Below, in pieces: positions 1-64,000 of a stretch of DNA of 64,000 nt. This stretch comes from Flagellimonas hadalis. Lineage in GTDB: Bacteria > Bacteroidota > Bacteroidia > Flavobacteriales > Flavobacteriaceae. Made by a program: the position numbers and the translations under genes. Location: positions 124,001-188,000 of the forward strand of contig NZ_VNIK02000008.1 in the NCBI RefSeq assembly GCF_007785775.2. Direction: 5' to 3'. Position 1 is the first letter of the stretch; each line of letters begins with the position of its first letter. Under the pieces are notes generated by a model. That model was not told where the DNA came from and did not search any database. It worked only from the letters and a program-made list of their open reading frames with translations.

Positions 1-363
1 ACCGGTTTTGGGCTTCAGGCTGCGGTCCTCAATGTAGGTGACATCTTCAACATAGTTGATATAATAAATGTAGAACCCGAGGGTGAGGATCACCAACCAG
101 GTGTCCAGTAGCGAAGTCTTTCCAAAACTGCGGATGGTCTCTACCCAAACGACGGGAAACATCAATAAATTGATGATGGGTATGAACAATAGGATGACCC
201 ACCACCAAGGCCTGTTGATGATCTTCATCAATACGACCCCGTTATATACAGGAATGGCGGCCTCCCATGCCTTTCGCCCTGCTTTTACATATAGTTTCCA
301 AGTACCCAAAAAATGGATGATCTGGATGATCAAGATGAAAATGATCCACTGTGTACCGTCCAT
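1..363 (-). CDS. lepB: Signal peptidase I, N-terminal part (cut by window edge)
   Basis: The first 121 codons of a minus-strand gene that runs off the window start. The translation begins MDGTQWIIFILIIQ and has two to three hydrophobic stretches (about residues 5-20, 55-75 and 88-102) separated by short polar loops, as in the membrane-anchoring N-terminal region of Bacteroidota signal peptidase I (DUF5684-like). The catalytic serine and lysine boxes would lie outside the window, so the assignment rests on this N-terminal domain and on the lepB-dapB-DUF5683-parB-parA order familiar in Flavobacteriaceae. The protein would cleave Sec signal peptides on the periplasmic face of the inner membrane. 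It follows dapB by 48 bases and is probably co-transcribed with it. Another DUF5684-type membrane protein is the main alternative. Confidence 0.72.
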   Translation of the reverse strand, partial: MDGTQWIIFILIIQIIHFLGTWKLYVKAGRKAWEAAIPVYNGVVLMKIINRPWWWVILLFIPIINLLMFPVVWVETIRSFGKTSLLDTWLVILTLGFYIYYINYVEDVTYIEDRSLKPKTG

Positions 364-411
364 ATAAAATTTTCTTTGTTAGACTAACCGCCTAGATTGT
401 TGTTACGTTTT

Positions 412-1113
412 TTAGCTTAGGTTTAACACGTCCTTCATTGTAAAGACACCTGTTTTTCCCTGGATCCATTCCGCTGCGATTACGGCCCCAAGGGCAAAAC
501 CTTGTCTATTGTGCGCAGTGTGCTTTATCTCGATGCTGTCCACATCGCTTTCATAGCAGATGCTGTGGGTGCCGGGCACCATGCCTTCCCGTATTGATGT
601 TATGGGAATGGTTTTATCTCCTGCGGTGTCCAATTTCCAATCCCTGTACGAAGAGTTTCCAATGATCCCTTCCGCCAATGTGATGGCGGTCCCACTGGGT
701 GCATCCAGCTTTTGGGTATGGTGGATCTCTTCCATGGAAACCTTGTACTGTTCCAATTGGGACATCATTTTGGCCAAATGGGCGTTTAGTTCAAAAAAGA
801 TGTTCACGCCCAAACTGAAATTGGATGCGTAGATAAAGGCACCTTTATCTTCTTTGCACAGTTCCATAGCTTCTTCATACTGTGAAAGCCAGCCAGTAGT
901 CCCACAGATGACCGGAACTCCATTCTTGAAACAGTTGGTGATATTTTCAAAGGCGGCATCCGGTGTACTGAAATCTATGGCAACGTCCATGGCGCCATAA
1001 TCCACATTTGCCGTGCCAACATCTATTTTCGCCACAATGGTATGGCCTCTTTCTTGGGCAATTTGCTCAATCATTTTTCCCATTTTCCCATAACCGAACA
1101 AAGCAATGTTCAT
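412..1113 (-). CDS. dapB: 4-hydroxy-tetrahydrodipicolinate reductase
   Basis: A 233-residue cytosolic enzyme that reduces hydroxy-tetrahydrodipicolinate with NAD(P)H in lysine and diaminopimelate synthesis, and so feeds peptidoglycan. The N-terminal Rossmann fold shows GYGKMG at residues 7-12 and the CGTTG loop near 70-74. The catalytic signature EIHHTQKLDAPSGTA at 129-143 contains the general-acid His131 and Lys135. Bacteroidota DapB proteins are of this short type, about 230-240 residues against 270 in E. coli. It starts 3 bases after the stop of the DUF5683 gene and precedes lepB, so it lies inside the parA-to-lepB transcription unit. Nothing appears broken. Confidence 0.97.
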   Translation of the reverse strand: MNIALFGYGKMGKMIEQIAQERGHTIVAKIDVGTANVDYGAMDVAIDFSTPDAAFENITNCFKNGVPVICGTTGWLSQYEEAMELCKEDKGAFIYASNFSLGVNIFFELNAHLAKMMSQLEQYKVSMEEIHHTQKLDAPSGTAITLAEGIIGNSSYRDWKLDTAGDKTIPITSIREGMVPGTHSICYESDVDSIEIKHTAHNRQGFALGAVIAAEWIQGKTGVFTMKDVLNLS

Positions 1114-1116
1114 ACA

Positions 1117-1743
1117 CTAAAATTTTACGACCAAGGCCATTCCATAGTTGGGTTGGTTGGTCACGGGGTTTACATCTATATAGGGTTGAAAGTCAACCGC
1201 GAGATTGTCGTCGACGTTATATTGTTTCAGGTGGGCGTCCACATTGGCGTCTATGATGTTCAGGGCATAGAGCGCAATGGTGATCACCAGGGCAAGATCC
1301 CTGTCCCTTTGGGTGTTTTCCTGGGCTCCTTCTAGGGCCTCGTCGGAAATTCGGCCAAAAAATTCATCATCGGTAAAGCCTGCCAACCTGCGTTTAAAGG
1401 CGTTTCTTGCCCTTTTGTATTCGGTGTTGTTATAGGAATAAACATAGATTCCAGTGCCGATGGCGCCCCAGACAATGGGAGCTTTCCAGTAGCGTTTGTT
1501 GTAGATCTGTCCAAGACCGGGAAATACGGCAGAATAGAATGCAGCTTTGCTGGGAGCAAGTGGATTTATACTCTTCCTTTTGGCCACTTCCTCAAAAGTG
1601 ATGCCTTCGCCTTCCATATTTTGGGCCAAGGAATCCACTTCTTTGGGTTGGGGTTCTTCCTTGCCTGTTTCCTCTTTTTCTTGGGAAAGTCCAATTTGGA
1701 GAAACAACAAGGCAAAGAACAAAAAGAGGAGGTTTTTATTCAC
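1117..1743 (-). CDS. DUF5683 domain protein, exported or membrane-associated
   Basis: A 208-residue protein with a Sec signal peptide (residues 1-20, ending IGLSQ), a charged and proline-rich stretch to about 60, then the DUF5683 core. The core has the motif PGLGQIYNKRYWKAP followed by a hydrophobic segment GAIGTGIYVYSYN. The C-terminus ends YGMALVVKF, typical of a beta-strand that reaches the outer membrane. No biochemical role is established for the family. Its fixed place between parB and dapB in Flavobacteriia is known; a cell-envelope role is inferred from the signal peptide. Its start overlaps the parB stop by 8 bases, implying translational coupling. Confidence 0.85.
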   Translation of the reverse strand: MNKNLLFLFFALLFLQIGLSQEKEETGKEEPQPKEVDSLAQNMEGEGITFEEVAKRKSINPLAPSKAAFYSAVFPGLGQIYNKRYWKAPIVWGAIGTGIYVYSYNNTEYKRARNAFKRRLAGFTDDEFFGRISDEALEGAQENTQRDRDLALVITIALYALNIIDANVDAHLKQYNVDDNLAVDFQPYIDVNPVTNQPNYGMALVVKF

Positions 1744-2644
1744 CTGTCAATAATTTTTTTATTCGCTTGAACTCCTCTTCAGAGTGGAAAGGAATCACAA
1801 TCTTGCCTTTTCCGTTGCTGGAAGCGGAAATGTCCACTTTTGCGGAAAGGTGTTCCTTGAGGGCCTCGATGCCCTTGGATACAAATCCGGGAACATCCTT
1901 GCTGCCTTTTTTCTTCGTGGCCGCTGTTTGGCTTTCGGGCTCCTTGTAGGCCTTCACCAATTGTTCGGTATCGCGGACGGACAGGCCATCGGAAACAATC
2001 TTTTCGTAGATGGAGATCTGGTCCTTTTTCTTGTCGATGTTGATGAGCGCCCTGCCATGTCCCATGCTGATGAACCCATCCCGCATCCCGGTTTGGATGA
2101 TGGGGTCCAGTTTCAACAAGCGCAGGTAGTTGGTGATGGTGGAACGTTTTTTTCCTACGCGATCGCTCAATTTTTCTTGGGTGATCTGGATCTCGTCGAT
2201 GAGACGCTGGTAGGAAAGTGCTATTTCAATGGGGTCAAGGTCTTGCCTTTGGATATTTTCCACCAAGGCCATTTCCAAGGATTCTTGGTCGTTGGCGATG
2301 CGGATGTAGGCGGGAATGGTCTCCAGGCCAACCAGTTTGGAGGCGCGGTACCTTCGTTCCCCGGATACCAATTGAAACTTGTTGAAATCAAGCTTACGAA
2401 CGGTAATGGGTTGGATGATGCCCAATTCCCGAATGGAACTGGCCAATTCCTCAAGGGCCTCATCATTGAAGTTGGATCGGGGCTGAAATGGGTTCATCTC
2501 TATGGACTCGATGTCCAGTTCCACCACATTTCCTATCACCTTGTCCGCGTTTTTGTCCGAAACGGATTGGATATCGTTCTCGGGATCTTTCAATAGGGCG
2601 GACAGGCCTCTTCCCAAAGCCTGTTTTTTAGTTGCTTTCGCCAT
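1736..2644 (-). CDS. parB: Chromosome partition protein ParB (Spo0J family)
   Basis: A 302-residue centromere-binding CTPase that loads at parS and works with ParA in origin segregation. Residues 40-130 form the ParB N-terminal domain with QPRSNF and the CTP-binding motif GERRYRAS near 95-102. A helix-turn-helix follows (KLSDRVGKKRSTITNYLRLL, about 155-175). A Lys/Ser/Gly-rich linker leads to the C-terminal dimerisation region from about 245. Length and layout match chromosomal ParB. It begins directly after parA (1 base apart), forming the classical parAB pair. No parS-like palindrome was recognised nearby. Confidence 0.96.
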   Translation of the reverse strand: MAKATKKQALGRGLSALLKDPENDIQSVSDKNADKVIGNVVELDIESIEMNPFQPRSNFNDEALEELASSIRELGIIQPITVRKLDFNKFQLVSGERRYRASKLVGLETIPAYIRIANDQESLEMALVENIQRQDLDPIEIALSYQRLIDEIQITQEKLSDRVGKKRSTITNYLRLLKLDPIIQTGMRDGFISMGHGRALINIDKKKDQISIYEKIVSDGLSVRDTEQLVKAYKEPESQTAATKKKGSKDVPGFVSKGIEALKEHLSAKVDISASSNGKGKIVIPFHSEEEFKRIKKLLTGE

Positions 2645-3418
2645 TTAAACTTTCTCCTTGTTTTTCTTCAAAATTTCGTTGGCCAAGTTAAGGTAATTGG
2701 AGGCACCTTTGCTGCTGGCATCGTATTTTATGATGCTCTCTCCATAACTTGGGGCTTCACTCAGTCTCACATTTCTTTGGATGATGGTGTCGAACACCAT
2801 ATCGGCAAAATGTTTCTTCACTTCTTCCACAACTTGGTTGGACAAACGCAATCTGGAATCGTACATGGTGAGTAGCATACCCTCGATGTCCAGGTCGTTG
2901 TTATGTATTTTTTGTACGCTTTTTACGGTGTTCAAGAGTTTACCAAGACCTTCCAGCGCAAAATATTCACATTGGATGGGAATCATGACCGAATCTGCGG
3001 CCGTAAGGGCGTTCAGGGTCAAAAGGCCCAAAGAAGGGGCACAATCGATCAAGACAAAATCATAGCGGTCGCCCAATCCCTTTAGGGCTTCCTTCATCAT
3101 ATATTCCCTGTTGTCCTTGTCCACCAGTTCTATTTCAATGGCCACAAGGTCTATGTGCGCGGGAACAAGGTCCACATTGGGCGAATCTGTTGGGATGATG
3201 ACTTCATCCACGCTCATGGTATGTTCCAAAAGTTGGTAGGTGCCATGTTCCACGGAATCTACATCGATACCAAGGCCCGATGTCGCATTGGCTTGGGGGT
3301 CGGCGTCGATCAGCAATACTTTCTTTTCCAATACGCCAAGGGAGGCTGCAAGGTTTACCGTGGTGGTCGTTTTGCCCACACCGCCCTTTTGGTTCGCAAT
3401 AGCAATAATCTTGCCCAT
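2645..3418 (-). CDS. parA: Chromosome partition ATPase ParA (Soj family)
   Basis: A 257-residue ATPase of the MinD/ParA class. The deviant Walker A box KGGVGKTT is at residues 11-18, DADPQAN follows near 40, and the Walker B-like segment VLIDCAPSLG is near 120-130. ParA binds DNA non-specifically when ATP-bound and is released by ParB, which drives chromosome segregation. It is the first gene of the parA-parB-DUF5683-dapB-lepB run. The 133-base gap to the mutase gene contains TATTTTTA on the minus strand (3445 to 3438), close to the Bacteroidota -7 box TAnnTTTG but with a mismatch, so a promoter there is plausible only. Confidence 0.97.
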   Translation of the reverse strand: MGKIIAIANQKGGVGKTTTTVNLAASLGVLEKKVLLIDADPQANATSGLGIDVDSVEHGTYQLLEHTMSVDEVIIPTDSPNVDLVPAHIDLVAIEIELVDKDNREYMMKEALKGLGDRYDFVLIDCAPSLGLLTLNALTAADSVMIPIQCEYFALEGLGKLLNTVKSVQKIHNNDLDIEGMLLTMYDSRLRLSNQVVEEVKKHFADMVFDTIIQRNVRLSEAPSYGESIIKYDASSKGASNYLNLANEILKKNKEKV

Positions 3419-3551
3419 TTCATAGTAAGTTAGGTGCTAAAAATACGATTATTTAAGATGCCAGAAAATGTATTTTGTTAACAAGGGGTGAATAACGGGT
3501 GCTTTGCGCGTTAAAGAAAGTTAAAGTTATCTGCGTTAGATCGTTAAGCCG

Positions 3552-5639
3552 TTAGCCCATCAAAATGTGGAGTATTTCTATGGCTGCATCACTGATCTTC
3601 GTACCGGGTCCGAAAACCGCTACGGCACCATGTTCCAGTAGGTGTCCATAATCTTGCTTGGGTATGACACCGCCCACAATCACCATGATGTCTTCCCTTC
3701 CCATTTTTTTGAGTTCTTCGACCACTTCCGGTACCAAGGTCTTATGGCCTCCGGCAAGGGACGAGATGCCCAGCACATGGACGTCGTTCTCCACGGCTTG
3801 TTTGGCCACTTCCGAAGGGGTCTGGAACAAGGGGCCTATGTCCACGTCAAAACCGAGGTCGGCATAGCCTGTGGCCACCACCTTTGCCCCGCGGTCATGC
3901 CCGTCCTGCCCCATCTTGGCGACCATGATCCTGGGTCTACGGCCTTCCTGAATGGCAAATTCATCAGCCATTTTTCGGGCCTTTTCAAAGCTTTCGTCGT
4001 TTTTGATCTCTTTGGAATACACTCCGGAAAAGGATTGGATTTTTGCTTTGTAGCGTCCAAAGGCACTCTCCATGGCGTCACTGATCTCACCTAGGGTAGC
4101 ACGTTCTTTGGCCGCTTCCACCGCTAAAGCTAACAAATTTTCACGGTCGGTCTCCTGCTGCATTGCTTTTTTGGCCACAGTCCTTATGTTTTCGAGGGCT
4201 TTTTCCACCGCAACCGTATTTCGGGTGGATTTGATATGCTGAAGACGTTCCATTTGCTGCTTGCGGACCTTTACATTGTCCACTTCCAGGATCTGGAGGT
4301 CGTCCTCATTCTCCAATTGGTACTTGTTCACGCCCACAATAATGTCCTGTCCGCTGTCTATCCGGGCCTGTTTTTTGGCTGCAGCCTCCTCAATACGCAT
4401 TTTGGGAATGCCCGATTCGATGGCCTTCGTCATTCCGCCCAGTTTTTCCACTTCCTCGATCAATTTCCAGGCTTCTTCGGCAATCTCTTGGGTCAATTTT
4501 TCAACAAGATGGCTACCGGCCCATGGATCTACTGTTCTCGTGATATGGGTTTCCTGCTGTAAATAGATTTGGGTATTTCGGGCAATTCGCGCCGAGAAAT
4601 CCGTGGGAAGTGCAATGGCCTCATCCAACGCATTGGTATGCAGGCTCTGCGTGCCACCGAAAACGGCAGCCATGGCCTCAATGGTGGTCCTGGCCACATT
4701 GTTGAAGGGATCTTGCTCGGTCAAGCTCCAGCCACTGGTTTGGCTGTGGGTACGCAGCATGGACGATTTTTCATTCTTCGGTCCGAATTGTTGCACCAGT
4801 TTGGCCCAAAGCATGCGACCTGCACGCATTTTGGCAATTTCCGTGAAATGGTTCATCCCTATTCCCCAGAAAAAAGAAAGGCGAGGGGCAAATTCATCGA
4901 TTTTCAAACCTGCCTTGATCCCGGTCCGGATGTATTCAATCCCGTCCGCCAAGGTGTAGGCCAATTCCATGGCCGCAGGTGCGCCAGCCTCGTGCATATG
5001 GTAGCCAGAAATACTGATGCTGTTGAATTTCGGCATATGTTTGCTGGTGAACTCGAAAATATCGGCCACCAGTTGCATGGAGGGAGTGGGAGGGTAGATG
5101 TAGGTGTTCCGCACCATGAACTCCTTCAAAATATCGTTCTGGATAGTTCCCGAAAGTTGTTCCATGGGCACGCCCTGCTCCAAGGCCGCCACAATGTAGA
5201 AGGCCATAATGGGAATCACGGCACCGTTCATGGTCATGGAAACGGACATTCGGTCCAACGGAATGCCGTCGAATAGGATTTTCATGTCCTCCACAGAATC
5301 TATGGCGACCCCGGCCTTGCCAACATCCCCAACAACACGTTCATTATCAGAATCATACCCACGGTGGGTCGGGAGGTCAAAGGCAACGGAAAGTCCTTTT
5401 TGCCCAGCTTCCAAGTTTCTACGGTAGAAGGCATTGCTCTCTTCGGCAGTGGAAAATCCTGCATATTGACGGATGGTCCATGGCCTGCTCACGTACATGG
5501 TGGAGTAGGGGCCCCGAAGGAAGGGGGAGATGCCGGCGGCGAAATTGGCATGCCTATAGTTATGAGTTATGGGTTTTGAGTTATGAGTTTCACCCAATTC
5601 TGAACTTAATTCCAAATGCTGAAGGTCCTTCCTACTCAT
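3552..5639 (-). CDS. Methylmalonyl-CoA mutase, large (catalytic) subunit
   Basis: Adenosylcobalamin-dependent enzyme that interconverts (R)-methylmalonyl-CoA and succinyl-CoA. The start at 5639 gives 695 residues and overlaps the small-subunit end; an upstream in-frame ATG at 5696 would lie inside that gene. The TIM-barrel domain begins with [20 protein letters not shown] and continues through [16 protein letters not shown]. The C-terminal B12-binding domain carries the base-off ligand motif DGHDRG at about 579-584 and the SSLAGGH loop. A short in-frame ACTCATA-rich repeat encodes the linker near residues 18-28 and does not look like ordinary mutase sequence. It follows the small subunit, so the two make the alpha-beta heterodimer. 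It diverges from a carboxylase operon that would supply methylmalonyl-CoA. Confidence 0.96.
5559..5590. repeat. Short ATAACTC-type repeat inside the mutase reading frame
   Basis: On the plus strand, GTTATGAGTTAT is followed by GGGTTTTGAGTTATGAGTTT, three imperfect copies of a 7-10 base unit (ACTCATAA or ACCCATAA on the coding strand). Such ACTCATAA strings are usually intergenic in this group. Here the length keeps the mutase frame open and encodes the linker NSKPITHNY, just before the conserved barrel start. Confidence 0.6.
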
Positions 5640-7029
5640 TGTCCAATCGTTTTTGTTCCAGACTTTCTGCCAGTCTTCGGGATATAATGGGTTCAATAAG
5701 GGTTTTTCGGGGCTGGGTTTTCACAAAAGGGTATAGCTCCAGATCATCTTTCATGCGATCTTGGGGGTTCTGGTATTTGTTCGTTCCCAATGATATGATC
5801 TTGCCCTCATCAAAAAGCTGTTGTTCCTTTGCGGCACTTTCCTTGATTTTTTGTTGGATGGTCCCTTTTTTCAAGGCATCCAAAAATCCGCCCGAAGCTT
5901 CTATCTGTTTGAAGAGTGCCAATGCCTTTTCCGCCAGTTGTTGGGTGAGCGATTCGATGTAGTAAGCTCCTTCCGAAGCAGTTGAAGTGCTATCAAAATA
6001 ACTTTCCTCTTTCAGTAACAACAATTGGTTTCGGGCCAAACGGCTACCAAACTCATTGTCCTTGTGGTAGATGGCGTCATAGGGGAGGTTGCACACCGTA
6101 TCGGCACCGCCCAGCACGGCCGACATACATTCGGAAGTGGTACGGAGCATGTTCACGTTGTAATCGTACAGGGTCTTGTTCCGTTTGGTGGGCACGGCAA
6201 GAATGTGGCAATCGTTATTTAAATCGTATACTACGGCCAACGTGTTCCAGAGCCAACGCAATGCTTTCAATTTGGCTATTTCAAAGAAATAGTTGCTGCC
6301 CACGGCCACATCAAAAACAATCCCAGGACTTTTATCATTTACAATAACTGTATCATAGCCAAAAGTATGCAGGTACTCATGGGCATGGGCCAACCCATAG
6401 GCCAGTTGTTGTACCATGTTTGCTCCTGAGTTTTGATACATCGAAACATCTACCTTCAGGGAACATTTGATATTTGCTTTTATAGCCTTGATCAGGATGT
6501 CACTTAGAAAATGCCTATCCTTTTCCAGATTGTGGTACCAGTTTCCATCTTTGGCCAAATGACCGATAATGTCCAAGTTGAGGAATATATTTGCTTTTTG
6601 GCCGTCGGTCATGGACAAGAGCCGTTTGATGGATTCCACGTCCAAAAACCCGAAATTCAAATGTATTGGAGTTTTTTCTAAATCGATATCAGCAAGAAGG
6701 ACGGAAAAATCTGTTTTTGGCTCGGGAATGGTAAAAATCAAACTGCCAGCTCCTTTTTTGAGGGCGTCCAAGGCTTTTGCATTTGCTTTTTTAGGGTCTC
6801 CGGCATAGACGCCCTCCGCAATTTGCCACGTATGGCCTTCGGGTAGGGGAAAGGTCTTGGTGCTTTCCATATCCTCCGAGTGGTAGAAGGGCTTTACCTT
6901 GATGCCCTCCAACGATTCCCAGACCAAGGTGTCGTTGTAGTCGGCTCCTTTTAGATCATATTGGATCTTCTGTTTCCATTGTTTTGCGGAAACTTCGGGG
7001 AATTCATCAAATAGGCCACTGTCAGTCAT
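5632..7029 (-). CDS. Methylmalonyl-CoA mutase, small subunit
   Basis: A 465-residue non-catalytic beta subunit. It shares the mutase TIM-barrel framework ([20 protein letters not shown] near residue 16, [20 protein letters not shown] in the middle, [15 protein letters not shown] near 335) but stops before a cobalamin-binding domain and has no DxHxxG motif. It is needed for the heterodimer with the adjacent large subunit. Its first 8 bases overlap the end of the DivIC-like gene, and its stop overlaps the large-subunit start (AATGAGTAG), so the genes are translationally coupled behind udk. Confidence 0.95.
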
Positions 7030-7354
7030 TTTGTTTGTTTTTCAAACTGTCCTCGTACTCGATAAGGAAGATTTCTTCATTTTCCTTTTTCATGTAATAT
7101 TTTTCGCGGGCCAGTTTTTCCAATTCATTTTTATCCGACATCTTTTCGAGGATCTCCTTGTCCTTTGCAATTTCATCTTTGAGGAAATCCTTCTGTTTTT
7201 CCAGTTTCTTGATCTCGTTCCGCAGCTCCATGTGGATCAATAGGGAGTTGGTGTCGAAAAAGGCCATCCATATCACAAAAATGGTCAGTACCAAAATATA
7301 CGTATTGGTAAAGACTTTGAACCATTTTTTCTGTTTTAATTCCTTCAGGCCCAT
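7022..7354 (-). CDS. DivIC/FtsB-like septum formation protein
   Basis: A 110-residue bitopic membrane protein: a short basic cytoplasmic N-terminus, one transmembrane helix (about residues 16-32, TYILVLTIFVIWMAFF), then a periplasmic heptad coiled coil (about 40-75) and the family end motif LAREKYYMKKENEEIFLIEY. It belongs to the septum formation initiator family, which bridges the divisome with FtsL and FtsQ/DivIB. Size, topology and the AREKYxMKK motif support the family firmly; choosing between FtsB and DivIC names is convention. It sits between udk and the mutase genes with almost no spacing. Confidence 0.92.
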   Translation of the reverse strand: MGLKELKQKKWFKVFTNTYILVLTIFVIWMAFFDTNSLLIHMELRNEIKKLEKQKDFLKDEIAKDKEILEKMSDKNELEKLAREKYYMKKENEEIFLIEYEDSLKNKQND

Positions 7355-7356
7355 GG

Positions 7357-7965
7357 CTATGCCAGTTTATTGTTGATGATGGTCCGCACAATATCCACGG
7401 CCACCGTGTTGTAGTGGTTGTTCGGGATGATGATGTCCGCAAACTCCTTCGAAGGCTCGATAAACTGTTCGTGCATCGGCTTTACGGCGGTCTGGTATCT
7501 TGTCAGCACCTTGTCCAGATCATGTCCCCGTTCCCGTATGTCGCGCTGCAACCTGCGGATCAACCGCTCATCGGAGTCGGCATGCACAAAAATCTTGATG
7601 TCGAACAGGTCGCGGAGTTTTGGGTTGCTCAGCACCAATATGCCCTCAACGATCATCACCTTTCGGGGCGGGGTCGGAATCGTCTCCTCCAAACGTGTTT
7701 CCTCCACAAAGGAATATGCGGGCATTTGGATGGTCTTTCCTTCCCTCAGTTGCACCATATGGGAGATCAACAAGTCAAAATCAATGGAGTTCGGATGGTC
7801 AAAATTGACCTTCCCACGCTCCTTCCTGTCCATGTGGGAAAGGTCGTTGTAATACGAGTCCTGTGAAATAACACCCACTTCATTTTCAGGAAGTTGGTCA
7901 ACAATTTGATTGACCACCGTCGTTTTTCCACAACCGGTGCCCCCGGCAATCCCTAAGATCAGCAT
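7357..7965 (-). CDS. udk: Uridine kinase
   Basis: A 202-residue P-loop kinase that phosphorylates uridine and cytidine in pyrimidine salvage. The Walker A motif GGTGCGKT is at residues 8-15, YYNDLSHMD and NFDHPNSIDFDLL form the substrate lid, and RLIRRLQRDIRERG is the arginine-rich C-terminal region. The ATG at 7965 is chosen because it places the P-loop at the usual distance; the longer open frame to 8094 adds an unrelated tail and would cover the promoter. It is the first gene of the udk, divIC-like, mutase small, mutase large unit. Confidence 0.95.
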   Translation of the reverse strand: MLILGIAGGTGCGKTTVVNQIVDQLPENEVGVISQDSYYNDLSHMDRKERGKVNFDHPNSIDFDLLISHMVQLREGKTIQMPAYSFVEETRLEETIPTPPRKVMIVEGILVLSNPKLRDLFDIKIFVHADSDERLIRRLQRDIRERGHDLDKVLTRYQTAVKPMHEQFIEPSKEFADIIIPNNHYNTVAVDIVRTIINNKLA

Positions 7966-7982
7966 ATGAACCAATTTGACCC

Positions 7983-7990
7983 CAAAAATA
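7983..7990 (-). promoter_or_regulatory. Probable -7 box for the udk-mutase operon
   Basis: Reading the minus strand, TATTTTTG (7990 to 7983) matches the Bacteroidota -7 consensus TAnnTTTG and ends 18 bases before the udk ATG. No TTTG was found at the expected 19-base distance upstream, so only the -7 half is supported. Confidence 0.45.
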
Positions 7991-8113
7991 AACATTTGAA
8001 TATATCTCTTGCCATAACCCCATCCGCAAATTACAACAAAGGATAACCGGAATGTCTTGTGCAATTCCAAACCATTACTCTTATATTTATCCAACTAACT
8101 AAAGATTATATCT

Positions 8114-8602
8114 ATGGACAGTTCGTACTCGGTAAAGGTGGACGACAATGTTGGCTTTGCGTTTTCCCGCGAACAGATTGCGGCATTGGATTTGATCAAA
8201 ACGGGCAAAACTACTTTTCACTTGCTCCAAGAAGGGCAATCCTACCATGTGGAAATCCTGGAATCCGATTTTAATGCGGGCAGATATACCATCTCTGTCA
8301 ATGGCAGTGAATACTTGGCATCCATCCACACGCCATTGGATGAACTCATTCTGAAAATGGGCTTCGCTGTCAATGGGGCCAAGAACATCGATTCCATTTC
8401 CGCCCCCATGCCCGGCCTTATCTTGGATATTTTGGTAAAGGAAGGGCAAGAAGTGGACGAAGAGGACCAACTGTTGGTCTTGGAGGCCATGAAAATGGAG
8501 AACATCATCACTTCGCCGAGAAAGGGAGTGATCAAACAGGTGGCCGTGAAACAAGGTGATACGGTTGATAAAAAACAATTGTTGATAGCGTTTGAACAAT
8601 GA
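8114..8602 (+). CDS. Biotin carboxyl carrier protein of an acyl-CoA carboxylase
   Basis: A 162-residue carrier subunit. The C-terminal half (about 90-162) is a biotinyl domain with EAMKMEN, in which Lys127 is the predicted biotin attachment site. The N-terminal half is a poorly conserved beta-rich region common to propionyl-CoA carboxylase carrier subunits of Bacteroidota. It shuttles carboxybiotin between the next two gene products. Its stop overlaps the biotin carboxylase start by 4 bases (ATGA). The operon is divergent from udk and the mutase genes, which supports propionyl-CoA as substrate; acetyl-CoA remains possible. Confidence 0.93.
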   Translation: MDSSYSVKVDDNVGFAFSREQIAALDLIKTGKTTFHLLQEGQSYHVEILESDFNAGRYTISVNGSEYLASIHTPLDELILKMGFAVNGAKNIDSISAPMPGLILDILVKEGQEVDEEDQLLVLEAMKMENIITSPRKGVIKQVAVKQGDTVDKKQLLIAFEQ

Positions 8603-10041
8603 AAAGGATATTGATAGCCAACCGCGGCGAGATTGCGGTCCGTGTGATGAAGACCGCCAAAAAAATGGGCATACAAACCGTGGCCATATTTTCAAAAGCG
8701 GATAGGAACGCACCCCATGTGCAATTTGCGGATGAAGCCGTTTGCATAGGCGAGGCACCTTCCAACCAATCCTATTTGAGAGGAGATAAGATTATTGAAG
8801 TGGCCAAGGCACTTGGTGTTGATGGCATCCACCCCGGTTATGGTTTCCTCAGCGAGAATGCCGATTTTGCCGAAGCTGTCGAGAAAAGTGGGATCACCTT
8901 CATTGGTCCCAAATCCAAGGCCATCCAAATGATGGGGAGCAAATTGGCGGCAAAAGAGGCGGTCAAGGCTTACGATATTCCCATGGTCCCGGGCATAGAC
9001 GAGGCCATTACCGATGTGGCCAAAGCCAAGAAAATTGCAAAGGAGGTAGGTTATCCCATCCTCATTAAGGCGTCCGCAGGAGGTGGGGGCAAAGGAATGC
9101 GTATTGTGGAGAAGGAAGAGGAACTGGAATCGGGCATGAAACGTGCCATCAGCGAGGCCACTTCTGCATTTGGGGATGGCTCAGTATTTTTGGAAAAATA
9201 TGTGAAGTCCCCCAGACATATCGAAGTACAGGTGATGGCGGACACCCACGGGAACGTTCTCCACTTTTTTGAGCGGGAATGCAGTGTGCAAAGACGGCAC
9301 CAAAAAGTGGTGGAAGAGGCCCCATCCTCCATTTTGACCCCGGAACTTCGAGAAAAAATGGGCGTGGCAGCCACCAAAGTGGCCAAGGCCTGTGACTATA
9401 TCGGGGCAGGTACGGTGGAATTTCTGATGGACGCCGACCACAATTTCTATTTTTTGGAAATGAACACCCGTTTGCAGGTGGAACACCCCGTTACCGAGAT
9501 GATCACAGGGGTCGATTTGGTGGAATTACAGATTCGGGTGGCCCGTGGGGAAGAACTGCCCATGAAGCAGGAAGGCCTAAAAATTCAAGGACATGCCGTG
9601 GAACTTCGGGTGTATGCGGAAGACCCCTTGAACGATTTTTTGCCCAGTGTGGGAACCTTGGAAATATACAGACCGCCCAGTGGACAAGGTATCCGCGTGG
9701 ACGATGGTTTTGAGGAAGGCATGGATGTTCCCATCTACTACGACCCTATGCTGTCCAAACTGATTACCTATGGTAAAACCAGGGAAGAAGCCATAGCCTT
9801 GATGCTGGACGCCATCAAGGAGTACAAGGTGAAGGGCGTACAGACCACGTTGCCGTTCGGGAGTTTTGTCTTTGCCCATGAAGCTTTCCGGTCGGGCAAT
9901 TTTGACACCCACTTTGTGAAAAACCATTACGCCCCGGACGACATCAAAGAGAGCAATGCCAAACAAGCCGAAGTAGCTGCGCTGGTTGCGCTCTATCAAT
10001 ATTTGGAAGATAAAAAAATAGTACGGTTGCCATCAAACTGA
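8599..10041 (+). CDS. accC: Biotin carboxylase subunit
   Basis: A 480-residue ATP-grasp enzyme that carboxylates biotin on the neighbouring carrier using bicarbonate and ATP. It shows [10 protein letters not shown] at the N-terminus, [11 protein letters not shown] near 78-88, the glycine-rich ATP loop GGGGKG at 161-166, and the [17 protein letters not shown] active-site segment near 290-306. The tail after about 445 is a little longer than in E. coli AccC. Being in the same operon as a PCC-type carboxyltransferase, it most likely serves propionyl-CoA carboxylase, so the accC symbol describes the family rather than the pathway. Confidence 0.94.
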
Positions 10042-10046
10042 ATCCC

Positions 10047-11588
10047 ATGGACGACAAAATAAAGACACTTCAGGAAAAAATGTCCGAAGCCGTTTTGGGC
10101 GGTGGAGAAAAGCGAATTGAAAAGCAGCATCAAAAGAAAAAACTGACGGCCCGTGAGCGGGTCCATTATTTTTTGGATGAGGGTTCTTTCGAGGAAATGG
10201 GGGCATTGGTCACCCATCGTACCACCGATTTTGACATGGACAAGGAAATATATTATGGTGATGGGGTGGTTACGGGTTATGGTACCGTCAACGGAAGACT
10301 GGTATATGTGTATGCACAGGATTTTACCGTTTTTGGTGGAGCCTTGTCCGAGACCCATGCCGAAAAGATTTGCAAGGTGATGGACTTGGCCATGAAGGTT
10401 GGGGCTCCCATTGTTGGACTGAACGATTCCGGAGGGGCCAGGATTCAGGAAGGGGTACGATCTTTGGGAGGCTATGCCGATATTTTTTACCGAAACGTAC
10501 AGGCTTCGGGTGTGATTCCGCAAATTTCGGCCATTATGGGCCCCTGTGCGGGTGGTGCTGTCTATTCCCCGGCCATGACGGATTTTATCGTGATGGTGGA
10601 GGAGACCAGCTATATGTTCGTCACAGGTCCGAATGTGGTGAAAACGGTGACCAATGAGGAGGTCACTTCCGAGGAATTGGGTGGGGCCAGTACTCATGCA
10701 GCGAAGTCGGGTGTGGCACACCGAACGGCTTCCAATGATGCCACTTGTTTGGACGATATCAAAAGATTGTTGGACTACCTGCCCCAGAACAACAAAGAAT
10801 TGCCCAAACAGAAACCTTACGAACTGGGCGATGAGATTCGGGAGGAACTTTCCAACATTGTTCCTGATAACCCCAACAAGCCGTACGATATGCATGATGT
10901 GATCCAAGGCATCATCGATGGCGATTCGTTCTATGAGATCCATAAGGACTTTGCGGAAAACATCATCACGGGCTTTGCCCGTTTGGGAGGGCGGAGCATT
11001 GGGGTCATTGCCAACCAGCCCATGTTTTTGGCAGGGGTGTTGGATGTCCGGAGTTCGCAGAAAGCGGCCCGTTTCACCCGTTTTTGTGATGCGTTCAACA
11101 TTCCATTGCTTGTTTTGGTGGATGTCCCTGGGTTTTTACCGGGAACGGACCAGGAATGGAGTGGGATCATTATGCACGGAGCCAAATTGCTCTATGCGCT
11201 CAGCGAGGCGACCGTTCCACGGGTGACGGTGATCACCCGTAAGGCGTATGGCGGTGCCTACGATGTAATGAATTCCAAGCATATTGGGGCCGACTTCAAC
11301 TTTGCATGGCCCACTGCCGAGATTGCGGTAATGGGGGCCAAGGGAGCCAGCGAGATCATTTTTAGGCGCGAGATTGCCGCTTCCGATGATCCAGTGGCCA
11401 AATTGAAGGAGAAAGAGACCGAATATGCCGAAAAATTTGCCAACCCCTATCGAGCGGCGGAACGCGGTTTCATTGATGAGGTCATCTTGCCGAAGGAAAC
11501 CAGGCGCAAACTGCTGAAAGCCTTTGCCATGTTGGAGAAAAAAGAAGTGCAGGCCCCTTGGAAGAAGCATGGGAACATTCCGTTGTAG
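10047..11588 (+). CDS. Acyl-CoA (propionyl-CoA) carboxylase, carboxyltransferase beta subunit
   Basis: A 513-residue fused-type carboxyltransferase holding both N and C crotonase-like halves. The first half has [29 protein letters not shown] and the oxyanion-forming [12 protein letters not shown]. The second half has [23 protein letters not shown] and [11 protein letters not shown], typical of PccB. It transfers the carboxyl group from biotin to propionyl-CoA, giving methylmalonyl-CoA for the mutase encoded nearby; the epimerase is not in this window. It lies 5 bases after the biotin carboxylase gene. Confidence 0.95.
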
Positions 11589-11785
11589 GTTTTTTGGGGG
11601 TTTGGTACGAATTGCACCACTTTTCATTGATTGAATTGTGAATATAGCTTCATGATGTCATTGGGAAATGACGAACGTAGGGACGATTGAGAAATCTTTT
11701 TAGTTTTTTGGGATTTCACACGTTAGTTCGAAATGCCCCATAGACAAAGCTTATATGAAAATAACATTAAACCTATCTTAAAAGC

Positions 11786-11816
11786 TTTCTTCGTCCATAG
11801 GGGATGCCTAATTTTG
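11786..11816 (+). promoter_or_regulatory. Promoter of the Bcr/CflA-like gene, close to leaderless
   Basis: TTTC at 11786-11789, exactly 19 bases, then TAATTTTG at 11809-11816, an almost perfect Bacteroidota promoter (TTTG-N19-TAnnTTTG). The ATG starts at 11821, only 4 bases after the -7 box, so transcription is expected to begin at or within a base or two of the start codon. The rest of the 11589-11785 gap showed no recognised element. Confidence 0.7.
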
Positions 11817-11820
11817 CGGC

Positions 11821-13035
11821 ATGCAAAAAGAAACCCAAAAACCCCATTTTGAATTTGTAGCCATGATGGCCGCCTTGATGTCCATTGTTGCCCTGGCCAT
11901 TGATGCCATTCTGCCCGCTATTTCAAATATTGGTGAGGCCATCAACAGTCTGGATCCAACGGACAATCAATTGCTGGTCACCATGATTTTCCTGGGGTTG
12001 GGTGTGGGACAATTGTTTTTTGGTCCCATATCCGACAGTTTTGGCAGAAAACCTGTGGTATATGTTGGTTTCATCATTTTTTTGGTGGCCAGCATCATCT
12101 GTCTCTATGCACCATCATTGGAAGTCATGGTCGTGGGAAGGATTTTTCAGGGGATAGGGCTTTCGGCCCCACGCACCATATCCATTTCCATCATCCGAGA
12201 TACGTATGAAGGTGATTATATGGCCAAGGTCATGTCCTTCGTCGTGGCCTTCTTCATATTGGTGCCCGTAGTGGCCCCTGCCGTAGGCAAATTGATCTTG
12301 GATGCTGCGGGATGGCAGGCCATTTTTTATGTGCAGTTGTTCTTTGCCTTGGTGGTTGCACTTTGGTTTTGGAAACGACAGCCGGAGACCTTGCACCCCG
12401 AATATAAGATTCCGTTCACGGGCCATGTCTTTATCGATGGCCTGAAGGAGTTTGTAAGGCATAGGGAAACGGTTGCGTTTACATTGACCTCCGGGTTGGT
12501 CACAGGTGCATTCTTGGTGTATTTGAGTTCCGCCCAGCATATTTTTGAAGACCAATATGCGTTGAAGGAAATGTTCCCCTACATTTTTGCCGGATTGGCC
12601 ATTTCCATTGGACTTTCCACTTTTTTGAACGGTACCTTGGTGATGCGCTTCGGGATGCGAAAACTGTCCTTGATGGCCACTATCGTATTTTGTGTGGTAG
12701 CCCTTCTGTATTCCATTTTATTTCTGAACTCGCCCAACCCCAGTATCTATGTGTTGGTCGGTTTTTTGTCCGTACAATTTTTCTGTCTTGGATTTATGTG
12801 GGGAAATTTCCGTTCCATCGCCATGGAGCCCATAGGCCATATTGCCGGGATTGGGGCTGCAATCAATGGTTTTGTTTCCACGATTCTCTCCATTCCTATC
12901 GCAACTTTCATTGGGGTGTTTGTGAAGGATAGTGTGTGGCCACTTTTTGCTGGATTGGCTGTTTGCGGACTGTGTGCCCTTGCCATTTTCTTGATGGTGA
13001 GAAAGCCGAGACGACGAAGGTTGGCTGCTGTTTAA
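11821..13035 (+). CDS. Multidrug MFS transporter, Bcr/CflA family
   Basis: A 404-residue proton-driven exporter with 12 predicted membrane helices. The family marks are VALAIDAILPAI in helix 1, the loop 2-3 motif GPISDSFGRKPV, and IFQGIGLSAPRTISISIIRD in helices 4-5. It ends with a basic tail RKPRRRRLAAV. Bcr/CflA proteins expel bicyclomycin, chloramphenicol and similar small drugs or sulfonamides; the substrate here cannot be read. It stands alone under its own promoter, and its last 4 bases overlap the convergent anmK end. Confidence 0.92.
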   Translation: MQKETQKPHFEFVAMMAALMSIVALAIDAILPAISNIGEAINSLDPTDNQLLVTMIFLGLGVGQLFFGPISDSFGRKPVVYVGFIIFLVASIICLYAPSLEVMVVGRIFQGIGLSAPRTISISIIRDTYEGDYMAKVMSFVVAFFILVPVVAPAVGKLILDAAGWQAIFYVQLFFALVVALWFWKRQPETLHPEYKIPFTGHVFIDGLKEFVRHRETVAFTLTSGLVTGAFLVYLSSAQHIFEDQYALKEMFPYIFAGLAISIGLSTFLNGTLVMRFGMRKLSLMATIVFCVVALLYSILFLNSPNPSIYVLVGFLSVQFFCLGFMWGNFRSIAMEPIGHIAGIGAAINGFVSTILSIPIATFIGVFVKDSVWPLFAGLAVCGLCALAIFLMVRKPRRRRLAAV

Positions 13036-14114
13036 TCCAAATTGGGAAGAAAGACCTCCCCACTGCAGGAGTCTGATGTGGCACCGGTAACGGAACGCAA
13101 CACATTGGTTTTTCCTTCCAAACGCAGCACACCCATCAATGCAAAGACCAAGGCTTCTTTGTAGGCAATCAATGTCTTGCTTGGAATGAACACTTCAATG
13201 TTCGGCCCCAGTTTTTCCCGAAGGGTGTCCATGAAAAATTGATTGAGCGCCCCACCACCCGTAGCGAGCAGTTTGCGCTTCGATTTGCCCTGGTGTTTAT
13301 GGACGGCAAAGGCAATTTGTTCGCAATTATGGTGAATGAAAGTGTGCAATAAATCTTCATTGGAAATTTTCGAAGCCTCGATAAGGGGCACAATTTTGGA
13401 AGTAAACCACTCATATCCCGTTGACTTGGGGTAGGGCAATTGATAATATTCCAAACTGTTCAACTTTTTGAGAAGATCATGGTCCAACTTTCCGTAACGG
13501 GCCAACTTTCCATTTTCATCATAGCCCAGACCCATTTTATGGGTAATATAGTTCAAGGGCATATTGGCCAAACCGATGTCATAGGCAATGCGTTCACCAT
13601 TTTTATCAAAAGAAATATTGCTGATGCCTCCCAAATTCAAACAAAAATCATATTCGTGGAAGAGTAATTTATCGCCAATCGGGACCAATGGGGCGCCTTG
13701 TCCCTTTAGGGACACATCTTTGGCCCGGAAATCGCACACCACTTTTTTCCCACTGGTATTCGCCAAGAGTTGTCCATCACCCAATTGAAAAGTGATGCCG
13801 TCGTGCGGTCTATGGTGGGACGTGTGGCCATGGCTGGCAATAAAATCCACATCGCCATCAATTTCCTTTATAAAAGTTTTCGCCTGTTCCCCCAACCAAA
13901 TACCATAGTCCCTGTGCAACTGCGTATGGTCTTTTTCGGATAGGTAAATGGCATTTTTGAGTCGTTCCCTCATTTTATCGGTATAGGAAACATCTTTAGT
14001 GTGCTTGATGGAGTAGTTCCAATGTCCGTTTTCCTGCCAAATATGGCAAAGGGCCATGTCCAGCCCATCCAGTGATGTGCCCGACATCAACCCCAATACG
14101 TTATAGCTGCTCAT
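13032..14114 (-). CDS. anmK: Anhydro-N-acetylmuramic acid kinase
   Basis: A 360-residue ASKHA-fold kinase that opens the 1,6-anhydro ring of anhydro-MurNAc and phosphorylates it to MurNAc-6-phosphate in the cytosol. It has GLMSGTSLDGLDMAL near the N-terminus (phosphate loop), SHGHTSHHRP near 93-102, LNLGGISN near 180 and the ATP-binding LATGGGALNQFF near 282-293. The start overlaps the end of the GH3 hexosaminidase gene by 14 bases. Its product is the substrate of MurQ, encoded about 11 kb away, and both belong to one functional locus. Confidence 0.96.
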   Translation of the reverse strand: MSSYNVLGLMSGTSLDGLDMALCHIWQENGHWNYSIKHTKDVSYTDKMRERLKNAIYLSEKDHTQLHRDYGIWLGEQAKTFIKEIDGDVDFIASHGHTSHHRPHDGITFQLGDGQLLANTSGKKVVCDFRAKDVSLKGQGAPLVPIGDKLLFHEYDFCLNLGGISNISFDKNGERIAYDIGLANMPLNYITHKMGLGYDENGKLARYGKLDHDLLKKLNSLEYYQLPYPKSTGYEWFTSKIVPLIEASKISNEDLLHTFIHHNCEQIAFAVHKHQGKSKRKLLATGGGALNQFFMDTLREKLGPNIEVFIPSKTLIAYKEALVFALMGVLRLEGKTNVLRSVTGATSDSCSGEVFLPNLD

Positions 14115-15696
14115 AAAATTTGGTTTTAAGTTGGATGGGAAGCATTCCTTTTGCTTTAATTTTTCCTATAAAATGGTCGAAGGCAACATCTTGAAATTCA
14201 GGAAAATTTTGATAGGCCAAGACCACATTGGAACTTGGCCGCAACTTCAAAATATCCAGCACATACGGGTTGCCAAAAAGATAGATCAAGCTATTTTTTT
14301 CTGCTATGAGCCTGTGGATGCTTGCCAAGGTTTTTTCATCAAAGCCAAACAGGTTTTTGGGTTTTACGGCGGGTGGGAAGATGCCCAGCACCATATTTTT
14401 GATATCGGAAGATAGAGCGCTGTTCAAATTGATGGTTTTTGACCCAAAATGTGCCGAAATCTGCTCGGAAAAACTGTTTTCTTTGCCAAAACACACCGAA
14501 ACGTTCAAAAAACCGGAAGATTTTAGTTGCTCAAGGGCAGCAACATCCCCATACAGTTCTGTGATGGTTTTCTCGGCAATTTCACGGTTCAGTTTGGAAT
14601 GCAGGTCAGTGTTAGGTTTTTCAGATCGTGAATTTTCTACAAACACTTTGTGTTTAAGGTTCCATATCCTGTCAAAACTCTGTTGGATTCTTTCCTCCGA
14701 GGCATTCGTCAATATTTCATCGATCCCTTCTTTTACATGCTCACTGAAGCATAGCACATCCATGCCTGCTTCAAAAGCGGCCTGTTCCAATTTTCCTTTT
14801 TGGGGATATTTTTTGGAGACGGCGTGCATGTTCAGGGCATCTGAAATGATAACACCCTCAAAACCCATTTGTTTCCTGAGGAGAGCGGTAATGATTTTTG
14901 ATGAAGTGGTCGATGGATTTTGGTCGTCCAATTGGGGCAGCAACAAATGGCCCACCATCACGGAATCCACTCCTTTGTTGATGAGTTCCTGAAATGGGAA
15001 CAGTTCATTTTCTTTTAACTCTACCAATGATTTGTCGATGACGGGCAACCCCAAATGAGAGTCGGTCGCTGTATCCCCATGACCGGGAAAGTGTTTGATG
15101 GAGTTCAGCGTCCCGGTACTTTTCATTCCCCGAATGAAAGCTTCGGATTTGGCCAACACCTTTTCTTTGTTTTCCCCGAACGAACGGTAGCCGATCACAG
15201 GGTTTTCAGGATTGTTGTTGATGTCCACCACCGGGGCAAGGTTCCACTGAATGCCAGCAGCCCTGCAATCCCATCCGATATGCTGTCCCACTTGATAGAT
15301 GAGATTTTCACCCCCGTTCAGTGCGCCCAGGGTAATGGCGTAAGGAAACTGAGGAGTGTTCTCAATGCGCATGGCCAACCCCCATTCGGCATCGATGGCC
15401 ACTAAAAGAGGGATTTCAGCTGCTTTTTGATATTGGGCGATGAGTTCCTTTAATCGGTCGTAGCTTTTGGCATTGTGCACCACTTTTTTCTTTCCTTCAA
15501 AATTGGTGGCAGCACTGGCCCTACTATGGAAAAAGCAGATGGATCCCACATGGTATTCCTTGATGAGCCTTTCCATTTTTTGGACTTCTTCCTCGGTATC
15601 GTTGATGAAAACCGCGGGCATGAACAATTGTCCCACTTTTTCTCTTAGGGTCAATTCTTTCTTTGAAAGCGTATAAGTTTGATGGGTGTCAGTCAT
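14101..15696 (-). CDS. NagZ-type beta-N-acetylhexosaminidase (GH3)
   Basis: A 531-residue GH3 enzyme predicted to remove GlcNAc from GlcNAc-anhydroMurNAc in the cytosol. The NagZ signature KHFPGHGDTATDSHLGLP (near 205-222) contains the Asp/His dyad of the flexible catalytic loop, and VIISDALNMHAV (near 285-296) contains the nucleophile Asp. After about 345 comes an extra C-terminal domain of the type seen in longer Bacteroidota and Firmicutes NagZ proteins. No signal peptide is seen. The ATG at 15696 (MTDTHQ) is preferred because it overlaps the AmpG stop (ATGACTGA); an ATG at 15720 is also in frame. A broader GH3 beta-glycosidase role cannot be excluded. Confidence 0.93.
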   Translation of the reverse strand: MTDTHQTYTLSKKELTLREKVGQLFMPAVFINDTEEEVQKMERLIKEYHVGSICFFHSRASAATNFEGKKKVVHNAKSYDRLKELIAQYQKAAEIPLLVAIDAEWGLAMRIENTPQFPYAITLGALNGGENLIYQVGQHIGWDCRAAGIQWNLAPVVDINNNPENPVIGYRSFGENKEKVLAKSEAFIRGMKSTGTLNSIKHFPGHGDTATDSHLGLPVIDKSLVELKENELFPFQELINKGVDSVMVGHLLLPQLDDQNPSTTSSKIITALLRKQMGFEGVIISDALNMHAVSKKYPQKGKLEQAAFEAGMDVLCFSEHVKEGIDEILTNASEERIQQSFDRIWNLKHKVFVENSRSEKPNTDLHSKLNREIAEKTITELYGDVAALEQLKSSGFLNVSVCFGKENSFSEQISAHFGSKTINLNSALSSDIKNMVLGIFPPAVKPKNLFGFDEKTLASIHRLIAEKNSLIYLFGNPYVLDILKLRPSSNVVLAYQNFPEFQDVAFDHFIGKIKAKGMLPIQLKTKFYEQL

Positions 15697-16969
15697 TGGT
15701 GTCAACAGTTTTTTTGCCATAATCTTCGGGGTATTTCAAAAAGCGCAGTACCACAAATGCGGGTAGCGCGGCAATCACAACCCAAGTAAAGAAGCCACCA
15801 TAGCCCAACCATTCCTGTATATATCCGCTGAGCATGCCGGGGAGCATCATCCCGAGGGCCATAAATCCAGTGGCGATGGCATAATGCGATGTTTTCGAAG
15901 CGCCTTCGGCCACGTAGATCAAGTACATCATGAATGCGGCAAACCCAAAGCCATACCCAAATTGCTCGATCACCACGGTGCCCACCACGGCAAACATGCT
16001 GGTGGTCTGGGTTATCGCCAAAAGGGCATAAAGGGCATTGGGCAGGTTGAGGGCCAGCAACATGGGCAGCATCCATTTTTTAAGACCGTCCCTTGAGATC
16101 AGGATTCCGCCCAAGATTCCGCCCAGGGATAGCATGATGATGCCCACCGTGCCATAGATGGTACCCACGGCTTCCGTGGAATAGGCCAGTCCGCCCACCT
16201 CGAGTTTGTCCAAAAGGAAGGGGGAGGCCATTTTTACCAATTGGGATTCGCCCAAGCGGTAGGTAAGGATGAACAGGAGTGCCCAACCTATCTGTTTTTT
16301 CTTGAAAAAGGAAGCGAACACCTCAAAAAAGCCCACTTGTTTTTCTTTGGGTCGGGGTGCTGTTTCTTCAAACTTGGGCGTAGCAAAAAAGTTGGAAATG
16401 GTGAGAGCGATCATCAAAACGGCGGCACTGATCATGGTCATGGACCAAGCTTTGGTGTTGTCGCCATATTTGTTTTCCAAAAATCCAGCGAAAATGACCA
16501 AGAGCCCCTGTCCGGTCACCATGGCCAATCGGTAAAATGTGCTGCGAAGGCCAATGAAAAAAGACTGCTTTTTTTGAGTGAGACCGATCATGTAATAGCC
16601 ATCCGAAGCAATATCGTTGGTGGCGGAGGCGAAGGCGGCCATCCAGAAAAATGCCAAGGTAATGGTGAAAAAGGAATTGGAGGGCAGGAACAGTCCAATT
16701 CCCAAAAATGCAAGGGCGATGACCAATTGCATGCCCAGAAACCATTTTCGTTTGGTGCCGTTCAGGTCCACAATGGGACTCCATAAGGGTTTGATGACCC
16801 AAGGTAAATAGAGCCAACTGGTGTACAGCCCTATTTCGGCGTTGCCGATGCCCAACCGCTTGTACATGATTACGGAGACCGTGACCACCAGAATGTAGGG
16901 AATCCCTTGGGTAAAGTATAAAAAGGGAATCCACAACCAGGCATTTTTATCTTTTGGGGCTACATTCAT
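15689..16969 (-). CDS. AmpG-like muropeptide MFS permease
   Basis: A 426-residue, 12-helix transporter of the major facilitator superfamily that resembles AmpG: IPFLYFTQGIPYILV at helix 1, GLYTSWLYLPWVIKPLWSP in helices 2-3 and ASATNDIASDGYY in helix 4-5. AmpG imports GlcNAc-anhydroMurNAc with or without peptide from the periplasm. Substrate is inferred from family and from the flanking NagZ-type and AnmK genes. Its start overlaps the GNAT stop by 4 bases, so it is translated as part of one polycistronic unit. Confidence 0.88.
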   Translation of the reverse strand: MNVAPKDKNAWLWIPFLYFTQGIPYILVVTVSVIMYKRLGIGNAEIGLYTSWLYLPWVIKPLWSPIVDLNGTKRKWFLGMQLVIALAFLGIGLFLPSNSFFTITLAFFWMAAFASATNDIASDGYYMIGLTQKKQSFFIGLRSTFYRLAMVTGQGLLVIFAGFLENKYGDNTKAWSMTMISAAVLMIALTISNFFATPKFEETAPRPKEKQVGFFEVFASFFKKKQIGWALLFILTYRLGESQLVKMASPFLLDKLEVGGLAYSTEAVGTIYGTVGIIMLSLGGILGGILISRDGLKKWMLPMLLALNLPNALYALLAITQTTSMFAVVGTVVIEQFGYGFGFAAFMMYLIYVAEGASKTSHYAIATGFMALGMMLPGMLSGYIQEWLGYGGFFTWVVIAALPAFVVLRFLKYPEDYGKKTVDTND

Positions 16970-17448
16970 TTGGGATGTTTTAATAAGTTCTGGTAGATGC
17001 TTTTCTCCGATTTTTCGATGATAGTGGCACCTACGGTTTTTTCATAATAACTAGCAGGGCCGACCCCACCGATGATGGCGTAGGCATATCCCATTTCCTT
17101 CAGGGCGAGCAAGGATTTCACCAAGAGGATCTTGCCTAAGTTTTTGCCCCGTTCTGAAGGAAGAACACCCGTAGGTCCAAAAAAGTTCTTTGCGGTACTC
17201 TCAAAACAGGCAAAACCTAAAATTTCCTGCTCCCGTTGGGCAATGAAACAATTCACGGGCAAGGCCGTGAAGGCAGCTTCGGTCTCATCTGCCCAGTTTG
17301 TGCTGAAATGCTTGCCGACCCAGTCCACCACAATGCTTTTTTCGGGAGGAATGGGCCTTTTGAAAACGATGCCCTCTTTCTCCAAAAGTTCTTTTTCTTC
17401 TTTGGAGATTTCAGGAAGGTCCATAAGTCGAACAAGCATGTCGTGCAT
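16966..17448 (-). CDS. GNAT-family N-acetyltransferase of unknown substrate
   Basis: A 160-residue acyltransferase. The acetyl-CoA pyrophosphate loop is RGKNLGKILL (about 108-117, form Q/RxxGxG/A), preceded by the beta4 strand ILGFACFESTAKNFFGPTGVLP and followed by GYAYAIIGGVGPASYYEKTVGA, which closes the fold. The substrate is not recognised. It is embedded between a glycan hydrolase and an AmpG-like permease with 6 bases and a 4-base overlap, so an amino sugar or muropeptide substrate is a reasonable inference but unproven. Confidence 0.85.
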   Translation of the reverse strand: MHDMLVRLMDLPEISKEEKELLEKEGIVFKRPIPPEKSIVVDWVGKHFSTNWADETEAAFTALPVNCFIAQREQEILGFACFESTAKNFFGPTGVLPSERGKNLGKILLVKSLLALKEMGYAYAIIGGVGPASYYEKTVGATIIEKSEKSIYQNLLKHPK

Positions 17449-17454
17449 ATCGGT

Positions 17455-18939
17455 CTATTTGATGTTCAAGGGTTGCATGGCACTTTGGTTGCCAAAGGCA
17501 TCACTGATATTTATCTCGAGTTCACCTCGGAGCTGTTTTGGCGTCAAGTTGAATGCAGAGCATCCTTCCACATCACTTTCTGAAAGATATTCTTTTCCAA
17601 GCAGCTGTGGTTTTCCATTTTTTACAAGGTAAAGGTTCAGAAAACGAGGGACATTGTCAGCATGATTGACACAAATTTGCACGGTTTGATCGGTTGTTTC
17701 CGAAGAAATGATGGCTGGCAACTGTACGGCCCTTGTCACTTGGTTGATGGGTCCAGGATTTGCTGCGGGCAGGCCATAAAATTTCTTTTCCAGTTTTTGG
17801 TTGACCTTTTCATGCTGGTCCATCAATGATTTGGCACTGAAAAAAATATTACCATCGATATTTTCCAAATCACGGACGTGGTTCAACTGCTTCGGAATCT
17901 CATTTTTCTTATCCCAAGCCTTGTCGGCGTTGTTTTTGATCTTATAGGTGCCATTGCCGATGTACAGGTTGGTATTGGGCGTGGCATCGGCCCACCAAGA
18001 AGTGATTTTTTTGTGCGAGGCCACGGGATAATCCATGCTCCAATAGACCTGTGGGGCCAAATAGTCCAGCCAACCTTCCTGCACCCAGAGCACAGGGTCT
18101 GCATACAAATCCTCATAGGTGGTCTGTCCGGCTTGGGTGTCGGAGCCTTTTGGGTCGGTGCTTTTGTTTTTCCAGACCCCAAACGGGCTGATGCCGAACT
18201 GTACCCAAGGTTTGTTCTTTTTGATGGTGGCGTGTACGTTTCTCACAAGGGAATCCACATTGCTTCGTCGCCAATCTTCCAGGGATTGTCCGGGCAATCC
18301 GTATTTGGAGAAAGTTGCAGCGTCCCCAAATGTCTCTCCTTCAATTTTATAGGGATAGAAATAATCATCAAAATGGATGGCATCCAGTTCGTAGGTGGTG
18401 ACCAATTCTTCAATGATCTGGTTGAATTTGTCCCGCACTTCGGGGAGGCCGGGATCATAGTAGTATTTTTTGCCGTATTTGAGCATCCAGTCGGGATGTT
18501 GGTAAAAGTCATGGGATTTGGAAAGGGCCAAGGTGTCCAGGTCGAACGTGGCACGGTAGGGGTTGAGCCATGCGTGGAACTCCATTCCCCTTTTATGGGT
18601 TTCCCTGATCATCCATCGGAGTGGTTCTTCAAAACCGTCGGGTGCGTTTCCCTGTTGGCCTGATAGGTATTTGGACCATGGGGCGAGCTGGGTGGGGTAG
18701 AGGGCATCGCCGGCGGTCCTCACCTGCACAATGGCCGCATTGAAGTTCAACTTTTCGTAAAAGTCCAGGATGGCGATAAAGTCCTTCTTTTTCTTTTCGG
18801 CATCATCGGAAGGGTGCTTGGGCCAATCGATGTTGGCCACTGTGGCTATCCATACCCCCCTGAATTCTTCCTTGGGTGCTTTGGAAACTGCACAGGAAAT
18901 CAAAAATGTAAAAGGAATCAGGTAGAGAAATCTTTTCAT
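17455..18939 (-). CDS. GHL10 (DigH/YddW-like) glycan hydrolase lipoprotein
   Basis: A 494-residue outer-membrane or periplasmic lipoprotein. MKRFLYLIPFTFLISC places the lipidated cysteine at residue 16, which is why the ATG at 18939 is preferred to the longer frame at 19011 that runs through a terminator. The GHL10 domain begins EFRGVWIATVANIDWP, with FNAAIVQVRTAGDALYP, AWLNPYRAT, YDPGLPEVRDKF and AIHFDDYFYPY, ending near 370. A C-terminal beta-rich domain follows. E. coli DigH (YddW), of this family, cleaves peptide-free peptidoglycan glycans. It heads the GNAT-AmpG-NagZ-AnmK run. Confidence 0.9.
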   Translation of the reverse strand: MKRFLYLIPFTFLISCAVSKAPKEEFRGVWIATVANIDWPKHPSDDAEKKKKDFIAILDFYEKLNFNAAIVQVRTAGDALYPTQLAPWSKYLSGQQGNAPDGFEEPLRWMIRETHKRGMEFHAWLNPYRATFDLDTLALSKSHDFYQHPDWMLKYGKKYYYDPGLPEVRDKFNQIIEELVTTYELDAIHFDDYFYPYKIEGETFGDAATFSKYGLPGQSLEDWRRSNVDSLVRNVHATIKKNKPWVQFGISPFGVWKNKSTDPKGSDTQAGQTTYEDLYADPVLWVQEGWLDYLAPQVYWSMDYPVASHKKITSWWADATPNTNLYIGNGTYKIKNNADKAWDKKNEIPKQLNHVRDLENIDGNIFFSAKSLMDQHEKVNQKLEKKFYGLPAANPGPINQVTRAVQLPAIISSETTDQTVQICVNHADNVPRFLNLYLVKNGKPQLLGKEYLSESDVEGCSAFNLTPKQLRGELEINISDAFGNQSAMQPLNIK

Positions 18940-18954
18940 GAACCGAAATAAATA

Positions 18955-18991
18955 AAAAAGGCCTACGTATGCACTAAATGTAGGCCTTTTT
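18955..18991 (-). terminator. Rho-independent terminator after susD
   Basis: AAAAAGGCCTAC (18955-18966) pairs perfectly with GTAGGCCTTTTT (18980-18991), a 12-bp stem with a 13-base loop. The stem carries its own A and T tracts, so it can work in both directions. It lies between the susD stop and the GHL10 start and would limit read-through from susCD. Confidence 0.85.
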
Positions 18992-19034
18992 GCTAAAATT
19001 GAATTAAACAACTAACAACTCAAATGAAATTCCT

Positions 19035-20534
19035 TTATTCTTCGGTATTCCACCAAACAGGTGTTGTGAGTCTGATGTAAGGGTTATTGTCAGGCATATT
19101 CACATAATTCCTGTCCTCTTCATTGTATTCGTACATCATTGCCTGTATCCAGTCATTTGCTCCTGGGAAGATGTCCAGGTTGACATTGTCCGGTCTTTGC
19201 AGGCCAGGATAAATATCAGCGCTGTAATCCATCCTGCGCATATCCACCCAGGTTTCTGGGTTGAGCATGTTGGCGATGTATTTTTGGACCATGATGTGTG
19301 ACAAACTTATGTTGTCACTGCCCACTTGGGTGTCCAACTCATTTAGGTAAGCGGTTGCCTGGGTATTGGGGACTCCCAATTTTTCCAAGTCGGCCTGAAC
19401 GCCCATTCTAAAGGCGGTATAGGCTTCACCTGGGTTTCCACTCCTGAATTGTGCTTCTGCCTCAATAAATTTGACCTCGCTATAGTTCATCATATAGGTT
19501 GGAGATGTTGCGCTGGTATAGAAACCGCCATTACCCAATGAGAAATCATCGGAAGGCAAGCCGTCCAACCCTCGACCGGTCACTACGCCATGATAACCGC
19601 CATTGACTGCTTCGGGAACGATAATGCCAAGTCTGGGGTCTTCATAAGGGGTTTCCAGGTTCAAGGGGTTTTTTAGCATTTCCACAAAGAAATCGGAGAA
19701 ATAGTCAAAACGGGAGGAGCCATACCCTGTGGAGCTAAAGGGCTGGTTGTCATTTTCCGCTTCACCACCACCAAAGGTCACCTGTGCGTTGTCTGCATTG
19801 GAAGTGAATGATTCTTGGCAAAGGGTAATGATCTGTTGTGCATCATAGGCCATGTCCCCAGAGGTTTTCTTGCTCAAATGGTTCAAATACCTGGCTTTGA
19901 TGGCTTTGGCAAATTTTATCCACTGATCTTGGTCACCCTGATAGAGCACGTCGCCGCCTTCTTGGTCCAGCCCTATGGCACTGGGCTGTTGCAATTCGTC
20001 TATGGCCTCGTCCAACAATTGAAATATGGTCGCGTACACTTCCCTTTGCGTTACAAACTCGGGAGTAAGGTTCATGGAGGACTCGCCGTCGTAGGTCTGA
20101 TCTGTCACGATGTCGCCATATTGGTCGGTGGTCATTCCAAAATTGTAGGCTCTCAATATTTTACCTACCGCAACATAGTTGGGAGAGTTGTATCGATTTC
20201 CCAAAACGATGAGGTCGGCGGTATTTGGCAGGGCATACACATAGGCATTTTGCCACAGGAAATATCGGCCTGTGGTAAATTCATTGCTCCAGGTCTCCGA
20301 ATAGTAGTTGGCCACGTTCTGGGATCCGTACTGGACCACTCCCAAAACTTCCCTCATTCCTCTGTACTGGGCGGTGCCCGTAGTGTTCTCTATGGCACCT
20401 TGAATCCTATATTGGGGTTCCAGCGATGCTGTGGTCGGTGCTGTTTCTGAACTGTTCACATCAAAATAGTCATCCGAGCAGGATGCCACTCCAACAAGTA
20501 ACAGTGATATATATATGTGTTTGATAATTTTCAT
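19035..20534 (-). CDS. SusD/RagB-family nutrient-binding lipoprotein
   Basis: A 499-residue surface lipoprotein. The signal peptide ends LLLVGVASC, with Cys19 lipidated, followed by SDDYFDVN, the acidic tract typical of surface-exported Bacteroidota lipoproteins. The TPR-rich SusD fold is indicated by LRAYNFGMTTDQYGDIV, AKAIKARYLNHLSKK and MVQKYIANMLNPETWVDMRRMDY near the C-terminus. It acts as a lid on the partner SusC channel. The ligand is inferred to be a cell-wall sugar fragment from the neighbouring genes only. It follows susC by 13 bases. Confidence 0.95.
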   Translation of the reverse strand: MKIIKHIYISLLLVGVASCSDDYFDVNSSETAPTTASLEPQYRIQGAIENTTGTAQYRGMREVLGVVQYGSQNVANYYSETWSNEFTTGRYFLWQNAYVYALPNTADLIVLGNRYNSPNYVAVGKILRAYNFGMTTDQYGDIVTDQTYDGESSMNLTPEFVTQREVYATIFQLLDEAIDELQQPSAIGLDQEGGDVLYQGDQDQWIKFAKAIKARYLNHLSKKTSGDMAYDAQQIITLCQESFTSNADNAQVTFGGGEAENDNQPFSSTGYGSSRFDYFSDFFVEMLKNPLNLETPYEDPRLGIIVPEAVNGGYHGVVTGRGLDGLPSDDFSLGNGGFYTSATSPTYMMNYSEVKFIEAEAQFRSGNPGEAYTAFRMGVQADLEKLGVPNTQATAYLNELDTQVGSDNISLSHIMVQKYIANMLNPETWVDMRRMDYSADIYPGLQRPDNVNLDIFPGANDWIQAMMYEYNEEDRNYVNMPDNNPYIRLTTPVWWNTEE

Positions 20535-20547
20535 AGTCCTTTTGGTT

Positions 20548-23500
20548 TTAAAAAGTAAATTTCAATCCTAAATCAAATCCTTGGGTGTTCGGCGTGCCCA
20601 AGTTATCAATGTACGTGGAGCCAGCACCTGAGATCCCTGCTCCAAACGTATTTACATCTGGGTCAACTCCGCTGTAATCCGTGATGGTGAGCAGGTTTCG
20701 TCCAGTGGCATAGAGCTCAAGAGCGGATAGGGATAGTTTGTCCAAAATTGTTTTTGGGAACTTGTAGCTTAGGGTCACATACCTCAAACGTGCAAAAGAA
20801 CCATCCTCAATAAAGTTTTCCGAATTAAGGGAATAGTAGTTCTGATAGTAGCTCTGGTTCATCACCACGGGCGTTTGGTTGGCAACGCCGTTCACATCCA
20901 CACCCGGGATAATGGTGGTTTCCCCTCTGTTAAGGGTGATGGGGCTTTGCCCATAATACGCCAAAGCAGAAGAGGTAGCGTTGTAAATGTCCTGGCCCAT
21001 GGCTATGTCAAACAAAAAGGAAAGGCTCAGATTTTTGTACTTGAAGCTGTTGGTGATGCCCAAAGTCCAATCTGGCAACCTGTTTACGTCGTCATGAATT
21101 GCATCTTCCAAGACGGGCAATCCATTGGATTGGACCAGTACTTCCCCATTTTCGTTCCTTTGAGGTCGTTTTCCCCTAAGGCCGAAAAGTGAGCCATCCA
21201 AGATAGCTGCGCCGGCAGCCGAGTTTCTAAAGGTCCATGAATCCGACAAATATATTTCTGTCAAGGATCCAGGAAGATCTTTTACTTTGCTTTTATTGGT
21301 GCCGAAGTTGAAGGTGGCGTCCCAGGAAAAGCCTTGGGGATTGTTGAAAATATTTGCTGAAAGCAATGCTTCCACACCTTTGTTTTCTATGAAACCTCCA
21401 TTAAGGGTGGCATAAAAAGTGCCTGTGGTGGGGGGGACCCGGATATCCGTTAAAATTTGATTGTCCGATTTACTGTTGTAATAAGTGACCTCCAACGAGA
21501 TTTTGTTTTGAAGAAAACGCATATCCGCGCCAATTTCATAGCTGTTGGTGAATTCAGGTTCTAAATCTGGATTGCCAACAACTACACCATTCCAGGCATA
21601 GCCCGAACTGGCAGCTCCATTCAGATTTTTTCCTAACGAACTCTCCAAAGACCCTATGGGGGCGTCTTTTCCTACTCGCGCCCAATTTGCTCTTAATTTC
21701 AAATAATTCAATTTATCGCTGGAGAAATCGAATAGATCGGTCAATATGGCTGTTGTGCCCAACGATGGATAAAAATAGGAACGTTTGTCACGAGGCAAGG
21801 TGGATGTCCAGTCATTCCGTCCGGTCGCGGTCAAGAACAAGGCATTTTTCCACCCCAATTTAACGTCACCAAAAACACCCACGATTCTTTTTCTTTGAAT
21901 AGTCTCTAAAATAATTTGATTTTCTATATCCACATTGGCAATGCTGTATATTCCAGGAGCCTGAAAACCATCGCCAGTAACCGTTGTTCTTCTTATGTTC
22001 CACTCTTCTACAGAATTTCCGACCATGGCCTCCACGGAAAAATCATCGGTGATCTGCTTGTTATAATTTAAGAACAAATTGGAAGTAAGACGACTACTTT
22101 CTTTTTCGAACTGACTGATATAACCATCGGCCCTGTTTTCAACCAAGGAACCTGTTCCGGTTATCTTTTTATCGAACTCATGATAGTCATCGGTGCCTAC
22201 CTTATAGGTCAGATTGAAATCGTTTAAGAAGTTATAGCTCAGATTGAGCACTCCAATGAACCTTTTGATATCGTTGCTGTTGGGGCTATTGGCTATACTC
22301 CAATATGCATTGTCAAACTGTTGGTCCAAATAAAAAGGTTCTTGGGCTCCGTTTTCATCCAGATAATCCTTTGCATTGACATTGATAGGATAAGCCAAAA
22401 GGCTGTTGAGACTCCCTCCAGTAGAATTCCCTTGACGGGTACTTGCAACTTTTGTATTGATATAATTTCCTGAAATTCCAATGGTAAAATTATCACCAAA
22501 CTTGGAGTTGGCATTGATCTTAAAAGAGGTCTTGTCATAGCTGGTACTCGGAATGATCCCATCTTGGGAGATGTCTCCTATGGAAAAATACAAGTTGCTT
22601 TTTTCCGTCCCACTGGAATAGCTCACATTATGGTTCTGGGTAATGGCTGTCTTGTAAAAATCCTCCATGTTGTAATAGATGGGAGTTCCTGCAGCTAGTG
22701 GTGCACCCCAGGAAAAAGAAGACTCAGGATCATATTCAGTACCCGATTGGTTCACAATTTCCATTCCCTGCCCATAAGTACTTTGAACATCTGGAGTCCC
22801 CAATATTTTATCCACAGACAAAGAACCGGAATAACTGATTGTGCTGACCCCTGCCTTCCCTTTTTTGGTGGTAATGATAACGGCTCCATTTGAGGCCTGA
22901 GTTCCATAAAGAGCAGCTGCGGCAGGTCCTTTCAAAATGGAAATGCTCTCCACATCCGCTGGGTTGATGTCCGAAGCCCTATTGATGCTGGCCACATCCA
23001 ACGAGGAATTGGTGGAGTTGTCGATAGGGATACCGTCCACTACGAACAGGGGTTGGTTGCTTCTAGTAAGTGAAGTCCCACCTCTTATTAATATAATAGA
23101 AGAAGTTCCCGGTGCGCCTCCTGAGGAAACAATATTGACCCCAGAAACCTTGCCTTGCAGCCCATTGACCATGTTGGCTTGGTTTCCTTCTAATAATTGC
23201 TCACTCTTTATATTTTGTATGGAGCTTGTTAAGGATTTTTTGTTGGCCTCGATTCCCAATGCGGTGACCACCACTTCGTCAAGGCTGGTCAAATCCTCTG
23301 AAAGTGAGGCATTGTTGGTGATTGTGGAATTCCCCCCGGCGGTAAAGGTGATTTTTTGAGGGGTAAAGCCCAGTGAACTGAGCGACAAGGTGTGGGTTCC
23401 TTGTTCCAGTGTTGCCGTGAAGCTGTAATTTCCATCAAAATCGGTAACCGTCCCGAATGATGTGTTCTCGATGAATACAGAAGCACCGGTCAATGGTAGT

Positions 23501-23634
23501 CCGGACCCGCTTTCTGTTACGGTTCCCGTCAAGGTGTATTGACTTTGGGCAAACGCTGATAGCGAAGACGCCATAAGTGCAATAAAAACCAATCGGAACC
23601 TCATTTTTCCTAAAAAGTCATGAAGTTTTTGCAT
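20548..23634 (-). CDS. SusC/RagA-family TonB-dependent outer-membrane transporter
   Basis: A 1028-residue TonB-linked transporter. Signal peptide to about residue 30 (SSLSAFAQ), then a carboxypeptidase-regulatory-like Ig domain (about 32-115, TLTGTVTESGSGLPLTGASV), a plug with SLDEVVVTALG (the TonB box region, near 116) and ILKGPAAAALYGTQASNGAVIITTKKG, and a 22-strand barrel ending with the aromatic YDLGLKFTF-type terminus (GFDLGLKFTF). An internal ATG at residue 11 (MRFRLVF) is an alternative start. Together with SusD it imports oligomers too large for porins. A 461-base divergent region separates it from the regulator gene. Confidence 0.96.
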   Translation of the reverse strand: MQKLHDFLGKMRFRLVFIALMASSLSAFAQSQYTLTGTVTESGSGLPLTGASVFIENTSFGTVTDFDGNYSFTATLEQGTHTLSLSSLGFTPQKITFTAGGNSTITNNASLSEDLTSLDEVVVTALGIEANKKSLTSSIQNIKSEQLLEGNQANMVNGLQGKVSGVNIVSSGGAPGTSSIILIRGGTSLTRSNQPLFVVDGIPIDNSTNSSLDVASINRASDINPADVESISILKGPAAAALYGTQASNGAVIITTKKGKAGVSTISYSGSLSVDKILGTPDVQSTYGQGMEIVNQSGTEYDPESSFSWGAPLAAGTPIYYNMEDFYKTAITQNHNVSYSSGTEKSNLYFSIGDISQDGIIPSTSYDKTSFKINANSKFGDNFTIGISGNYINTKVASTRQGNSTGGSLNSLLAYPINVNAKDYLDENGAQEPFYLDQQFDNAYWSIANSPNSNDIKRFIGVLNLSYNFLNDFNLTYKVGTDDYHEFDKKITGTGSLVENRADGYISQFEKESSRLTSNLFLNYNKQITDDFSVEAMVGNSVEEWNIRRTTVTGDGFQAPGIYSIANVDIENQIILETIQRKRIVGVFGDVKLGWKNALFLTATGRNDWTSTLPRDKRSYFYPSLGTTAILTDLFDFSSDKLNYLKLRANWARVGKDAPIGSLESSLGKNLNGAASSGYAWNGVVVGNPDLEPEFTNSYEIGADMRFLQNKISLEVTYYNSKSDNQILTDIRVPPTTGTFYATLNGGFIENKGVEALLSANIFNNPQGFSWDATFNFGTNKSKVKDLPGSLTEIYLSDSWTFRNSAAGAAILDGSLFGLRGKRPQRNENGEVLVQSNGLPVLEDAIHDDVNRLPDWTLGITNSFKYKNLSLSFLFDIAMGQDIYNATSSALAYYGQSPITLNRGETTIIPGVDVNGVANQTPVVMNQSYYQNYYSLNSENFIEDGSFARLRYVTLSYKFPKTILDKLSLSALELYATGRNLLTITDYSGVDPDVNTFGAGISGAGSTYIDNLGTPNTQGFDLGLKFTF

Positions 23635-23670
23635 AAATGAGTAGTTTAATTGAGTTACATAATTGATAGT

Positions 23671-23718
23671 ATAAAATCCTTTTCATGACCTTGATTTTCA
23701 GTCAATTTGGGATTTTAT
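23671..23718. promoter_or_regulatory. Inverted repeat upstream of susC
   Basis: ATAAAATCC (23671-23679) and GGATTTTAT (23710-23718) are perfect inverted copies separated by 30 bases, enclosing a smaller TTGA-N7-TCAA hairpin. The element sits 37 to 84 bases before the susC start and could be an operator pair or a 5' leader structure. No consensus -7 box was recognised for susC. Confidence 0.4.
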
Positions 23719-23965
23719 ATCTATTTGCGGTTTTTCAATCGATAAGGGCATCGGAGCCCTGTTGTCCATAACCTTGCGGGATATGGTATGGTCTTTTTTG
23801 GGAAAGGTTTCTGCATATGGCATCCTAAATCTCTTCTTCATGCCCTTGCCCCAAGGTAATCGTAAGACCATTTCAAGTTTTGTTTCTTTCTGCCGGCATC
23901 AAAAGCATCCAAATATCATATTCTTGCAAAAGACAGAAAGAATATTTCAAATATATATTAAAAGC

Positions 23966-24049
23966 AGCATAATAATGCATTTATTTGCAAGGATTTGCAA
24001 TTATTGAAAATATATTTATAAAATCTGCATATTTTTGCAGTATTTTGCT
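23966..24049. promoter_or_regulatory. Helically phased TGCA operator array in the susC-deoR divergent region
   Basis: AGCA at 23966, TGCA at 23976, 23986 and 23996, then TGCA at 24026 and 24036 and TGCT at 24046: all start positions differ by multiples of 10. Two copies are the full direct repeat ATTTGCAA (23983-23990, 23993-24000). TATTTTTG (24030-24037), matching the -7 consensus TAnnTTTG, overlaps the array, so binding there would block the regulator-murQ promoter. DeoR-family proteins commonly bind tandem half-sites; assignment to the adjacent DeoR protein is inference. In the rest of the 23635-24095 gap nothing else is claimed. Confidence 0.6.
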
Positions 24050-24095
24050 GGTATTGGTATTCTTTTTTGGTTTTATTTAACTTTACCCCAATACT

Positions 24096-24845
24096 ATGTT
24101 GAAGGAAGAAAGACATCAGTTTATCCTCAATGAGGTTGGGATCCACAACAGGGTACTGTTGACGGATATAGCCAATCTGCTCAATGTTTCTGTGGATACC
24201 ATACGTAGGGACATCAAAGAGCTGCACAATGCCAAACAATTGAAGAAAGTGCATGGAGGGGCCATTTCCTTAGGTTTTAATAATTATAGCCCTACTGGAA
24301 AGAAAATTTATTCCCTAGAGAAAAAATCACTGATAGCTGAAAAGGCGTTGGGATTGATCAAAGAAGGACAGGTCATTTTACTGAGTGGGGGGACCACCAA
24401 TCTGGAATTGGCAAGACGGTTGCCTTCAAAAATAAAACTGACCTGCTTTACCCCAAGCCTTCCTATAGCGGTGCAATTGTTGGGAAAAAGCAATGTAGAG
24501 GTAATTTTCATCGGGGGAAGGTTGTCCCAGGATTCCCAAATAGCCATTGGGGGCAGTGCCATCAACATGCTTTCGGAAATCAAGGTGGATATCTGTTTTT
24601 TGGGGACCAATTCCATTCACCCTACGGAAGGTCTAATGGAATTTGATTGGGAGATTGTCCAGGTGAAAAAGGCCATGATCCAAAGTTCAAGAAGGGTCGT
24701 ATCCCCTTGTATATCCGAAAAGATTGGATCATTACAGCGATACAGGATATGTGGGGTGGAAGAAATTGACGTGCTGATCACTGAATTGGACCCTTGGGAC
24801 ATAAAACTGGATGCTTTTAAAAATATGAACATACAATTATTATAA
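24096..24845 (+). CDS. DeoR/GlpR-family transcriptional regulator
   Basis: A 249-residue repressor-type regulator. The N-terminal winged helix (MLKEERHQFILNEVGIHNRV, then LLNVSVDTIRRDIKEL) carries the DeoR signature, ending with KKVHGGAISL. The C-terminal DeoR sensor domain (about 75-235) has ILLSGGTTNLELARRLP and DICFLGTNSIHPTEGL, the sugar-phosphate pocket of isomerase-like fold. Its neighbour is murQ, 2 bases downstream, and divergent susCD, so the likely effector is a phosphorylated amino sugar such as MurNAc-6-P or GlcNAc-6-P. In Proteobacteria MurQ is controlled by the unrelated RpiR-type MurR. Confidence 0.92.
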   Translation: MLKEERHQFILNEVGIHNRVLLTDIANLLNVSVDTIRRDIKELHNAKQLKKVHGGAISLGFNNYSPTGKKIYSLEKKSLIAEKALGLIKEGQVILLSGGTTNLELARRLPSKIKLTCFTPSLPIAVQLLGKSNVEVIFIGGRLSQDSQIAIGGSAINMLSEIKVDICFLGTNSIHPTEGLMEFDWEIVQVKKAMIQSSRRVVSPCISEKIGSLQRYRICGVEEIDVLITELDPWDIKLDAFKNMNIQLL

Positions 24846-24847
24846 TA

Positions 24848-25663
24848 GTGGTAGAAAAGCACATAAAGATAACCGAAGAACCGTCTTTGTACGACCGATT
24901 GGACGAAATGGATACATTGGACATTGTGGCCAATATCAATAATGAGGACAAGAAAGTGGCCGATGCCGTGGAACGGGTCCTACCCCAAGTGGCGCGTGTC
25001 GTGGATGAAACTTCAAAGCGGTTTGAAAAAGGGGGTAGGCTCTTCTATATTGGTGCCGGTACCAGCGGACGATTGGGAATCCTTGATGCTTCCGAGATAC
25101 CGCCCACCTTTGGTCTGCCCTACGACAGGGTGATCGGTCTCATTGCTGGAGGCGACAAGGCCATCCGAAAGGCCGTTGAATTTGCAGAAGATGATACGGA
25201 GCAGGCTTGGAAAGACCTTCAGGAATATGGCATTACCAACAATGATGTTCTGATCGGTATAGCGGCTTCCGGGACCACTCCTTATGTGCTGGGCGGTATT
25301 GCAGATGCCAAAAAGCATGGCATACTGACCGTGGGCATTACCAATAACCCGGGTTCACCTTTGGCAACGGATACGGATATTCCGATAGAAGTCAATGTAG
25401 GACCCGAGTTTTTGACGGGAAGTACCCGGATGAAAAGTGGCACCAGCCAAAAGTTGGTGCTCAATATGATTTCCACAGCACTGATGATACGCGTAGGCCG
25501 TGTGAAGGGCAATAAAATGGTGAACATGCAGCTCAGCAACACCAAATTGGTGGACAGGGGCACTCGCTATATTATGGAAGAGTTGGGACTCAACTATGAA
25601 GATGCGGAAAAAGCATTGAAAGAATATGGTTCGGTCAAAAGGGCCATTGATGCCTTGAGATAA
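24848..25663 (+). CDS. murQ: N-acetylmuramic acid 6-phosphate etherase
   Basis: A 271-residue SIS-domain lyase that removes the D-lactyl ether from MurNAc-6-P, giving GlcNAc-6-P and D-lactate. The phosphosugar loop GAGTSGRLG is at 69-77, and ASEIPPTFG places a glutamate at residue 83, the position of catalytic Glu83 in E. coli MurQ; FAEDDTEQAW supplies the second acidic site near 113. The GTG at 24848, right after the regulator stop, is the start because no better ATG precedes the conserved KITEEPSLYDRLDEM segment. It uses the AnmK product. Confidence 0.96.
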   Translation: MVEKHIKITEEPSLYDRLDEMDTLDIVANINNEDKKVADAVERVLPQVARVVDETSKRFEKGGRLFYIGAGTSGRLGILDASEIPPTFGLPYDRVIGLIAGGDKAIRKAVEFAEDDTEQAWKDLQEYGITNNDVLIGIAASGTTPYVLGGIADAKKHGILTVGITNNPGSPLATDTDIPIEVNVGPEFLTGSTRMKSGTSQKLVLNMISTALMIRVGRVKGNKMVNMQLSNTKLVDRGTRYIMEELGLNYEDAEKALKEYGSVKRAIDALR

Positions 25664-25665
25664 GG

Positions 25666-26784
25666 TTATTTGGGGACCAATCGGAAAACTCCCTTGCCCT
25701 CTATGCCAACATAAATGTAGCCGTCCGGGCCCTGCCGTACATTGCGGACCCTTCCCATGCCGTCCAATAATTTTTCCCGGTACACTACTTTATTGTCCTT
25801 GATTTCCAATCGTTCCAAATATTGGAACGATAAAGATCCCACCAAAAGACTGTTTTTCCAATCGGGATATTTGTCGGAAGTGACAAAAGCCAATCCAGAA
25901 GGCGCGATGGAGGGCGTCCATTGGTAAAGGGGTTGTTCCATGCCAGGCCGTGAGGTTTCATCGGTAATTTTTGTTCCGCTGTAGTTGATGCCATAGGTAA
26001 TCACTGGCCAGCCATAGTTTTTTCCTTTTTGGATGATATTGATTTCGTCACCACCCCTTGGACCGTGTTCATGTTCCCACAACTGTCCGGTTTCCGGGTG
26101 TAGCGCCAATCCTTGTGGGTTTCGATGTCCATAGCTGTATATGGCCGTCTTGGCTCCGTCTTGGCCAACGAACGGATTGTCCTTTGGAACCTTTCCATCA
26201 TCATGAAGGCGATAGATCTTGCCGCCGTCCCTGGTGATGTCCTGCGGGTTCACATCCCGATCTCCGCGTTCACCGATGGAGAAAAAGAGGAAGCCATCCC
26301 GGTCAAATTCCAAACGTGACCCAAAGTGCTGGCCTTTGGTGGTATTGGGGATCGCTTTGTAGAGCAATTGTTTCTGAACAAGCTTGTTGTTGGAAAGTTT
26401 CGCCCGCATGATCGCGGTGTTTCCGCCTTTGTCATCACCCTCGCTTGAGGCATAGGAAAAGTAGATCCAACCATTTTTTTTGTAATTGGGATGGAGTTCA
26501 ATGTCCATCAATCCTCCCTGTCCACGGTTATAGACTTCGGGAGCATTGTCCACTTCAATGGTTTTTCCGGATTGGTAGAGGATCAGTTTACCCGATTTTT
26601 CGGATATGAGGATATCCTTATTGGGCAAGAAGACCATGCCCCATGGATTTTGAATTCCATCCACTACAATTTCCGACGTAAAACCGTCATTATTCGTAAG
26701 ATTTATCTTAGAGTCGGAATTTTGTGCGCAGGATGTATTGAGCAGTACAACGAAAAAATAAGGAAATAAGGTACTTTTTTCCAT
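25666..26784 (-). CDS. PQQ-dependent sugar dehydrogenase-like lipoprotein
   Basis: A 372-residue glucose/sorbosone dehydrogenase-type six-blade propeller. MEKSTLFPYFFVVLLNTSC gives a lipobox with Cys19, so the ATG at 26784 is preferred over the frame start at 26826. Blade motifs include NPWGMVFLPNKDILISEKSG, QGGLMDIELHPNYKKNGWIYF, GHRNPQGLALHPETGQLWEHEHGPRGGDE and RQGPDGYIYVGIEGKG. Related soluble aldose dehydrogenases (E. coli YliI) oxidise aldoses with PQQ in the periplasm. Cofactor and substrate here are inferred from the family. It converges on murQ (2 bases apart), which need not mean a shared pathway. Confidence 0.9.
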   Translation of the reverse strand: MEKSTLFPYFFVVLLNTSCAQNSDSKINLTNNDGFTSEIVVDGIQNPWGMVFLPNKDILISEKSGKLILYQSGKTIEVDNAPEVYNRGQGGLMDIELHPNYKKNGWIYFSYASSEGDDKGGNTAIMRAKLSNNKLVQKQLLYKAIPNTTKGQHFGSRLEFDRDGFLFFSIGERGDRDVNPQDITRDGGKIYRLHDDGKVPKDNPFVGQDGAKTAIYSYGHRNPQGLALHPETGQLWEHEHGPRGGDEINIIQKGKNYGWPVITYGINYSGTKITDETSRPGMEQPLYQWTPSIAPSGLAFVTSDKYPDWKNSLLVGSLSFQYLERLEIKDNKVVYREKLLDGMGRVRNVRQGPDGYIYVGIEGKGVFRLVPK

Positions 26785-26938
26785 AATTTTACGTTGAAAT
26801 AATAGATTTATTGGACGAACGGTCATTTTTAGAGAATCATTTGCTGTAAGATAAACAGAATTTTTATAAGTATAGACAATTACAACTTAGAATATTAAGG
26901 TCCCAAATCTGACATATTCTGCTAACAAGACTTAACCT

Positions 26939-29900
26939 ATGCTCCCTCAAAAAACAAGGCATTTGCTATATGCCGTGTTGCTGGTGTTCATATCCATATT
27001 TGGTTCCACGGTATTAGCAAAAACAGACGTCAAACTAATTTTGACAAAAATAGTATCCACCGTTTCCGCGGAAGATGCCGGGGAAGAAGAGGTGGTTTCC
27101 GTTCCAGAGATGCCATCGGCCACAGAAGTGACCTTTGCTCCGGCAAGTGCCAGTATGTTCACAACCATTATCCAGGGGAGCGACCAACAGGTCATATGCC
27201 CCAACGATGGAAGTACTTTGGCCAAATTCTTTCTTTGTGGAACCAGCGATATCAGAACCTTGAGCCTGAGCCAATCCGGTAGTACTTATCAATGGCAACA
27301 GTTGGACCCCAATACCTGTGCTCCAACGGTGGTGGACAACTGCCCCACCATAAATGGTGCCTGTACATGGAACACTGTGGGAACAGGAGCGACGTATAAC
27401 CTTTCTACTGCAGGTGAATTCAGGGTACGGGTAAATTCTGGACAGTACTATTATTTTAAATCGACCCTTAACCCCTTGAACCCACAATTGATCAAAGAAG
27501 ATATTGTTTGTGGAAATCCGGGAAGGGTAGAGGTGACCAACGTTCCTGCGGGTTATGAGTACAGTTTGAACAGTCCTGCCGGACCTTACCAAGACACTCC
27601 CTACTTCGATATTACTTCCCTGGGAACTTACAGGGTCTATGTGCGTTTGAAGAACGTTTCGGCCAGTGCCTGTGTATTTCCGTCAAATCCTGTGACCGTG
27701 AACGATCTTGATATCAACGTGGATGTGACCGCCAACGATATTTTATGTAGTGGGGAATTGGGAAGCATTGATATCCAAGTTTCGGGTGTGCCGGGATTTT
27801 ATACCTATCGTTTGATCAAAAATGGGGTGACCGTGAATACTTTCGGTCCAAACGGGGCCGATGCCTATACGTTTGCGAACATAAGCCCCGGAACCTATAG
27901 TATTCGGGTAGAGACCAACGATTGTTCCGTGACCATTACGGAAGATGTCAATGGAGACCCCATCGTGATTGGTGGAGGCATAAGTCCTTTGGCTGTATCT
28001 GCCACTGCTTCGGACAGTTTCGGCTGTGGTGCCACCTCGGTCGATGTCAATCTGACCACTTCAGGGGGTACGGCTCCGTATCGCTTCAGTGTGGATGGAG
28101 CTCCTTTTGGTTCGACCTATGCCAGTACCGCCAGCTTCTCGGTGACTACGGCAGGAACCTATTCCGTTTTGGTGGAAGATGCCAATGGTTGCCAACGAAG
28201 TGCTTCGGTGGATGTTCCGGATATACCCCAGCCCATTTTCAACATCACAGAAGAAGATGCCAACTGTGGGGGTGCCAATGATGGTAGGATTACCGTTAAT
28301 GTGACCAACGGATTTGGGTACGAGATTGAATACAGTGTCAACAATGGGGCCACCTATCAAATAAGCAATGTGTTCTCCAATTTGGCACCAGGTTCCTACG
28401 ATGTGGTCCTGAGGTACCAACAGGATTCGTTTACCTGTGCCACAACACCACAAACCGTCACGGTGGGCACACCATCCACCATAACCGCATCGGCCACTCC
28501 CGATTTTCAGCCCACTTGTGGGAATGAAAATGGGGGACAGATCACCATTTCAGGTGTTTCAGGAGGGACAGGGCCTTATGAATACAGTATCGGTGCCGGT
28601 TTTGGGACCAGTAATGTGTTCCCCAATTTGGGTGTGGGAACCTATACGCCCATGGTAAGGGATGCCAATGGTTGTGTTCAGGCACTTCCGAATATCGTTT
28701 TCAGTACGTTGAACAAACCCACAAATCTGGATTTCAGCATTTCCAGTTTGGATTGTATCACGACCACCGCTTCTTTGGATTTGGCGGTAACGGGTGGAAC
28801 CGGACCATATACCTACGAGATCATTGCCCCTTTGGTGAGTGCAGTCAACAATGGTACCAACAATACCTTTACAGGGTTGGGACTGGGAACCTATACGTTC
28901 AGGGTCACTGACAATGAAGGATGTTCTTATGAAGAGAACTACGCCATTACCGATATCAGTTCCATTGGCGTACAGGCCCAACAGACTAGGGTAGTGACCT
29001 GTGTTGGTGATTCCGACGGGGAAGGTCGCTTTTTGGTGGATGGCTTCAGCACCACCTATAGCTACAGTATAGACGGAGGCCCAGTGTTCACGGCCCAGAA
29101 TGGAAGCATCATTCCCGTAACAGGATTGACTGCCGGAAGTTATGTGATTTCCGTGACCGATGAAGCCACCAATTGTACCGACGCGGCCACTTTGACCATT
29201 GAAGAACCATCAACTGCTTTTGATATTTCAGGTTTGAACGTAACGGACATGAGTTGCCAAAATGGGAACATTGGAGCCGTCCAGATCAATACCGTAGGAG
29301 GATGGGGAGGTAACCGATACACCCTGATCCAACCCGATGGTTCCACAAGAGGACCAAAAAGTGGAAGCACGTTCTCCAATCTTTCCTTGGATGGGAACTA
29401 TCAAGTGATTGTTGCCGATGCCAATGGATGTGAGGTCACCGATAGTTTCACCCTCACAAGATTGGATGCGCCTACCCTCACGCTGGACAACGGAGTCTCT
29501 GATTTCTGTTACGATAATTTTAATGCATCTACCTTGGCCGTGAACGCTGCGGGCGGATTGGCCCCGTACCGCTATAGGATCAACGGAGGTCCTTTGGGGG
29601 CTAGCAACAGCTTTTCCGGACTCACTCCCGGAACCTATACCATTGAAGTGGTGGATGCCAACGACTGTCGCGATACGGTCACCGCTACGATTCAGCCTCA
29701 GGTGATGGCCAATGCCACGATCACTCAGGAACTGGATTGCGGAACCCCTTTTGGTGCAATACAGGTAAACATCAGCAACGGATATACCTCCGGGGGCAAC
29801 TACGATATCTATGAAGTGAGCATCAATGGTGCGCCTTACACTTCTGATAATAACAACATTACAGGGAACTCGTTTGTGTACAATGTTCCCAACGATGGTT

Positions 29901-32900
29901 CCATCATCTCGGATACCACCTTTCAGTTTTTGGTTACTGATAGCCGTGGATGTACCACGCAATCGAACGTTGTGACCATGTCCCCTCCCGAGACCATAGC
30001 AGGGTCTGTAGTGGGTACGGATACGCAATGTGGAGACAATACCAGTGGCATTGTAGAGTTGGTTCCCGACACCACCCAGGGTATTCCACCCTATGAATAC
30101 AGTAATGACAATGGGGCGACATTCAGTAGCCAAAATATCTTTTCGGGTTATGGACCTGGAACCCACGGAGGGTTTGTCATCCGGGACAGTAGGGGCTGTG
30201 TGAGCCCGGCCTATTCCGTCACCATCGGTGCCAGTGATCCTTTGGATGCTTCCGCAACACCCACCGATGCGATTTGTTCATCGGGACCAATTAATGGTGA
30301 AATAGAGGCAACGATCAGCAATGGGGTTGCGCCTTTCGATTATGTATTGGTGGACGAATTTGGGGGAACAGTGGCATCATCGATAGGGACCACCAGTACT
30401 TTGGTGAATTTCACTAACCTACCCACGGGCAACTATACCTTGATCACTACCGATGCCCAAGGTTGTGAGGACCGGGATCCCGTAGTGATAGACCAAAACC
30501 AATTGGATTTGATTCCGTTGGACCCAGCCCCGACAGATTGTTTTGATACTTCGTTTCCATATCGAGTCCAGGCCGTTGGCGGAACAGCACCCTACGATTT
30601 TAGGTTGGTGGGTGACCCGACATGGCAGTTGGGGTCAGGTGCTGGAAATGATATATTTGATGTCACCGGATTGGTAGTTCCTGGAGTGACCTACTTTGTA
30701 GAAGTGATGGACGCCAACGGTTGTACCTATATAGAAGAAATAGATCCCATAGGCCCAACCAATCCTGTTACTGTGACCGCAACTTCCTTGGCAGCCTCCT
30801 GTAATGTGGCAGGAAGTGGCTCCATTGATTTTGAGGTATCTGGAATTTCAGTAGTTGGAAACTTTACTGTCAGGGTAGAAAATACCGATACCGGAGCAAC
30901 GGTTTCGACCCAAACGTTTACTGGAGAAACCATTCCTTATACCGGAACCTTGACCGGATTGGCTCCTGGTAACTATCAGATCATTGTCACAGACGATTCT
31001 ACGGGATGTAGCTCAAGCACCTTGGCATTCATTGACATCAGTGCTGTTTCCATAGCCATCGACAACTTTGTGGAGGCCACATGTAATGCTGGTGCATTGG
31101 TGACCGTAAGAGGCTTTGGAAGCACAGGTCCATACACCTATGCCTATGTGCCTTCGGGAGATCCAGCACCGACAACATTTGTGCCAGAAACCACTTTTGA
31201 GGTTCCTGGTCCTTACCCAACGACATATGATTTCTATGCCCAAGATGCCAATGGATGTACGGCTTTCACTACGCTTGCGGTGACCCAAGAGGCTGGTGTT
31301 CCAGACCCAATGATCGATGTGGTGAACCAATGTACGGCCACAAGTGGTTATCAAATCAATATGGTATCGCCGATCACTTCGGGTTCTGAACCGGAAAATA
31401 CGTTCCAGTACAACATCGGAAGCGGGTACCAAACAGGGACTACCTTTATTGTGCCCAACCCTGGCACCTATGTGATCACGGTGCGTGATGGAAACGGCTG
31501 TACCAACACCGTTACTGCGGAAGTATTCGATTTCTTTGCCATTACGGCCGATGCCACCTCTTTCCCTACCTGTAATGCGGGGGATGGAGTCATCACCGTG
31601 AACACCACCGGGGGTAGTGGAAATTTTGAATACCAATTGAGGGATGCCCTCACTTTGACAGATCTTGGCCCACCACAGTACACCAACGAATTTACCGGTG
31701 TGATGCCTGGGGATTACAATATTTTGGTAACGGATTTGGATTCCAATACATCCCCATTGTGCTCGGATGAGGCAGAAGTTATTGTCTCTACAGTGGATAC
31801 CCCGATCATTACGGCCACGAACAGTAGCCATGTGACCTGTAATGGGGCCGATAACGGTACTATTTCCGTGGAACTTCAACCCGGGACGGATACGGATACA
31901 CCCATACAATATATCCTGTACCAAGGTTCCAGTTCGACCATCGTGGCCGGTCCGCAAGGCTCTCCTGTTTTTGATGACCTTCAACCAGGCACCTATCAGG
32001 CCGAAGTGGTTTCCGATAGGGGATGTGCAAATAGATCAGGGGACATCATCATCGGTGAACCTTCCTTGTTGCTGGCCAATGCAATACATACCGAATTTAG
32101 CTGTAATCCATCCAGCAATCAGTTCAGTACGGCGACCATAACCATTTATACCGATACCAATGGTGATGGAACTGGAACAGCAACTGGAACAGGTCCTTAT
32201 ACCTACAGCATGAACGATGGTACCCCACAGTTTGATGGGACCAATTTTCAGACCAGCAATATTTTTGAAGTGATCGATAATGGCACCAATCAGACCATTA
32301 CCCTCACTGCCCGTGACTATAATGGATGCGAGGAAACATCAACCATAACCATCAACAGCCCAACAGACATCACTTTTAGCTATAATGTGAACCCCATCAC
32401 CTGTGATGCTTCGGGAACAGGGGTGAGCCCGGGTAGCATTGACATCATCATCAATGAAGGTCCGGGTAACTATGAAGTGGAACTATTGCCCTTGGGATCG
32501 GAACCCGCAAGGAACTCCGGAGGCAGTGACCGTGTAAGCTGGGATATTGCCACTCCTGGTGATTATATTTTCGCCGTGACCGATGTGGGCAGCGGCGGAT
32601 GTACGTATTTGACCACCACCATCAACATGCCCGAATACAATACCATCGAGGCCCTGATCGCCGAGGTGGAACCCGTGACCTGTTTTGATGGAAGAGATGG
32701 TTCCATAAGCTTGCAGATCAGCAACTATAATGGTGAGTACAATTACGAAGTGTTCACTCGAGACAATGCAGGAGTGGAAACTACCACAGGGGTAACGGGT
32801 ACTTTTGATACCAATGCCCCGATCAATACTCCCGAGATCATCGAAAATTTACCTGCAGGCAACCTGATTGTCCGTATTGAGGCTGTGGATTCCCCCTATT

Positions 32901-35248
32901 GCGATGCCGTGAGCAATGTTACAACGGTCAGATCGCCGGATAGGGAACTCACCATTGGTGCTGTTCAGACCTCTCCTGTAACCTGTAATGTTCCGGGTTA
33001 TGGTGAGATCACCGTGGCAGGAGATGGCGGATGGGGAACCTATGAGTACCAATTGGTGGCGCCGGATGGTGTTACGATATTGGTGGATTACCCCAACACC
33101 AATCCGGTTTTTGAAAACCTGTCCACGGGCACCTATATCGTCAATGTAAGGGATATGAGAGGTTGCGAGGCCTCCAATACCATCAATTTGCCATTGCCAG
33201 TGGAAATCACGGCAGGCATTCGTGTGGTGAGCCCATTGGCCTGTAACAACGATAACGATGGGGTGATTGAGGCCTTCGCGGTTTCGGGTGGCCAAGGACC
33301 AGGAAATTATCTGTACCAATTGAACCGCATCACTGACGGTACCAATAGTGGACTCCAGACCACCCCAACCTTTGCCAACCTATCGGCGGGAGATTATACC
33401 ATCACTATTTTTGACGGATGGAACTGTAGTGCCCTCACCGATGTGATCACCATTGCCGATCCAGAAATCGTGGTGGCCGAATTGGTGGAGTTGCAACCTC
33501 CAGGTTGTGGGGATTTGGGTAGAATGGAATTAACGGTCACCAATCCGGAACCTCTGGTTGAATACTTCTATCGTAGGTCGGGTACTTCTGATCCATTTAT
33601 TCCTTTTGGGGCCGGAATGAACAGTGTAGAGATTACAGTGGACATTACTGCAGATGCAGGACCTTTCCAATTTGATGTACAGAACTCCAATGGTTGTCCT
33701 TCCGAGAAATCGAACCAGATTTCCTTGGACCCAGCGGCACCGTTGGTGATTTCCTTGGACCTTACCAATGCAACGATCAATTGTGCCGGGGAATCCACTG
33801 GTATCATCCGCTCCGAGGCATTCGGAGGTATTGGAAGCTATATGTATACTTTGGTGAACGCGAATACCTTGCCTGTGTCTGCGGCCAATATTGTCCGTCC
33901 GTCACAAAGCTCTGGAATCTTTAGGGATCTGGATGCCGGCACCTACTACGTGTATGCCCAGAGTGGTGGATGTGAGGCCATGTCGGACCCCATAATCATT
34001 GAACCGAAACCACCATTGGTATTGGAATATCTGGAAGCAGTGCCCGTTATGTGTGCAGGGGATACCAACGGACAGATCATCATCGAAGCCAGTGGAGGTA
34101 CTGGTAGGATCAGGTACTCCATTTCAGATACATTGAGCGAGTTCTTTGAAGGGGATGACCCAAACAATCCAAATCGAAAAACATTCAATGACTTGAGTCC
34201 TAGGACCTATGACATCATCATTCAGGACGATCTTGGATGTACCATTACCCGAACACTGGAAATCACCCAGCCTACGGAACTCATCGCTGCAGTGGTTTCC
34301 ACAACTCCAGAGGTATGCATGGGCGATGGTGATGGCACCTTGACCTTGGGAGTTTCTGGAGGAACGGCACCCTATTACACCAGCATAAATTCAGTGGATG
34401 ATGCCGATTTTGTTCAGAATGATACCATGTTCTTTGATAATCTTCAAGGAGGGGAAACCTATGCCATCTTCATTAGGGATGCAAATGGTTGTCAGACCAA
34501 CGTGATAGCGGAAATAGGTATTGGAATAGACATTGTGGCTGAGCCCATTGTGGAATATGGTTGCGAGGGTATTTTCCCCAATAGTACCGCTACTGTTAGT
34601 ATTGCGGACAGTTCGCAACTTTCCGATCTGTTGTTTTCATTGGATGTTGACGATGTGCAACTGGCCACGAACCAAAGGACCTTTGGAGACCTGCCACCTG
34701 GCGAACATACGGTATATATTTATCACGCCAACGGTTGTGTGACCTTTGTGGAATTTGAGATTGACGCCTATGAGCCACTTACGCTGGAAGCCATGAAAAC
34801 TGGCCCCAATGAGGTCACGGCCATCGCTACGGGCGGATTTGGGGGATATGAGTATTTCTTCCAAGGAGAGTCCTATGGGGACATCAATACGTTCAACATC
34901 AATGTGGATTCCAACATCAACGTTATGGTCAGGGACAACAATGGATGTGTGGCTAATCTTGTGCTGCCGTTCAATTTTGAAGGAATGCCCGAAATGCCGT
35001 CGTTCTTTACCCCGGATGGTGATAATCTGAACGATTACTGGTATCCTGGGAACCGTGAATTTTTCCCCAATATCGATGTGATCATTTATGATCGATATGG
35101 TAGGGTAGTGGCCCGATTGGACCAAGTCAAAAAATGGGATGGGACCTATGAGGGCAAACCGCTGCCCACTGGCGACTACTGGTATGTGGTGAATGCAAAC
35201 GATAGGGAAAAGCAACGATTCGTCGGTCACTTTACGCTATACAGATAG
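26939..35248 (+). CDS. Giant SprB-like cell-surface adhesin with T9SS type B sorting domain
   Basis: A 2769-residue secreted protein. Signal peptide to about residue 27 (ending STVLA), an 80-residue unique region, then an almost uninterrupted series of SprB-type repeats of about 80-110 residues, each with PYTYSINGG-like strands, a NLxPGTYxVxVxD edge and a DANGC-like cysteine turn; I count about 26 such turns by eye. The last about 90 residues form the gliding/type B sorting domain (FFTPDGDNLNDYW, IDVIIYDRYGRVV, WDGTYEGKPLPTGDYWYVV). SprB of Flavobacterium johnsoniae moves along the surface during gliding; proteins of this type are exported by T9SS. No PorP/SprF-like partner gene is adjacent. 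Confidence 0.93.
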   Translation: MLPQKTRHLLYAVLLVFISIFGSTVLAKTDVKLILTKIVSTVSAEDAGEEEVVSVPEMPSATEVTFAPASASMFTTIIQGSDQQVICPNDGSTLAKFFLCGTSDIRTLSLSQSGSTYQWQQLDPNTCAPTVVDNCPTINGACTWNTVGTGATYNLSTAGEFRVRVNSGQYYYFKSTLNPLNPQLIKEDIVCGNPGRVEVTNVPAGYEYSLNSPAGPYQDTPYFDITSLGTYRVYVRLKNVSASACVFPSNPVTVNDLDINVDVTANDILCSGELGSIDIQVSGVPGFYTYRLIKNGVTVNTFGPNGADAYTFANISPGTYSIRVETNDCSVTITEDVNGDPIVIGGGISPLAVSATASDSFGCGATSVDVNLTTSGGTAPYRFSVDGAPFGSTYASTASFSVTTAGTYSVLVEDANGCQRSASVDVPDIPQPIFNITEEDANCGGANDGRITVNVTNGFGYEIEYSVNNGATYQISNVFSNLAPGSYDVVLRYQQDSFTCATTPQTVTVGTPSTITASATPDFQPTCGNENGGQITISGVSGGTGPYEYSIGAGFGTSNVFPNLGVGTYTPMVRDANGCVQALPNIVFSTLNKPTNLDFSISSLDCITTTASLDLAVTGGTGPYTYEIIAPLVSAVNNGTNNTFTGLGLGTYTFRVTDNEGCSYEENYAITDISSIGVQAQQTRVVTCVGDSDGEGRFLVDGFSTTYSYSIDGGPVFTAQNGSIIPVTGLTAGSYVISVTDEATNCTDAATLTIEEPSTAFDISGLNVTDMSCQNGNIGAVQINTVGGWGGNRYTLIQPDGSTRGPKSGSTFSNLSLDGNYQVIVADANGCEVTDSFTLTRLDAPTLTLDNGVSDFCYDNFNASTLAVNAAGGLAPYRYRINGGPLGASNSFSGLTPGTYTIEVVDANDCRDTVTATIQPQVMANATITQELDCGTPFGAIQVNISNGYTSGGNYDIYEVSINGAPYTSDNNNITGNSFVYNVPNDGSIISDTTFQFLVTDSRGCTTQSNVVTMSPPETIAGSVVGTDTQCGDNTSGIVELVPDTTQGIPPYEYSNDNGATFSSQNIFSGYGPGTHGGFVIRDSRGCVSPAYSVTIGASDPLDASATPTDAICSSGPINGEIEATISNGVAPFDYVLVDEFGGTVASSIGTTSTLVNFTNLPTGNYTLITTDAQGCEDRDPVVIDQNQLDLIPLDPAPTDCFDTSFPYRVQAVGGTAPYDFRLVGDPTWQLGSGAGNDIFDVTGLVVPGVTYFVEVMDANGCTYIEEIDPIGPTNPVTVTATSLAASCNVAGSGSIDFEVSGISVVGNFTVRVENTDTGATVSTQTFTGETIPYTGTLTGLAPGNYQIIVTDDSTGCSSSTLAFIDISAVSIAIDNFVEATCNAGALVTVRGFGSTGPYTYAYVPSGDPAPTTFVPETTFEVPGPYPTTYDFYAQDANGCTAFTTLAVTQEAGVPDPMIDVVNQCTATSGYQINMVSPITSGSEPENTFQYNIGSGYQTGTTFIVPNPGTYVITVRDGNGCTNTVTAEVFDFFAITADATSFPTCNAGDGVITVNTTGGSGNFEYQLRDALTLTDLGPPQYTNEFTGVMPGDYNILVTDLDSNTSPLCSDEAEVIVSTVDTPIITATNSSHVTCNGADNGTISVELQPGTDTDTPIQYILYQGSSSTIVAGPQGSPVFDDLQPGTYQAEVVSDRGCANRSGDIIIGEPSLLLANAIHTEFSCNPSSNQFSTATITIYTDTNGDGTGTATGTGPYTYSMNDGTPQFDGTNFQTSNIFEVIDNGTNQTITLTARDYNGCEETSTITINSPTDITFSYNVNPITCDASGTGVSPGSIDIIINEGPGNYEVELLPLGSEPARNSGGSDRVSWDIATPGDYIFAVTDVGSGGCTYLTTTINMPEYNTIEALIAEVEPVTCFDGRDGSISLQISNYNGEYNYEVFTRDNAGVETTTGVTGTFDTNAPINTPEIIENLPAGNLIVRIEAVDSPYCDAVSNVTTVRSPDRELTIGAVQTSPVTCNVPGYGEITVAGDGGWGTYEYQLVAPDGVTILVDYPNTNPVFENLSTGTYIVNVRDMRGCEASNTINLPLPVEITAGIRVVSPLACNNDNDGVIEAFAVSGGQGPGNYLYQLNRITDGTNSGLQTTPTFANLSAGDYTITIFDGWNCSALTDVITIADPEIVVAELVELQPPGCGDLGRMELTVTNPEPLVEYFYRRSGTSDPFIPFGAGMNSVEITVDITADAGPFQFDVQNSNGCPSEKSNQISLDPAAPLVISLDLTNATINCAGESTGIIRSEAFGGIGSYMYTLVNANTLPVSAANIVRPSQSSGIFRDLDAGTYYVYAQSGGCEAMSDPIIIEPKPPLVLEYLEAVPVMCAGDTNGQIIIEASGGTGRIRYSISDTLSEFFEGDDPNNPNRKTFNDLSPRTYDIIIQDDLGCTITRTLEITQPTELIAAVVSTTPEVCMGDGDGTLTLGVSGGTAPYYTSINSVDDADFVQNDTMFFDNLQGGETYAIFIRDANGCQTNVIAEIGIGIDIVAEPIVEYGCEGIFPNSTATVSIADSSQLSDLLFSLDVDDVQLATNQRTFGDLPPGEHTVYIYHANGCVTFVEFEIDAYEPLTLEAMKTGPNEVTAIATGGFGGYEYFFQGESYGDINTFNINVDSNINVMVRDNNGCVANLVLPFNFEGMPEMPSFFTPDGDNLNDYWYPGNREFFPNIDVIIYDRYGRVVARLDQVKKWDGTYEGKPLPTGDYWYVVNANDREKQRFVGHFTLYR

Positions 35249-35375
35249 AGGGATTTATTTTATAAATCATTGATAATAAGTCTAAAACGTATTTTGGTGT
35301 CAAGATGGGTGGTCCTATTTTGCATTCGAGGGCAAAAGTTTTGTAGGGGCTGAGGCAAAATATCATCAAAATTTA

Positions 35376-35383
35376 TATTTTTG
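35376..35383 (+). promoter_or_regulatory. -7 box of the tRNA-Pro gene
   Basis: TATTTTTG matches TAnnTTTG and ends 11 bases before the mature tRNA 5' end. The -33 element is not clear. Confidence 0.5.
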
Positions 35384-35394
35384 CAGTCCGATTT

Positions 35395-35468
35395 CGGGAT
35401 GTGGCGCAGTCTGGTAGCGTACACGCATGGGGTGCGTGTGGTCGCTGGTTCGAATCCAGTCATCCCGA
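35395..35468 (+). tRNA. tRNA-Pro (anticodon GGG)
   Basis: A 74-base cloverleaf. The acceptor stem CGGGATG (35395-35401) pairs with CATCCCG (35461-35467), with discriminator A and no encoded CCA. The D arm contains GGCGCAGTCTGGTAGCG. The anticodon stem CACGC/GCGTG encloses loop ATGGGGT, so the anticodon is GGG. The T arm is CTGG-TTCGAAT-CCAG. A C1-G72 pair is characteristic of bacterial tRNA-Pro. It lies directly upstream of an integrase gene in the same orientation, the usual geometry for an element inserted at a tRNA 3' end. Confidence 0.95.
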
Positions 35469-35511
35469 CGAACCATGGTTTTATGACACTAAGTAAAACC
35501 TTAATTAATTG

Positions 35512-35545
35512 AAAACCAGAAAATTAATTTTTTCTGGTTTTTTTT
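35512..35545 (+). terminator. Terminator after tRNA-Pro
   Basis: AAAACCAGAAAA (35512-35523) pairs perfectly with TTTTCTGGTTTT (35530-35541) around a 6-base loop, followed by further T residues. The stem is A/T-rich at both ends but has a CCAG core. It separates tRNA transcription from the integrase gene. Confidence 0.8.
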
Positions 35546-35572
35546 ATTTCCATCTGAAACCATCGGTGAGGA

Positions 35573-35592
35573 TGTCCTATAGAGTGTCCTAT
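35573..35592. repeat. Direct repeat TGTCCTAT x2, possible recombinase arm sites
   Basis: TGTCCTAT occurs at 35573-35580 and 35585-35592 (12-base spacing), again at 35841-35848 inside the integrase gene, and as GTCCTAT at 35312-35318 left of the tRNA. Clustering of an 8-mer around the presumed attachment site suggests arm-type binding sites, without proof. Confidence 0.35.
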
Positions 35593-35690
35593 TTTTGTCG
35601 GGAAAAATTCCCTAAATTGTACTTCCATTATTGATTTTTCGTGTGATTTGACTTTCGCTTCAACCAATGTTTCACTTAAAGCGAGAACAC

Positions 35691-36965
35691 ATGAATACCT
35701 CTAACTCCTTCAGTATCAGTTTTTGGCTGAAAAAATCAGGAAGAAAAAAAGATGGACGGTTTCCAATTTATGTCCGGATCAGATGTAAAGGAAAAAATGC
35801 AGATCTCAGTGTCCATAGATCAACTTTTGAAGAACGATGGTGTCCTATTTTGGGAAAAATGGACCATAGGGCCAGTGAATCCGTTGTTGTAAACAAATAT
35901 CTGGACGACGTCCGTGCAAAGTTGCTGGAATGCCATCGGCAACTTAGTGCCGAGAGTAACTTTATAACGGCACAATCCATCAAGCTTCGATATCTGGGAA
36001 AGGACAAGGTGATGCTCACCCTATTGGACCTTTTGGAGTACAACCGAACCTATGAGTTGCCCAAACTGGCCAAAGGGACGGTCAAGAACTATTCCTCCAC
36101 AGAGACCTACCTGAAACGCTTCATTGCCAAAAAATATCGGGTACCCGATATTGGGCTGGCCTCGATAGACTATGCCTTTTTGATCGAGTTTGAAAACTTC
36201 CTGCGGAACTGCGAACCCATCAAATCGTTCCAGACATTGAACAACAACGGTATCATGAAACATATGCTGCGGTTCAAGAAATTGGTGACCATGGCCTATA
36301 AATTTGATTGTATCCCCAAGAATCCCTTCAATCTGTATAAAGTGAAAATGGAGGATTATGACAGTGCTTTCTTGGAAGAGGAGGAAATTCTGGCGCTGGA
36401 CCAATTGGAATTCGAGGAAAAGGGCATGGAACTGGTCCGGGATATTTTCCTTTTTGCCTGTTATACCGGACTCAGCTACATAGAGATCAAACTTCTCAAT
36501 CCCAATGGTATCGTATCCGGCATCGACGGGGAACTCTGGATCGATGTAAAACGCCAAAAGACCAAGACCGAAGTGAAGGTTCCCCTATTGCCCAAAGCCA
36601 AGAAAATCTTGGAGAAGTATGTGGATTTTCCCAAAAATGAAAATACCGTTCTTCCAGTGTATTCCAATCAAAAGGTGAACCAATACCTAAAGATCATTGC
36701 ACAAAGGGCAAATATTGATAAGCACCTAACCTTCCATGTGGCCAGACATACCTTTGCAACGACAATCACCTTAATGAACGACGTGCCCATTGAGACCGTT
36801 TCCAAACTCCTCGGGCATACCAAGCTTTCAACGACCCAAAAGTATGCTAGGGTCGTGGAAAAGAAAATCAGCAAGGACATGGCCCAGTTGAAGGAGAAAT
36901 TGGGAAGCGGGCAAAGTAAAGCGAACGACAATTCGGAATATCCGACCCTAAAGATTATCAGGTAA
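35691..36965 (+). CDS. Tyrosine-type site-specific recombinase (Bacteroidota integrase)
   Basis: A 424-residue integrase with an N-terminal arm-binding region (NSFSISFWLKKSGRKKDGRF), a SAM-like core-binding domain (about 110-210) and a catalytic domain. Visible catalytic residues are Lys in the KRQKTKTEVKVPL hairpin, HVARH (His and Arg II), GHTKLSTTQKY (His/Gly and nucleophilic Tyr). The usual Arg I position, in CYTGLSYIEI, is Ser where most relatives have CYTGLRYSD; CTnDOT IntDOT is known to lack the canonical Arg I. ATG 35691 fits the family N-terminus; ATG 35667 is an alternative. It probably mobilised the following island. Confidence 0.93.
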   Translation: MNTSNSFSISFWLKKSGRKKDGRFPIYVRIRCKGKNADLSVHRSTFEERWCPILGKMDHRASESVVVNKYLDDVRAKLLECHRQLSAESNFITAQSIKLRYLGKDKVMLTLLDLLEYNRTYELPKLAKGTVKNYSSTETYLKRFIAKKYRVPDIGLASIDYAFLIEFENFLRNCEPIKSFQTLNNNGIMKHMLRFKKLVTMAYKFDCIPKNPFNLYKVKMEDYDSAFLEEEEILALDQLEFEEKGMELVRDIFLFACYTGLSYIEIKLLNPNGIVSGIDGELWIDVKRQKTKTEVKVPLLPKAKKILEKYVDFPKNENTVLPVYSNQKVNQYLKIIAQRANIDKHLTFHVARHTFATTITLMNDVPIETVSKLLGHTKLSTTQKYARVVEKKISKDMAQLKEKLGSGQSKANDNSEYPTLKIIR

Positions 36966-37003
36966 TGTGACCCAGGGCTTGATATTGTTCTTTTGCCACC
37001 CAT

Positions 37004-37027
37004 TTATTTTAGAGTTTGCTAAAATAA
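37004..37027. promoter_or_regulatory. Operator of the mer-type ArsR regulator
   Basis: TTATTTTAG (37004-37012) and CTAAAATAA (37019-37027) are a perfect 9-bp inverted repeat with a 6-base spacer, 22 bases before the regulator start. This is the size and placement expected of an autoregulatory ArsR/SmtB operator. Confidence 0.7.
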
Positions 37028-37049
37028 TAAATTACTGTAACTTCGTAGT

Positions 37050-37433
37050 ATGGATAAGAACATATGCATACGTTTGGAGGCGGATGCCAAACAGATAATG
37101 GAATGCAGGGAAACTATGCAAAATTTGGAAAATTCCATGGACTCCCTTTCAGGGATAATGAATTTAATGGGCAATCCGGTTCGGCTTAAGATTCTCTACC
37201 TTTTGAACCAAGAGCAACGCTTATGTGTCTGTGACCTTAGTGATATACTGGAAATGAATGTATCCGCAATTTCACAACATTTGCGCAAGCTCAAGGACAG
37301 AAATTTGATCACATCCCAAAAGGAAGGCCAGATGATCCATTATTCCTTGGTGACCGATCATTCGCCGTTACTTTTTCCAATTTTTGACCTGCTCGATAAA
37401 AAAGAACAAATAAAACCAGTAAACCATGAATAA
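37050..37433 (+). CDS. ArsR/SmtB-family metalloregulator (mercury operon)
   Basis: A 127-residue winged-helix repressor. The core LMGNPVRLKILYLLNQEQRLCVCDLSDIL holds the CVC metal-binding motif at the start of the alpha3 helix, used for thiophilic metals in ArsR/CadC proteins, and ISQHLRKLKDRNLI is the recognition helix. A cysteine-containing N-terminal extension (MDKNICIRLEADAKQIMEC) may supply extra ligands. It overlaps the MerT-MerP fusion gene by 8 bases and so most likely senses Hg(II); bacterial mer operons more often use MerR. Confidence 0.9.
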   Translation: MDKNICIRLEADAKQIMECRETMQNLENSMDSLSGIMNLMGNPVRLKILYLLNQEQRLCVCDLSDILEMNVSAISQHLRKLKDRNLITSQKEGQMIHYSLVTDHSPLLFPIFDLLDKKEQIKPVNHE

Positions 37434-38028
37434 CAAGAAAACCTTAATGGGATCTTCCATTATTTTGGCCATGGCCACCTCCCTTTGTTGCATAGGACCA
37501 CTTTTGGCCATTGTGGCCGGAACATCTGGCCTGGCGTCCAATTTTAAGTTTTTGGAACCGTTCAGACCGTATTTGATCGGAATTACGGGTTTGGTTTTGG
37601 TAGTGGCGTGGTACCAACAGTTAAGGACAGTCGCCAAAAAGGAAATAGACTGTGCATGCGATACGGACGAAAAGCCGGCCTTTTGGAAGGGTAAAATTTG
37701 GTTGATGACCATCACGGTCTTTGCCTTAGCGATGCTTGCCTTTCCCTATTATGCCCAATCTTTGTACCCGAAACAGGAAGCCAAGGGTCAAACGAACTTT
37801 TTTGCGAGCCAAGATGTCAAGGAAATCAATATTCCGGTCGTGGGAATGACATGCAGTGGGTGCGAGGCACATATTGAACACGAGGTCAATGGACTTGATG
37901 GGATCATCATGGTCAAGGCAGATTACCAAAAAGCCAATGCACAGATAATGTACGATCCCGCCAAAACCACCAGGGATGCTATCGTGAACGCCATTTTGAA
38001 AACCGGATACACCATAAAGGACCAGTGA
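37426..38028 (+). CDS. merTP: MerT-MerP fusion, mercuric ion transport protein
   Basis: A 200-residue inner-membrane protein. The N-terminal MerT part has three transmembrane helices, with the vicinal cysteine pair SLCCIGPLLAIVAGTSG in helix 1 and a cytoplasmic CACD pair near residue 70. The C-terminal HMA domain (about 135-200) has GMTCSGCEAHIEHEV, the MerP GMTCxxC motif. MerP captures Hg(II) and passes it through MerT to a cytosolic reductase. The single-chain merTP form is known in Bacteroidota. No mercuric reductase gene is present in the window. Confidence 0.93.
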   Translation: MNNKKTLMGSSIILAMATSLCCIGPLLAIVAGTSGLASNFKFLEPFRPYLIGITGLVLVVAWYQQLRTVAKKEIDCACDTDEKPAFWKGKIWLMTITVFALAMLAFPYYAQSLYPKQEAKGQTNFFASQDVKEINIPVVGMTCSGCEAHIEHEVNGLDGIIMVKADYQKANAQIMYDPAKTTRDAIVNAILKTGYTIKDQ

Positions 38029-38030
38029 TA

Positions 38031-38243
38031 ATGGATATCAATCTGTACTCTACAATTACCTGTCCGCATTGTGGCAATTCCAAAGAGGAAAAGATGCCTA
38101 CGGATTCTTGTCAGTTCTTTTATGAATGTGAAAATTGCGGCTCCATTCTAAGGCCCAAAAATGGCGATTGTTGCGTGTATTGTTCCTTTGGTTCGGTGGC
38201 CTGTCCCCCCATTCAGGCAACATCCGGATGTTGTGGTACATGA
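38031..38243 (+). CDS. GDCCVxC-domain cysteine-rich small protein
   Basis: A 70-residue soluble protein with two zinc-ribbon-like pairs (CPHCG and CENCG), the family box NGDCCVYCSFGSVACPP and a terminal SGCCGT. The family (sometimes a selenoprotein) accompanies mercury and heavy-metal genes; a metal-chaperone or scavenging role is suspected only. ATG 38031 is chosen; a GTG at 38025 overlaps the merTP stop. Confidence 0.88.
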   Translation: MDINLYSTITCPHCGNSKEEKMPTDSCQFFYECENCGSILRPKNGDCCVYCSFGSVACPPIQATSGCCGT

Positions 38244-38290
38244 CCAAGTGACCCTGAAAATTTGTAAAGCCTTGGTTTGAACCTAAGTAT

Positions 38291-38344
38291 TTTTATCGAA
38301 AATCTTTTTATGTTGAATCAATATATTGTAATATTGCGATAAAA
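38291..38344. promoter_or_regulatory. Autoregulatory operator of the arsenic ArsR
   Basis: TTTTATCG (38291-38298) and CGATAAAA (38337-38344) are perfect inverted 8-mers 38 bases apart. The right arm sits within TATTGCGAT, repeated in the next operator at 38712-38720. The regulator ATG follows 7 bases later. Confidence 0.55.
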
Positions 38345-38351
38345 TAATGAT

Positions 38352-38684
38352 ATGGGACTGGCAAAGACCGAAATATTTACCGAAAACCAGAATGAGCTCG
38401 CCCTCATCGGTAAGGTATTTGCCCATCCCGCCCGGATTGCCATATTGCAGCACCTCTTCAAGGTCAAGGCCTGTGTCTGTGGTGACCTTGTGGACGAGAT
38501 AGGACTGGCACAGCCTACGGTTTCACAACACTTGAAGGAACTCCGGAACATGGGACTCATCAAGGGCGATGTGGAGGGCACCAGTGTCTGTTACTGTGTC
38601 AATGTGGCAAATTGGAACGAAATGAAGGATAAGTTCAAGGCATTCCTCGATCAGGGGATTGAACTGGACCAAGAGTGCTGTTAG
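38352..38684 (+). CDS. arsR: ArsR-family arsenic regulator
   Basis: A 110-residue winged-helix repressor. AHPARIAILQHLFKVKACVCGDLVDEI has the CVCGDL metal-binding box of ArsR, and PTVSQHLKELRNMGLIKG is the recognition helix and wing. CYC (about residue 79) and the terminal ECC may add thiol ligands. As(III) or Sb(III) binding would release DNA and induce the following arsenic genes. It is followed by a 68-base gap containing an operator-like palindrome, so repression may act at two sites. Confidence 0.92.
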   Translation: MGLAKTEIFTENQNELALIGKVFAHPARIAILQHLFKVKACVCGDLVDEIGLAQPTVSQHLKELRNMGLIKGDVEGTSVCYCVNVANWNEMKDKFKAFLDQGIELDQECC

Positions 38685-38700
38685 TATTTTTTTGAACCCA

Positions 38701-38722
38701 TTAATCGTTTTATTGCGATTAA
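38701..38722. promoter_or_regulatory. Second ArsR operator, before the exported ArsC-like gene
   Basis: TTAATCG (38701-38707) and CGATTAA (38716-38722) form a perfect 7-bp inverted repeat with an 8-base spacer. It shares TATTGCGAT with the operator preceding arsR, which supports binding by the same regulator. It lies 31 bases before the next start codon. Confidence 0.6.
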
Positions 38723-38752
38723 CTAATAAACTGAAACCATAAAATAGAAACC

Positions 38753-39385
38753 ATGAAAACAAAAATGATCCTAACCATGGCACTGCTGCTGTTGTGCCTC
38801 CCATTGACCACACATTCCCAGGAACTGAGGGGAAAGATCCAACGCTCCGTAAAGGAACTGAAGACCGTTTTTCCCCAGATACCCAAAGAAAAGATCCAGC
38901 TTTTGGACCAACTCGCCGCCAGAATGGTGTCCAATATGGGGGAGACCCCTTATACCGTTGTATTTGTGGACCAGGACAATGACGATATGGGCCAATTGGC
39001 CATGATCTGGCTCAGGACGGGCCTTATGTACTACGGATTATATGACAGGTTCAAGGTGGAATCCGCTGGTCTGGATACCGCCAATGAGACCCTTCCCGGT
39101 CTGGCCCTGCTGAAGAACGATGGGTTCAGGGTCTCCAATGCGCAGGGCGAATCCCTGTTCACGTATTCGGTCCGCTATGGCTCCGATAGTTGGACCATCA
39201 ACAGAAAGACCCTCGAATCCTTACATTTGGACGAGGACAGCAGTGTCAAGGTATATGTACAGGATGGGCTGACGGACCGAAATGCAGAGGTCCTTTTTGA
39301 AAACAAGGCCGTCATCGCGGGGGAAATGATCTATGTCGCCACCCAGGTCGATGCTATTATCAAAGCTAAAATGAACAATCCATGA
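38753..39385 (+). CDS. Exported, apparently catalytically dead ArsC-like (LMW-phosphatase fold) protein
   Basis: A 210-residue protein with a Sec signal peptide (MKTKMILTMALLLLCLPLTTHS). Mature residues 60-140 align by eye with the ArsC encoded 1.1 kb downstream: FVDQDNDDMGQLAMIW against FICTHNSRRSHLSQIW, then VESAGLDT against CYSGGTEA and DGFRVS against QGFQIQ. The catalytic CX5R loop is lost: the Cys position is Asp and the Arg is Met. It therefore cannot be an arsenate reductase of the usual mechanism and would act outside the cytoplasm. Role unknown; an arsenic-binding or scaffold function is speculation. It overlaps the DUF6428 start (ATGA). Confidence 0.75.
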   Translation: MKTKMILTMALLLLCLPLTTHSQELRGKIQRSVKELKTVFPQIPKEKIQLLDQLAARMVSNMGETPYTVVFVDQDNDDMGQLAMIWLRTGLMYYGLYDRFKVESAGLDTANETLPGLALLKNDGFRVSNAQGESLFTYSVRYGSDSWTINRKTLESLHLDEDSSVKVYVQDGLTDRNAEVLFENKAVIAGEMIYVATQVDAIIKAKMNNP

Positions 39386-39852
39386 AATTATCAGAAGTAA
39401 AAGAAGTACTGTCCCGATTGGAAACCCTTGGCTTCCAATTGCCCACCGGGGAAATGGTCCCCGGACATTTCCATGTCACCGAAGTGGGGAAGATTCACAA
39501 ACACTTTATAGACTGCGGGGGAACCGTGCGCCATGAGGAAGTGGTCAGTTTCCAACTGTGGGAGGCCAACGACTATGACCACAGGTTGCATCCCGAAAAG
39601 TTGGTTCATATCATCGAACTGTCCCAAAAGGTATTGGAAATAGAGGACTCACTGGAAGTCGAAGTGGAATACCAGGGCACCACTATCGGAAAATATGGCC
39701 TTGCCTTTGATGAAGGGCATTTTCTGTTGACCACCAAGATGACCGACTGCCTTGCCAAGGACCAGTGTGGGGTCCCCGAAAAGAAACCAAAGGTAAGACT
39801 GTCCCAATTGAAAAGTGAGCCCTGCTGTTCCCCGGACGGCAATTGTTGCTAA
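39382..39852 (+). CDS. DUF6428-family protein of arsenic operons
   Basis: A 156-residue cytosolic protein of the DUF6428 family, which is regularly found in Bacteroidota arsenic operons and has no assigned activity. HFHVTEVGKIHKHFIDCGG is the conserved His-rich stretch; two acidic strands follow. The tail EPCCSPDGNCC carries two vicinal cysteine pairs suited to binding As(III), an inference from composition. It lies between the exported ArsC-like gene (4-base overlap) and arsC (16 bases). Confidence 0.85.
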   Translation: MKLSEVKEVLSRLETLGFQLPTGEMVPGHFHVTEVGKIHKHFIDCGGTVRHEEVVSFQLWEANDYDHRLHPEKLVHIIELSQKVLEIEDSLEVEVEYQGTTIGKYGLAFDEGHFLLTTKMTDCLAKDQCGVPEKKPKVRLSQLKSEPCCSPDGNCC

Positions 39853-39868
39853 ATCTTAATTCTATATA

Positions 39869-40501
39869 ATGACTACGACCACAACTAGCCTGTTCCCTGA
39901 AATAGCGGGATTCATCACAACCTTGAAACTGGATGCCGTTTCCCCGGAGCGTAGGGAAATCCTTGATCCCCTTGCCGGGTTCATACAGTCGAAAGTTTCC
40001 GAAAATCAGGAAATACGCCTGAATTTCATTTGCACCCACAATTCCAGGAGGAGCCACCTGTCACAGATATGGGCACAGGCCATGGCTTTCCATTTCAACA
40101 TCAAGAACGTATTTTGCTATTCGGGGGGGACCGAAGCCACGGCCCTGTTCCCGATGGTGGCGGAAACCTTGGGGAAACAAGGGTTCCAGATCCAACAGCT
40201 TTCACAGGGACAAAATCCTGTCTATGCCATCAAATATGCGGAAAATGCCCATCCGGTGATCGGGTTCTCCAAGAAAATGGACGATGCCTTCAACCCCAGT
40301 TCCGGCTTTGGGGCCATCATGACCTGTGATTCGGCCAATGAGGCCTGTCCCTTTGTGCCCGGTGCGGAAAAGCGCATCCCCATCACCTTTGAGGATCCCA
40401 AGGCCTTTGACAATACCCCGCAACAGGCCGAGAAATACCTTGAAAGGAGCATACAGATAGCAACGGAACTTTGGTATGTATTTTCACAGATCAAATCATA
40501 A
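39869..40501 (+). CDS. arsC: Arsenate reductase, low-molecular-weight phosphatase type
   Basis: A 210-residue cytosolic enzyme. The phosphate loop FICTHNSRRSH has the CX5R pattern (Cys then Arg six residues later), followed by VFCYSGGTEATALFP and the C-terminal ITFEDPKAFDNTP, which corresponds to the DP/D-loop region with the general acid Asp. Later cysteines (MTCDSANEACPFVP) could form the resolving relay that thioredoxin-linked ArsC uses. It reduces As(V) to As(III) for export by the next gene, 3 bases downstream. Confidence 0.93.
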   Translation: MTTTTTSLFPEIAGFITTLKLDAVSPERREILDPLAGFIQSKVSENQEIRLNFICTHNSRRSHLSQIWAQAMAFHFNIKNVFCYSGGTEATALFPMVAETLGKQGFQIQQLSQGQNPVYAIKYAENAHPVIGFSKKMDDAFNPSSGFGAIMTCDSANEACPFVPGAEKRIPITFEDPKAFDNTPQQAEKYLERSIQIATELWYVFSQIKS

Positions 40502-40504
40502 CAC

Positions 40505-41551
40505 ATGGCAGTAAAAAAATTGAGCTTTTTGGACAGGAACCTTACCCTTTGGATCTTTATCGCCATGGCGGTAGGGGTCGGTATCGGTTACTTCTTCCCG
40601 TCCTTCCCCGACATCATCAATTCGTTCAACAGCGGCACCACTAACATCCCCATTGCCATAGGTCTCATCCTGATGATGTACCCACCTTTGGCAAAAGTGG
40701 ATTATAAACTGTTGCCCAAGGTGTTCAAGAACACCAGGATCTTGACCATTTCCCTGGTGCTCAACTGGATCATCGGCCCCGTGTTGATGTTCGTCCTGGC
40801 CATCCTCTTTTTGAGGGACTATCCCGAGTATATGGTCGGATTGATATTGATAGGTTTGGCCCGTTGCATTGCCATGGTGCTGGTCTGGAATGACCTGGCC
40901 GAGGGCAGTGCGGAATATGGTGCGGGACTGGTGGCCCTGAACAGTATCTTCCAAGTGTTTGCCTACAGTTTCTATGCGTGGATCTTTATCACCGTTTTGC
41001 CCCCATATTTTGGCTTTGAAGGGGCCATTGTGGACATCTCCATAGGGACCATAGCGGAGAGTGTGGCCATTTATTTGGGCATCCCCTTCCTTATGGGCAT
41101 CCTTAGCCGAACGATATTGGTCCGGATCAAAGGGGAACAGTGGTATGCCCAAAAGTTTGTTCCCGCCATTTCTCCCATGACCTTGATCGCCCTGTTGTTC
41201 ACCATTGTGATCATGTTCTCCCTCAAAGGGGAACTTATCGTGGAGATTCCCATGGACGTGGTGGTGATCGCCATACCCCTCTTGGTGTACTTTACCCTGA
41301 TGTTCATCATTGGGTTCTTTTTCACCAAGGCGATGGGTGCCGAATATGACAAGACCGCTTCGGTGGCCTTTACAGCAGCCGGGAACAACTTTGAGCTCGC
41401 CATTGCCGTGGCCATTGCCGTCTTCGGACTGGATTCCGGCCAGGCCTTTGCAGGGGTCATCGGGCCCTTGGTGGAAGTTCCTGCCCTGATTCTGTTGGTA
41501 AGGGTCGCCTTTTGGTTGCGCAAAAAGTATTTTAAACCGCAAACCGCATAA
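40505..41551 (+). CDS. acr3: ACR3-family arsenite efflux transporter
   Basis: A 348-residue permease with 10 predicted helices in the bile-acid/arsenite superfamily. Helix 4 contains [18 protein letters not shown], whose cysteine is essential in characterised ACR3 pumps, and [19 protein letters not shown] marks helix 9. [18 protein letters not shown] follows helix 2. It extrudes As(III), possibly Sb(III), using the proton gradient. It begins 3 bases after arsC and ends 2 bases before the phosphoesterase gene, so the operon continues. Confidence 0.95.
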
Positions 41552-41553
41552 GG

Positions 41554-42324
41554 ATGAAAATTGCACTCTTCTCGGACATCCACGCCAACCTTCCTGCCCT
41601 TGAGGCCTTTTTTGTGGATGTGGAAAAACATAGGCCGGACGCCATCTATTGCCTTGGGGACCTTGTGGGCTATAACATCTGGCCCAACGAGGTGGTCCAT
41701 GAGATCAGAAAACGCCGGATACCCACCATTGCGGGCAACTATGATTTTGGCATCGGACGCAACAGTGATGATTGTGGCTGTGCCTACAAGAGCGATGAGG
41801 AAAAGGCGAACGGGGCAATTTCCATATCCTATACCAACTCCATTATGGGGGATGATGAAAGGGCCTACCTGAAAAACCTTCCATCCCATATCAATGTGGA
41901 GTTCAAAAGGAACGATGAAACAGTGAACCTACTCCTGGTGCATGGAAGCCCAAGACGAATCAACGAGTATCTTTTCGAGGACCGGAAGGAGAAGAGCCTG
42001 GTACGCATCCTGCGGGATGCAAATGCCGATATCCTCTGTTTTGGACATACACACCAACCCTATCACAAGGCCCTTTTGGATTATGATGGAGGCACCATAT
42101 ACCGCCATGCGATAAATATCGGATCCATCGGAAAGCCCAAGGATGGCGACAATAGGGGATGCTATGTGCTGTTGAACATGGATGGGAACTTCCGTAGGCC
42201 GGACAAGAATAGCATCCATGTGGAGTTTGTACGCTTCGAATATGATGTCGAAAAGGCGGCCAAAGCCGTTGAGGGCAGCATATTGCCCAACGCTTACGCT
42301 GGAGCATTGAGAAAGGCCCATTGA
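41554..42324 (+). CDS. Metallophosphoesterase (calcineurin-like) in the arsenic operon
   Basis: A 256-residue dimetal phosphoesterase. Motifs in order: DIHAN at 8-12, GDLVGY near 36, GNYDFG in place of GNHD near 63, LLVHGSP near 130 and GHTHQPY near 162. The DDCGC insert after GNYDFG is unusual and could bind a thiophilic ion. Relatives hydrolyse cyclic nucleotides, phosphodiesters or Ap4A; the substrate here is unknown. The last gene of the arsenic operon by spacing. Confidence 0.9.
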   Translation: MKIALFSDIHANLPALEAFFVDVEKHRPDAIYCLGDLVGYNIWPNEVVHEIRKRRIPTIAGNYDFGIGRNSDDCGCAYKSDEEKANGAISISYTNSIMGDDERAYLKNLPSHINVEFKRNDETVNLLLVHGSPRRINEYLFEDRKEKSLVRILRDANADILCFGHTHQPYHKALLDYDGGTIYRHAINIGSIGKPKDGDNRGCYVLLNMDGNFRRPDKNSIHVEFVRFEYDVEKAAKAVEGSILPNAYAGALRKAH

Positions 42325-42646
42325 TTATTTTTTAAGGCCTTAGTCTAAATATTTTCTTGTAAGACAATCCAAATCTGTGATGAATTTTGTAAGGAACAAT
42401 GTAAGTACAAGAATATAACAGGCAACTTGGTGGAAATATTTTCCATTGTAAATCTACCCTTGATCAGCATTTAAGGGAATTGAAAACCATGGTCAGTTAC
42501 AGGGAAATTTTACCACTACTAAAGCTTCATCCTTAATTGACAAAGGAAATAGGAAGAGTGAAAAATAAAAGTTTCACCAACCTCTTTGTATACATATCCT
42601 GTGTAGGCTGGCACACCATTAAACCGAAAGCCATAAAAGCAAAGCC
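42325..42646. other. Gene-free gap before the first SigZ-like gene
   Basis: No convincing gene in 322 bases. TTTGTATA at 42585-42592 resembles TTTGTATA at 45106-45113 upstream of the DUF2703 gene, 62 and 67 bases before the respective starts; too little to call a promoter class. A 15-codon ORF at 42489-42536 is probably chance. Confidence 0.4.
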
Positions 42647-43243
42647 ATGAAAAAGAAATGTTGCGATATTAATGAACAGATCGAAAGTTTCTACAGTTAT
42701 TTAAAATACTTTACCTTAAAAAAGGTTCGGGATGAAACCATTGCGGAAGATATTGTGCAAGAGGTAATGCTGAAACTGGTCGAGTCCTATCAAAAAAATA
42801 GGGAAATTGAAAACATCAAGGCCTGGCTGTTTCAAGTTGCCAGAAATACCATTTATGACCATTTCAAAAAGAGTGCCCCAATTGTTGAACTTAGTGATGT
42901 AAAGATACTTGAGGCAACTGAACCAACCAATCTGGAGCTATCCGTGTATGATCATATGATACCCATGATCCAGTTCCTTCCCAAAAAATATGCCGAGCCT
43001 TTACAATGGAGTGACATCGACAAACTATCCCAAAAAGATGTAGCTGAAAAGCTGAACTTGGGGTATTCGGCTGCAAAAATGCGGGTGCAAAGGGCAAGAA
43101 CAAAGCTAAGGGAATTATTTGTGGAATGCTGTGATATCGTATATGATGCCAATGGCAACTTCGTCAATTGCTCTGTTAAGGAATCGTGTATCCCGTTAAT
43201 AAACCACTTGGTTGATTTTCAGGCATCCACAAAGTACAAATAG
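42647..43243 (+). CDS. SigZ-like ECF RNA polymerase sigma factor with cysteine tail
   Basis: A 198-residue sigma factor. Region 2 includes DETIAEDIVQEVMLKL and NIKAWLFQVARNTIYDHFKK (about 25-75); region 4 includes YAEPLQWSDIDKLSQKDVAEKLNLGYSAAKMRVQRARTKLRE (about 118-160). Then a cysteine-bearing tail ECCDIVYDANGNFVNCSV and KESC that ordinary ECF factors lack; the N-terminus is KKKCCD. No anti-sigma gene is next to it. With a second similar sigma factor 1.3 kb downstream it frames a thioredoxin-permease pair. Direct sensing of metal or thiol stress by these cysteines is an inference. Confidence 0.9.
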   Translation: MKKKCCDINEQIESFYSYLKYFTLKKVRDETIAEDIVQEVMLKLVESYQKNREIENIKAWLFQVARNTIYDHFKKSAPIVELSDVKILEATEPTNLELSVYDHMIPMIQFLPKKYAEPLQWSDIDKLSQKDVAEKLNLGYSAAKMRVQRARTKLRELFVECCDIVYDANGNFVNCSVKESCIPLINHLVDFQASTKYK

Positions 43244-43328
43244 GTAGAATCATTTTTTTATTGAGAATTGTGTCTTTTGACACGCCATTTTAGACTACAT
43301 AGTAAAGTTTATTTAAAATTACTGAACT

Positions 43329-43565
43329 ATGAGTACTGAAGTCAAAATTTTACATTCATCCTGCTGCGCCACTGCATCCCCCATAAGGGCACAAATCGAA
43401 AAAATTGCCAGTGAAAACCATCTGGACGTAAACATCACCGAGTTTTCTGACCTCAAGGACACCATGCCCTACGGGGTCCTTACCTTTCCTGCATTGGTCA
43501 TTGACGGGAAGGTTTATGACTATAAAAAAGTCAGCAACGACAAGGTGTTATTAGCAATTCTTTAA
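43329..43565 (+). CDS. Small thioredoxin/glutaredoxin-like protein with a vicinal CC pair
   Basis: A 78-residue redox-fold protein. The active-site region is HSSCCATASPIR, where CC replaces the CxxC of thioredoxins; FPALVIDGKVY provides the conserved cis-Pro (TFPALVIDG) and final strands. Similar small thioredoxins accompany ArsP-type permeases in metalloid clusters. It may hand a thiol-bound metal or methylarsenical to the permease encoded 12 bases downstream, an inference. A short perfect hairpin GTGTC-TTTT-GACAC at 43270-43283 lies upstream. Confidence 0.88.
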   Translation: MSTEVKILHSSCCATASPIRAQIEKIASENHLDVNITEFSDLKDTMPYGVLTFPALVIDGKVYDYKKVSNDKVLLAIL

Positions 43566-43577
43566 AACGTTTTTAAG

Positions 43578-44552
43578 ATGGAAATCTTTACAAAACTGCT
43601 TACCCGACTGGCAGACTATGTTGTCCATGTCCTTTTGGGTATTCCTGATACGGATACATTCGGCTCAGCATTACACTATTTCATCATTGCCTTTGGCTCT
43701 ATTTCCATTCTGGTTGTGCTGGTGACCTATGTAATGGGAGTGGTAACAAGCTATTTGCCCATGGAAAAAATCCGGGATTATTTGGAGAAACACAAAAAAT
43801 CAGGTCTTGGGAATGTTGTGGCCTCCTCTTTGGGTGCCTTGACACCTTTTTGCTCGTGTTCTTCCATTCCTTTGTTCGTGGGAATGATGCAGGTCAGGAT
43901 CCCACTGGGAATTTCACTTTCCTTCCTCATAACCTCACCCTTGGTGAACGAAATCGCTATTGCCATTTTCTGGTTGGGCTATGGTTGGAAAGTTACAATA
44001 GTGTACCTACTTTCAGGAATCGTCTTGGGGGTGATCGGTGGAATTATCCTGGAAAAGATGGGTATGGCCAAATATGTGGCAGAATGGCTCAAGGACAATG
44101 AATGGAAAGCGCATTCGAGGGAAAAGGATAGCAGAAATTTGCTGAAACGATTTCCTGGAATTCATCGGGAGGCCATTCGGACCCTTAAAAACCTTGTCCC
44201 CTATATTTTTATAGGAATTGCAATAGGGTCATTTATCCACGGCTATGTCCCCGAGTCATTTTTTGGCACCTATATTTCAAAATCCAACCCTTTTGCGATT
44301 CCCATTGCCGTATTGGTATCGATTCCATTGTACATTGATGCGGTTGGAATCCTGCCCATATTGGATTCGCTCGTTGACAAAGGGGTTCCGTTAGGGACGG
44401 CCATGGCCTTTATGATGGGTTCGATCGGACTTTCCATCCCCGAAGGCCTGCTGCTCCAAAAAGTGATGCAAAGGCAGTTGATCATTGCCTTCTTTTCAAC
44501 TATTGCCATTGGAATGATCATTTCCGGTTATTTGTTCAACCTCCTTTTTTAA
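43578..44552 (+). CDS. ArsP-type permease (PF03773/DUF318)
   Basis: A 324-residue inner-membrane permease with about eight helices. The family hallmark GALTPFCSCSSIPLFVGMM has the paired cysteines that bind trivalent organoarsenicals in Campylobacter ArsP, and ITSPLVNEIAI and LYIDAVGILPI follow. The homologue class also includes proposed Cu/Zn exporters (SO_0444 family), so the substrate is not certain; the arsenic setting favours methylarsenite or a related thiophile. It is directly followed by the second SigZ-like gene (12 bases). Confidence 0.9.
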   Translation: MEIFTKLLTRLADYVVHVLLGIPDTDTFGSALHYFIIAFGSISILVVLVTYVMGVVTSYLPMEKIRDYLEKHKKSGLGNVVASSLGALTPFCSCSSIPLFVGMMQVRIPLGISLSFLITSPLVNEIAIAIFWLGYGWKVTIVYLLSGIVLGVIGGIILEKMGMAKYVAEWLKDNEWKAHSREKDSRNLLKRFPGIHREAIRTLKNLVPYIFIGIAIGSFIHGYVPESFFGTYISKSNPFAIPIAVLVSIPLYIDAVGILPILDSLVDKGVPLGTAMAFMMGSIGLSIPEGLLLQKVMQRQLIIAFFSTIAIGMIISGYLFNLLF

Positions 44553-44564
44553 CAACCTATACTT

Positions 44565-45104
44565 ATGAAATGTGATATATTCAATATTTGGGAAGACCTT
44601 CGGACTGATTTAAGGAACTATGTGGGCAAGCGTGTTTACAATGAGCATGATGTTGATGATATAATGCAAACGATTCTTATCAAGGTCATAACATATTGTG
44701 AGAAAAAAAATGACGTAAGATATATAAAGGCTTGGTTATACAGGATTGCACAACATACAATTTTTGACTTTTACAAGAAGCCAAGAAAGACCACACTTGT
44801 TGACCTGGAACAGTTGCACCTGTTTGTTCCGGATGAATATGATGAAAACGTCTTTGTTTGGCTCGATAAGTTTATAAATGGTCTCCCTATCGACTATTCA
44901 ACTCCCTTGAGACTTTCGGATATAGAAGGCCTTCCGCAGAAAAGTATTGCCGCGCATCTGGGCTTGACATTATCGGCAACAAAGTCAAGGATCTTAAGGG
45001 CAAGGAAAAAGGTTAGGGCAAAGTTTGATGAATGTGGTGAAGTTGAATATTCTGAAAACCAAATGTGGAGATTTACCATTACAAAATCCTGTTGCCTATC
45101 ATAA
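44565..45104 (+). CDS. Second SigZ-like ECF sigma factor with cysteine tail
   Basis: A 179-residue ECF factor. Region 2 is EHDVDDIMQTILIKVITYCEKK with YIKAWLYRIAQHTIFDFYKK; region 4 is LRLSDIEGLPQKSIAAHLGL with SATKSRILRARKKVRAKF. The tail DECGEVEYSENQ and TITKSCCLS follows the same pattern as the first SigZ-like protein (RxKxRxxFxEC[CG][DE][IV]xY, later KSC). The two are paralogues rather than recent copies. It lies tightly behind the permease gene, hinting at autogenous control of the cluster. Confidence 0.88.
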   Translation: MKCDIFNIWEDLRTDLRNYVGKRVYNEHDVDDIMQTILIKVITYCEKKNDVRYIKAWLYRIAQHTIFDFYKKPRKTTLVDLEQLHLFVPDEYDENVFVWLDKFINGLPIDYSTPLRLSDIEGLPQKSIAAHLGLTLSATKSRILRARKKVRAKFDECGEVEYSENQMWRFTITKSCCLS

Positions 45105-45172
45105 TTTTGTATAAACCTGCATCCTTTGTCCATTTTCCATGTCTTAGGGGTAAACTTTAATCTTAAAAACGT

Positions 45173-45646
45173 ATGAACATGGAAGTAAAGACAAAAAATG
45201 CATTGAGAGTGACCCTTTTTCAAGTGGGAATGCCAACAACTGGGGAAGGTACTTGCTCAGCCTGTGATTCTGTTCAAGGTGTATTGCTATCGGCGATTCA
45301 AGAAGTTCAAGAACTCTTTGATCATTTGAACTGCGAAATCTTGTTCAGTTCAACCATGATTAAAACGATAGAGGAAGCCGAAAAAGCCCATATTGTTGCT
45401 TCCCCTACCATAAGGGTCGGCAACCTCGATTTCCATCCTGAACATTTGGAAGACAGTCCGGAAGCCAGGGAATGGGTTTGGAATGGAGCTACAATGGGAG
45501 AACCCAATAAAGAAATCTTAATCGAGGTATTGCTCAAAGGCTATTTTGAACCCAAAAATGACCATGGGGAAATAACCTTGTCCCCTTACATTCTAAAACA
45601 CTTAAAAGGAGAAGTGACCGCGGATTCCAACTGCGGATGCCATTGA
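45173..45646 (+). CDS. DUF2703 thiol-rich protein
   Basis: A 157-residue cytosolic protein of the DUF2703 family, whose fold is thioredoxin-like and whose function is unknown. The redox-type motif GTCSACDSV is near residue 26-34, IVASPTIRVGNLDFHPEHLED supplies the cis-Pro strand, and the C-terminus ends SNCGCH. Family members sit in arsenic, mercury and cobalt clusters. It is the last gene before a strong terminator. Confidence 0.85.
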   Translation: MNMEVKTKNALRVTLFQVGMPTTGEGTCSACDSVQGVLLSAIQEVQELFDHLNCEILFSSTMIKTIEEAEKAHIVASPTIRVGNLDFHPEHLEDSPEAREWVWNGATMGEPNKEILIEVLLKGYFEPKNDHGEITLSPYILKHLKGEVTADSNCGCH

Positions 45647-45715
45647 TGAATGATTGGGTGAACCGCCTTAGGTTCTGTTAGATGAGATTTACCTCATACA
45701 AGAAAAGACCTTATT

Positions 45716-45746
45716 AAGCTCATCGGAAACGATGGGCTTTTGTTTT
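45716..45746 (+). terminator. Terminator of the SigZ-ArsP-DUF2703 unit
   Basis: AAGCTCATCG (45716-45725) pairs with CGATGGGCTT (45730-45739), with one G-T pair, around a GAAA tetraloop and followed by a T-rich tract to 45746. Confidence 0.8.
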
Positions 45747-46068
45747 ACCTATTTTTTGAATTTGGCAATCTTCCCAGTAGTATTTCATTACCGTTCAATA
45801 CCCCAATGCCGTATCGTCCCCTCGTTTGTCCGCCCCGCCCTCAAATAAGTCATTTTCAGGACTAGGACGGCGGATACGCTTCCCATAACCTAGGTTCGTG
45901 CCTGATTGATATTGTAGCCTTTGGTTTTTAGGGTTCTATGGGTTTTCAAAGAAAAACCTTCGGTTTCAAACATGCGTACAAGGGATATCCATCTAAGGTT
46001 TGGAACTATAATACCCTTATGGGCCTTCTGGAGGGGTAGATTTCTTTTTTATCTTCCAATAGTTTTCG
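45747..46068. other. Gene-free stretch left of the repair cassette
   Basis: About 320 bases with no supported gene and no recognised promoter; a few short inverted repeats but nothing conclusive. Stop codons are frequent in all frames. Confidence 0.5.
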
Positions 46069-46134
46069 AAAGATAAGCCCGCAAATGGTTTGTCGGACAA
46101 GGGACGGCATAAAGCCGTTCCCCTGTCACTTTTT
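46069..46134 (+). repeat. Left copy of the 66-67 bp hairpin repeat flanking the repair cassette
   Basis: Matches 54995-55061 in the same orientation at about 58 of 67 aligned positions (counted by eye), with 27 consecutive identical bases from 46094. The core is a hairpin: GGGACGGC, loop ATAAA, GCCGTTCCC, with outer GACA/TGTC pairs, followed by T5. It can act as a terminator, but here it sits upstream of the ParB-like gene and about 420 bases beyond the previous gene. Confidence 0.75.
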
Positions 46135-46214
46135 ATTCCGTTTCCTTGCCACTCCAAAAATTTGTCTTCCGCTTGGTTTCCGCTCAAATATTGTTTAACC
46201 AAAATCCAAAGATC

Positions 46215-48011
46215 ATGGAAGCACAAACAAAGAAGAGAGCGACACGTAAAGCAGGTAACAACCAAGGTTCAAAGTCGGAACAAACCAAAACTGTGGAGAA
46301 GGTGGAAAACGTTCCACAGATCCAGTTGTTGGGAATCGATTCGGTTTTCCCGGACCCAGACCAACCCCGAAAAACCTTTGATGAGCAAAGTCTCAATCAT
46401 TTGGAACAGAGCATTGCCGAACATGGGGTGCTGCAGCCGATCACCGTACGAAAATCCGACGAAGGTTTTATCATCGTCATGGGTGAGCGAAGGTATCGTG
46501 CCAGTAAATTGGCAGGATTGACCACTATCCCTGCCATGGTAAGGGACTATAGGGACACTGAGATTCTGGAGGTCCAGATCATCGAGAACCTACAGCGCAA
46601 GGATGTGGAACCCACGGAGGAGGCCGAGGCCATCCAATTTTTGTTGGATCGTTACGAACCCGGGGAGATTGCAAAACGTCTGGGCCGATCTGAGAACTAT
46701 ATCCGGCAACGCATCAAGTTGGCAGGATTGATCGAGGGATTCAAGGCCTTTATCCGCAGTGGGGAAATGACCCTCTCCCTAGGGGTGGCCGTGGCCCTTT
46801 TTGAACCCGGAGAACAACTGATGCTGTTGGAAAGCCTAGAAGACGAATTCCAGGAACATCGGATCAAACGGATGATCGAAAGCCGCACCTTCGATCTGTC
46901 CAAAGCCCCTTTTGGGTTGTCGGATAAGACGTTGCTTCCCAAAGCCGGGGCTTGCCATACCTGTCCCTTCAATGCTGCCAATCAGGGCAATTTGTTCGGT
47001 GATGGGAAGATGGTCTGTACCCGGACCTCCTGTTTTGAGAACAAAAAGACCAAGACCTTTATGCAGCTATTGAAAAGCGTGAAAAAGGAAGGATTGAAAC
47101 TGGTGCCCAACATCAACAAATACCGGGTGGACGAGGAACGCAACCAATGGGTCATGGCCCAAATGGAAAAGGAGGGCCTAGCGGTGCATTTGACCAATGG
47201 GCTGGACATTTTAAAGGAGCCCATAGAACCTACCATGAATCACATTAGGGAGGAGCACCGACACTATGAATATACCGAGGAAGAGTTGGGTGAATTCCTG
47301 AAAGAGGCCCTGGAATCCTTCACGGAGGAAAAGGAGGCATGGGACAAGGCCGTGGACCTTGGATTTGAAAAGGGTATCCTGCTGGAAACGGACACCTATT
47401 TGAGCCGGCCGGTATTTGTGAAGGTCAGGGAAGAAACCCATAGTGGAAGTTCAGGTACCAAGGCCTTGGAGCAACGCAAAATGTCCGAGTGTACCCCGGA
47501 GGAGCAGATCATCAAGATCAATACACGGGAATTGCGGAAAAAACAGATCGAGAACAACAACCAGTTCAAGGAAGTCGTGGACATGATACGTGAGACCGAT
47601 TATATCAACCTGAAAAAGCCTTTGTCCACGGATGAAATGGTGGCCATTGCCATTTCCCTGTTCGAGAACAACATCGGGTATTATAGCCAAAGGGAACATT
47701 TTGGGGAATTCTTCGGCGAGGATTCCAAGTTATCCGATGGGGAACGGGTGGCCCGGTTCAAACAGGGTTTCAAAAAGGAGACCTTGTATAAACTGCTCCG
47801 GTTCCTGTTGACCCGACAGGTACACCTTGGGGAAAGCAACCACTCCAATGATTTGACCAACCGATCCTTTTATGTGGCAATGCAATCCTTTTACAAGGAG
47901 AAGATTTTGGGAATCGAAAAATCCTATACTGAAAAGCGTCAAAAACGGGAGGAACGGATCAAGGAAAGGGTGGCCAGTTTAGAACGGCAGGCCAAAATAT
48001 TGGAGGGATAG
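46215..48011 (+). CDS. ParB-like DNA-binding protein without ParA partner
   Basis: A 598-residue protein. After a Lys/Thr-rich head, residues 38-125 are a ParB N-terminal domain (PDPDQPRKTFDEQSL, CTP-binding GERRYRASKLAGL), then ENLQRKDVEPTEEAEAI and a helix-turn-helix (EIAKRLGRSENYIRQRIKLA). A cysteine cluster follows near 247-275 (CHTCPF ... VCTRTSC), the zinc-finger-like insert of plasmid and integrative-element ParB proteins, then about 300 residues of charged helical sequence. It lacks an adjacent parA, so a partition role is doubtful. ATG 46215 is the first start with family-like sequence. Confidence 0.9.
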   Translation: MEAQTKKRATRKAGNNQGSKSEQTKTVEKVENVPQIQLLGIDSVFPDPDQPRKTFDEQSLNHLEQSIAEHGVLQPITVRKSDEGFIIVMGERRYRASKLAGLTTIPAMVRDYRDTEILEVQIIENLQRKDVEPTEEAEAIQFLLDRYEPGEIAKRLGRSENYIRQRIKLAGLIEGFKAFIRSGEMTLSLGVAVALFEPGEQLMLLESLEDEFQEHRIKRMIESRTFDLSKAPFGLSDKTLLPKAGACHTCPFNAANQGNLFGDGKMVCTRTSCFENKKTKTFMQLLKSVKKEGLKLVPNINKYRVDEERNQWVMAQMEKEGLAVHLTNGLDILKEPIEPTMNHIREEHRHYEYTEEELGEFLKEALESFTEEKEAWDKAVDLGFEKGILLETDTYLSRPVFVKVREETHSGSSGTKALEQRKMSECTPEEQIIKINTRELRKKQIENNNQFKEVVDMIRETDYINLKKPLSTDEMVAIAISLFENNIGYYSQREHFGEFFGEDSKLSDGERVARFKQGFKKETLYKLLRFLLTRQVHLGESNHSNDLTNRSFYVAMQSFYKEKILGIEKSYTEKRQKREERIKERVASLERQAKILEG

Positions 48012-48032
48012 GGCTTCCAAATGGTACAAAAG

Positions 48033-48061
48033 AAGGGTTCGGGAAAGCGAACCCTTTTTAT
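48033..48061 (+). terminator. Terminator of the ParB-like gene
   Basis: AAGGGTTCG (48033-48041) pairs perfectly with CGAACCCTT (48048-48056) over a 6-base loop, followed by TTTTATT. It lies between the convergent ParB-like and fic genes. Confidence 0.8.
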
Positions 48062-48140
48062 TTTGGTCGAACCATGCCGGTGTCCTACCACAGATAGGGA
48101 TTTGAATAGTTAGGGAACCCAAACTGGGTCAGGTTACCCA

Positions 48141-49688
48141 TCAACCTTGGAAAATACTTTGGAATGAATCTTCAATTTCCTGGATTTCAGCATCTGTCAA
48201 TTCCGCAAATTCCTTTTCCCTTCTTTTTTTGGACAATATACCTTCATTCTGGTTCAGAAACTTGATCAAAAGATCGACTTTGGTATCCGGTAAGGTCACA
48301 CGGGCATTGATAAGGTTTGTCATCCGATCGTATTTTTCCAAATAGTCCAATTCTTCCGGTATGATCCTTTCAATGGTCTCTTCCACACAGGTATACAGGA
48401 ATTCCGCTTGTTTGGTCAAATCAAAGTACCGGTATAGATCAATGGTTTCGTTCAGGATATCGATGTTATGGTCTTGTGTTTCCTCCCATTCGATCAAATC
48501 GACCCTTGGCGAGGAAAAATGCTCCAGAATATCCTGATATTCATCAATCCGTTCCAGAATGGCAGAGGATATGGGGAATATCATACCTCTCTTGGTATAC
48601 CCCATCCGGGTAAGCAAATGGTGGATGATATAGCGATGTATCCTCCCGTTGCCATCGGATAGGGGATGGATAAAAACAAAGCCAAATGCGATGGTGGCCG
48701 CGGCCAATACAGGATTGTACCGAGACTTCTGCAACAGCTCGTTCGTACCGAACAACCCTTGCATCAAAAGAGGAAGGTCCTTGGCCTTGGCAGAGATGTG
48801 GTCGGGCAAGGGGGAGAGGGTCTCCCTATCGTGCTCCCCAATAAAGCCTTCCCCGGTCCTGATGCCCATATGCCTCAGTTTTTTGTTGCCGATGACAATA
48901 TGCTGTAACCGTTCGATCTCCTGTATGCCCAAAGGGGACTTGCCCGATTGGCCTATGGCTTTTCCCCAATTCCTTGCCCGCATGCTCGGGGGATGTTCCC
49001 CTTCTATGGCAAAGGATGCCTTCGAGTCCTTCAACAATAAAAAAGCAGCGGTCCTTCGAATAAGATCCTTGTCCCGTTTGCCCAATCCCTTTTCGATGGT
49101 TTCAGATAGGTCCTTGGCAATATACCCATCCAGTTTTGCCGTCCGTCGGATCATCGGGCAGTACCCCGGGACCCCGGGCAGGTTGTTCTTGACGCGATGC
49201 CGTGTGGAATTCTCGGGCTCGGCCGTATATTGTAGGTTGGGGTCCACCACCGTTACATAAGTGCCCTTGTTCAGGTTCGGTACGTCAAGGGTTATTCCGG
49301 TCAGCCATTCGTATAGAAACCACGCCCTTCTAGTGTATTGCCCCGTGGGCTCCTCTTCCAACATTTGGTGTATGATGGCATCCCCGGTCAACTCGAAAAA
49401 CCTTTTGAGGAGATATAGGTCCAAGGGCTCGTATTTAAGGGCAAAGACCAAATGGCTTTTCAGGTCGTCCTTGGGTTTGTGCCTTATGGTGAACACTTGC
49501 CATTGGTCCGTATCGTAGCGTTGGTGCTTCTCCGTTGCCATGGCCAATATATCAGGCAGGGGAACCGCTACATCAAATTGATTCTCCATTGTGGCAATCA
49601 AAAGGGACTGACCTACCAAGAAACCTTCCTCAGGTAAGGTGCGGCCATGAAAAACCGTTATTTTCTGTGAAAAATCATTATTTTTCAT
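48141..49688 (-). CDS. Fic-domain protein with internal inhibitory helix
   Basis: A 515-residue Fic protein that probably transfers AMP or another nucleotide to a target protein. The active-site loop is FIHPLSDGNGRIHR (consensus HxFx[DE]GNGRxxR) near 330-343. Upstream, SFAIEG within LKDSKASFAIEGEHPPS matches the [ST]xxxE[GN] inhibitory motif whose Glu blocks ATP, so the enzyme should be autoinhibited in cis. The C-terminal about 130 residues look like a winged-helix region. It is transcribed after SRAP on the minus strand. Its start codon lies inside a duplicated element. Confidence 0.92.
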   Translation of the reverse strand: MKNNDFSQKITVFHGRTLPEEGFLVGQSLLIATMENQFDVAVPLPDILAMATEKHQRYDTDQWQVFTIRHKPKDDLKSHLVFALKYEPLDLYLLKRFFELTGDAIIHQMLEEEPTGQYTRRAWFLYEWLTGITLDVPNLNKGTYVTVVDPNLQYTAEPENSTRHRVKNNLPGVPGYCPMIRRTAKLDGYIAKDLSETIEKGLGKRDKDLIRRTAAFLLLKDSKASFAIEGEHPPSMRARNWGKAIGQSGKSPLGIQEIERLQHIVIGNKKLRHMGIRTGEGFIGEHDRETLSPLPDHISAKAKDLPLLMQGLFGTNELLQKSRYNPVLAAATIAFGFVFIHPLSDGNGRIHRYIIHHLLTRMGYTKRGMIFPISSAILERIDEYQDILEHFSSPRVDLIEWEETQDHNIDILNETIDLYRYFDLTKQAEFLYTCVEETIERIIPEELDYLEKYDRMTNLINARVTLPDTKVDLLIKFLNQNEGILSKKRREKEFAELTDAEIQEIEDSFQSIFQG

Positions 49689-49711
49689 ATGATGACGTGA
49701 AATATAATGAC
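49645..49711. repeat. Direct repeat, copy A, over the fic start codon
   Basis: Begins CCATGAAAAAC and ends GTGAAATATAATGAC. It aligns with copy B 74 bases away. TGA of the TGAAA half-sites falls at 49648, 49668 and 49698, intervals of 20 and 30 bases. The fic ATG (49688 on the minus strand) is inside it. Confidence 0.65.
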
Positions 49712-49718
49712 AAATATA

Positions 49719-49785
49719 CCATGAAAAACAATTACTTGGCGTGAAAAACGATGATTTTTATATATTTTTCATGAAATATAAGTAC
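49719..49785. repeat. Direct repeat, copy B, in the fic promoter region
   Basis: Begins CCATGAAAAAC and ends ATGAAATATAAGTAC. TGA half-sites fall at 49722, 49742 and 49772, the same 20 and 30 base intervals as copy A. In this copy TGAAAAAC-G-ATGATTTTT also forms inverted half-sites. Likely a regulator-binding array or a duplicated 5' end. Confidence 0.65.
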
Positions 49786-49889
49786 ATCTGTCTGGGTTGA
49801 CCGTTGAAGATCTTGCACTTCCGGGGCTAGCGAACCCTTAATGGGGGATATTCCCTGTCCGTACCCATGAACATGGTCAAAAGGAAAGG

Positions 49890-50645
49890 TCAATAGGGTA
49901 TGGACACCTCTTCGTAGTCCACTTTTTCAATGATGCCCGGATAGTTGGAATCCACACTTCTACTATAGAGGTCCTTGGTGACGGGATAGGCTTCCAGATC
50001 ACCTTCCCATAGATCGTCATCGATAAGATCTTGAACATCTGATTTATTGTTGCCGTTATGTAACCAAGCATCCAAGTTTTCATCATCAATGATGACGGGT
50101 CGCCTTTTCTTTTCATTGTGGATTTCCTCGAACATGGGGGTGGCGTCCTTGGTGAGTACGGCAAAGGTCCTCCGTCCATCGGCCGTGTTGGTATAGATGC
50201 CCGCTAGGTATATGGGGTCGCCGTTCTTTCTATGGAAATAAAACGGAACTTTAAAATCCTTTCCCTTGACTTTCACTTTCGTATTGTGTGGTTCGAAGAA
50301 TCCGTCCACGGGAATGATACAGCGTTGGTGCTCCCAACAGTACCGGTACACGAAGTGGTCAAAGAGCTTTTCGGATTTGGCATTCAGTCCCCCAAAGGTT
50401 TTTGGGTTCTTGAAATACTCCGTGTAATTTTCCTGCTTTTCCTTTGGGGGCATGATGCCCCACATCGCAGGGAGCATATTGTAGGGCTCTTCCTGGCCCA
50501 AAGTCCACATCACAGGATGGCTCCAGCCGTTGGCGTGGAAATAAATGAGTTCCAGGTCGGTGTCCAGGTCACCGTACATGGCCTTGACAGAAAGGAGTTT
50601 TTCCAGCTCCTTCCGTTCCCGGGTCTGTCTGGTCGAGTAACACAT
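49890..50645 (-). CDS. SOS response-associated peptidase, SRAP (YedK/HMCES) family
   Basis: A 251-residue protein that covalently caps abasic sites in single-stranded DNA. The catalytic Cys2 follows the initiator Met (MCYSTRQ). NAKSEKLFD supplies the conserved Asn, RCIIPVDGFFEP contains the active-site Glu, and PMFEEIHNEKKRRPVII contains the conserved His. It is divergent from dinB and precedes fic on the same strand by about 200 bases. Pairing with translesion polymerases fits protection of stalled, damaged ssDNA. Confidence 0.95.
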   Translation of the reverse strand: MCYSTRQTRERKELEKLLSVKAMYGDLDTDLELIYFHANGWSHPVMWTLGQEEPYNMLPAMWGIMPPKEKQENYTEYFKNPKTFGGLNAKSEKLFDHFVYRYCWEHQRCIIPVDGFFEPHNTKVKVKGKDFKVPFYFHRKNGDPIYLAGIYTNTADGRRTFAVLTKDATPMFEEIHNEKKRRPVIIDDENLDAWLHNGNNKSDVQDLIDDDLWEGDLEAYPVTKDLYSRSVDSNYPGIIEKVDYEEVSIPY

Positions 50646-50692
50646 GTTGAGGTTGAATTATGCCGTATTAAGATAGGCAAAATTGTTAAAGT

Positions 50693-50738
50693 TTTGAAAC
50701 GGGTTGTTTCTTTCCGTACATTTGGATATTTTCCAAAT
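50693..50738 (+). promoter_or_regulatory. dinB-dnaE promoter with overlapping operator palindrome
   Basis: TTTG at 50693-50696, 20 bases, then TACATTTG at 50717-50724, a near-consensus Bacteroidota promoter. ATTTGGA (50720-50726) and TCCAAAT (50732-50738) form a perfect 7-bp inverted repeat over the -7 box and start site, where a repressor would block transcription. Confidence 0.65.
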
Positions 50739-50761
50739 TATAGGAATAAATCCAACATTTT

Positions 50762-51976
50762 ATGAAACCCACCATTCTCCATATCGATCTGGATACCTTC
50801 TTCGTCTCCTGTGAACGACTACTGGACAGCCGTCTGATGAAGCGGCCCCTCTTGGTCGGTGGGTTGGGGGACAGAGGGGTGGTCGCGGCCTGTAGCTATG
50901 AGACCCGGCGTTTTGGGGTGCATTCAGGGATGCCCATGAAAGTGGCCCGGAGGTTGTGTCCGGAGGCCACTGTGATTAAGGGCAATGCAGGGACCTATAT
51001 GAAGTTCTCGGACAATGTGACCGAGATTATCAAGGAGAGTGTCCCGGTCTTTGAAAAGGCCAGTGTGGACGAGTTCTATGCCGACCTTTCCGGGATGGAC
51101 CGTTTCTTTGGCTGTTACAAATACGCCTCGGAAATTCGACAACGGATCTTGAGGGAAACGGGATTGCCTATTTCCTTTGGACTCTCCCAGAACAAGGTGG
51201 TCTCCAAAGTGGCCACCGGGGAGGCCAAGCCCAACAACCAGATGAAGATCGATCTTGGACTGGAGAAAGAGTTCCTGGCGCCTTTACACATTCGTAAACT
51301 GCCCTCCGTGGGGGAGAAAACCTATGGGCTTTTGTCCAATATGGGGGTGACTACCATACAGACCGTACAGCAACTGCCCTTGGAGATGCTGGAAAGCGCC
51401 TTTGGGTTGCATGGACGGACCATCTGGATGCGGGCCCAGGGGCTGGACAATTCCCCCTTGCTCCCGTTTCATGAACGGAAGTCCATTTCTACGGAACGTA
51501 CCTATGGAAAGGATACCACCGATATGGTCAAACTGGAGACCACCTTGTTCGCCATGGCCGAGAACCTGGCCTACCAACTCCGAAGGGCCAATAAGATGAC
51601 GGGCTGTGTGAGTGTGAAGATCCGGTACAGTGATTTCAAGACCTACACCAAGCAGAAACGGGTTCCCTATACTTCTGCGGACCATGTGTTGGTACCCTTG
51701 GTGAAGGAACTCTTTACCTCCCTTTATGACCGAAGGATGCTCATCCGACTCGTGGGTGTCAACTACAGTCATATCGTAGGGGGGCATTACCAGATCGACC
51801 TGTTCGCGGATGACGAAAAACTGCTCAACCTCTATCAGGCCATGGATCGTGTACGGAATCGATTTGGGGAATCCAGTTTGATGCGGGCCTCGGCCATGGG
51901 GGCCCATAGTATAGGAAGAGGCGGAAACCCCTTTGACGGACAACCACCCATCTTATTGGCCCATAGACAACAATAG
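50762..51976 (+). CDS. Y-family DNA polymerase (Pol IV/DinB-like)
   Basis: A 404-residue translesion polymerase. Metal-binding residues are present: DLDTFFVSCERL at the start and SVDEFYADLSGMD near 98-110, so it is predicted active, unlike ImuB. ALGL-type HhH segments include LPSVGEKTYGLLSNMGVTTI, and RAQGLDNSPLLP begins the little-finger domain. QPPILL near the C-terminus might be a clamp-binding peptide (uncertain). Its stop codon is one base before the dnaE start, so the two polymerases are co-translated. The dinB symbol is withheld because UmuC-like members of this family look alike. Confidence 0.92.
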   Translation: MKPTILHIDLDTFFVSCERLLDSRLMKRPLLVGGLGDRGVVAACSYETRRFGVHSGMPMKVARRLCPEATVIKGNAGTYMKFSDNVTEIIKESVPVFEKASVDEFYADLSGMDRFFGCYKYASEIRQRILRETGLPISFGLSQNKVVSKVATGEAKPNNQMKIDLGLEKEFLAPLHIRKLPSVGEKTYGLLSNMGVTTIQTVQQLPLEMLESAFGLHGRTIWMRAQGLDNSPLLPFHERKSISTERTYGKDTTDMVKLETTLFAMAENLAYQLRRANKMTGCVSVKIRYSDFKTYTKQKRVPYTSADHVLVPLVKELFTSLYDRRMLIRLVGVNYSHIVGGHYQIDLFADDEKLLNLYQAMDRVRNRFGESSLMRASAMGAHSIGRGGNPFDGQPPILLAHRQQ

Positions 51977-51977
51977 C

Positions 51978-54959
51978 ATGTACTTGAACTGCCATACCTA
52001 TTATTCCTTGAACTACGGGGTGCTTTCCGAAACGGAGCTCTTGGAGTTGGCCTGTTCCCATGGGGTGGAAACCTTGGCCCTGACCGATATCAACAACAGT
52101 TCGGCAGGGATGAACTTTGTGCGACTGGCCCATGAGCAGGGAATACGTCCCATTCTGGGCATCGATTTTCGGAACGGGAACGTACAGGAGTTTGTGGGCC
52201 TGGCACAAAACAATGAAGGGTTTCGGGAGATCAATGCCTTTCTATCCGAACATTTGCATAAGGGAACATCCATTCCCTCCGTGGCTCCAATATTCGAACA
52301 TGTCCATGTCATCTATCCCTTCGAGAAGATCCAGGAGGAGGAACGGACAGACTTCCGAGCTTATGAGTACATTGGGGTATCCGTCGAAGAGCTCCGGAAA
52401 TTACGGTTCTCCCGGTACCGGGATTATACCGATAGATTGGTGTTGTTACAGCCCGTGAGCTTTCGTAACAAAAAGGATTTCAATACCCATCGGTTGCTTC
52501 GGGCCATAGGATTGAACACACTGTTGAGTAAACTTCCCCAGTCCGAGGAGGCCAGACCCTCTGATACCCTTCGGTCCATGGAGGAACTAAAAAAAGCCTT
52601 GGTTGATTTTCCGCATATCTGGGAGAATACGCAGCGGTTGATGGACTCCTGTACCATTGCCTTTGGGTTTGGAAGTGAGCGGGTTTCCCAGAACCAGTCC
52701 CGTTTTTTGGCGTCCAAGGCCTTGGATGTGGAGCGGTTGCGGGAACTGGCATTGGATGGGCTGCCTCGACGCTATGCCCATCCCACGGAAAAGGTCAAGG
52801 AGCGGATGTTCCGGGAACTGCGTACCATTCAGGAACTGGACTTCGTGTCCTATTTTTTGATCAACCATGATATCGTCTCCTATGCCAAGTCCAAAGGGTA
52901 TCCCTATGTGGGTAGGGGAAGTGGGGCCAACAGTCTGGTGGCCTACCTAATTGGGATCACCGATGTGGATCCCATTGAACTGGACCTGTATTTTGAACGG
53001 TTCATCAATCCCTTTAGGGCCTCCCCTCCGGATTTTGACATTGATTTTTCCACCTGGGACCGGGACGATGTCACGGCCTATATTTTTGAACGTTTCGAGC
53101 ATGTGGCCCTATTGGGAACCTACAACACCTTTAAATACCGGGCCGCTGTTCGGGAACTGGGCAAGGTGTTCGGTCTGCCCACCGAGGAAATCGATAAGCT
53201 CAGTGCAGGTCGGTATGAGCAAGGAAGCTTGGACGAACTGGCCCGATTGGTGCTGAAATACGCCACCTATATCCATGGGATGCCCAATTACATCAGTGTG
53301 CATTCCTCGGGGATCTTGATTCTGGACCGTTCCGAGCATTACTATTCGGCCACGACCCTGCCGCCCAAAGGGTTTCCGACGGTGCAGTTCGATATGATCA
53401 TTGCCGAGGATGTAGGCCTGTTCAAGTTCGATATCCTTGGGCAACGGGGATTGGCCAAGATCAAGGAGGCGGTTGAGGTGATCAAGGACAACCGACCCGA
53501 TGCCATGCTTTGGGACATCAAGAGCGTGGAGGCCATGAAACAGGATGCCAATATCAATCGGCTGTTGAGCCAAGGAAGGGCGATAGGGGCCTATTATGTG
53601 GAATCCCCAGCCATGCGGGGGCTGATGAAAAAGCTACGGACCCATGACTACTTGGGACTGGTGGCGGCCAGCTCCGTGATCCGTCCAGGGGTATCCTCCT
53701 CGGGGATGAAGGATGAATATATCCGCAGGGAGCGGGAACCGGAACGCCGCAAGGAGGCCAATCCCATCCTGTTGGAGATCATGCCGGAGACCCATGGGAT
53801 CATGGTCTATCAAGAGGATGTGCTCAAGGTGGCCCATCTCTTTGCAGGACTCGACCTAGGGGAGGCCGATGTGTTGCGACGGGGGATGAGCGGAAAGTTC
53901 CGTTCCCGGGAGGAATTCCAAGCAGTGAAACTCAAGTTTTTTGAAAACTGCAAACAAAGGGGGCACGATGCTGCCTTGACCCAAATGGTCTGGGAACAGA
54001 TCGAGAGTTTTGCGGGCTATGCCTTTGCCAAGGGACATTCCGCTTCCTATGCGGTGGAGAGCTACCAGAGCCTGTATCTGAAATGCTACTTTCCCCTGGA
54101 ATTTATGGTAGCCGTGCTCAACAATGGGGGAGGGTTCTATGATACAGAGCTCTATGTCCATGAGGCTAAGATGTGGGGAGGAATTATCCATCCGCCCTGT
54201 ATCAACCGCAGTGATCATGTCAATGTCATCTATGGGAAGCACATCTATTTGGGGCTGGGGCAGCTTCGGAGTTTGGAACGTTTGGTCATCCAACGCATCC
54301 TGAACGAAAGGCAGCTCCATGGGAAGTTCCGGGATTTTGATGATTTTATCGACCGTGTCCCGATTGCCATCGAACAGTTGACCATCTTGGTACGTATCGA
54401 TGCCTTTCGTGTGTTTGGGGTACCCAAGAAACAAGTGCTTTGGCAGGCCGTGTTCAAGACCAGGGCCCATCGAAAGGATACGGTCCAGAAATTGCTCTTT
54501 AAACCCAACCACCGGCATTTTACATTACCAAACTTACCTTCCCATCCTATTGAGGATGCCTATGACCAAATAGAACTCTTGGGATTTCCGCTATGTGGGT
54601 ATTATGAATTGATGGACGGCAAGGTAAGGAGCCGATTGACCGCCGGTGATTTTGAGGCCCATGTCAACCAAAGGATATGGATCTATGGTTCCCTAGTGCA
54701 TACCCGACTGAACACCACATCCAAAGGGGACACGATGCGCTTTACCACCATGCTCGATCTGGAAGGGCATTTTTTTGACTGTGTCCACTTTCCCCAAACA
54801 ATGGCATCCACACCCATTCATGGAAAGGGGACCTATCTATGCCATGGAACGGTGACCGAAGAGTTCGGGCATTTCAGTCTGGAGGTGATCTCGACCATCA
54901 AACAACCCTTGAAACCTGACCCAAGGCAGGTAGGTACAGGTGCACTGATGGCCAAATAA
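51978..54959 (+). CDS. Error-prone-type DNA polymerase III alpha subunit (DnaE2/ImuC-like)
   Basis: A 993-residue C-family polymerase, shorter than the replicative DnaE (about 1160). The N-terminal PHP domain reads YLNCHTYYSL, where the first metal His is Asn, and ALTDINN, where TDH is lost, so PHP proofreading is doubtful. The palm contains YVGRGSGANSLVAYLIGI and ASPPDFDIDFSTWDRDDV, with the catalytic Asp residues; later come FAKGHSASYAVESYQ and an HhH and OB region. ATG 51978 follows the Y-family gene directly; the frame start at 51933 would overlap it. By analogy with imuB-dnaE2 this is a mutasome-like pair. Confidence 0.93.
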   Translation: MYLNCHTYYSLNYGVLSETELLELACSHGVETLALTDINNSSAGMNFVRLAHEQGIRPILGIDFRNGNVQEFVGLAQNNEGFREINAFLSEHLHKGTSIPSVAPIFEHVHVIYPFEKIQEEERTDFRAYEYIGVSVEELRKLRFSRYRDYTDRLVLLQPVSFRNKKDFNTHRLLRAIGLNTLLSKLPQSEEARPSDTLRSMEELKKALVDFPHIWENTQRLMDSCTIAFGFGSERVSQNQSRFLASKALDVERLRELALDGLPRRYAHPTEKVKERMFRELRTIQELDFVSYFLINHDIVSYAKSKGYPYVGRGSGANSLVAYLIGITDVDPIELDLYFERFINPFRASPPDFDIDFSTWDRDDVTAYIFERFEHVALLGTYNTFKYRAAVRELGKVFGLPTEEIDKLSAGRYEQGSLDELARLVLKYATYIHGMPNYISVHSSGILILDRSEHYYSATTLPPKGFPTVQFDMIIAEDVGLFKFDILGQRGLAKIKEAVEVIKDNRPDAMLWDIKSVEAMKQDANINRLLSQGRAIGAYYVESPAMRGLMKKLRTHDYLGLVAASSVIRPGVSSSGMKDEYIRREREPERRKEANPILLEIMPETHGIMVYQEDVLKVAHLFAGLDLGEADVLRRGMSGKFRSREEFQAVKLKFFENCKQRGHDAALTQMVWEQIESFAGYAFAKGHSASYAVESYQSLYLKCYFPLEFMVAVLNNGGGFYDTELYVHEAKMWGGIIHPPCINRSDHVNVIYGKHIYLGLGQLRSLERLVIQRILNERQLHGKFRDFDDFIDRVPIAIEQLTILVRIDAFRVFGVPKKQVLWQAVFKTRAHRKDTVQKLLFKPNHRHFTLPNLPSHPIEDAYDQIELLGFPLCGYYELMDGKVRSRLTAGDFEAHVNQRIWIYGSLVHTRLNTTSKGDTMRFTTMLDLEGHFFDCVHFPQTMASTPIHGKGTYLCHGTVTEEFGHFSLEVISTIKQPLKPDPRQVGTGALMAK

Positions 54960-54994
54960 AAGGCGTGTAGAACCTATTCCGATCAATACTGCCC

Positions 54995-55061
54995 AAAGAT
55001 AAACCCGGAAAATATTTCTCGGACAAGGGACGGCATAAAGCCGTTGCCGTTGTCACTTTTT
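54995..55061 (+). repeat. Right copy of the 66-67 bp hairpin repeat; terminator of dinB-dnaE
   Basis: Same orientation as 46069-46134. GACAA and TTGTC with ACGGC-ATAAA-GCCGT form the stem, followed by T6, so it can terminate the dnaE transcript. It starts 36 bases after the dnaE stop. Confidence 0.75.
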
Positions 55062-55164
55062 TCATACTCTAGTAATGACCTGATATTTTAGGGGGAAAAC
55101 TCCAATAATGAAGTTTGGAACTACTTTTTATTGGTCCAAAAAGAGTTCCTTTTAAGAACCATTC

Positions 55165-55201
55165 TTTGCAATAGAGTTGCACTTGGATTTTTTTATCTTT
55201 G
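55165..55201 (+). promoter_or_regulatory. Promoter of the DUF6660-Cus-Cad operon
   Basis: TATCTTTG (55194-55201) is a perfect -7 box, 4 bases before the GTG start at 55206. TTTG at 55165-55168 is 25 bases upstream, wider than usual. TTGCA is repeated (TTGCAATAGAG then TTGCAC, 55166-55181) between the boxes, a possible binding site for a regulator that acts on a badly spaced promoter. The Fur-family protein of this operon is a candidate. Confidence 0.5.
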
Positions 55202-55205
55202 CCCC

Positions 55206-55514
55206 GTGAAATTTTTGACAATCATATTAACAATATACTTCTTGGCGCTCAACGTGGTGCCTTGTAGTGATTCAGGGAATGCCTCTGACGATTGCCAAAC
55301 TGTTTCGGTAGTCGATTCTGACGGCGACCAAGGTGACGATTGTGAACTTTGCTCGCCTTTCTGTCAATGTCATTGTTGCCACGTTCACACCATAGATTTT
55401 GGGCTTGTCGCATTTGAACCGTACCAGCCAGAAATCCCAGACGAATTCTTTGCCCATTTTGATGACCTCGGCAAGGATATTCCACCTTCTCTTTTACAGC
55501 CCCCTCGGGCATGA
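55206..55514 (+). CDS. DUF6660-family cysteine-rich exported protein
   Basis: A 102-residue small protein. A signal-like hydrophobic N-terminus (KFLTIILTIYFLALNVVPC) is followed by an acidic stretch and the box CELCSPFCQCHCCHVH, a dense cysteine/histidine cluster. DUF6660 proteins are commonly found immediately upstream of CusA-type pumps in Flavobacteriia; periplasmic metal capture is likely but not shown. The GTG at 55206 is chosen because the signal sequence begins there; an ATG at 55131 lies upstream of the promoter. Confidence 0.82.
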   Translation: MKFLTIILTIYFLALNVVPCSDSGNASDDCQTVSVVDSDGDQGDDCELCSPFCQCHCCHVHTIDFGLVAFEPYQPEIPDEFFAHFDDLGKDIPPSLLQPPRA

Positions 55515-55638
55515 TCCAGTTTTTATAGGATAAAACTATCCTGTTTTGACGTGACTTTTTCATGGTTACGTCAATATCGTGCGTTGCTTTTCATCAATGC
55601 GCCCAGTAAGAATATAAACTGAATCAATACCCTTGTCC

Positions 55639-58600
55639 ATGATCAACAGAATCATTGATTTTTCAATCAATAACAAATTTATTATAGGTCTGCTGACCCT
55701 CGCATTGATTGGTGCGGGCGTTTATAGCATGACCCAAGTTCCCATCGATGCCGTACCGGATATCACCAATAATCAAGTGCAGGTCATCACTCAATCACCT
55801 AATCTGGGAACAGAGGATATTGAGCAATTCGTGACCTATCCCGTGGAAGTTGCGATGAGCAACCTACCCAATGTCAAGGAAATCCGCTCTGTTTCCCGTT
55901 TTGGGCTTTCTGTGGTGACCATTGTATTTGACGATGAGGTGGGCACTTATTTGCCCAGACAACTTGTAGCCGAAAAACTGCCCGAGGTTCAGGAACAGAT
56001 CCCTTCTGGCTTTGGCAAACCCGTTATGGGGCCAATTTCAACGGGATTGGGTGAAATCTATCAATATACCCTTGAAGTAGATGATGAACATCAAGGTGAA
56101 TATTCGGCAACGGAACTGCGAACGATGCAGGACTGGATTGTACGGAGACAGATGGCCATGGTACCCGGCGTGGTCGAGGTAAACGCCTTTGGCGGAAACA
56201 AAAAGCAATACGAAGTGGCGGTTGACCCGGACGAACTTCGCGCCATTGGTATTACCATTACAGAAGTGTTCTCGGCCCTTGAAAACAACAACCAGAATAC
56301 AGGTGGGGCCTACATCGAGCGTAACCACCAAGCCAACTTCATTCGTGGTGAAGGACTGGCCAGGACCATATCTGATATTGAAAACATGGTGGTCAAGGCC
56401 GTTAATGGCATTCCCATCAAAGTGAAGGATATAGGAAAGGTAAGTATGGGAAGCGCGGTACGCTACGGTGCACTTACCAAAGATGGAAAGGGCGAAGCCG
56501 TGGGCGGAATGATCTTGATGCTCAAGGGGGCTAATTCCAATGAGGTGATTGAAAATGTGACCCGACGTGTGGAACAGATACAACGGTCCCTTCCTGAAGG
56601 AGTGTCCATCAAACCTTTCCTGGACCGCAGCGAATTGATCGCCGAGACAACAGGCACGGTAACGGGGAACCTTTTGGAAGGTGGGCTTATCGTGATCTTC
56701 GTGTTGGTCTTGTTGTTGGGAAATTGGCGTGGCGGACTCATTGTGGCTTCGACCATACCCTTATCCCTTTTGTTTGCCTTTATTCTGATGAATGTTTTTG
56801 ACGTATGGGCAAACTTGATGAGCTTGGGGGCAATCGATTTTGGAATCATTGTGGATGGTGCGGTGATCATCGTAGAGGGCACCGTTTTTTTAATGTACTC
56901 CTATGTGGTCAAAAAGAATGGCGTTAGTGCAGAAACACGGGATGACATCGCCGCTAAGGCCTCCAAAAAAATGATGAACGCCGCTTTCTTTGGCCAGCTG
57001 ATCATTCTGATCGTGTTCCTGCCCATTTTAGCCTTGGAGGGCGTCGAAGGGAAAATGTTCCGGCCCATGGCCCTCACCTTCATTTTCGCCATGATCGGGG
57101 CCATGCTATTGTGCCTTACCTATGTGCCCATGGTTTCGGCATTGTTCCTACGGCCGCCAAAATCCAAAAAACAATCCTATGGCGATAGGTTCGTGCATTG
57201 GATTGAGCAGAAATATGAACCGTTGTTGACCAAATCACTTTCCAAGGCCAAAGTGGTCGTAAGCATTGCCATTGCCATTTTTGCCATTGCCATTTTCGTC
57301 TTTACGAGAATGGGTGGTGAGTTTATCCCGCAATTGGACGAAGGCGATATTGCCTTTCACGCGATCTTGAAACCCGGCAGTTCCCTGTCGGAAACCATCG
57401 AAACCACGACAAAGATTGAACGTATCGTGAAGGCCGAATTTCCCGAAGCGGAAACCGTTCTCAGCCGTATCGGTGTCGCCGATGTACCAACGGACCCGAT
57501 GCCCATGGATATCGCCGATATCTTCGTTATCCTCAAACCAACGGATGAATGGACATCTGCAGAAAGCAAGGATGAATTGGTGGAAAAAATGAAGGAGGCC
57601 ATCAGTATCGTTCCCGGTGTGAATTTTGAGTTTACCCAACCTATCGAAATGCGCTTCAACGAATTGCTTACGGGTGTTCGTGAGGATGTGGCCATTAAAT
57701 TGTTCGGGGAAGACCTCGGCATATTGGCAAGCAAGGCCGAGGAAATGGGGGAAATCATTGCCACCGTTCCCGGTGTGGCAGATATGAAAGTTGAGGCCAC
57801 GGACGGCCTACCACAAATCACCATTGACTATAACCGCAATAAATTGGCACAGTACGGTCTAAAGATCGAACAGCTCAATAAAGTGGTACAGGCCGCCTTT
57901 GCAGGAGGAAAGGCAGGCGTAATCTTCGAGGGTGAAAAACGGTTTGACCTGGTCGTAAGGCTTCAAGAGGAAAACCGCCAAGGCATCGAGGACATCCAGA
58001 ACCTGTTTATCAACCTGCCCAATGGTTCGCAAATCCCATTACGGGAAATTGCCGAGGTAAGTTATGAACCCGGCCCCATGCAGATAAGCCGTGACAATAC
58101 CAATAGGCGGACCTATGTGGGCATCAATATTCGCGACCGTGACGTAAAATCCGTTGTAGAGGATATCCAAGAAAAATTGGATGCTCAGTTTGACCTGCCC
58201 ACAGGATATTACATTCGGTATGGTGGAGCTTTCGAAAATCTGGAACGCGCCAGCAATAGATTGCAAACTGTGGTCCCTATTGCCTTGTTCCTGATTTTCA
58301 TATTGATTTATTTTGCGCTAAAGTCCTTTCCACAGACCTTGATGATCTACCTCGCCATCCCGATGGCCACCATTGGCGGTGTGTTCGCCCTCTGGTTAAG
58401 GGATATGCCCTTTAGTATTTCCGCGGGGGTCGGCTTTATCGTGTTGTTTGGCGTGGCCGTTCTGAACGGACTCGTCATGATAAGTGGTCTCAATGAACTG
58501 AAGGAAGAAGGCGTGACCAATCTTAAAGGTAGAATTATAGAAGGCACCAAAAGACGGATTCGTCCCATTATGCTCACGGCCTTTACGGATATTTTAGGGT

Positions 58601-60012
58601 TTCTTCCCATGGCCGTTTCGGCTTCGGCCGGGGCAGAGGTACAGCGACCTTTGGCCACCGTGGTCATTGGTGGCTTGATAACTTCGACCCTCTTGACCCT
58701 CTTTATCCTACCCATCTTTTACCAATGGGTCGAGGGACGTTCGGAACGGATGAGTAAACCCGACCCGAAATGGGTTACCCCTGTGGTCATGGTCCTTCTT
58801 TTGTTCGCCACCGCACTGCCTGCCAAAATGCATGCGCAAGAAGGTTTTGAAAATGCACGACAGATCCAACCTAAAGATTCACTGCCCGCTATTTCATTGG
58901 AAGAGGCGGTGGAAGTTTCCAGGAAAAACTACCCGCTGTTGAAAGCGAAACAATGGGAGGTCCAAAAACAAACCGCCCTAAAAGGAATGGCTTACGACCT
59001 TGGCAATACCCAAGTCTTCACAGGTGGCGAAGAAATTGTGGACGGACAAGGAATTTATACCTTGGTTGGGGTTGGACAACAGAATATCGACCTGTTGGGC
59101 ATCAGTGCAAAAAGGCGTTTGCAGAGACAACGCATCGCTTTGGCCGAGACAGCTCTTGACCTTTCCGAACTGCAAGTGGAACAGGAGGTCAAAAAGGCTT
59201 GGTCAGAAGCCTATCGACAACGACAGAAATTTGAACTGTACCGTGAACTGGATTCCATTTATTCACAGTTTAAAAAAGCAATAGAACTCAACTTCAAGGT
59301 AGAGGCCATTTCCCGGCTGGAATATTCATCGGCCACAAATCAGGCCTTACAAATCAACAATCAACTGCAACAGGCCGAAAGTGATTATGCCATTGCCCTA
59401 CAAAAGCTCAATCTTTGGTTGGTTTCGGACATCTACTATTCCGTTCCAGAAAAACTTGATGAAAGTGCGGTAACGGTTTTGGGATGGGACGGGGATTTAG
59501 GAAAACATCCAGCGCTGGAACTTTCACAAAGGCGCATCGAGGAGGCCGAGGCGACATACGATGCGGCACGGGCTGACTTGCTGCCTAAGTTCAACCTTCA
59601 GGGCGGTCTGCAACAGGTCAATGGCAATAGCGGGTTCTACACCTATCAAGCCGGCATTTCGGTTCCTTTGTTTTCAGGTGGACAGCGTAGTCAAGCCAAG
59701 GCCGCCAAAATTGAAAGTGAAATCGCAAAGACCAATGCGGATTATACCAAACGCCAGCTGCAATCCGAATATCGGCAGGCGGTGCAAGCCTATCGGAAAT
59801 GGAGCGCATCGTGGCAATTTTATAGGGACAAGGCCTTGCCACTTGCCCAAGAGCAGCGCAGGGGAGCGTTGTTGGCCTACGCGGAGGGTGCGGTGGACTA
59901 TGCAGCGTTCACACAGATTATTCGGGATGCCATAAACACGGAAATGGATGCCCTTGACGCTCTTGACAACTATCTAGAATCAGTATTTGAATTACAATAT
60001 TTTAAACAATAG
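55639..60012 (+). CDS. CusA/CzcA-type metal efflux RND pump fused to a TolC-like outer-membrane factor
   Basis: A 1457-residue fusion. Residues 1-1040 are a full heavy-metal RND transporter: N-terminal helix, TQVPIDAVPDITNNQVQV, helix 4 motif GAIDFGIIVDGAVIIVEG with the proton-relay Asp, and second-half helices to about 1035. Then a stretch TPVVMVLLLFATALPAKMHAQEG looks like an internal signal peptide with an AxA-type site. Residues 1085-1457 are an outer-membrane efflux protein (SLEEAVEVSRKNYPLLKAKQ, GISVPLFSGGQRSQAKAAKI). Such fusions occur in Bacteroidota. It exports Cu(I)/Ag(I) or Zn/Co/Cd with the next gene product; metal choice is unresolved. Confidence 0.93.
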   Translation: MINRIIDFSINNKFIIGLLTLALIGAGVYSMTQVPIDAVPDITNNQVQVITQSPNLGTEDIEQFVTYPVEVAMSNLPNVKEIRSVSRFGLSVVTIVFDDEVGTYLPRQLVAEKLPEVQEQIPSGFGKPVMGPISTGLGEIYQYTLEVDDEHQGEYSATELRTMQDWIVRRQMAMVPGVVEVNAFGGNKKQYEVAVDPDELRAIGITITEVFSALENNNQNTGGAYIERNHQANFIRGEGLARTISDIENMVVKAVNGIPIKVKDIGKVSMGSAVRYGALTKDGKGEAVGGMILMLKGANSNEVIENVTRRVEQIQRSLPEGVSIKPFLDRSELIAETTGTVTGNLLEGGLIVIFVLVLLLGNWRGGLIVASTIPLSLLFAFILMNVFDVWANLMSLGAIDFGIIVDGAVIIVEGTVFLMYSYVVKKNGVSAETRDDIAAKASKKMMNAAFFGQLIILIVFLPILALEGVEGKMFRPMALTFIFAMIGAMLLCLTYVPMVSALFLRPPKSKKQSYGDRFVHWIEQKYEPLLTKSLSKAKVVVSIAIAIFAIAIFVFTRMGGEFIPQLDEGDIAFHAILKPGSSLSETIETTTKIERIVKAEFPEAETVLSRIGVADVPTDPMPMDIADIFVILKPTDEWTSAESKDELVEKMKEAISIVPGVNFEFTQPIEMRFNELLTGVREDVAIKLFGEDLGILASKAEEMGEIIATVPGVADMKVEATDGLPQITIDYNRNKLAQYGLKIEQLNKVVQAAFAGGKAGVIFEGEKRFDLVVRLQEENRQGIEDIQNLFINLPNGSQIPLREIAEVSYEPGPMQISRDNTNRRTYVGINIRDRDVKSVVEDIQEKLDAQFDLPTGYYIRYGGAFENLERASNRLQTVVPIALFLIFILIYFALKSFPQTLMIYLAIPMATIGGVFALWLRDMPFSISAGVGFIVLFGVAVLNGLVMISGLNELKEEGVTNLKGRIIEGTKRRIRPIMLTAFTDILGFLPMAVSASAGAEVQRPLATVVIGGLITSTLLTLFILPIFYQWVEGRSERMSKPDPKWVTPVVMVLLLFATALPAKMHAQEGFENARQIQPKDSLPAISLEEAVEVSRKNYPLLKAKQWEVQKQTALKGMAYDLGNTQVFTGGEEIVDGQGIYTLVGVGQQNIDLLGISAKRRLQRQRIALAETALDLSELQVEQEVKKAWSEAYRQRQKFELYRELDSIYSQFKKAIELNFKVEAISRLEYSSATNQALQINNQLQQAESDYAIALQKLNLWLVSDIYYSVPEKLDESAVTVLGWDGDLGKHPALELSQRRIEEAEATYDAARADLLPKFNLQGGLQQVNGNSGFYTYQAGISVPLFSGGQRSQAKAAKIESEIAKTNADYTKRQLQSEYRQAVQAYRKWSASWQFYRDKALPLAQEQRRGALLAYAEGAVDYAAFTQIIRDAINTEMDALDALDNYLESVFELQYFKQ

Positions 60013-60016
60013 ACAA

Positions 60017-61216
60017 ATGAACAATCTTTTTAAATATAGCGTTATCGGGCTCGTGACGATGCTCTTGGTTCTTACTTCCTGTGGGAATTCCAAAGCCGAT
60101 ACTGAGGAAGCAAAGCAAAAAAATCCTGAAGTGGGTGAAATGCACAAAGAAGGTGAAGTCAAGGAAGCCATGCTAACGGAAACGCAATTCCGCAACCTTA
60201 ACATGAAAATCGATACCGTTGCCCCACGTGTTATGAAGCAATATGTGGAGGCCAATGGCCAACTGGAGGTCCCACCACAGAACGAAGCGACCATTACTAC
60301 CGTCGTGGGTGCCAATGTGGTGTCCATAGAGGTCATTGAGGGAGACAAAGTAAGCAAAGGTCAAACGGTTGCCTATCTGTCCCACCCCAATATCATCCAG
60401 AAACAGACCGATTTCCTGAACTCCTACAGTAACAGCCAGTTTCTTAAGAAGGAATTTGAAAGACAAAAAAACTTGTATGATGCCGGGGTGGGCAGCGGGT
60501 CCAACTTTCAAAAGGCCGAAGCGGAATACCGGGCCTCCCAAAGCCTGGCAAAAGGATTGGAAGCACAGTTGGAACAATTGAACATTAGTGCATCCGGGGT
60601 CAGAAACGGTACGATTTACCAACGGGTGGCATTGCGAAGTCCCATTGAGGGATTTGTCCAAAAAGTAGCCGTCAAAACCGGGCAGTACGTAGAACCGCAG
60701 ACCGACCTCTTTGAAATCGTTGACACCCATCACGTCCATGCCGATTTAATGGTGTTTGAAAAGGATGTGTACAAAGTAAAGGTAGGCCAGCAAGTATCCT
60801 TCAATGTGCAATCCATTCCCGGAAAGGAACTTACTGCGAAAATTTATTCCGTAGGGAAAACTTTCGAGCAAAATCCCAAAGCGATACACGTCCATGCCGA
60901 AATCGAGAACAAGGAAGGGCAGCTGATTCCAGGGATGTATGTTGAAGGACGGATTGAAATCCAAAAATCCGAGACCGTTGCGGTGCCTGACAGTGCAATA
61001 AGTTCGAACGAGGGAAAGAAGTATATATTTAAAGCGGAGCGCGAAGGCAATGACTGGAGCTTCAAACCTGTCGAAATTACCACAGGCCCAAATGACGGGG
61101 ATTGGGTCGCCATCGATTTTGTAGACTCTATTGGACCAAACACTACATTTGCATACAACAATGCCTACTATTTAATGGCCCAAATGAAAAAAGGGGATGC
61201 GGGACATGATCATTGA
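60017..61216 (+). CDS. RND periplasmic adaptor lipoprotein (CusB/CzcB type)
   Basis: A 399-residue membrane-fusion protein. MNNLFKYSVIGLVTMLLVLTSC gives a lipobox with Cys22, so the ATG at 60017 is used. Barrel-sandwich halves surround a coiled-coil hairpin (FLNSYSNSQFLKKEFERQKN to AKGLEAQLEQLN, about 130-195). IEGFVQKVAVKTGQYVEPQTDLFEI closes the lipoyl-like domain, then the beta-barrel and membrane-proximal domains. It links the RND pump to its TolC part. It begins 4 bases after the fusion gene. Confidence 0.94.
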   Translation: MNNLFKYSVIGLVTMLLVLTSCGNSKADTEEAKQKNPEVGEMHKEGEVKEAMLTETQFRNLNMKIDTVAPRVMKQYVEANGQLEVPPQNEATITTVVGANVVSIEVIEGDKVSKGQTVAYLSHPNIIQKQTDFLNSYSNSQFLKKEFERQKNLYDAGVGSGSNFQKAEAEYRASQSLAKGLEAQLEQLNISASGVRNGTIYQRVALRSPIEGFVQKVAVKTGQYVEPQTDLFEIVDTHHVHADLMVFEKDVYKVKVGQQVSFNVQSIPGKELTAKIYSVGKTFEQNPKAIHVHAEIENKEGQLIPGMYVEGRIEIQKSETVAVPDSAISSNEGKKYIFKAEREGNDWSFKPVEITTGPNDGDWVAIDFVDSIGPNTTFAYNNAYYLMAQMKKGDAGHDH

Positions 61217-61231
61217 TAAAATCACAATACG

Positions 61232-61648
61232 ATGACAGACATTGAAAAAACATTGGAAAATAAAGGTGTACGCCCCACGGCGATGCGTATTTTGATCTAT
61301 AAATATTTGGCTGAAAAGGAAGTGGCCATTGCCCTGACCGATATGGAGAACGCTTTCTCAAAAGCGGACAGAACCACATTGTACCGGACCCTGAAGACCT
61401 TTGAGGAAAAACGCATTGTGCACCAAATAGATGATGGCACCAATATTTCAAAGTATGCCCTGTGCGAACCAGGTTGCAATTGTGAAATGGAACAAGATCT
61501 GCACCTGCACTTTCATTGCGATAGCTGTGATGAAACGGTCTGTCTCACTGAGCATAAGATTCCCCATATCAATCTGCCCGATGGATTTGTGGCAGAAAAT
61601 GCCAATTTGGTCATTAAGGGAATTTGCGACAAGTGCAGCGGGCAATAA
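61232..61648 (+). CDS. Fur-family metalloregulator
   Basis: A 138-residue Fur/Zur-type protein. The winged helix covers GVRPTAMRILIYKYLAEK to RTTLYRTLKTFEEKRIVHQI. The dimerisation domain has HLHFHCDSCDETVCL (regulatory His/Cys ligands) and ends ICDKCSGQ, the second CxxC of a structural zinc site. Placed between the Cus-type genes and a metal P-ATPase, it probably controls them in response to Zn, Cd or a related ion. It may bind the TTGCA repeats upstream of 55206, an inference. Confidence 0.93.
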   Translation: MTDIEKTLENKGVRPTAMRILIYKYLAEKEVAIALTDMENAFSKADRTTLYRTLKTFEEKRIVHQIDDGTNISKYALCEPGCNCEMEQDLHLHFHCDSCDETVCLTEHKIPHINLPDGFVAENANLVIKGICDKCSGQ

Positions 61649-61690
61649 ATGCACTTCCGTTGCACGAAACAAATAACGACCTTACAGTCC

Positions 61691-63658
61691 ATGAAAAAGA
61701 AAAAAGTAAAACTACGTGATCTGGGGTCAAAGGAACGCCAGGGCAAACACGGACACGGAAGTGGCCATAACCATGGTGGTCCTGAAGGTGTATCTAAATT
61801 CAAGACCTATTTACCGGCCATTTTCAGCTTTGCGATGCTCATCATCGGCATTGCAGTGGACTATTTTGATGCTTTCCCGTTTTTCAAGGGCTGGATAAGG
61901 ATTATATGGTACACCCTTGCCTATTTGCCTGTTGGTTTTCCTGTCATCAAGGAGGGTTGGAACAGTATAAAGCATGGTGATTTCTTTACTGAATTTTTCC
62001 TGATGTCCATTGCCACTCTAGGGGCCTTTGCCATAGGCGAATACCCAGAGGGCGTGGCCGTAATGTTGTTTTACGCCGTGGGCGAACTGTTCCAAAATGC
62101 AGCGGTCAATCGGGCAAAGGGAAATATTAAGGCCCTTTTGGATGCGCGACCGGACGAAGCTTTGGTGCTTCGTAACGGGAATTTCGTTACCGTAAATCCC
62201 CAAACCGTCGAGATTGGCGAAAGGATACAAGTGCGTGTGGGGGAGAAAATTCCCCTGGACGGTATTCTCTTATCCGAAAAAGCTTCCCTCAATACGGCGG
62301 CAATTACAGGCGAAAGTAGGCCCGACACCATAAACAAGGGTGAAAAGGTCTTCGCCGGAAGTATAAATCTCGATGGTGTTATCGATGTAGAAACATCCAA
62401 AGAATTCAAGGACAGTTCCATCACTCGAATCTTGGATATGGTACAAAACGCTACAGCCAGAAAATCAAAGACAGAACTGTTCATTAGAAGATTTGCAAGA
62501 ATTTATACACCCATTGTGGTTTTCCTTGCCATCGGTTTAACGTTCTTGCCCTACTTTTTTTTAAATGACTATGTTTTTAGGGATTGGCTCTATCGCGCTT
62601 TAATATTCCTTGTGGTTTCCTGTCCCTGTGCCTTGGTTATTTCCATTCCGCTCGGCTATTTTGGTGGTCTGGGAGCGGCATCCCGAAACGGGATCCTCTT
62701 CAAAGGTGCATCTTTTTTGGAAGCAATCACCAAAGTGAACACGGTAGTAATGGACAAAACAGGAACCGTTACGAAAGGAGTTTTTAAAATCAAGGAAATC
62801 AAGGCTGTCAAATTTGAGGAAGTCGAGCTTATGAAATACTTGATGGCCATGGAGGAACAATCTACCCATCCCATAGCAAAGGCTATTTTGGAATATAAAG
62901 CCGAAGGCACGGATATGAAGGCAACCGATGTAACGGAAGTTGCGGGAAAGGGATTAAAGGGAACGGTCAATGGGAATACAGTGCTGGTGGGCAATAAAGC
63001 CCTAATGGCCTCAAACAACATTGATGTGCCTCCAGAAACCGATGATATTGTAAATTCAATTGTAATGTTGGCCATTGATGAAAAATTTGTCGGCTATGTT
63101 ACCATTGCGGACGAACTCAAGGAAGATGCCCATCAAGCCATCAAACAAATCAGGGATGCTGGGATTTCGAAAATCATAATGCTTTCGGGTGACAAAGATT
63201 CCATAACGCAACATGTCTCGAAAAAGTTGAACATTGATTGGGCAAAGGGCGGCCTGTTACCAGAAGATAAGCTCAGCGAAGTTGAAGAACTCAAAAAACA
63301 ATCCGACACAAAAGTGGCTTTTATGGGCGATGGCATTAATGATGCGCCTGTTCTGGCCGTCAGCGATGTGGGCATTGCCATGGGAGGCTTGGGTAGTGAT
63401 GTGGCCATTGAAACAGCCGATGTCATCATTCAGACCGACCAACCGAGCAAGATGGCACGAGCCATTAAAATAGGACGCTCCACCCGAAAGATAGTTTGGC
63501 AAAATATTGGACTTGCATTTGGGGTGAAGGCATTTGTACTCATTCTTGGAGCGGGAGGTCTAGCTACTATGTGGGAAGCAGTTTTTGCTGATGTGGGGGT
63601 TGCCTTATTGGCAATATTGAATGCTGTTCGACTTCAGCGGATGAAGTGGAACCCTTAG
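61691..63658 (+). CDS. Heavy-metal translocating P1B-type ATPase (Zn/Cd/Pb class)
   Basis: A 655-residue pump. Instead of an HMA domain, the N-terminus is a short basic, His-rich segment (KERQGKHGHGSGHNHGG). Then eight-helix P1B topology with the actuator TGES (near 205), ion-binding SCPCALVISIPLGYFGG in helix 6, phosphorylation site DKTGTVTKG, and GDGINDAPVLAVSD. CPC with helix-8 residues of this type suits Zn(II)/Cd(II)/Pb(II) export. ATG 61691 gives the family-like start MKKKKVKLRDLG; ATG 61649, directly after the Fur stop, adds 14 residues. Confidence 0.93.
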   Translation: MKKKKVKLRDLGSKERQGKHGHGSGHNHGGPEGVSKFKTYLPAIFSFAMLIIGIAVDYFDAFPFFKGWIRIIWYTLAYLPVGFPVIKEGWNSIKHGDFFTEFFLMSIATLGAFAIGEYPEGVAVMLFYAVGELFQNAAVNRAKGNIKALLDARPDEALVLRNGNFVTVNPQTVEIGERIQVRVGEKIPLDGILLSEKASLNTAAITGESRPDTINKGEKVFAGSINLDGVIDVETSKEFKDSSITRILDMVQNATARKSKTELFIRRFARIYTPIVVFLAIGLTFLPYFFLNDYVFRDWLYRALIFLVVSCPCALVISIPLGYFGGLGAASRNGILFKGASFLEAITKVNTVVMDKTGTVTKGVFKIKEIKAVKFEEVELMKYLMAMEEQSTHPIAKAILEYKAEGTDMKATDVTEVAGKGLKGTVNGNTVLVGNKALMASNNIDVPPETDDIVNSIVMLAIDEKFVGYVTIADELKEDAHQAIKQIRDAGISKIIMLSGDKDSITQHVSKKLNIDWAKGGLLPEDKLSEVEELKKQSDTKVAFMGDGINDAPVLAVSDVGIAMGGLGSDVAIETADVIIQTDQPSKMARAIKIGRSTRKIVWQNIGLAFGVKAFVLILGAGGLATMWEAVFADVGVALLAILNAVRLQRMKWNP

Positions 63659-64000
63659 TTTCAAAGAGGAACCATTTTTTGGGCTAACTTATATTTCAGC
63701 CGTTGTTGGCAGCCACATGGTTCGCCAAGACCTTCAATAAAATTGTACATATGAGGCTTCGCAGGTTGTGTCACCCAAACTACTGTCCGTGTATTGGAGG
63801 GGACTTCAGGAAGGTTAGGGGTCTGATTCTTCGAGAAACGGCGACAGGACTTATGAGACAATATGAAAGCTTCCGGGCATAAAAAACCGTATCCGAACAA
63901 TTACGAAATGCTTATCACTGTAGATGAAAAATAATCCGGTCGTAGGGTAACTCCAATACGTTTGTTCCCTTATTGTCGTAATGTTTGATGAAACTTCATT
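63659..64000. other. Right-edge stretch without a supported gene
   Basis: 342 bases. A 79-codon minus-strand frame at 63661-63900 has no recognisable domain and no family-like start, so it is not called. No terminator, repeat or attachment site was recognised. Confidence 0.5.

Follow-up and report, generated by a model that had tools for sequence, protein, structure and literature searches.

The window analyzed is a stretch of 64,000 nucleotides from a contig of Flagellimonas hadalis, and positions without a locus handle refer to it. It contains an arsenic operon with the gene order arsR2, X, a DUF6428 gene, an ArsC-like gene, ACR3, and a metallophosphoesterase gene, in which X denotes the gene under study and its product. 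The features are as follows.

35667–36965, plus strand: tyrosine-recombinase-like integrase, named by reading the sequence and located close to where a shared segment has its left edge.
37050–37433, plus strand: arsR1, metalloregulator of the upstream mercury-type unit (Pfam and NCBIfam).
37426–38028, plus strand: MerTP mercuric transport fusion (NF033556, over cut-off).
38325–38340, no strand: palindromic ArsR-type box ATTGTAATATTGCGAT before arsR2 (pattern search).
38352–38684, plus strand: arsR2, ArsR/SmtB metalloregulator (Pfam and NCBIfam scans) with a CVC motif found by reading.
38704–38719, no strand: palindromic ArsR-type box ATCGTTTTATTGCGAT before X, beginning 49 nt upstream of its start codon (pattern search).
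38753–39385, plus strand: X, 210 amino acids, predicted exported and catalytically dead protein of the ArsC/LMW-PTP superfamily (ORF list, BLASTP, profile-profile alignment).
38753–38821, plus strand: predicted signal peptide of X, about residues 1–23, with cleavage near THS/Q or SQ/E (simple rule, not SignalP).
38969–38989, plus strand: apparently dead P-loop DQDNDDM (residues 73–79) replacing CTHNSRR (alignments).
39382–39852, plus strand: DUF6428 protein, its start overlapping the X stop codon in ATGA (ORF list, Pfam).
39869–40501, plus strand: cytosolic ArsC-like enzyme with intact CTHNSRR, a C-x6-C pair, and a DPK motif (alignment, profile match to solved structures).
40505–41551, plus strand: ACR3 arsenite efflux transporter (TIGR00832, over cut-off).
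41554–42324, plus strand: calcineurin-like metallophosphoesterase, with linkage to X at several loci (Pfam, locus comparison).

Seven named records hold an X of 93–100% identity, all of them from the Flagellimonas/Allomuricauda group of the Flavobacteriaceae. Between MerTP and arsR2 lies a small cysteine-rich ORF (38031–38243; GDCCVYCSFG by reading), which is too short for the ORF list.

BLASTP aligned X with the ArsC of the operon over 110 amino acids at 23% identity (E 2e-5), and a profile built from eight X rows found the same ArsC at E 3e-8. In profile-profile alignments (hhalign), 19 X rows matched 42 cytosolic ArsC-like rows with 99.5% probability (E 7e-23, 187 columns), 14 exported rows with 99.7% (182 columns), and seven rows of an exported family with a CxTNxRR loop with 99.4% (197 columns). 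Twenty column-shuffled control runs, made for the cytosolic group only, reached at most 0.9%. The full-length profile similarity is significant and, as judged from these alignments, X shares descent with the LMW-phosphatase/ArsC superfamily. An alignment of the mature part of X with ArsC across the phosphate loop, as claimed in the preliminary description of this DNA, is thus borne out by both methods. The profile of X reached the ArsC structure 2ipa weakly (E 0.31). X alone had no NCBIfam match up to E 1, hence none to TIGR02691, and one Pfam match at chance level. The enzyme of the operon itself falls below the curated cut-offs of Pfam LMWPc and TIGR02691 (E 4e-7 for the latter, far under the cut-off), while the profile of its type matched solved ArsC structures (1jl3, E 4e-16); it is named ArsC here because of this match and its catalytic residues.

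Structure prediction by AlphaFold gave low-confidence models, both with six near-identical X rows (pLDDT 37.7) and with mature X only, aligned as four X and three ArsC rows (pLDDT 54.6, pTM 0.61). For these two low-confidence models, Foldseek returned no PDB match at E ≤ 0.001 and no LMW phosphatase or ArsC among the 50 best matches listed for each.

The loop alignment of X with ArsC is free of gaps and places DQDNDDM opposite CTHNSRR, so the catalytic Cys is Asp and the loop Arg is Met, as had been read earlier. Asp occupied the position of the loop Cys (Asp73) in 19/19 X rows. At position 79, that of the loop Arg, Lys was found in six rows, Met in four, Ile in four, Asn in two, and Leu, Ser, and Thr in one each, and Arg in none. 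The loop Asn (Asn76) was retained in 17/19 rows and Gln81 was present in all 19, while positions 74, 75, 77, 78, and 79 were variable. X therefore reads DX5M where pI258-type arsenate reductases carry the CX5R phosphate loop that is found in the ArsC of the operon. The thioredoxin-coupled pI258-type ArsC (PDB 1jl3 and 1ljl) has an LMW-phosphatase-type domain homologous to X; unlike it, X carries an export signal and lacks the loop Cys, the loop Arg, both resolving cysteines, and the Asp of the DP general acid, the segment bearing the last three being deleted. Beyond residue 25, Cys is absent from 17/19 X rows; the other two, L031 and L032, each contain a single one. Across 16 rows of cytosolic and exported enzymes, the C-T-x-N-S-R-R-S loop, the two later cysteines, and DPK were all invariant. 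By this comparison of residues, X has lost every catalytic residue.

The strict conservation of Asp73 at the position of the nucleophile, together with that of Gln81 and Asn76, could also be read to mean that X retained or acquired a chemistry of another kind, in which Asp73 serves as nucleophile or metal ligand. This is rather improbable, given that the DP segment is deleted and that the alignments, inspected by eye, show no further cluster of conserved acidic residues close to the loop.

X was found in 26 genomes in total, all of them Flavobacteriaceae. In a draw of 148 relatives, 15 genomes had X-type matches, all in the genus of the window; two more matches, in G090 and G118, keep an intact loop. 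Among 397 genomes drawn from the Flavobacteriaceae, X was matched at E ≤ 8e-34 in 12, a count that includes the own genome, and the next match stood at 2e-14; X was counted by this score gap, and weaker matches were read only where loci existed. Among 295 genomes of Bacteroidia, the genome of the window was the sole match of that strength. X was absent from the plasmids and phages searched, and in viral contigs no relative was confirmed for either the X alignment or the ArsC of the window. Identity to the X of the window falls to 34%, and to 28% in L096. A single open frame spans the whole protein in 18/19 rows, with L011 cut by a contig end. One stop marked inside the matches of L025, L026, L028, and L032 fits the end of the gene because the open frames are of full length (207–211 amino acids).

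Ratios of dN/dS (Nei-Gojobori) between the window and L023 and L024 were 0.15 and 0.14 for X and 0.14 and 0.16 for ArsC, each resting on two close pairs. The values for ACR3 were 0.05 and 0.04, and that for DUF6428, from L023 only, was 0.09. The match between the values of X and ArsC indicates that X is conserved as strongly as the enzyme. Constraint is greatest in the loop and its following helix, with 11/26 columns identical in at least 17 of 19 rows versus 20/161 in the remainder of the mature protein, and Asp73, Asn76, Gln81, Trp86, Thr89, Tyr94, and Ala105-Gly106 would form a conserved face. The lost active site and the patchy presence of X might suggest a decaying copy without function. 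The low dN/dS, the open frames, and the sharing of Asp, box, and signal peptide make this extremely unlikely. On the evidence of its sequences, X is a real family under purifying selection with a common P-loop Asp and not a case of local decay. Relatives with an intact loop, which the preliminary description had held to indicate such decay, do exist, but the dead loop is common to the whole X clade.

Export was assessed with a simple in-house hydropathy and n-h-c rule with a site of the SPase I type, not with SignalP. Start codons were chosen by script, and rows lacking a start Met, three in all (one X, one CxTNxRR, one cytosolic), were excluded. A signal-peptide-like N terminus was found in 18/18 X rows with a start codon versus 0/41 cytosolic rows; 6/6 CxTNxRR rows and 10/14 other exported rows also passed. 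The signal peptide noticed in the single sequence thus appears to be a family trait, and these rule-based calls on script-chosen starts support, without proving, export of X by a Sec signal peptide. The combination of signal peptide and dead loop, proposed as a search in other arsenic operons, recurs in the 18 X rows with a start codon.

The box before X belongs to a pattern, the loose palindrome ATYG-N8-CRAT, of which the 64-kb window holds seven occurrences, two being the boxes before arsR2 and X. In 18/18 loci scored (the window plus 17 loci, L085 omitted), a box begins 33–51 nt before the start codon of X, including the two scored X loci without an adjoining arsR. A box also precedes arsR2 in 14/14 loci with a called arsR2 start. 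The strict form, ATYGYWWTATYGCRAT, occurred three to five times per genome in 8/8 genomes chosen among the 26 with X; the reversed control gave none in all eight. Of the three strict sites in the window genome, one precedes arsR2, one X, and one a further arsR. In G364, no arsR or X gene was seen near one pair of strict sites (957580/957684). Operons without X (17 loci, arsR recognized in 15) carry a similar second box before DUF6428 in 12/12 scored cases and before ArsC in 0/14. In X operons DUF6428 had no box in 8/8 scored. The second box of the X-less operons suggests that the box marks a second transcription unit, in which X takes the operator-proximal first place. X thus appears to be a member of the ArsR regulon with a putative operator before the gene. 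The earlier suggestions that X is exported, has lost catalysis, and is linked to arsenic now find support in the signal peptide, the family-wide Asp, and the ArsR-type box; through the box and the conservation of the family, the case for X is stronger than the sequence alone could make it.

Flavobacterial promoters follow a −33/−7 pattern, which was not enriched in the window (two matches versus a chance mean of 2.58). Sigma-70-like sites numbered 6 versus 8.9 expected, and terminator-like sites 10 versus 7.0 expected. Another ArsR-box unit of the window genome (L185:1501-2863) comprises, by reading, arsR, a DUF6428-like gene, and a GNAT-like gene, and the latter pair recurs in L187, L202, and L205.

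The wider surroundings of X were compared in 18 of the 26 genomes, the other eight, including that of the window, holding near-identical copies. The arsR2 gene lies directly upstream of X in 15 of the 18 loci; two loci of one genus (L089 and L091) have no arsR, and L085 is cut by a contig end. L094 consists of arsR2, X, and a metallophosphoesterase gene, and L082 and L013 have DUF6428 inserted before the last, with the contig of L013 ending there. In L086 and L088, arsR2 and X stand alone. No ACR3 match (E 1e-50) was found in 4/26 X genomes (G006, G069, G497, and G242), and no match to ArsC of the own type (E 1e-10) in 3/26 (G006, G069, and G497). G497 and G242 are single-contig assemblies, and G006 is a fragmented 94% assembly. 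Among arsenite pumps, the search covered ACR3. The persistence of X in genomes without matches to ACR3 or the own-type ArsC argues against an obligate partnership with either. A role as partner of ACR3, raised in the preliminary description, accordingly lost ground. A reading of X as a subunit that assists ACR3 or the ArsC of the operon would agree with their common operon in the window and many loci, but, with these genomes and the isolated arsR-X units at hand, we regard it as very unlikely.

In L089 (4841–7313), L091, and L192 (1501–1619), X without arsR is divergent from a gene for a regulator of the Rrf2 type (by reading) and a PAPS_reduct gene, and in each of the two genomes concerned, two ArsR-type boxes lie upstream of X. 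The X locus L086 is near ftsZ, and the CxTNxRR genes of L107, L109, and L114 are near ftsA/ftsZ (by reading); this may be chance.

In a tree of 82 rows, all X rows fell into a single clade (100/100) with a long stem (1.69). The best tree united X with the exported CxTNxRR family (99/97), apart from the flavobacterial cytosolic ArsC. This pairing may be a long-branch effect because of the long stem of X. Neither a clade of X and 28 cytosolic ArsC rows from flavobacteria (p-AU 0.26) nor one of X and seven exported enzyme rows (p-AU 0.10) was rejected. The earlier proposal that X arose by duplication of the ArsC of its own operon did not gain the support of the best tree; as far as these sequences indicate, such a duplication is possible but not favored.

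The CxTNxRR family was present in 10/295 Bacteroidia genomes at E 2e-92 or better. Like X, it carries an export signal and, in the best tree, it is nearest to X; unlike X, it keeps the loop with Cys and Arg. The DP acid and one resolving Cys are missing in the six rows shown. A phosphate-porin-type gene follows the CxTNxRR gene in 3/10 loci with context (L118 from scans, L108 and L150 by like sequence). In L118:6340-12364, the CxTNxRR relative lies beside a phosphate-selective porin and Pst-type genes. In L108:3571-7750, PhoU_div and PHO4 lie beside it, and L150:5889-10080 has the same order (by reading). L110 has a Porin_O_P gene at a distance of 5 kb, and in the remaining six of the ten loci no link to phosphate genes was noticed by reading.

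A second set of exported relatives consists of intact ArsC-like enzymes of other Bacteroidia. Like X, they have an export signal and sit in arsR-led operons with DUF6428, ACR3, and metallophosphoesterase genes, but they keep CT(H/S)NSRRS, both resolving cysteines, and DPK, none of which is kept in X. In 12 such loci (L099–L106, L111–L113, and L115), neighbors of the arsR, DUF6428, or ACR3 type occurred in nine. The exported ArsC of L152 (7430–8185, minus strand) has a lipoprotein-like start (by reading) and all catalytic residues; after it come DsbD, which includes a thioredoxin domain (6083–7420, minus strand), and then a cytosolic ArsC (5461–6072, minus strand). This arrangement makes it a candidate for a periplasmic arsenate reductase that has an electron supply of its own. 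Thioredoxin and DsbD_2 genes also lie near the exported intact ArsC of L101. These neighborhoods would agree with X binding a thioredoxin-like or Dsb-type partner and so tuning exported redox chemistry. X itself has no conserved cysteine, and no Dsb gene was noticed by reading among the ORFs of 10 X loci, so that we hold this reading to be distinctly unlikely. A DUF2490 gene adjoins the exported ArsC in L105 and L106 and lies near that of L152.

Among ArsC-like proteins, L051 (matched frame at 1366, plus strand), which has no export signal, carries the loop GTHNSRR with Gly for Cys, while its sister L041 keeps CTHNSRR; to judge from this pair, the loop Cys was lost a second time, independently, in L051. 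In L069 and L075, an ArsC-like CTHNSRR domain ends open frames of about 390 amino acids with a hydrophobic N-terminal half, and the frame of L075 had no Pfam match at E 0.001.

It remains to consider what X does. A periplasmic protein that still binds arsenate or phosphate oxyanions in its P-loop, as a sink, buffer, or sensor, would fit the export signal, the arsenic-type regulation, the loop Asn in 17/19 rows, the Lys at the Arg position in 6/19, and the phosphate genes adjoining an exported intact-loop relative in 3/10 loci. With Asp for Cys in all 19 rows, Arg at position 79 in none, and positions 74, 75, 77, 78, and 79 varying where the 16 enzyme rows are invariant, oxyanion binding in the old pocket, an idea put forward in the preliminary description, is weakened, and we consider it unlikely.

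We deduced instead, at roughly even chances of being right, that X is a pseudoenzyme of the ArsC/LMW-phosphatase superfamily, induced by arsenic and exported, that acts by binding and not by catalysis. Probably it helps the cell to survive arsenic outside the cytoplasm by non-catalytic means. As(III) would free ArsR2 from both boxes, so that arsR2, X, and the genes behind X would be induced. X would be secreted to the periplasm and would work there by binding, without catalysis. The invariant Asp would probably fill the old anion hole of the P-loop from inside, the loop then mimicking the oxyanion-bound state rather than binding arsenate, and the conserved face of X would contact a periplasmic partner. 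A point against this binding mode is that the Lys at the Arg position in 6/19 rows could still meet an anion. The partner we would prefer, a weakly supported choice, is the entry route of arsenate, i.e. proteins of phosphate uptake, because some members of the nearest exported family lie next to genes for phosphate porins and transporters. This link comes from the CxTNxRR family and not from X; seven of the ten CxTNxRR loci have no adjacent phosphate-uptake gene, and reading of the listed ORFs at 10 X loci revealed none. Extended to the Bacteroidota, the scheme would be a periplasmic layer of arsenic defense made of exported ArsC-fold proteins, with a DsbD-fed arsenate reductase in some lineages and, in Flavobacteriaceae, a dead arsenic-induced pseudoenzyme whose oxyanion-mimic loop lowers arsenate entry via phosphate uptake; taken as a whole, it is speculative and improbable.

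Non-catalytic proteins that act by binding are known from other settings. AioX, ArrX, and ArxX are exported, arsenic-linked, non-catalytic binding proteins of the PBP fold that feed two-component systems. X resembles them in the first three respects, but no Pfam match to a PBP domain was found at E up to 1 for the X of the window or for 11 X members. The eukaryotic protein-tyrosine pseudophosphatases of the STYX type have a phosphatase fold in which the catalytic Cys is replaced, and they act by binding. The catalytic Cys is replaced in X as well, but STYX belongs to a different phosphatase class, is eukaryotic, and is not exported.

Within the open-licence part of PMC, no paper was found for DUF6428 or for arsenate reductase together with pseudoenzyme, phrases for an exported or secreted arsenate reductase or a periplasmic or extracellular ArsC were not found, and no name was found for the exported ArsC-like enzymes of Bacteroidia. 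The phrase periplasmic arsenate reductase occurred there once in each of three papers, which appear to concern other subjects. The exported relatives reopen a question taken up by Castillo and Saier (PMC2963123). To it X would add a pseudoenzyme of the ArsC/LMW-phosphatase superfamily that is linked to arsenic, acts beyond the cytoplasm, and bears a single Asp substitution common to all its rows. Some marine bacteria appear to keep a dead exported relative of ArsC beside a working arsenate-reductase gene and behind its own arsenic-repressor-type site. Where arsR and X form a unit of two genes and the genome matches neither ACR3 nor own-type ArsC, the function of X is open to testing in isolation.

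The operon lies in a segment common to other species (35359–64000), which probably represents a mobile element that carries genes for mercury, arsenic, and efflux functions. L018 and L022 match the window at 99.9–100% from 35.36–35.40 to 44.38 kb; at the left edge the identity of L018 falls to 92% and L022 ends. L019–L021 match at 96–98% across 33.8–44.4 kb without such an edge. From 44 kb onward, 7/7 other genomes searched match at 98–99%, six reaching the end of the window and one ending 52 bases short of it.
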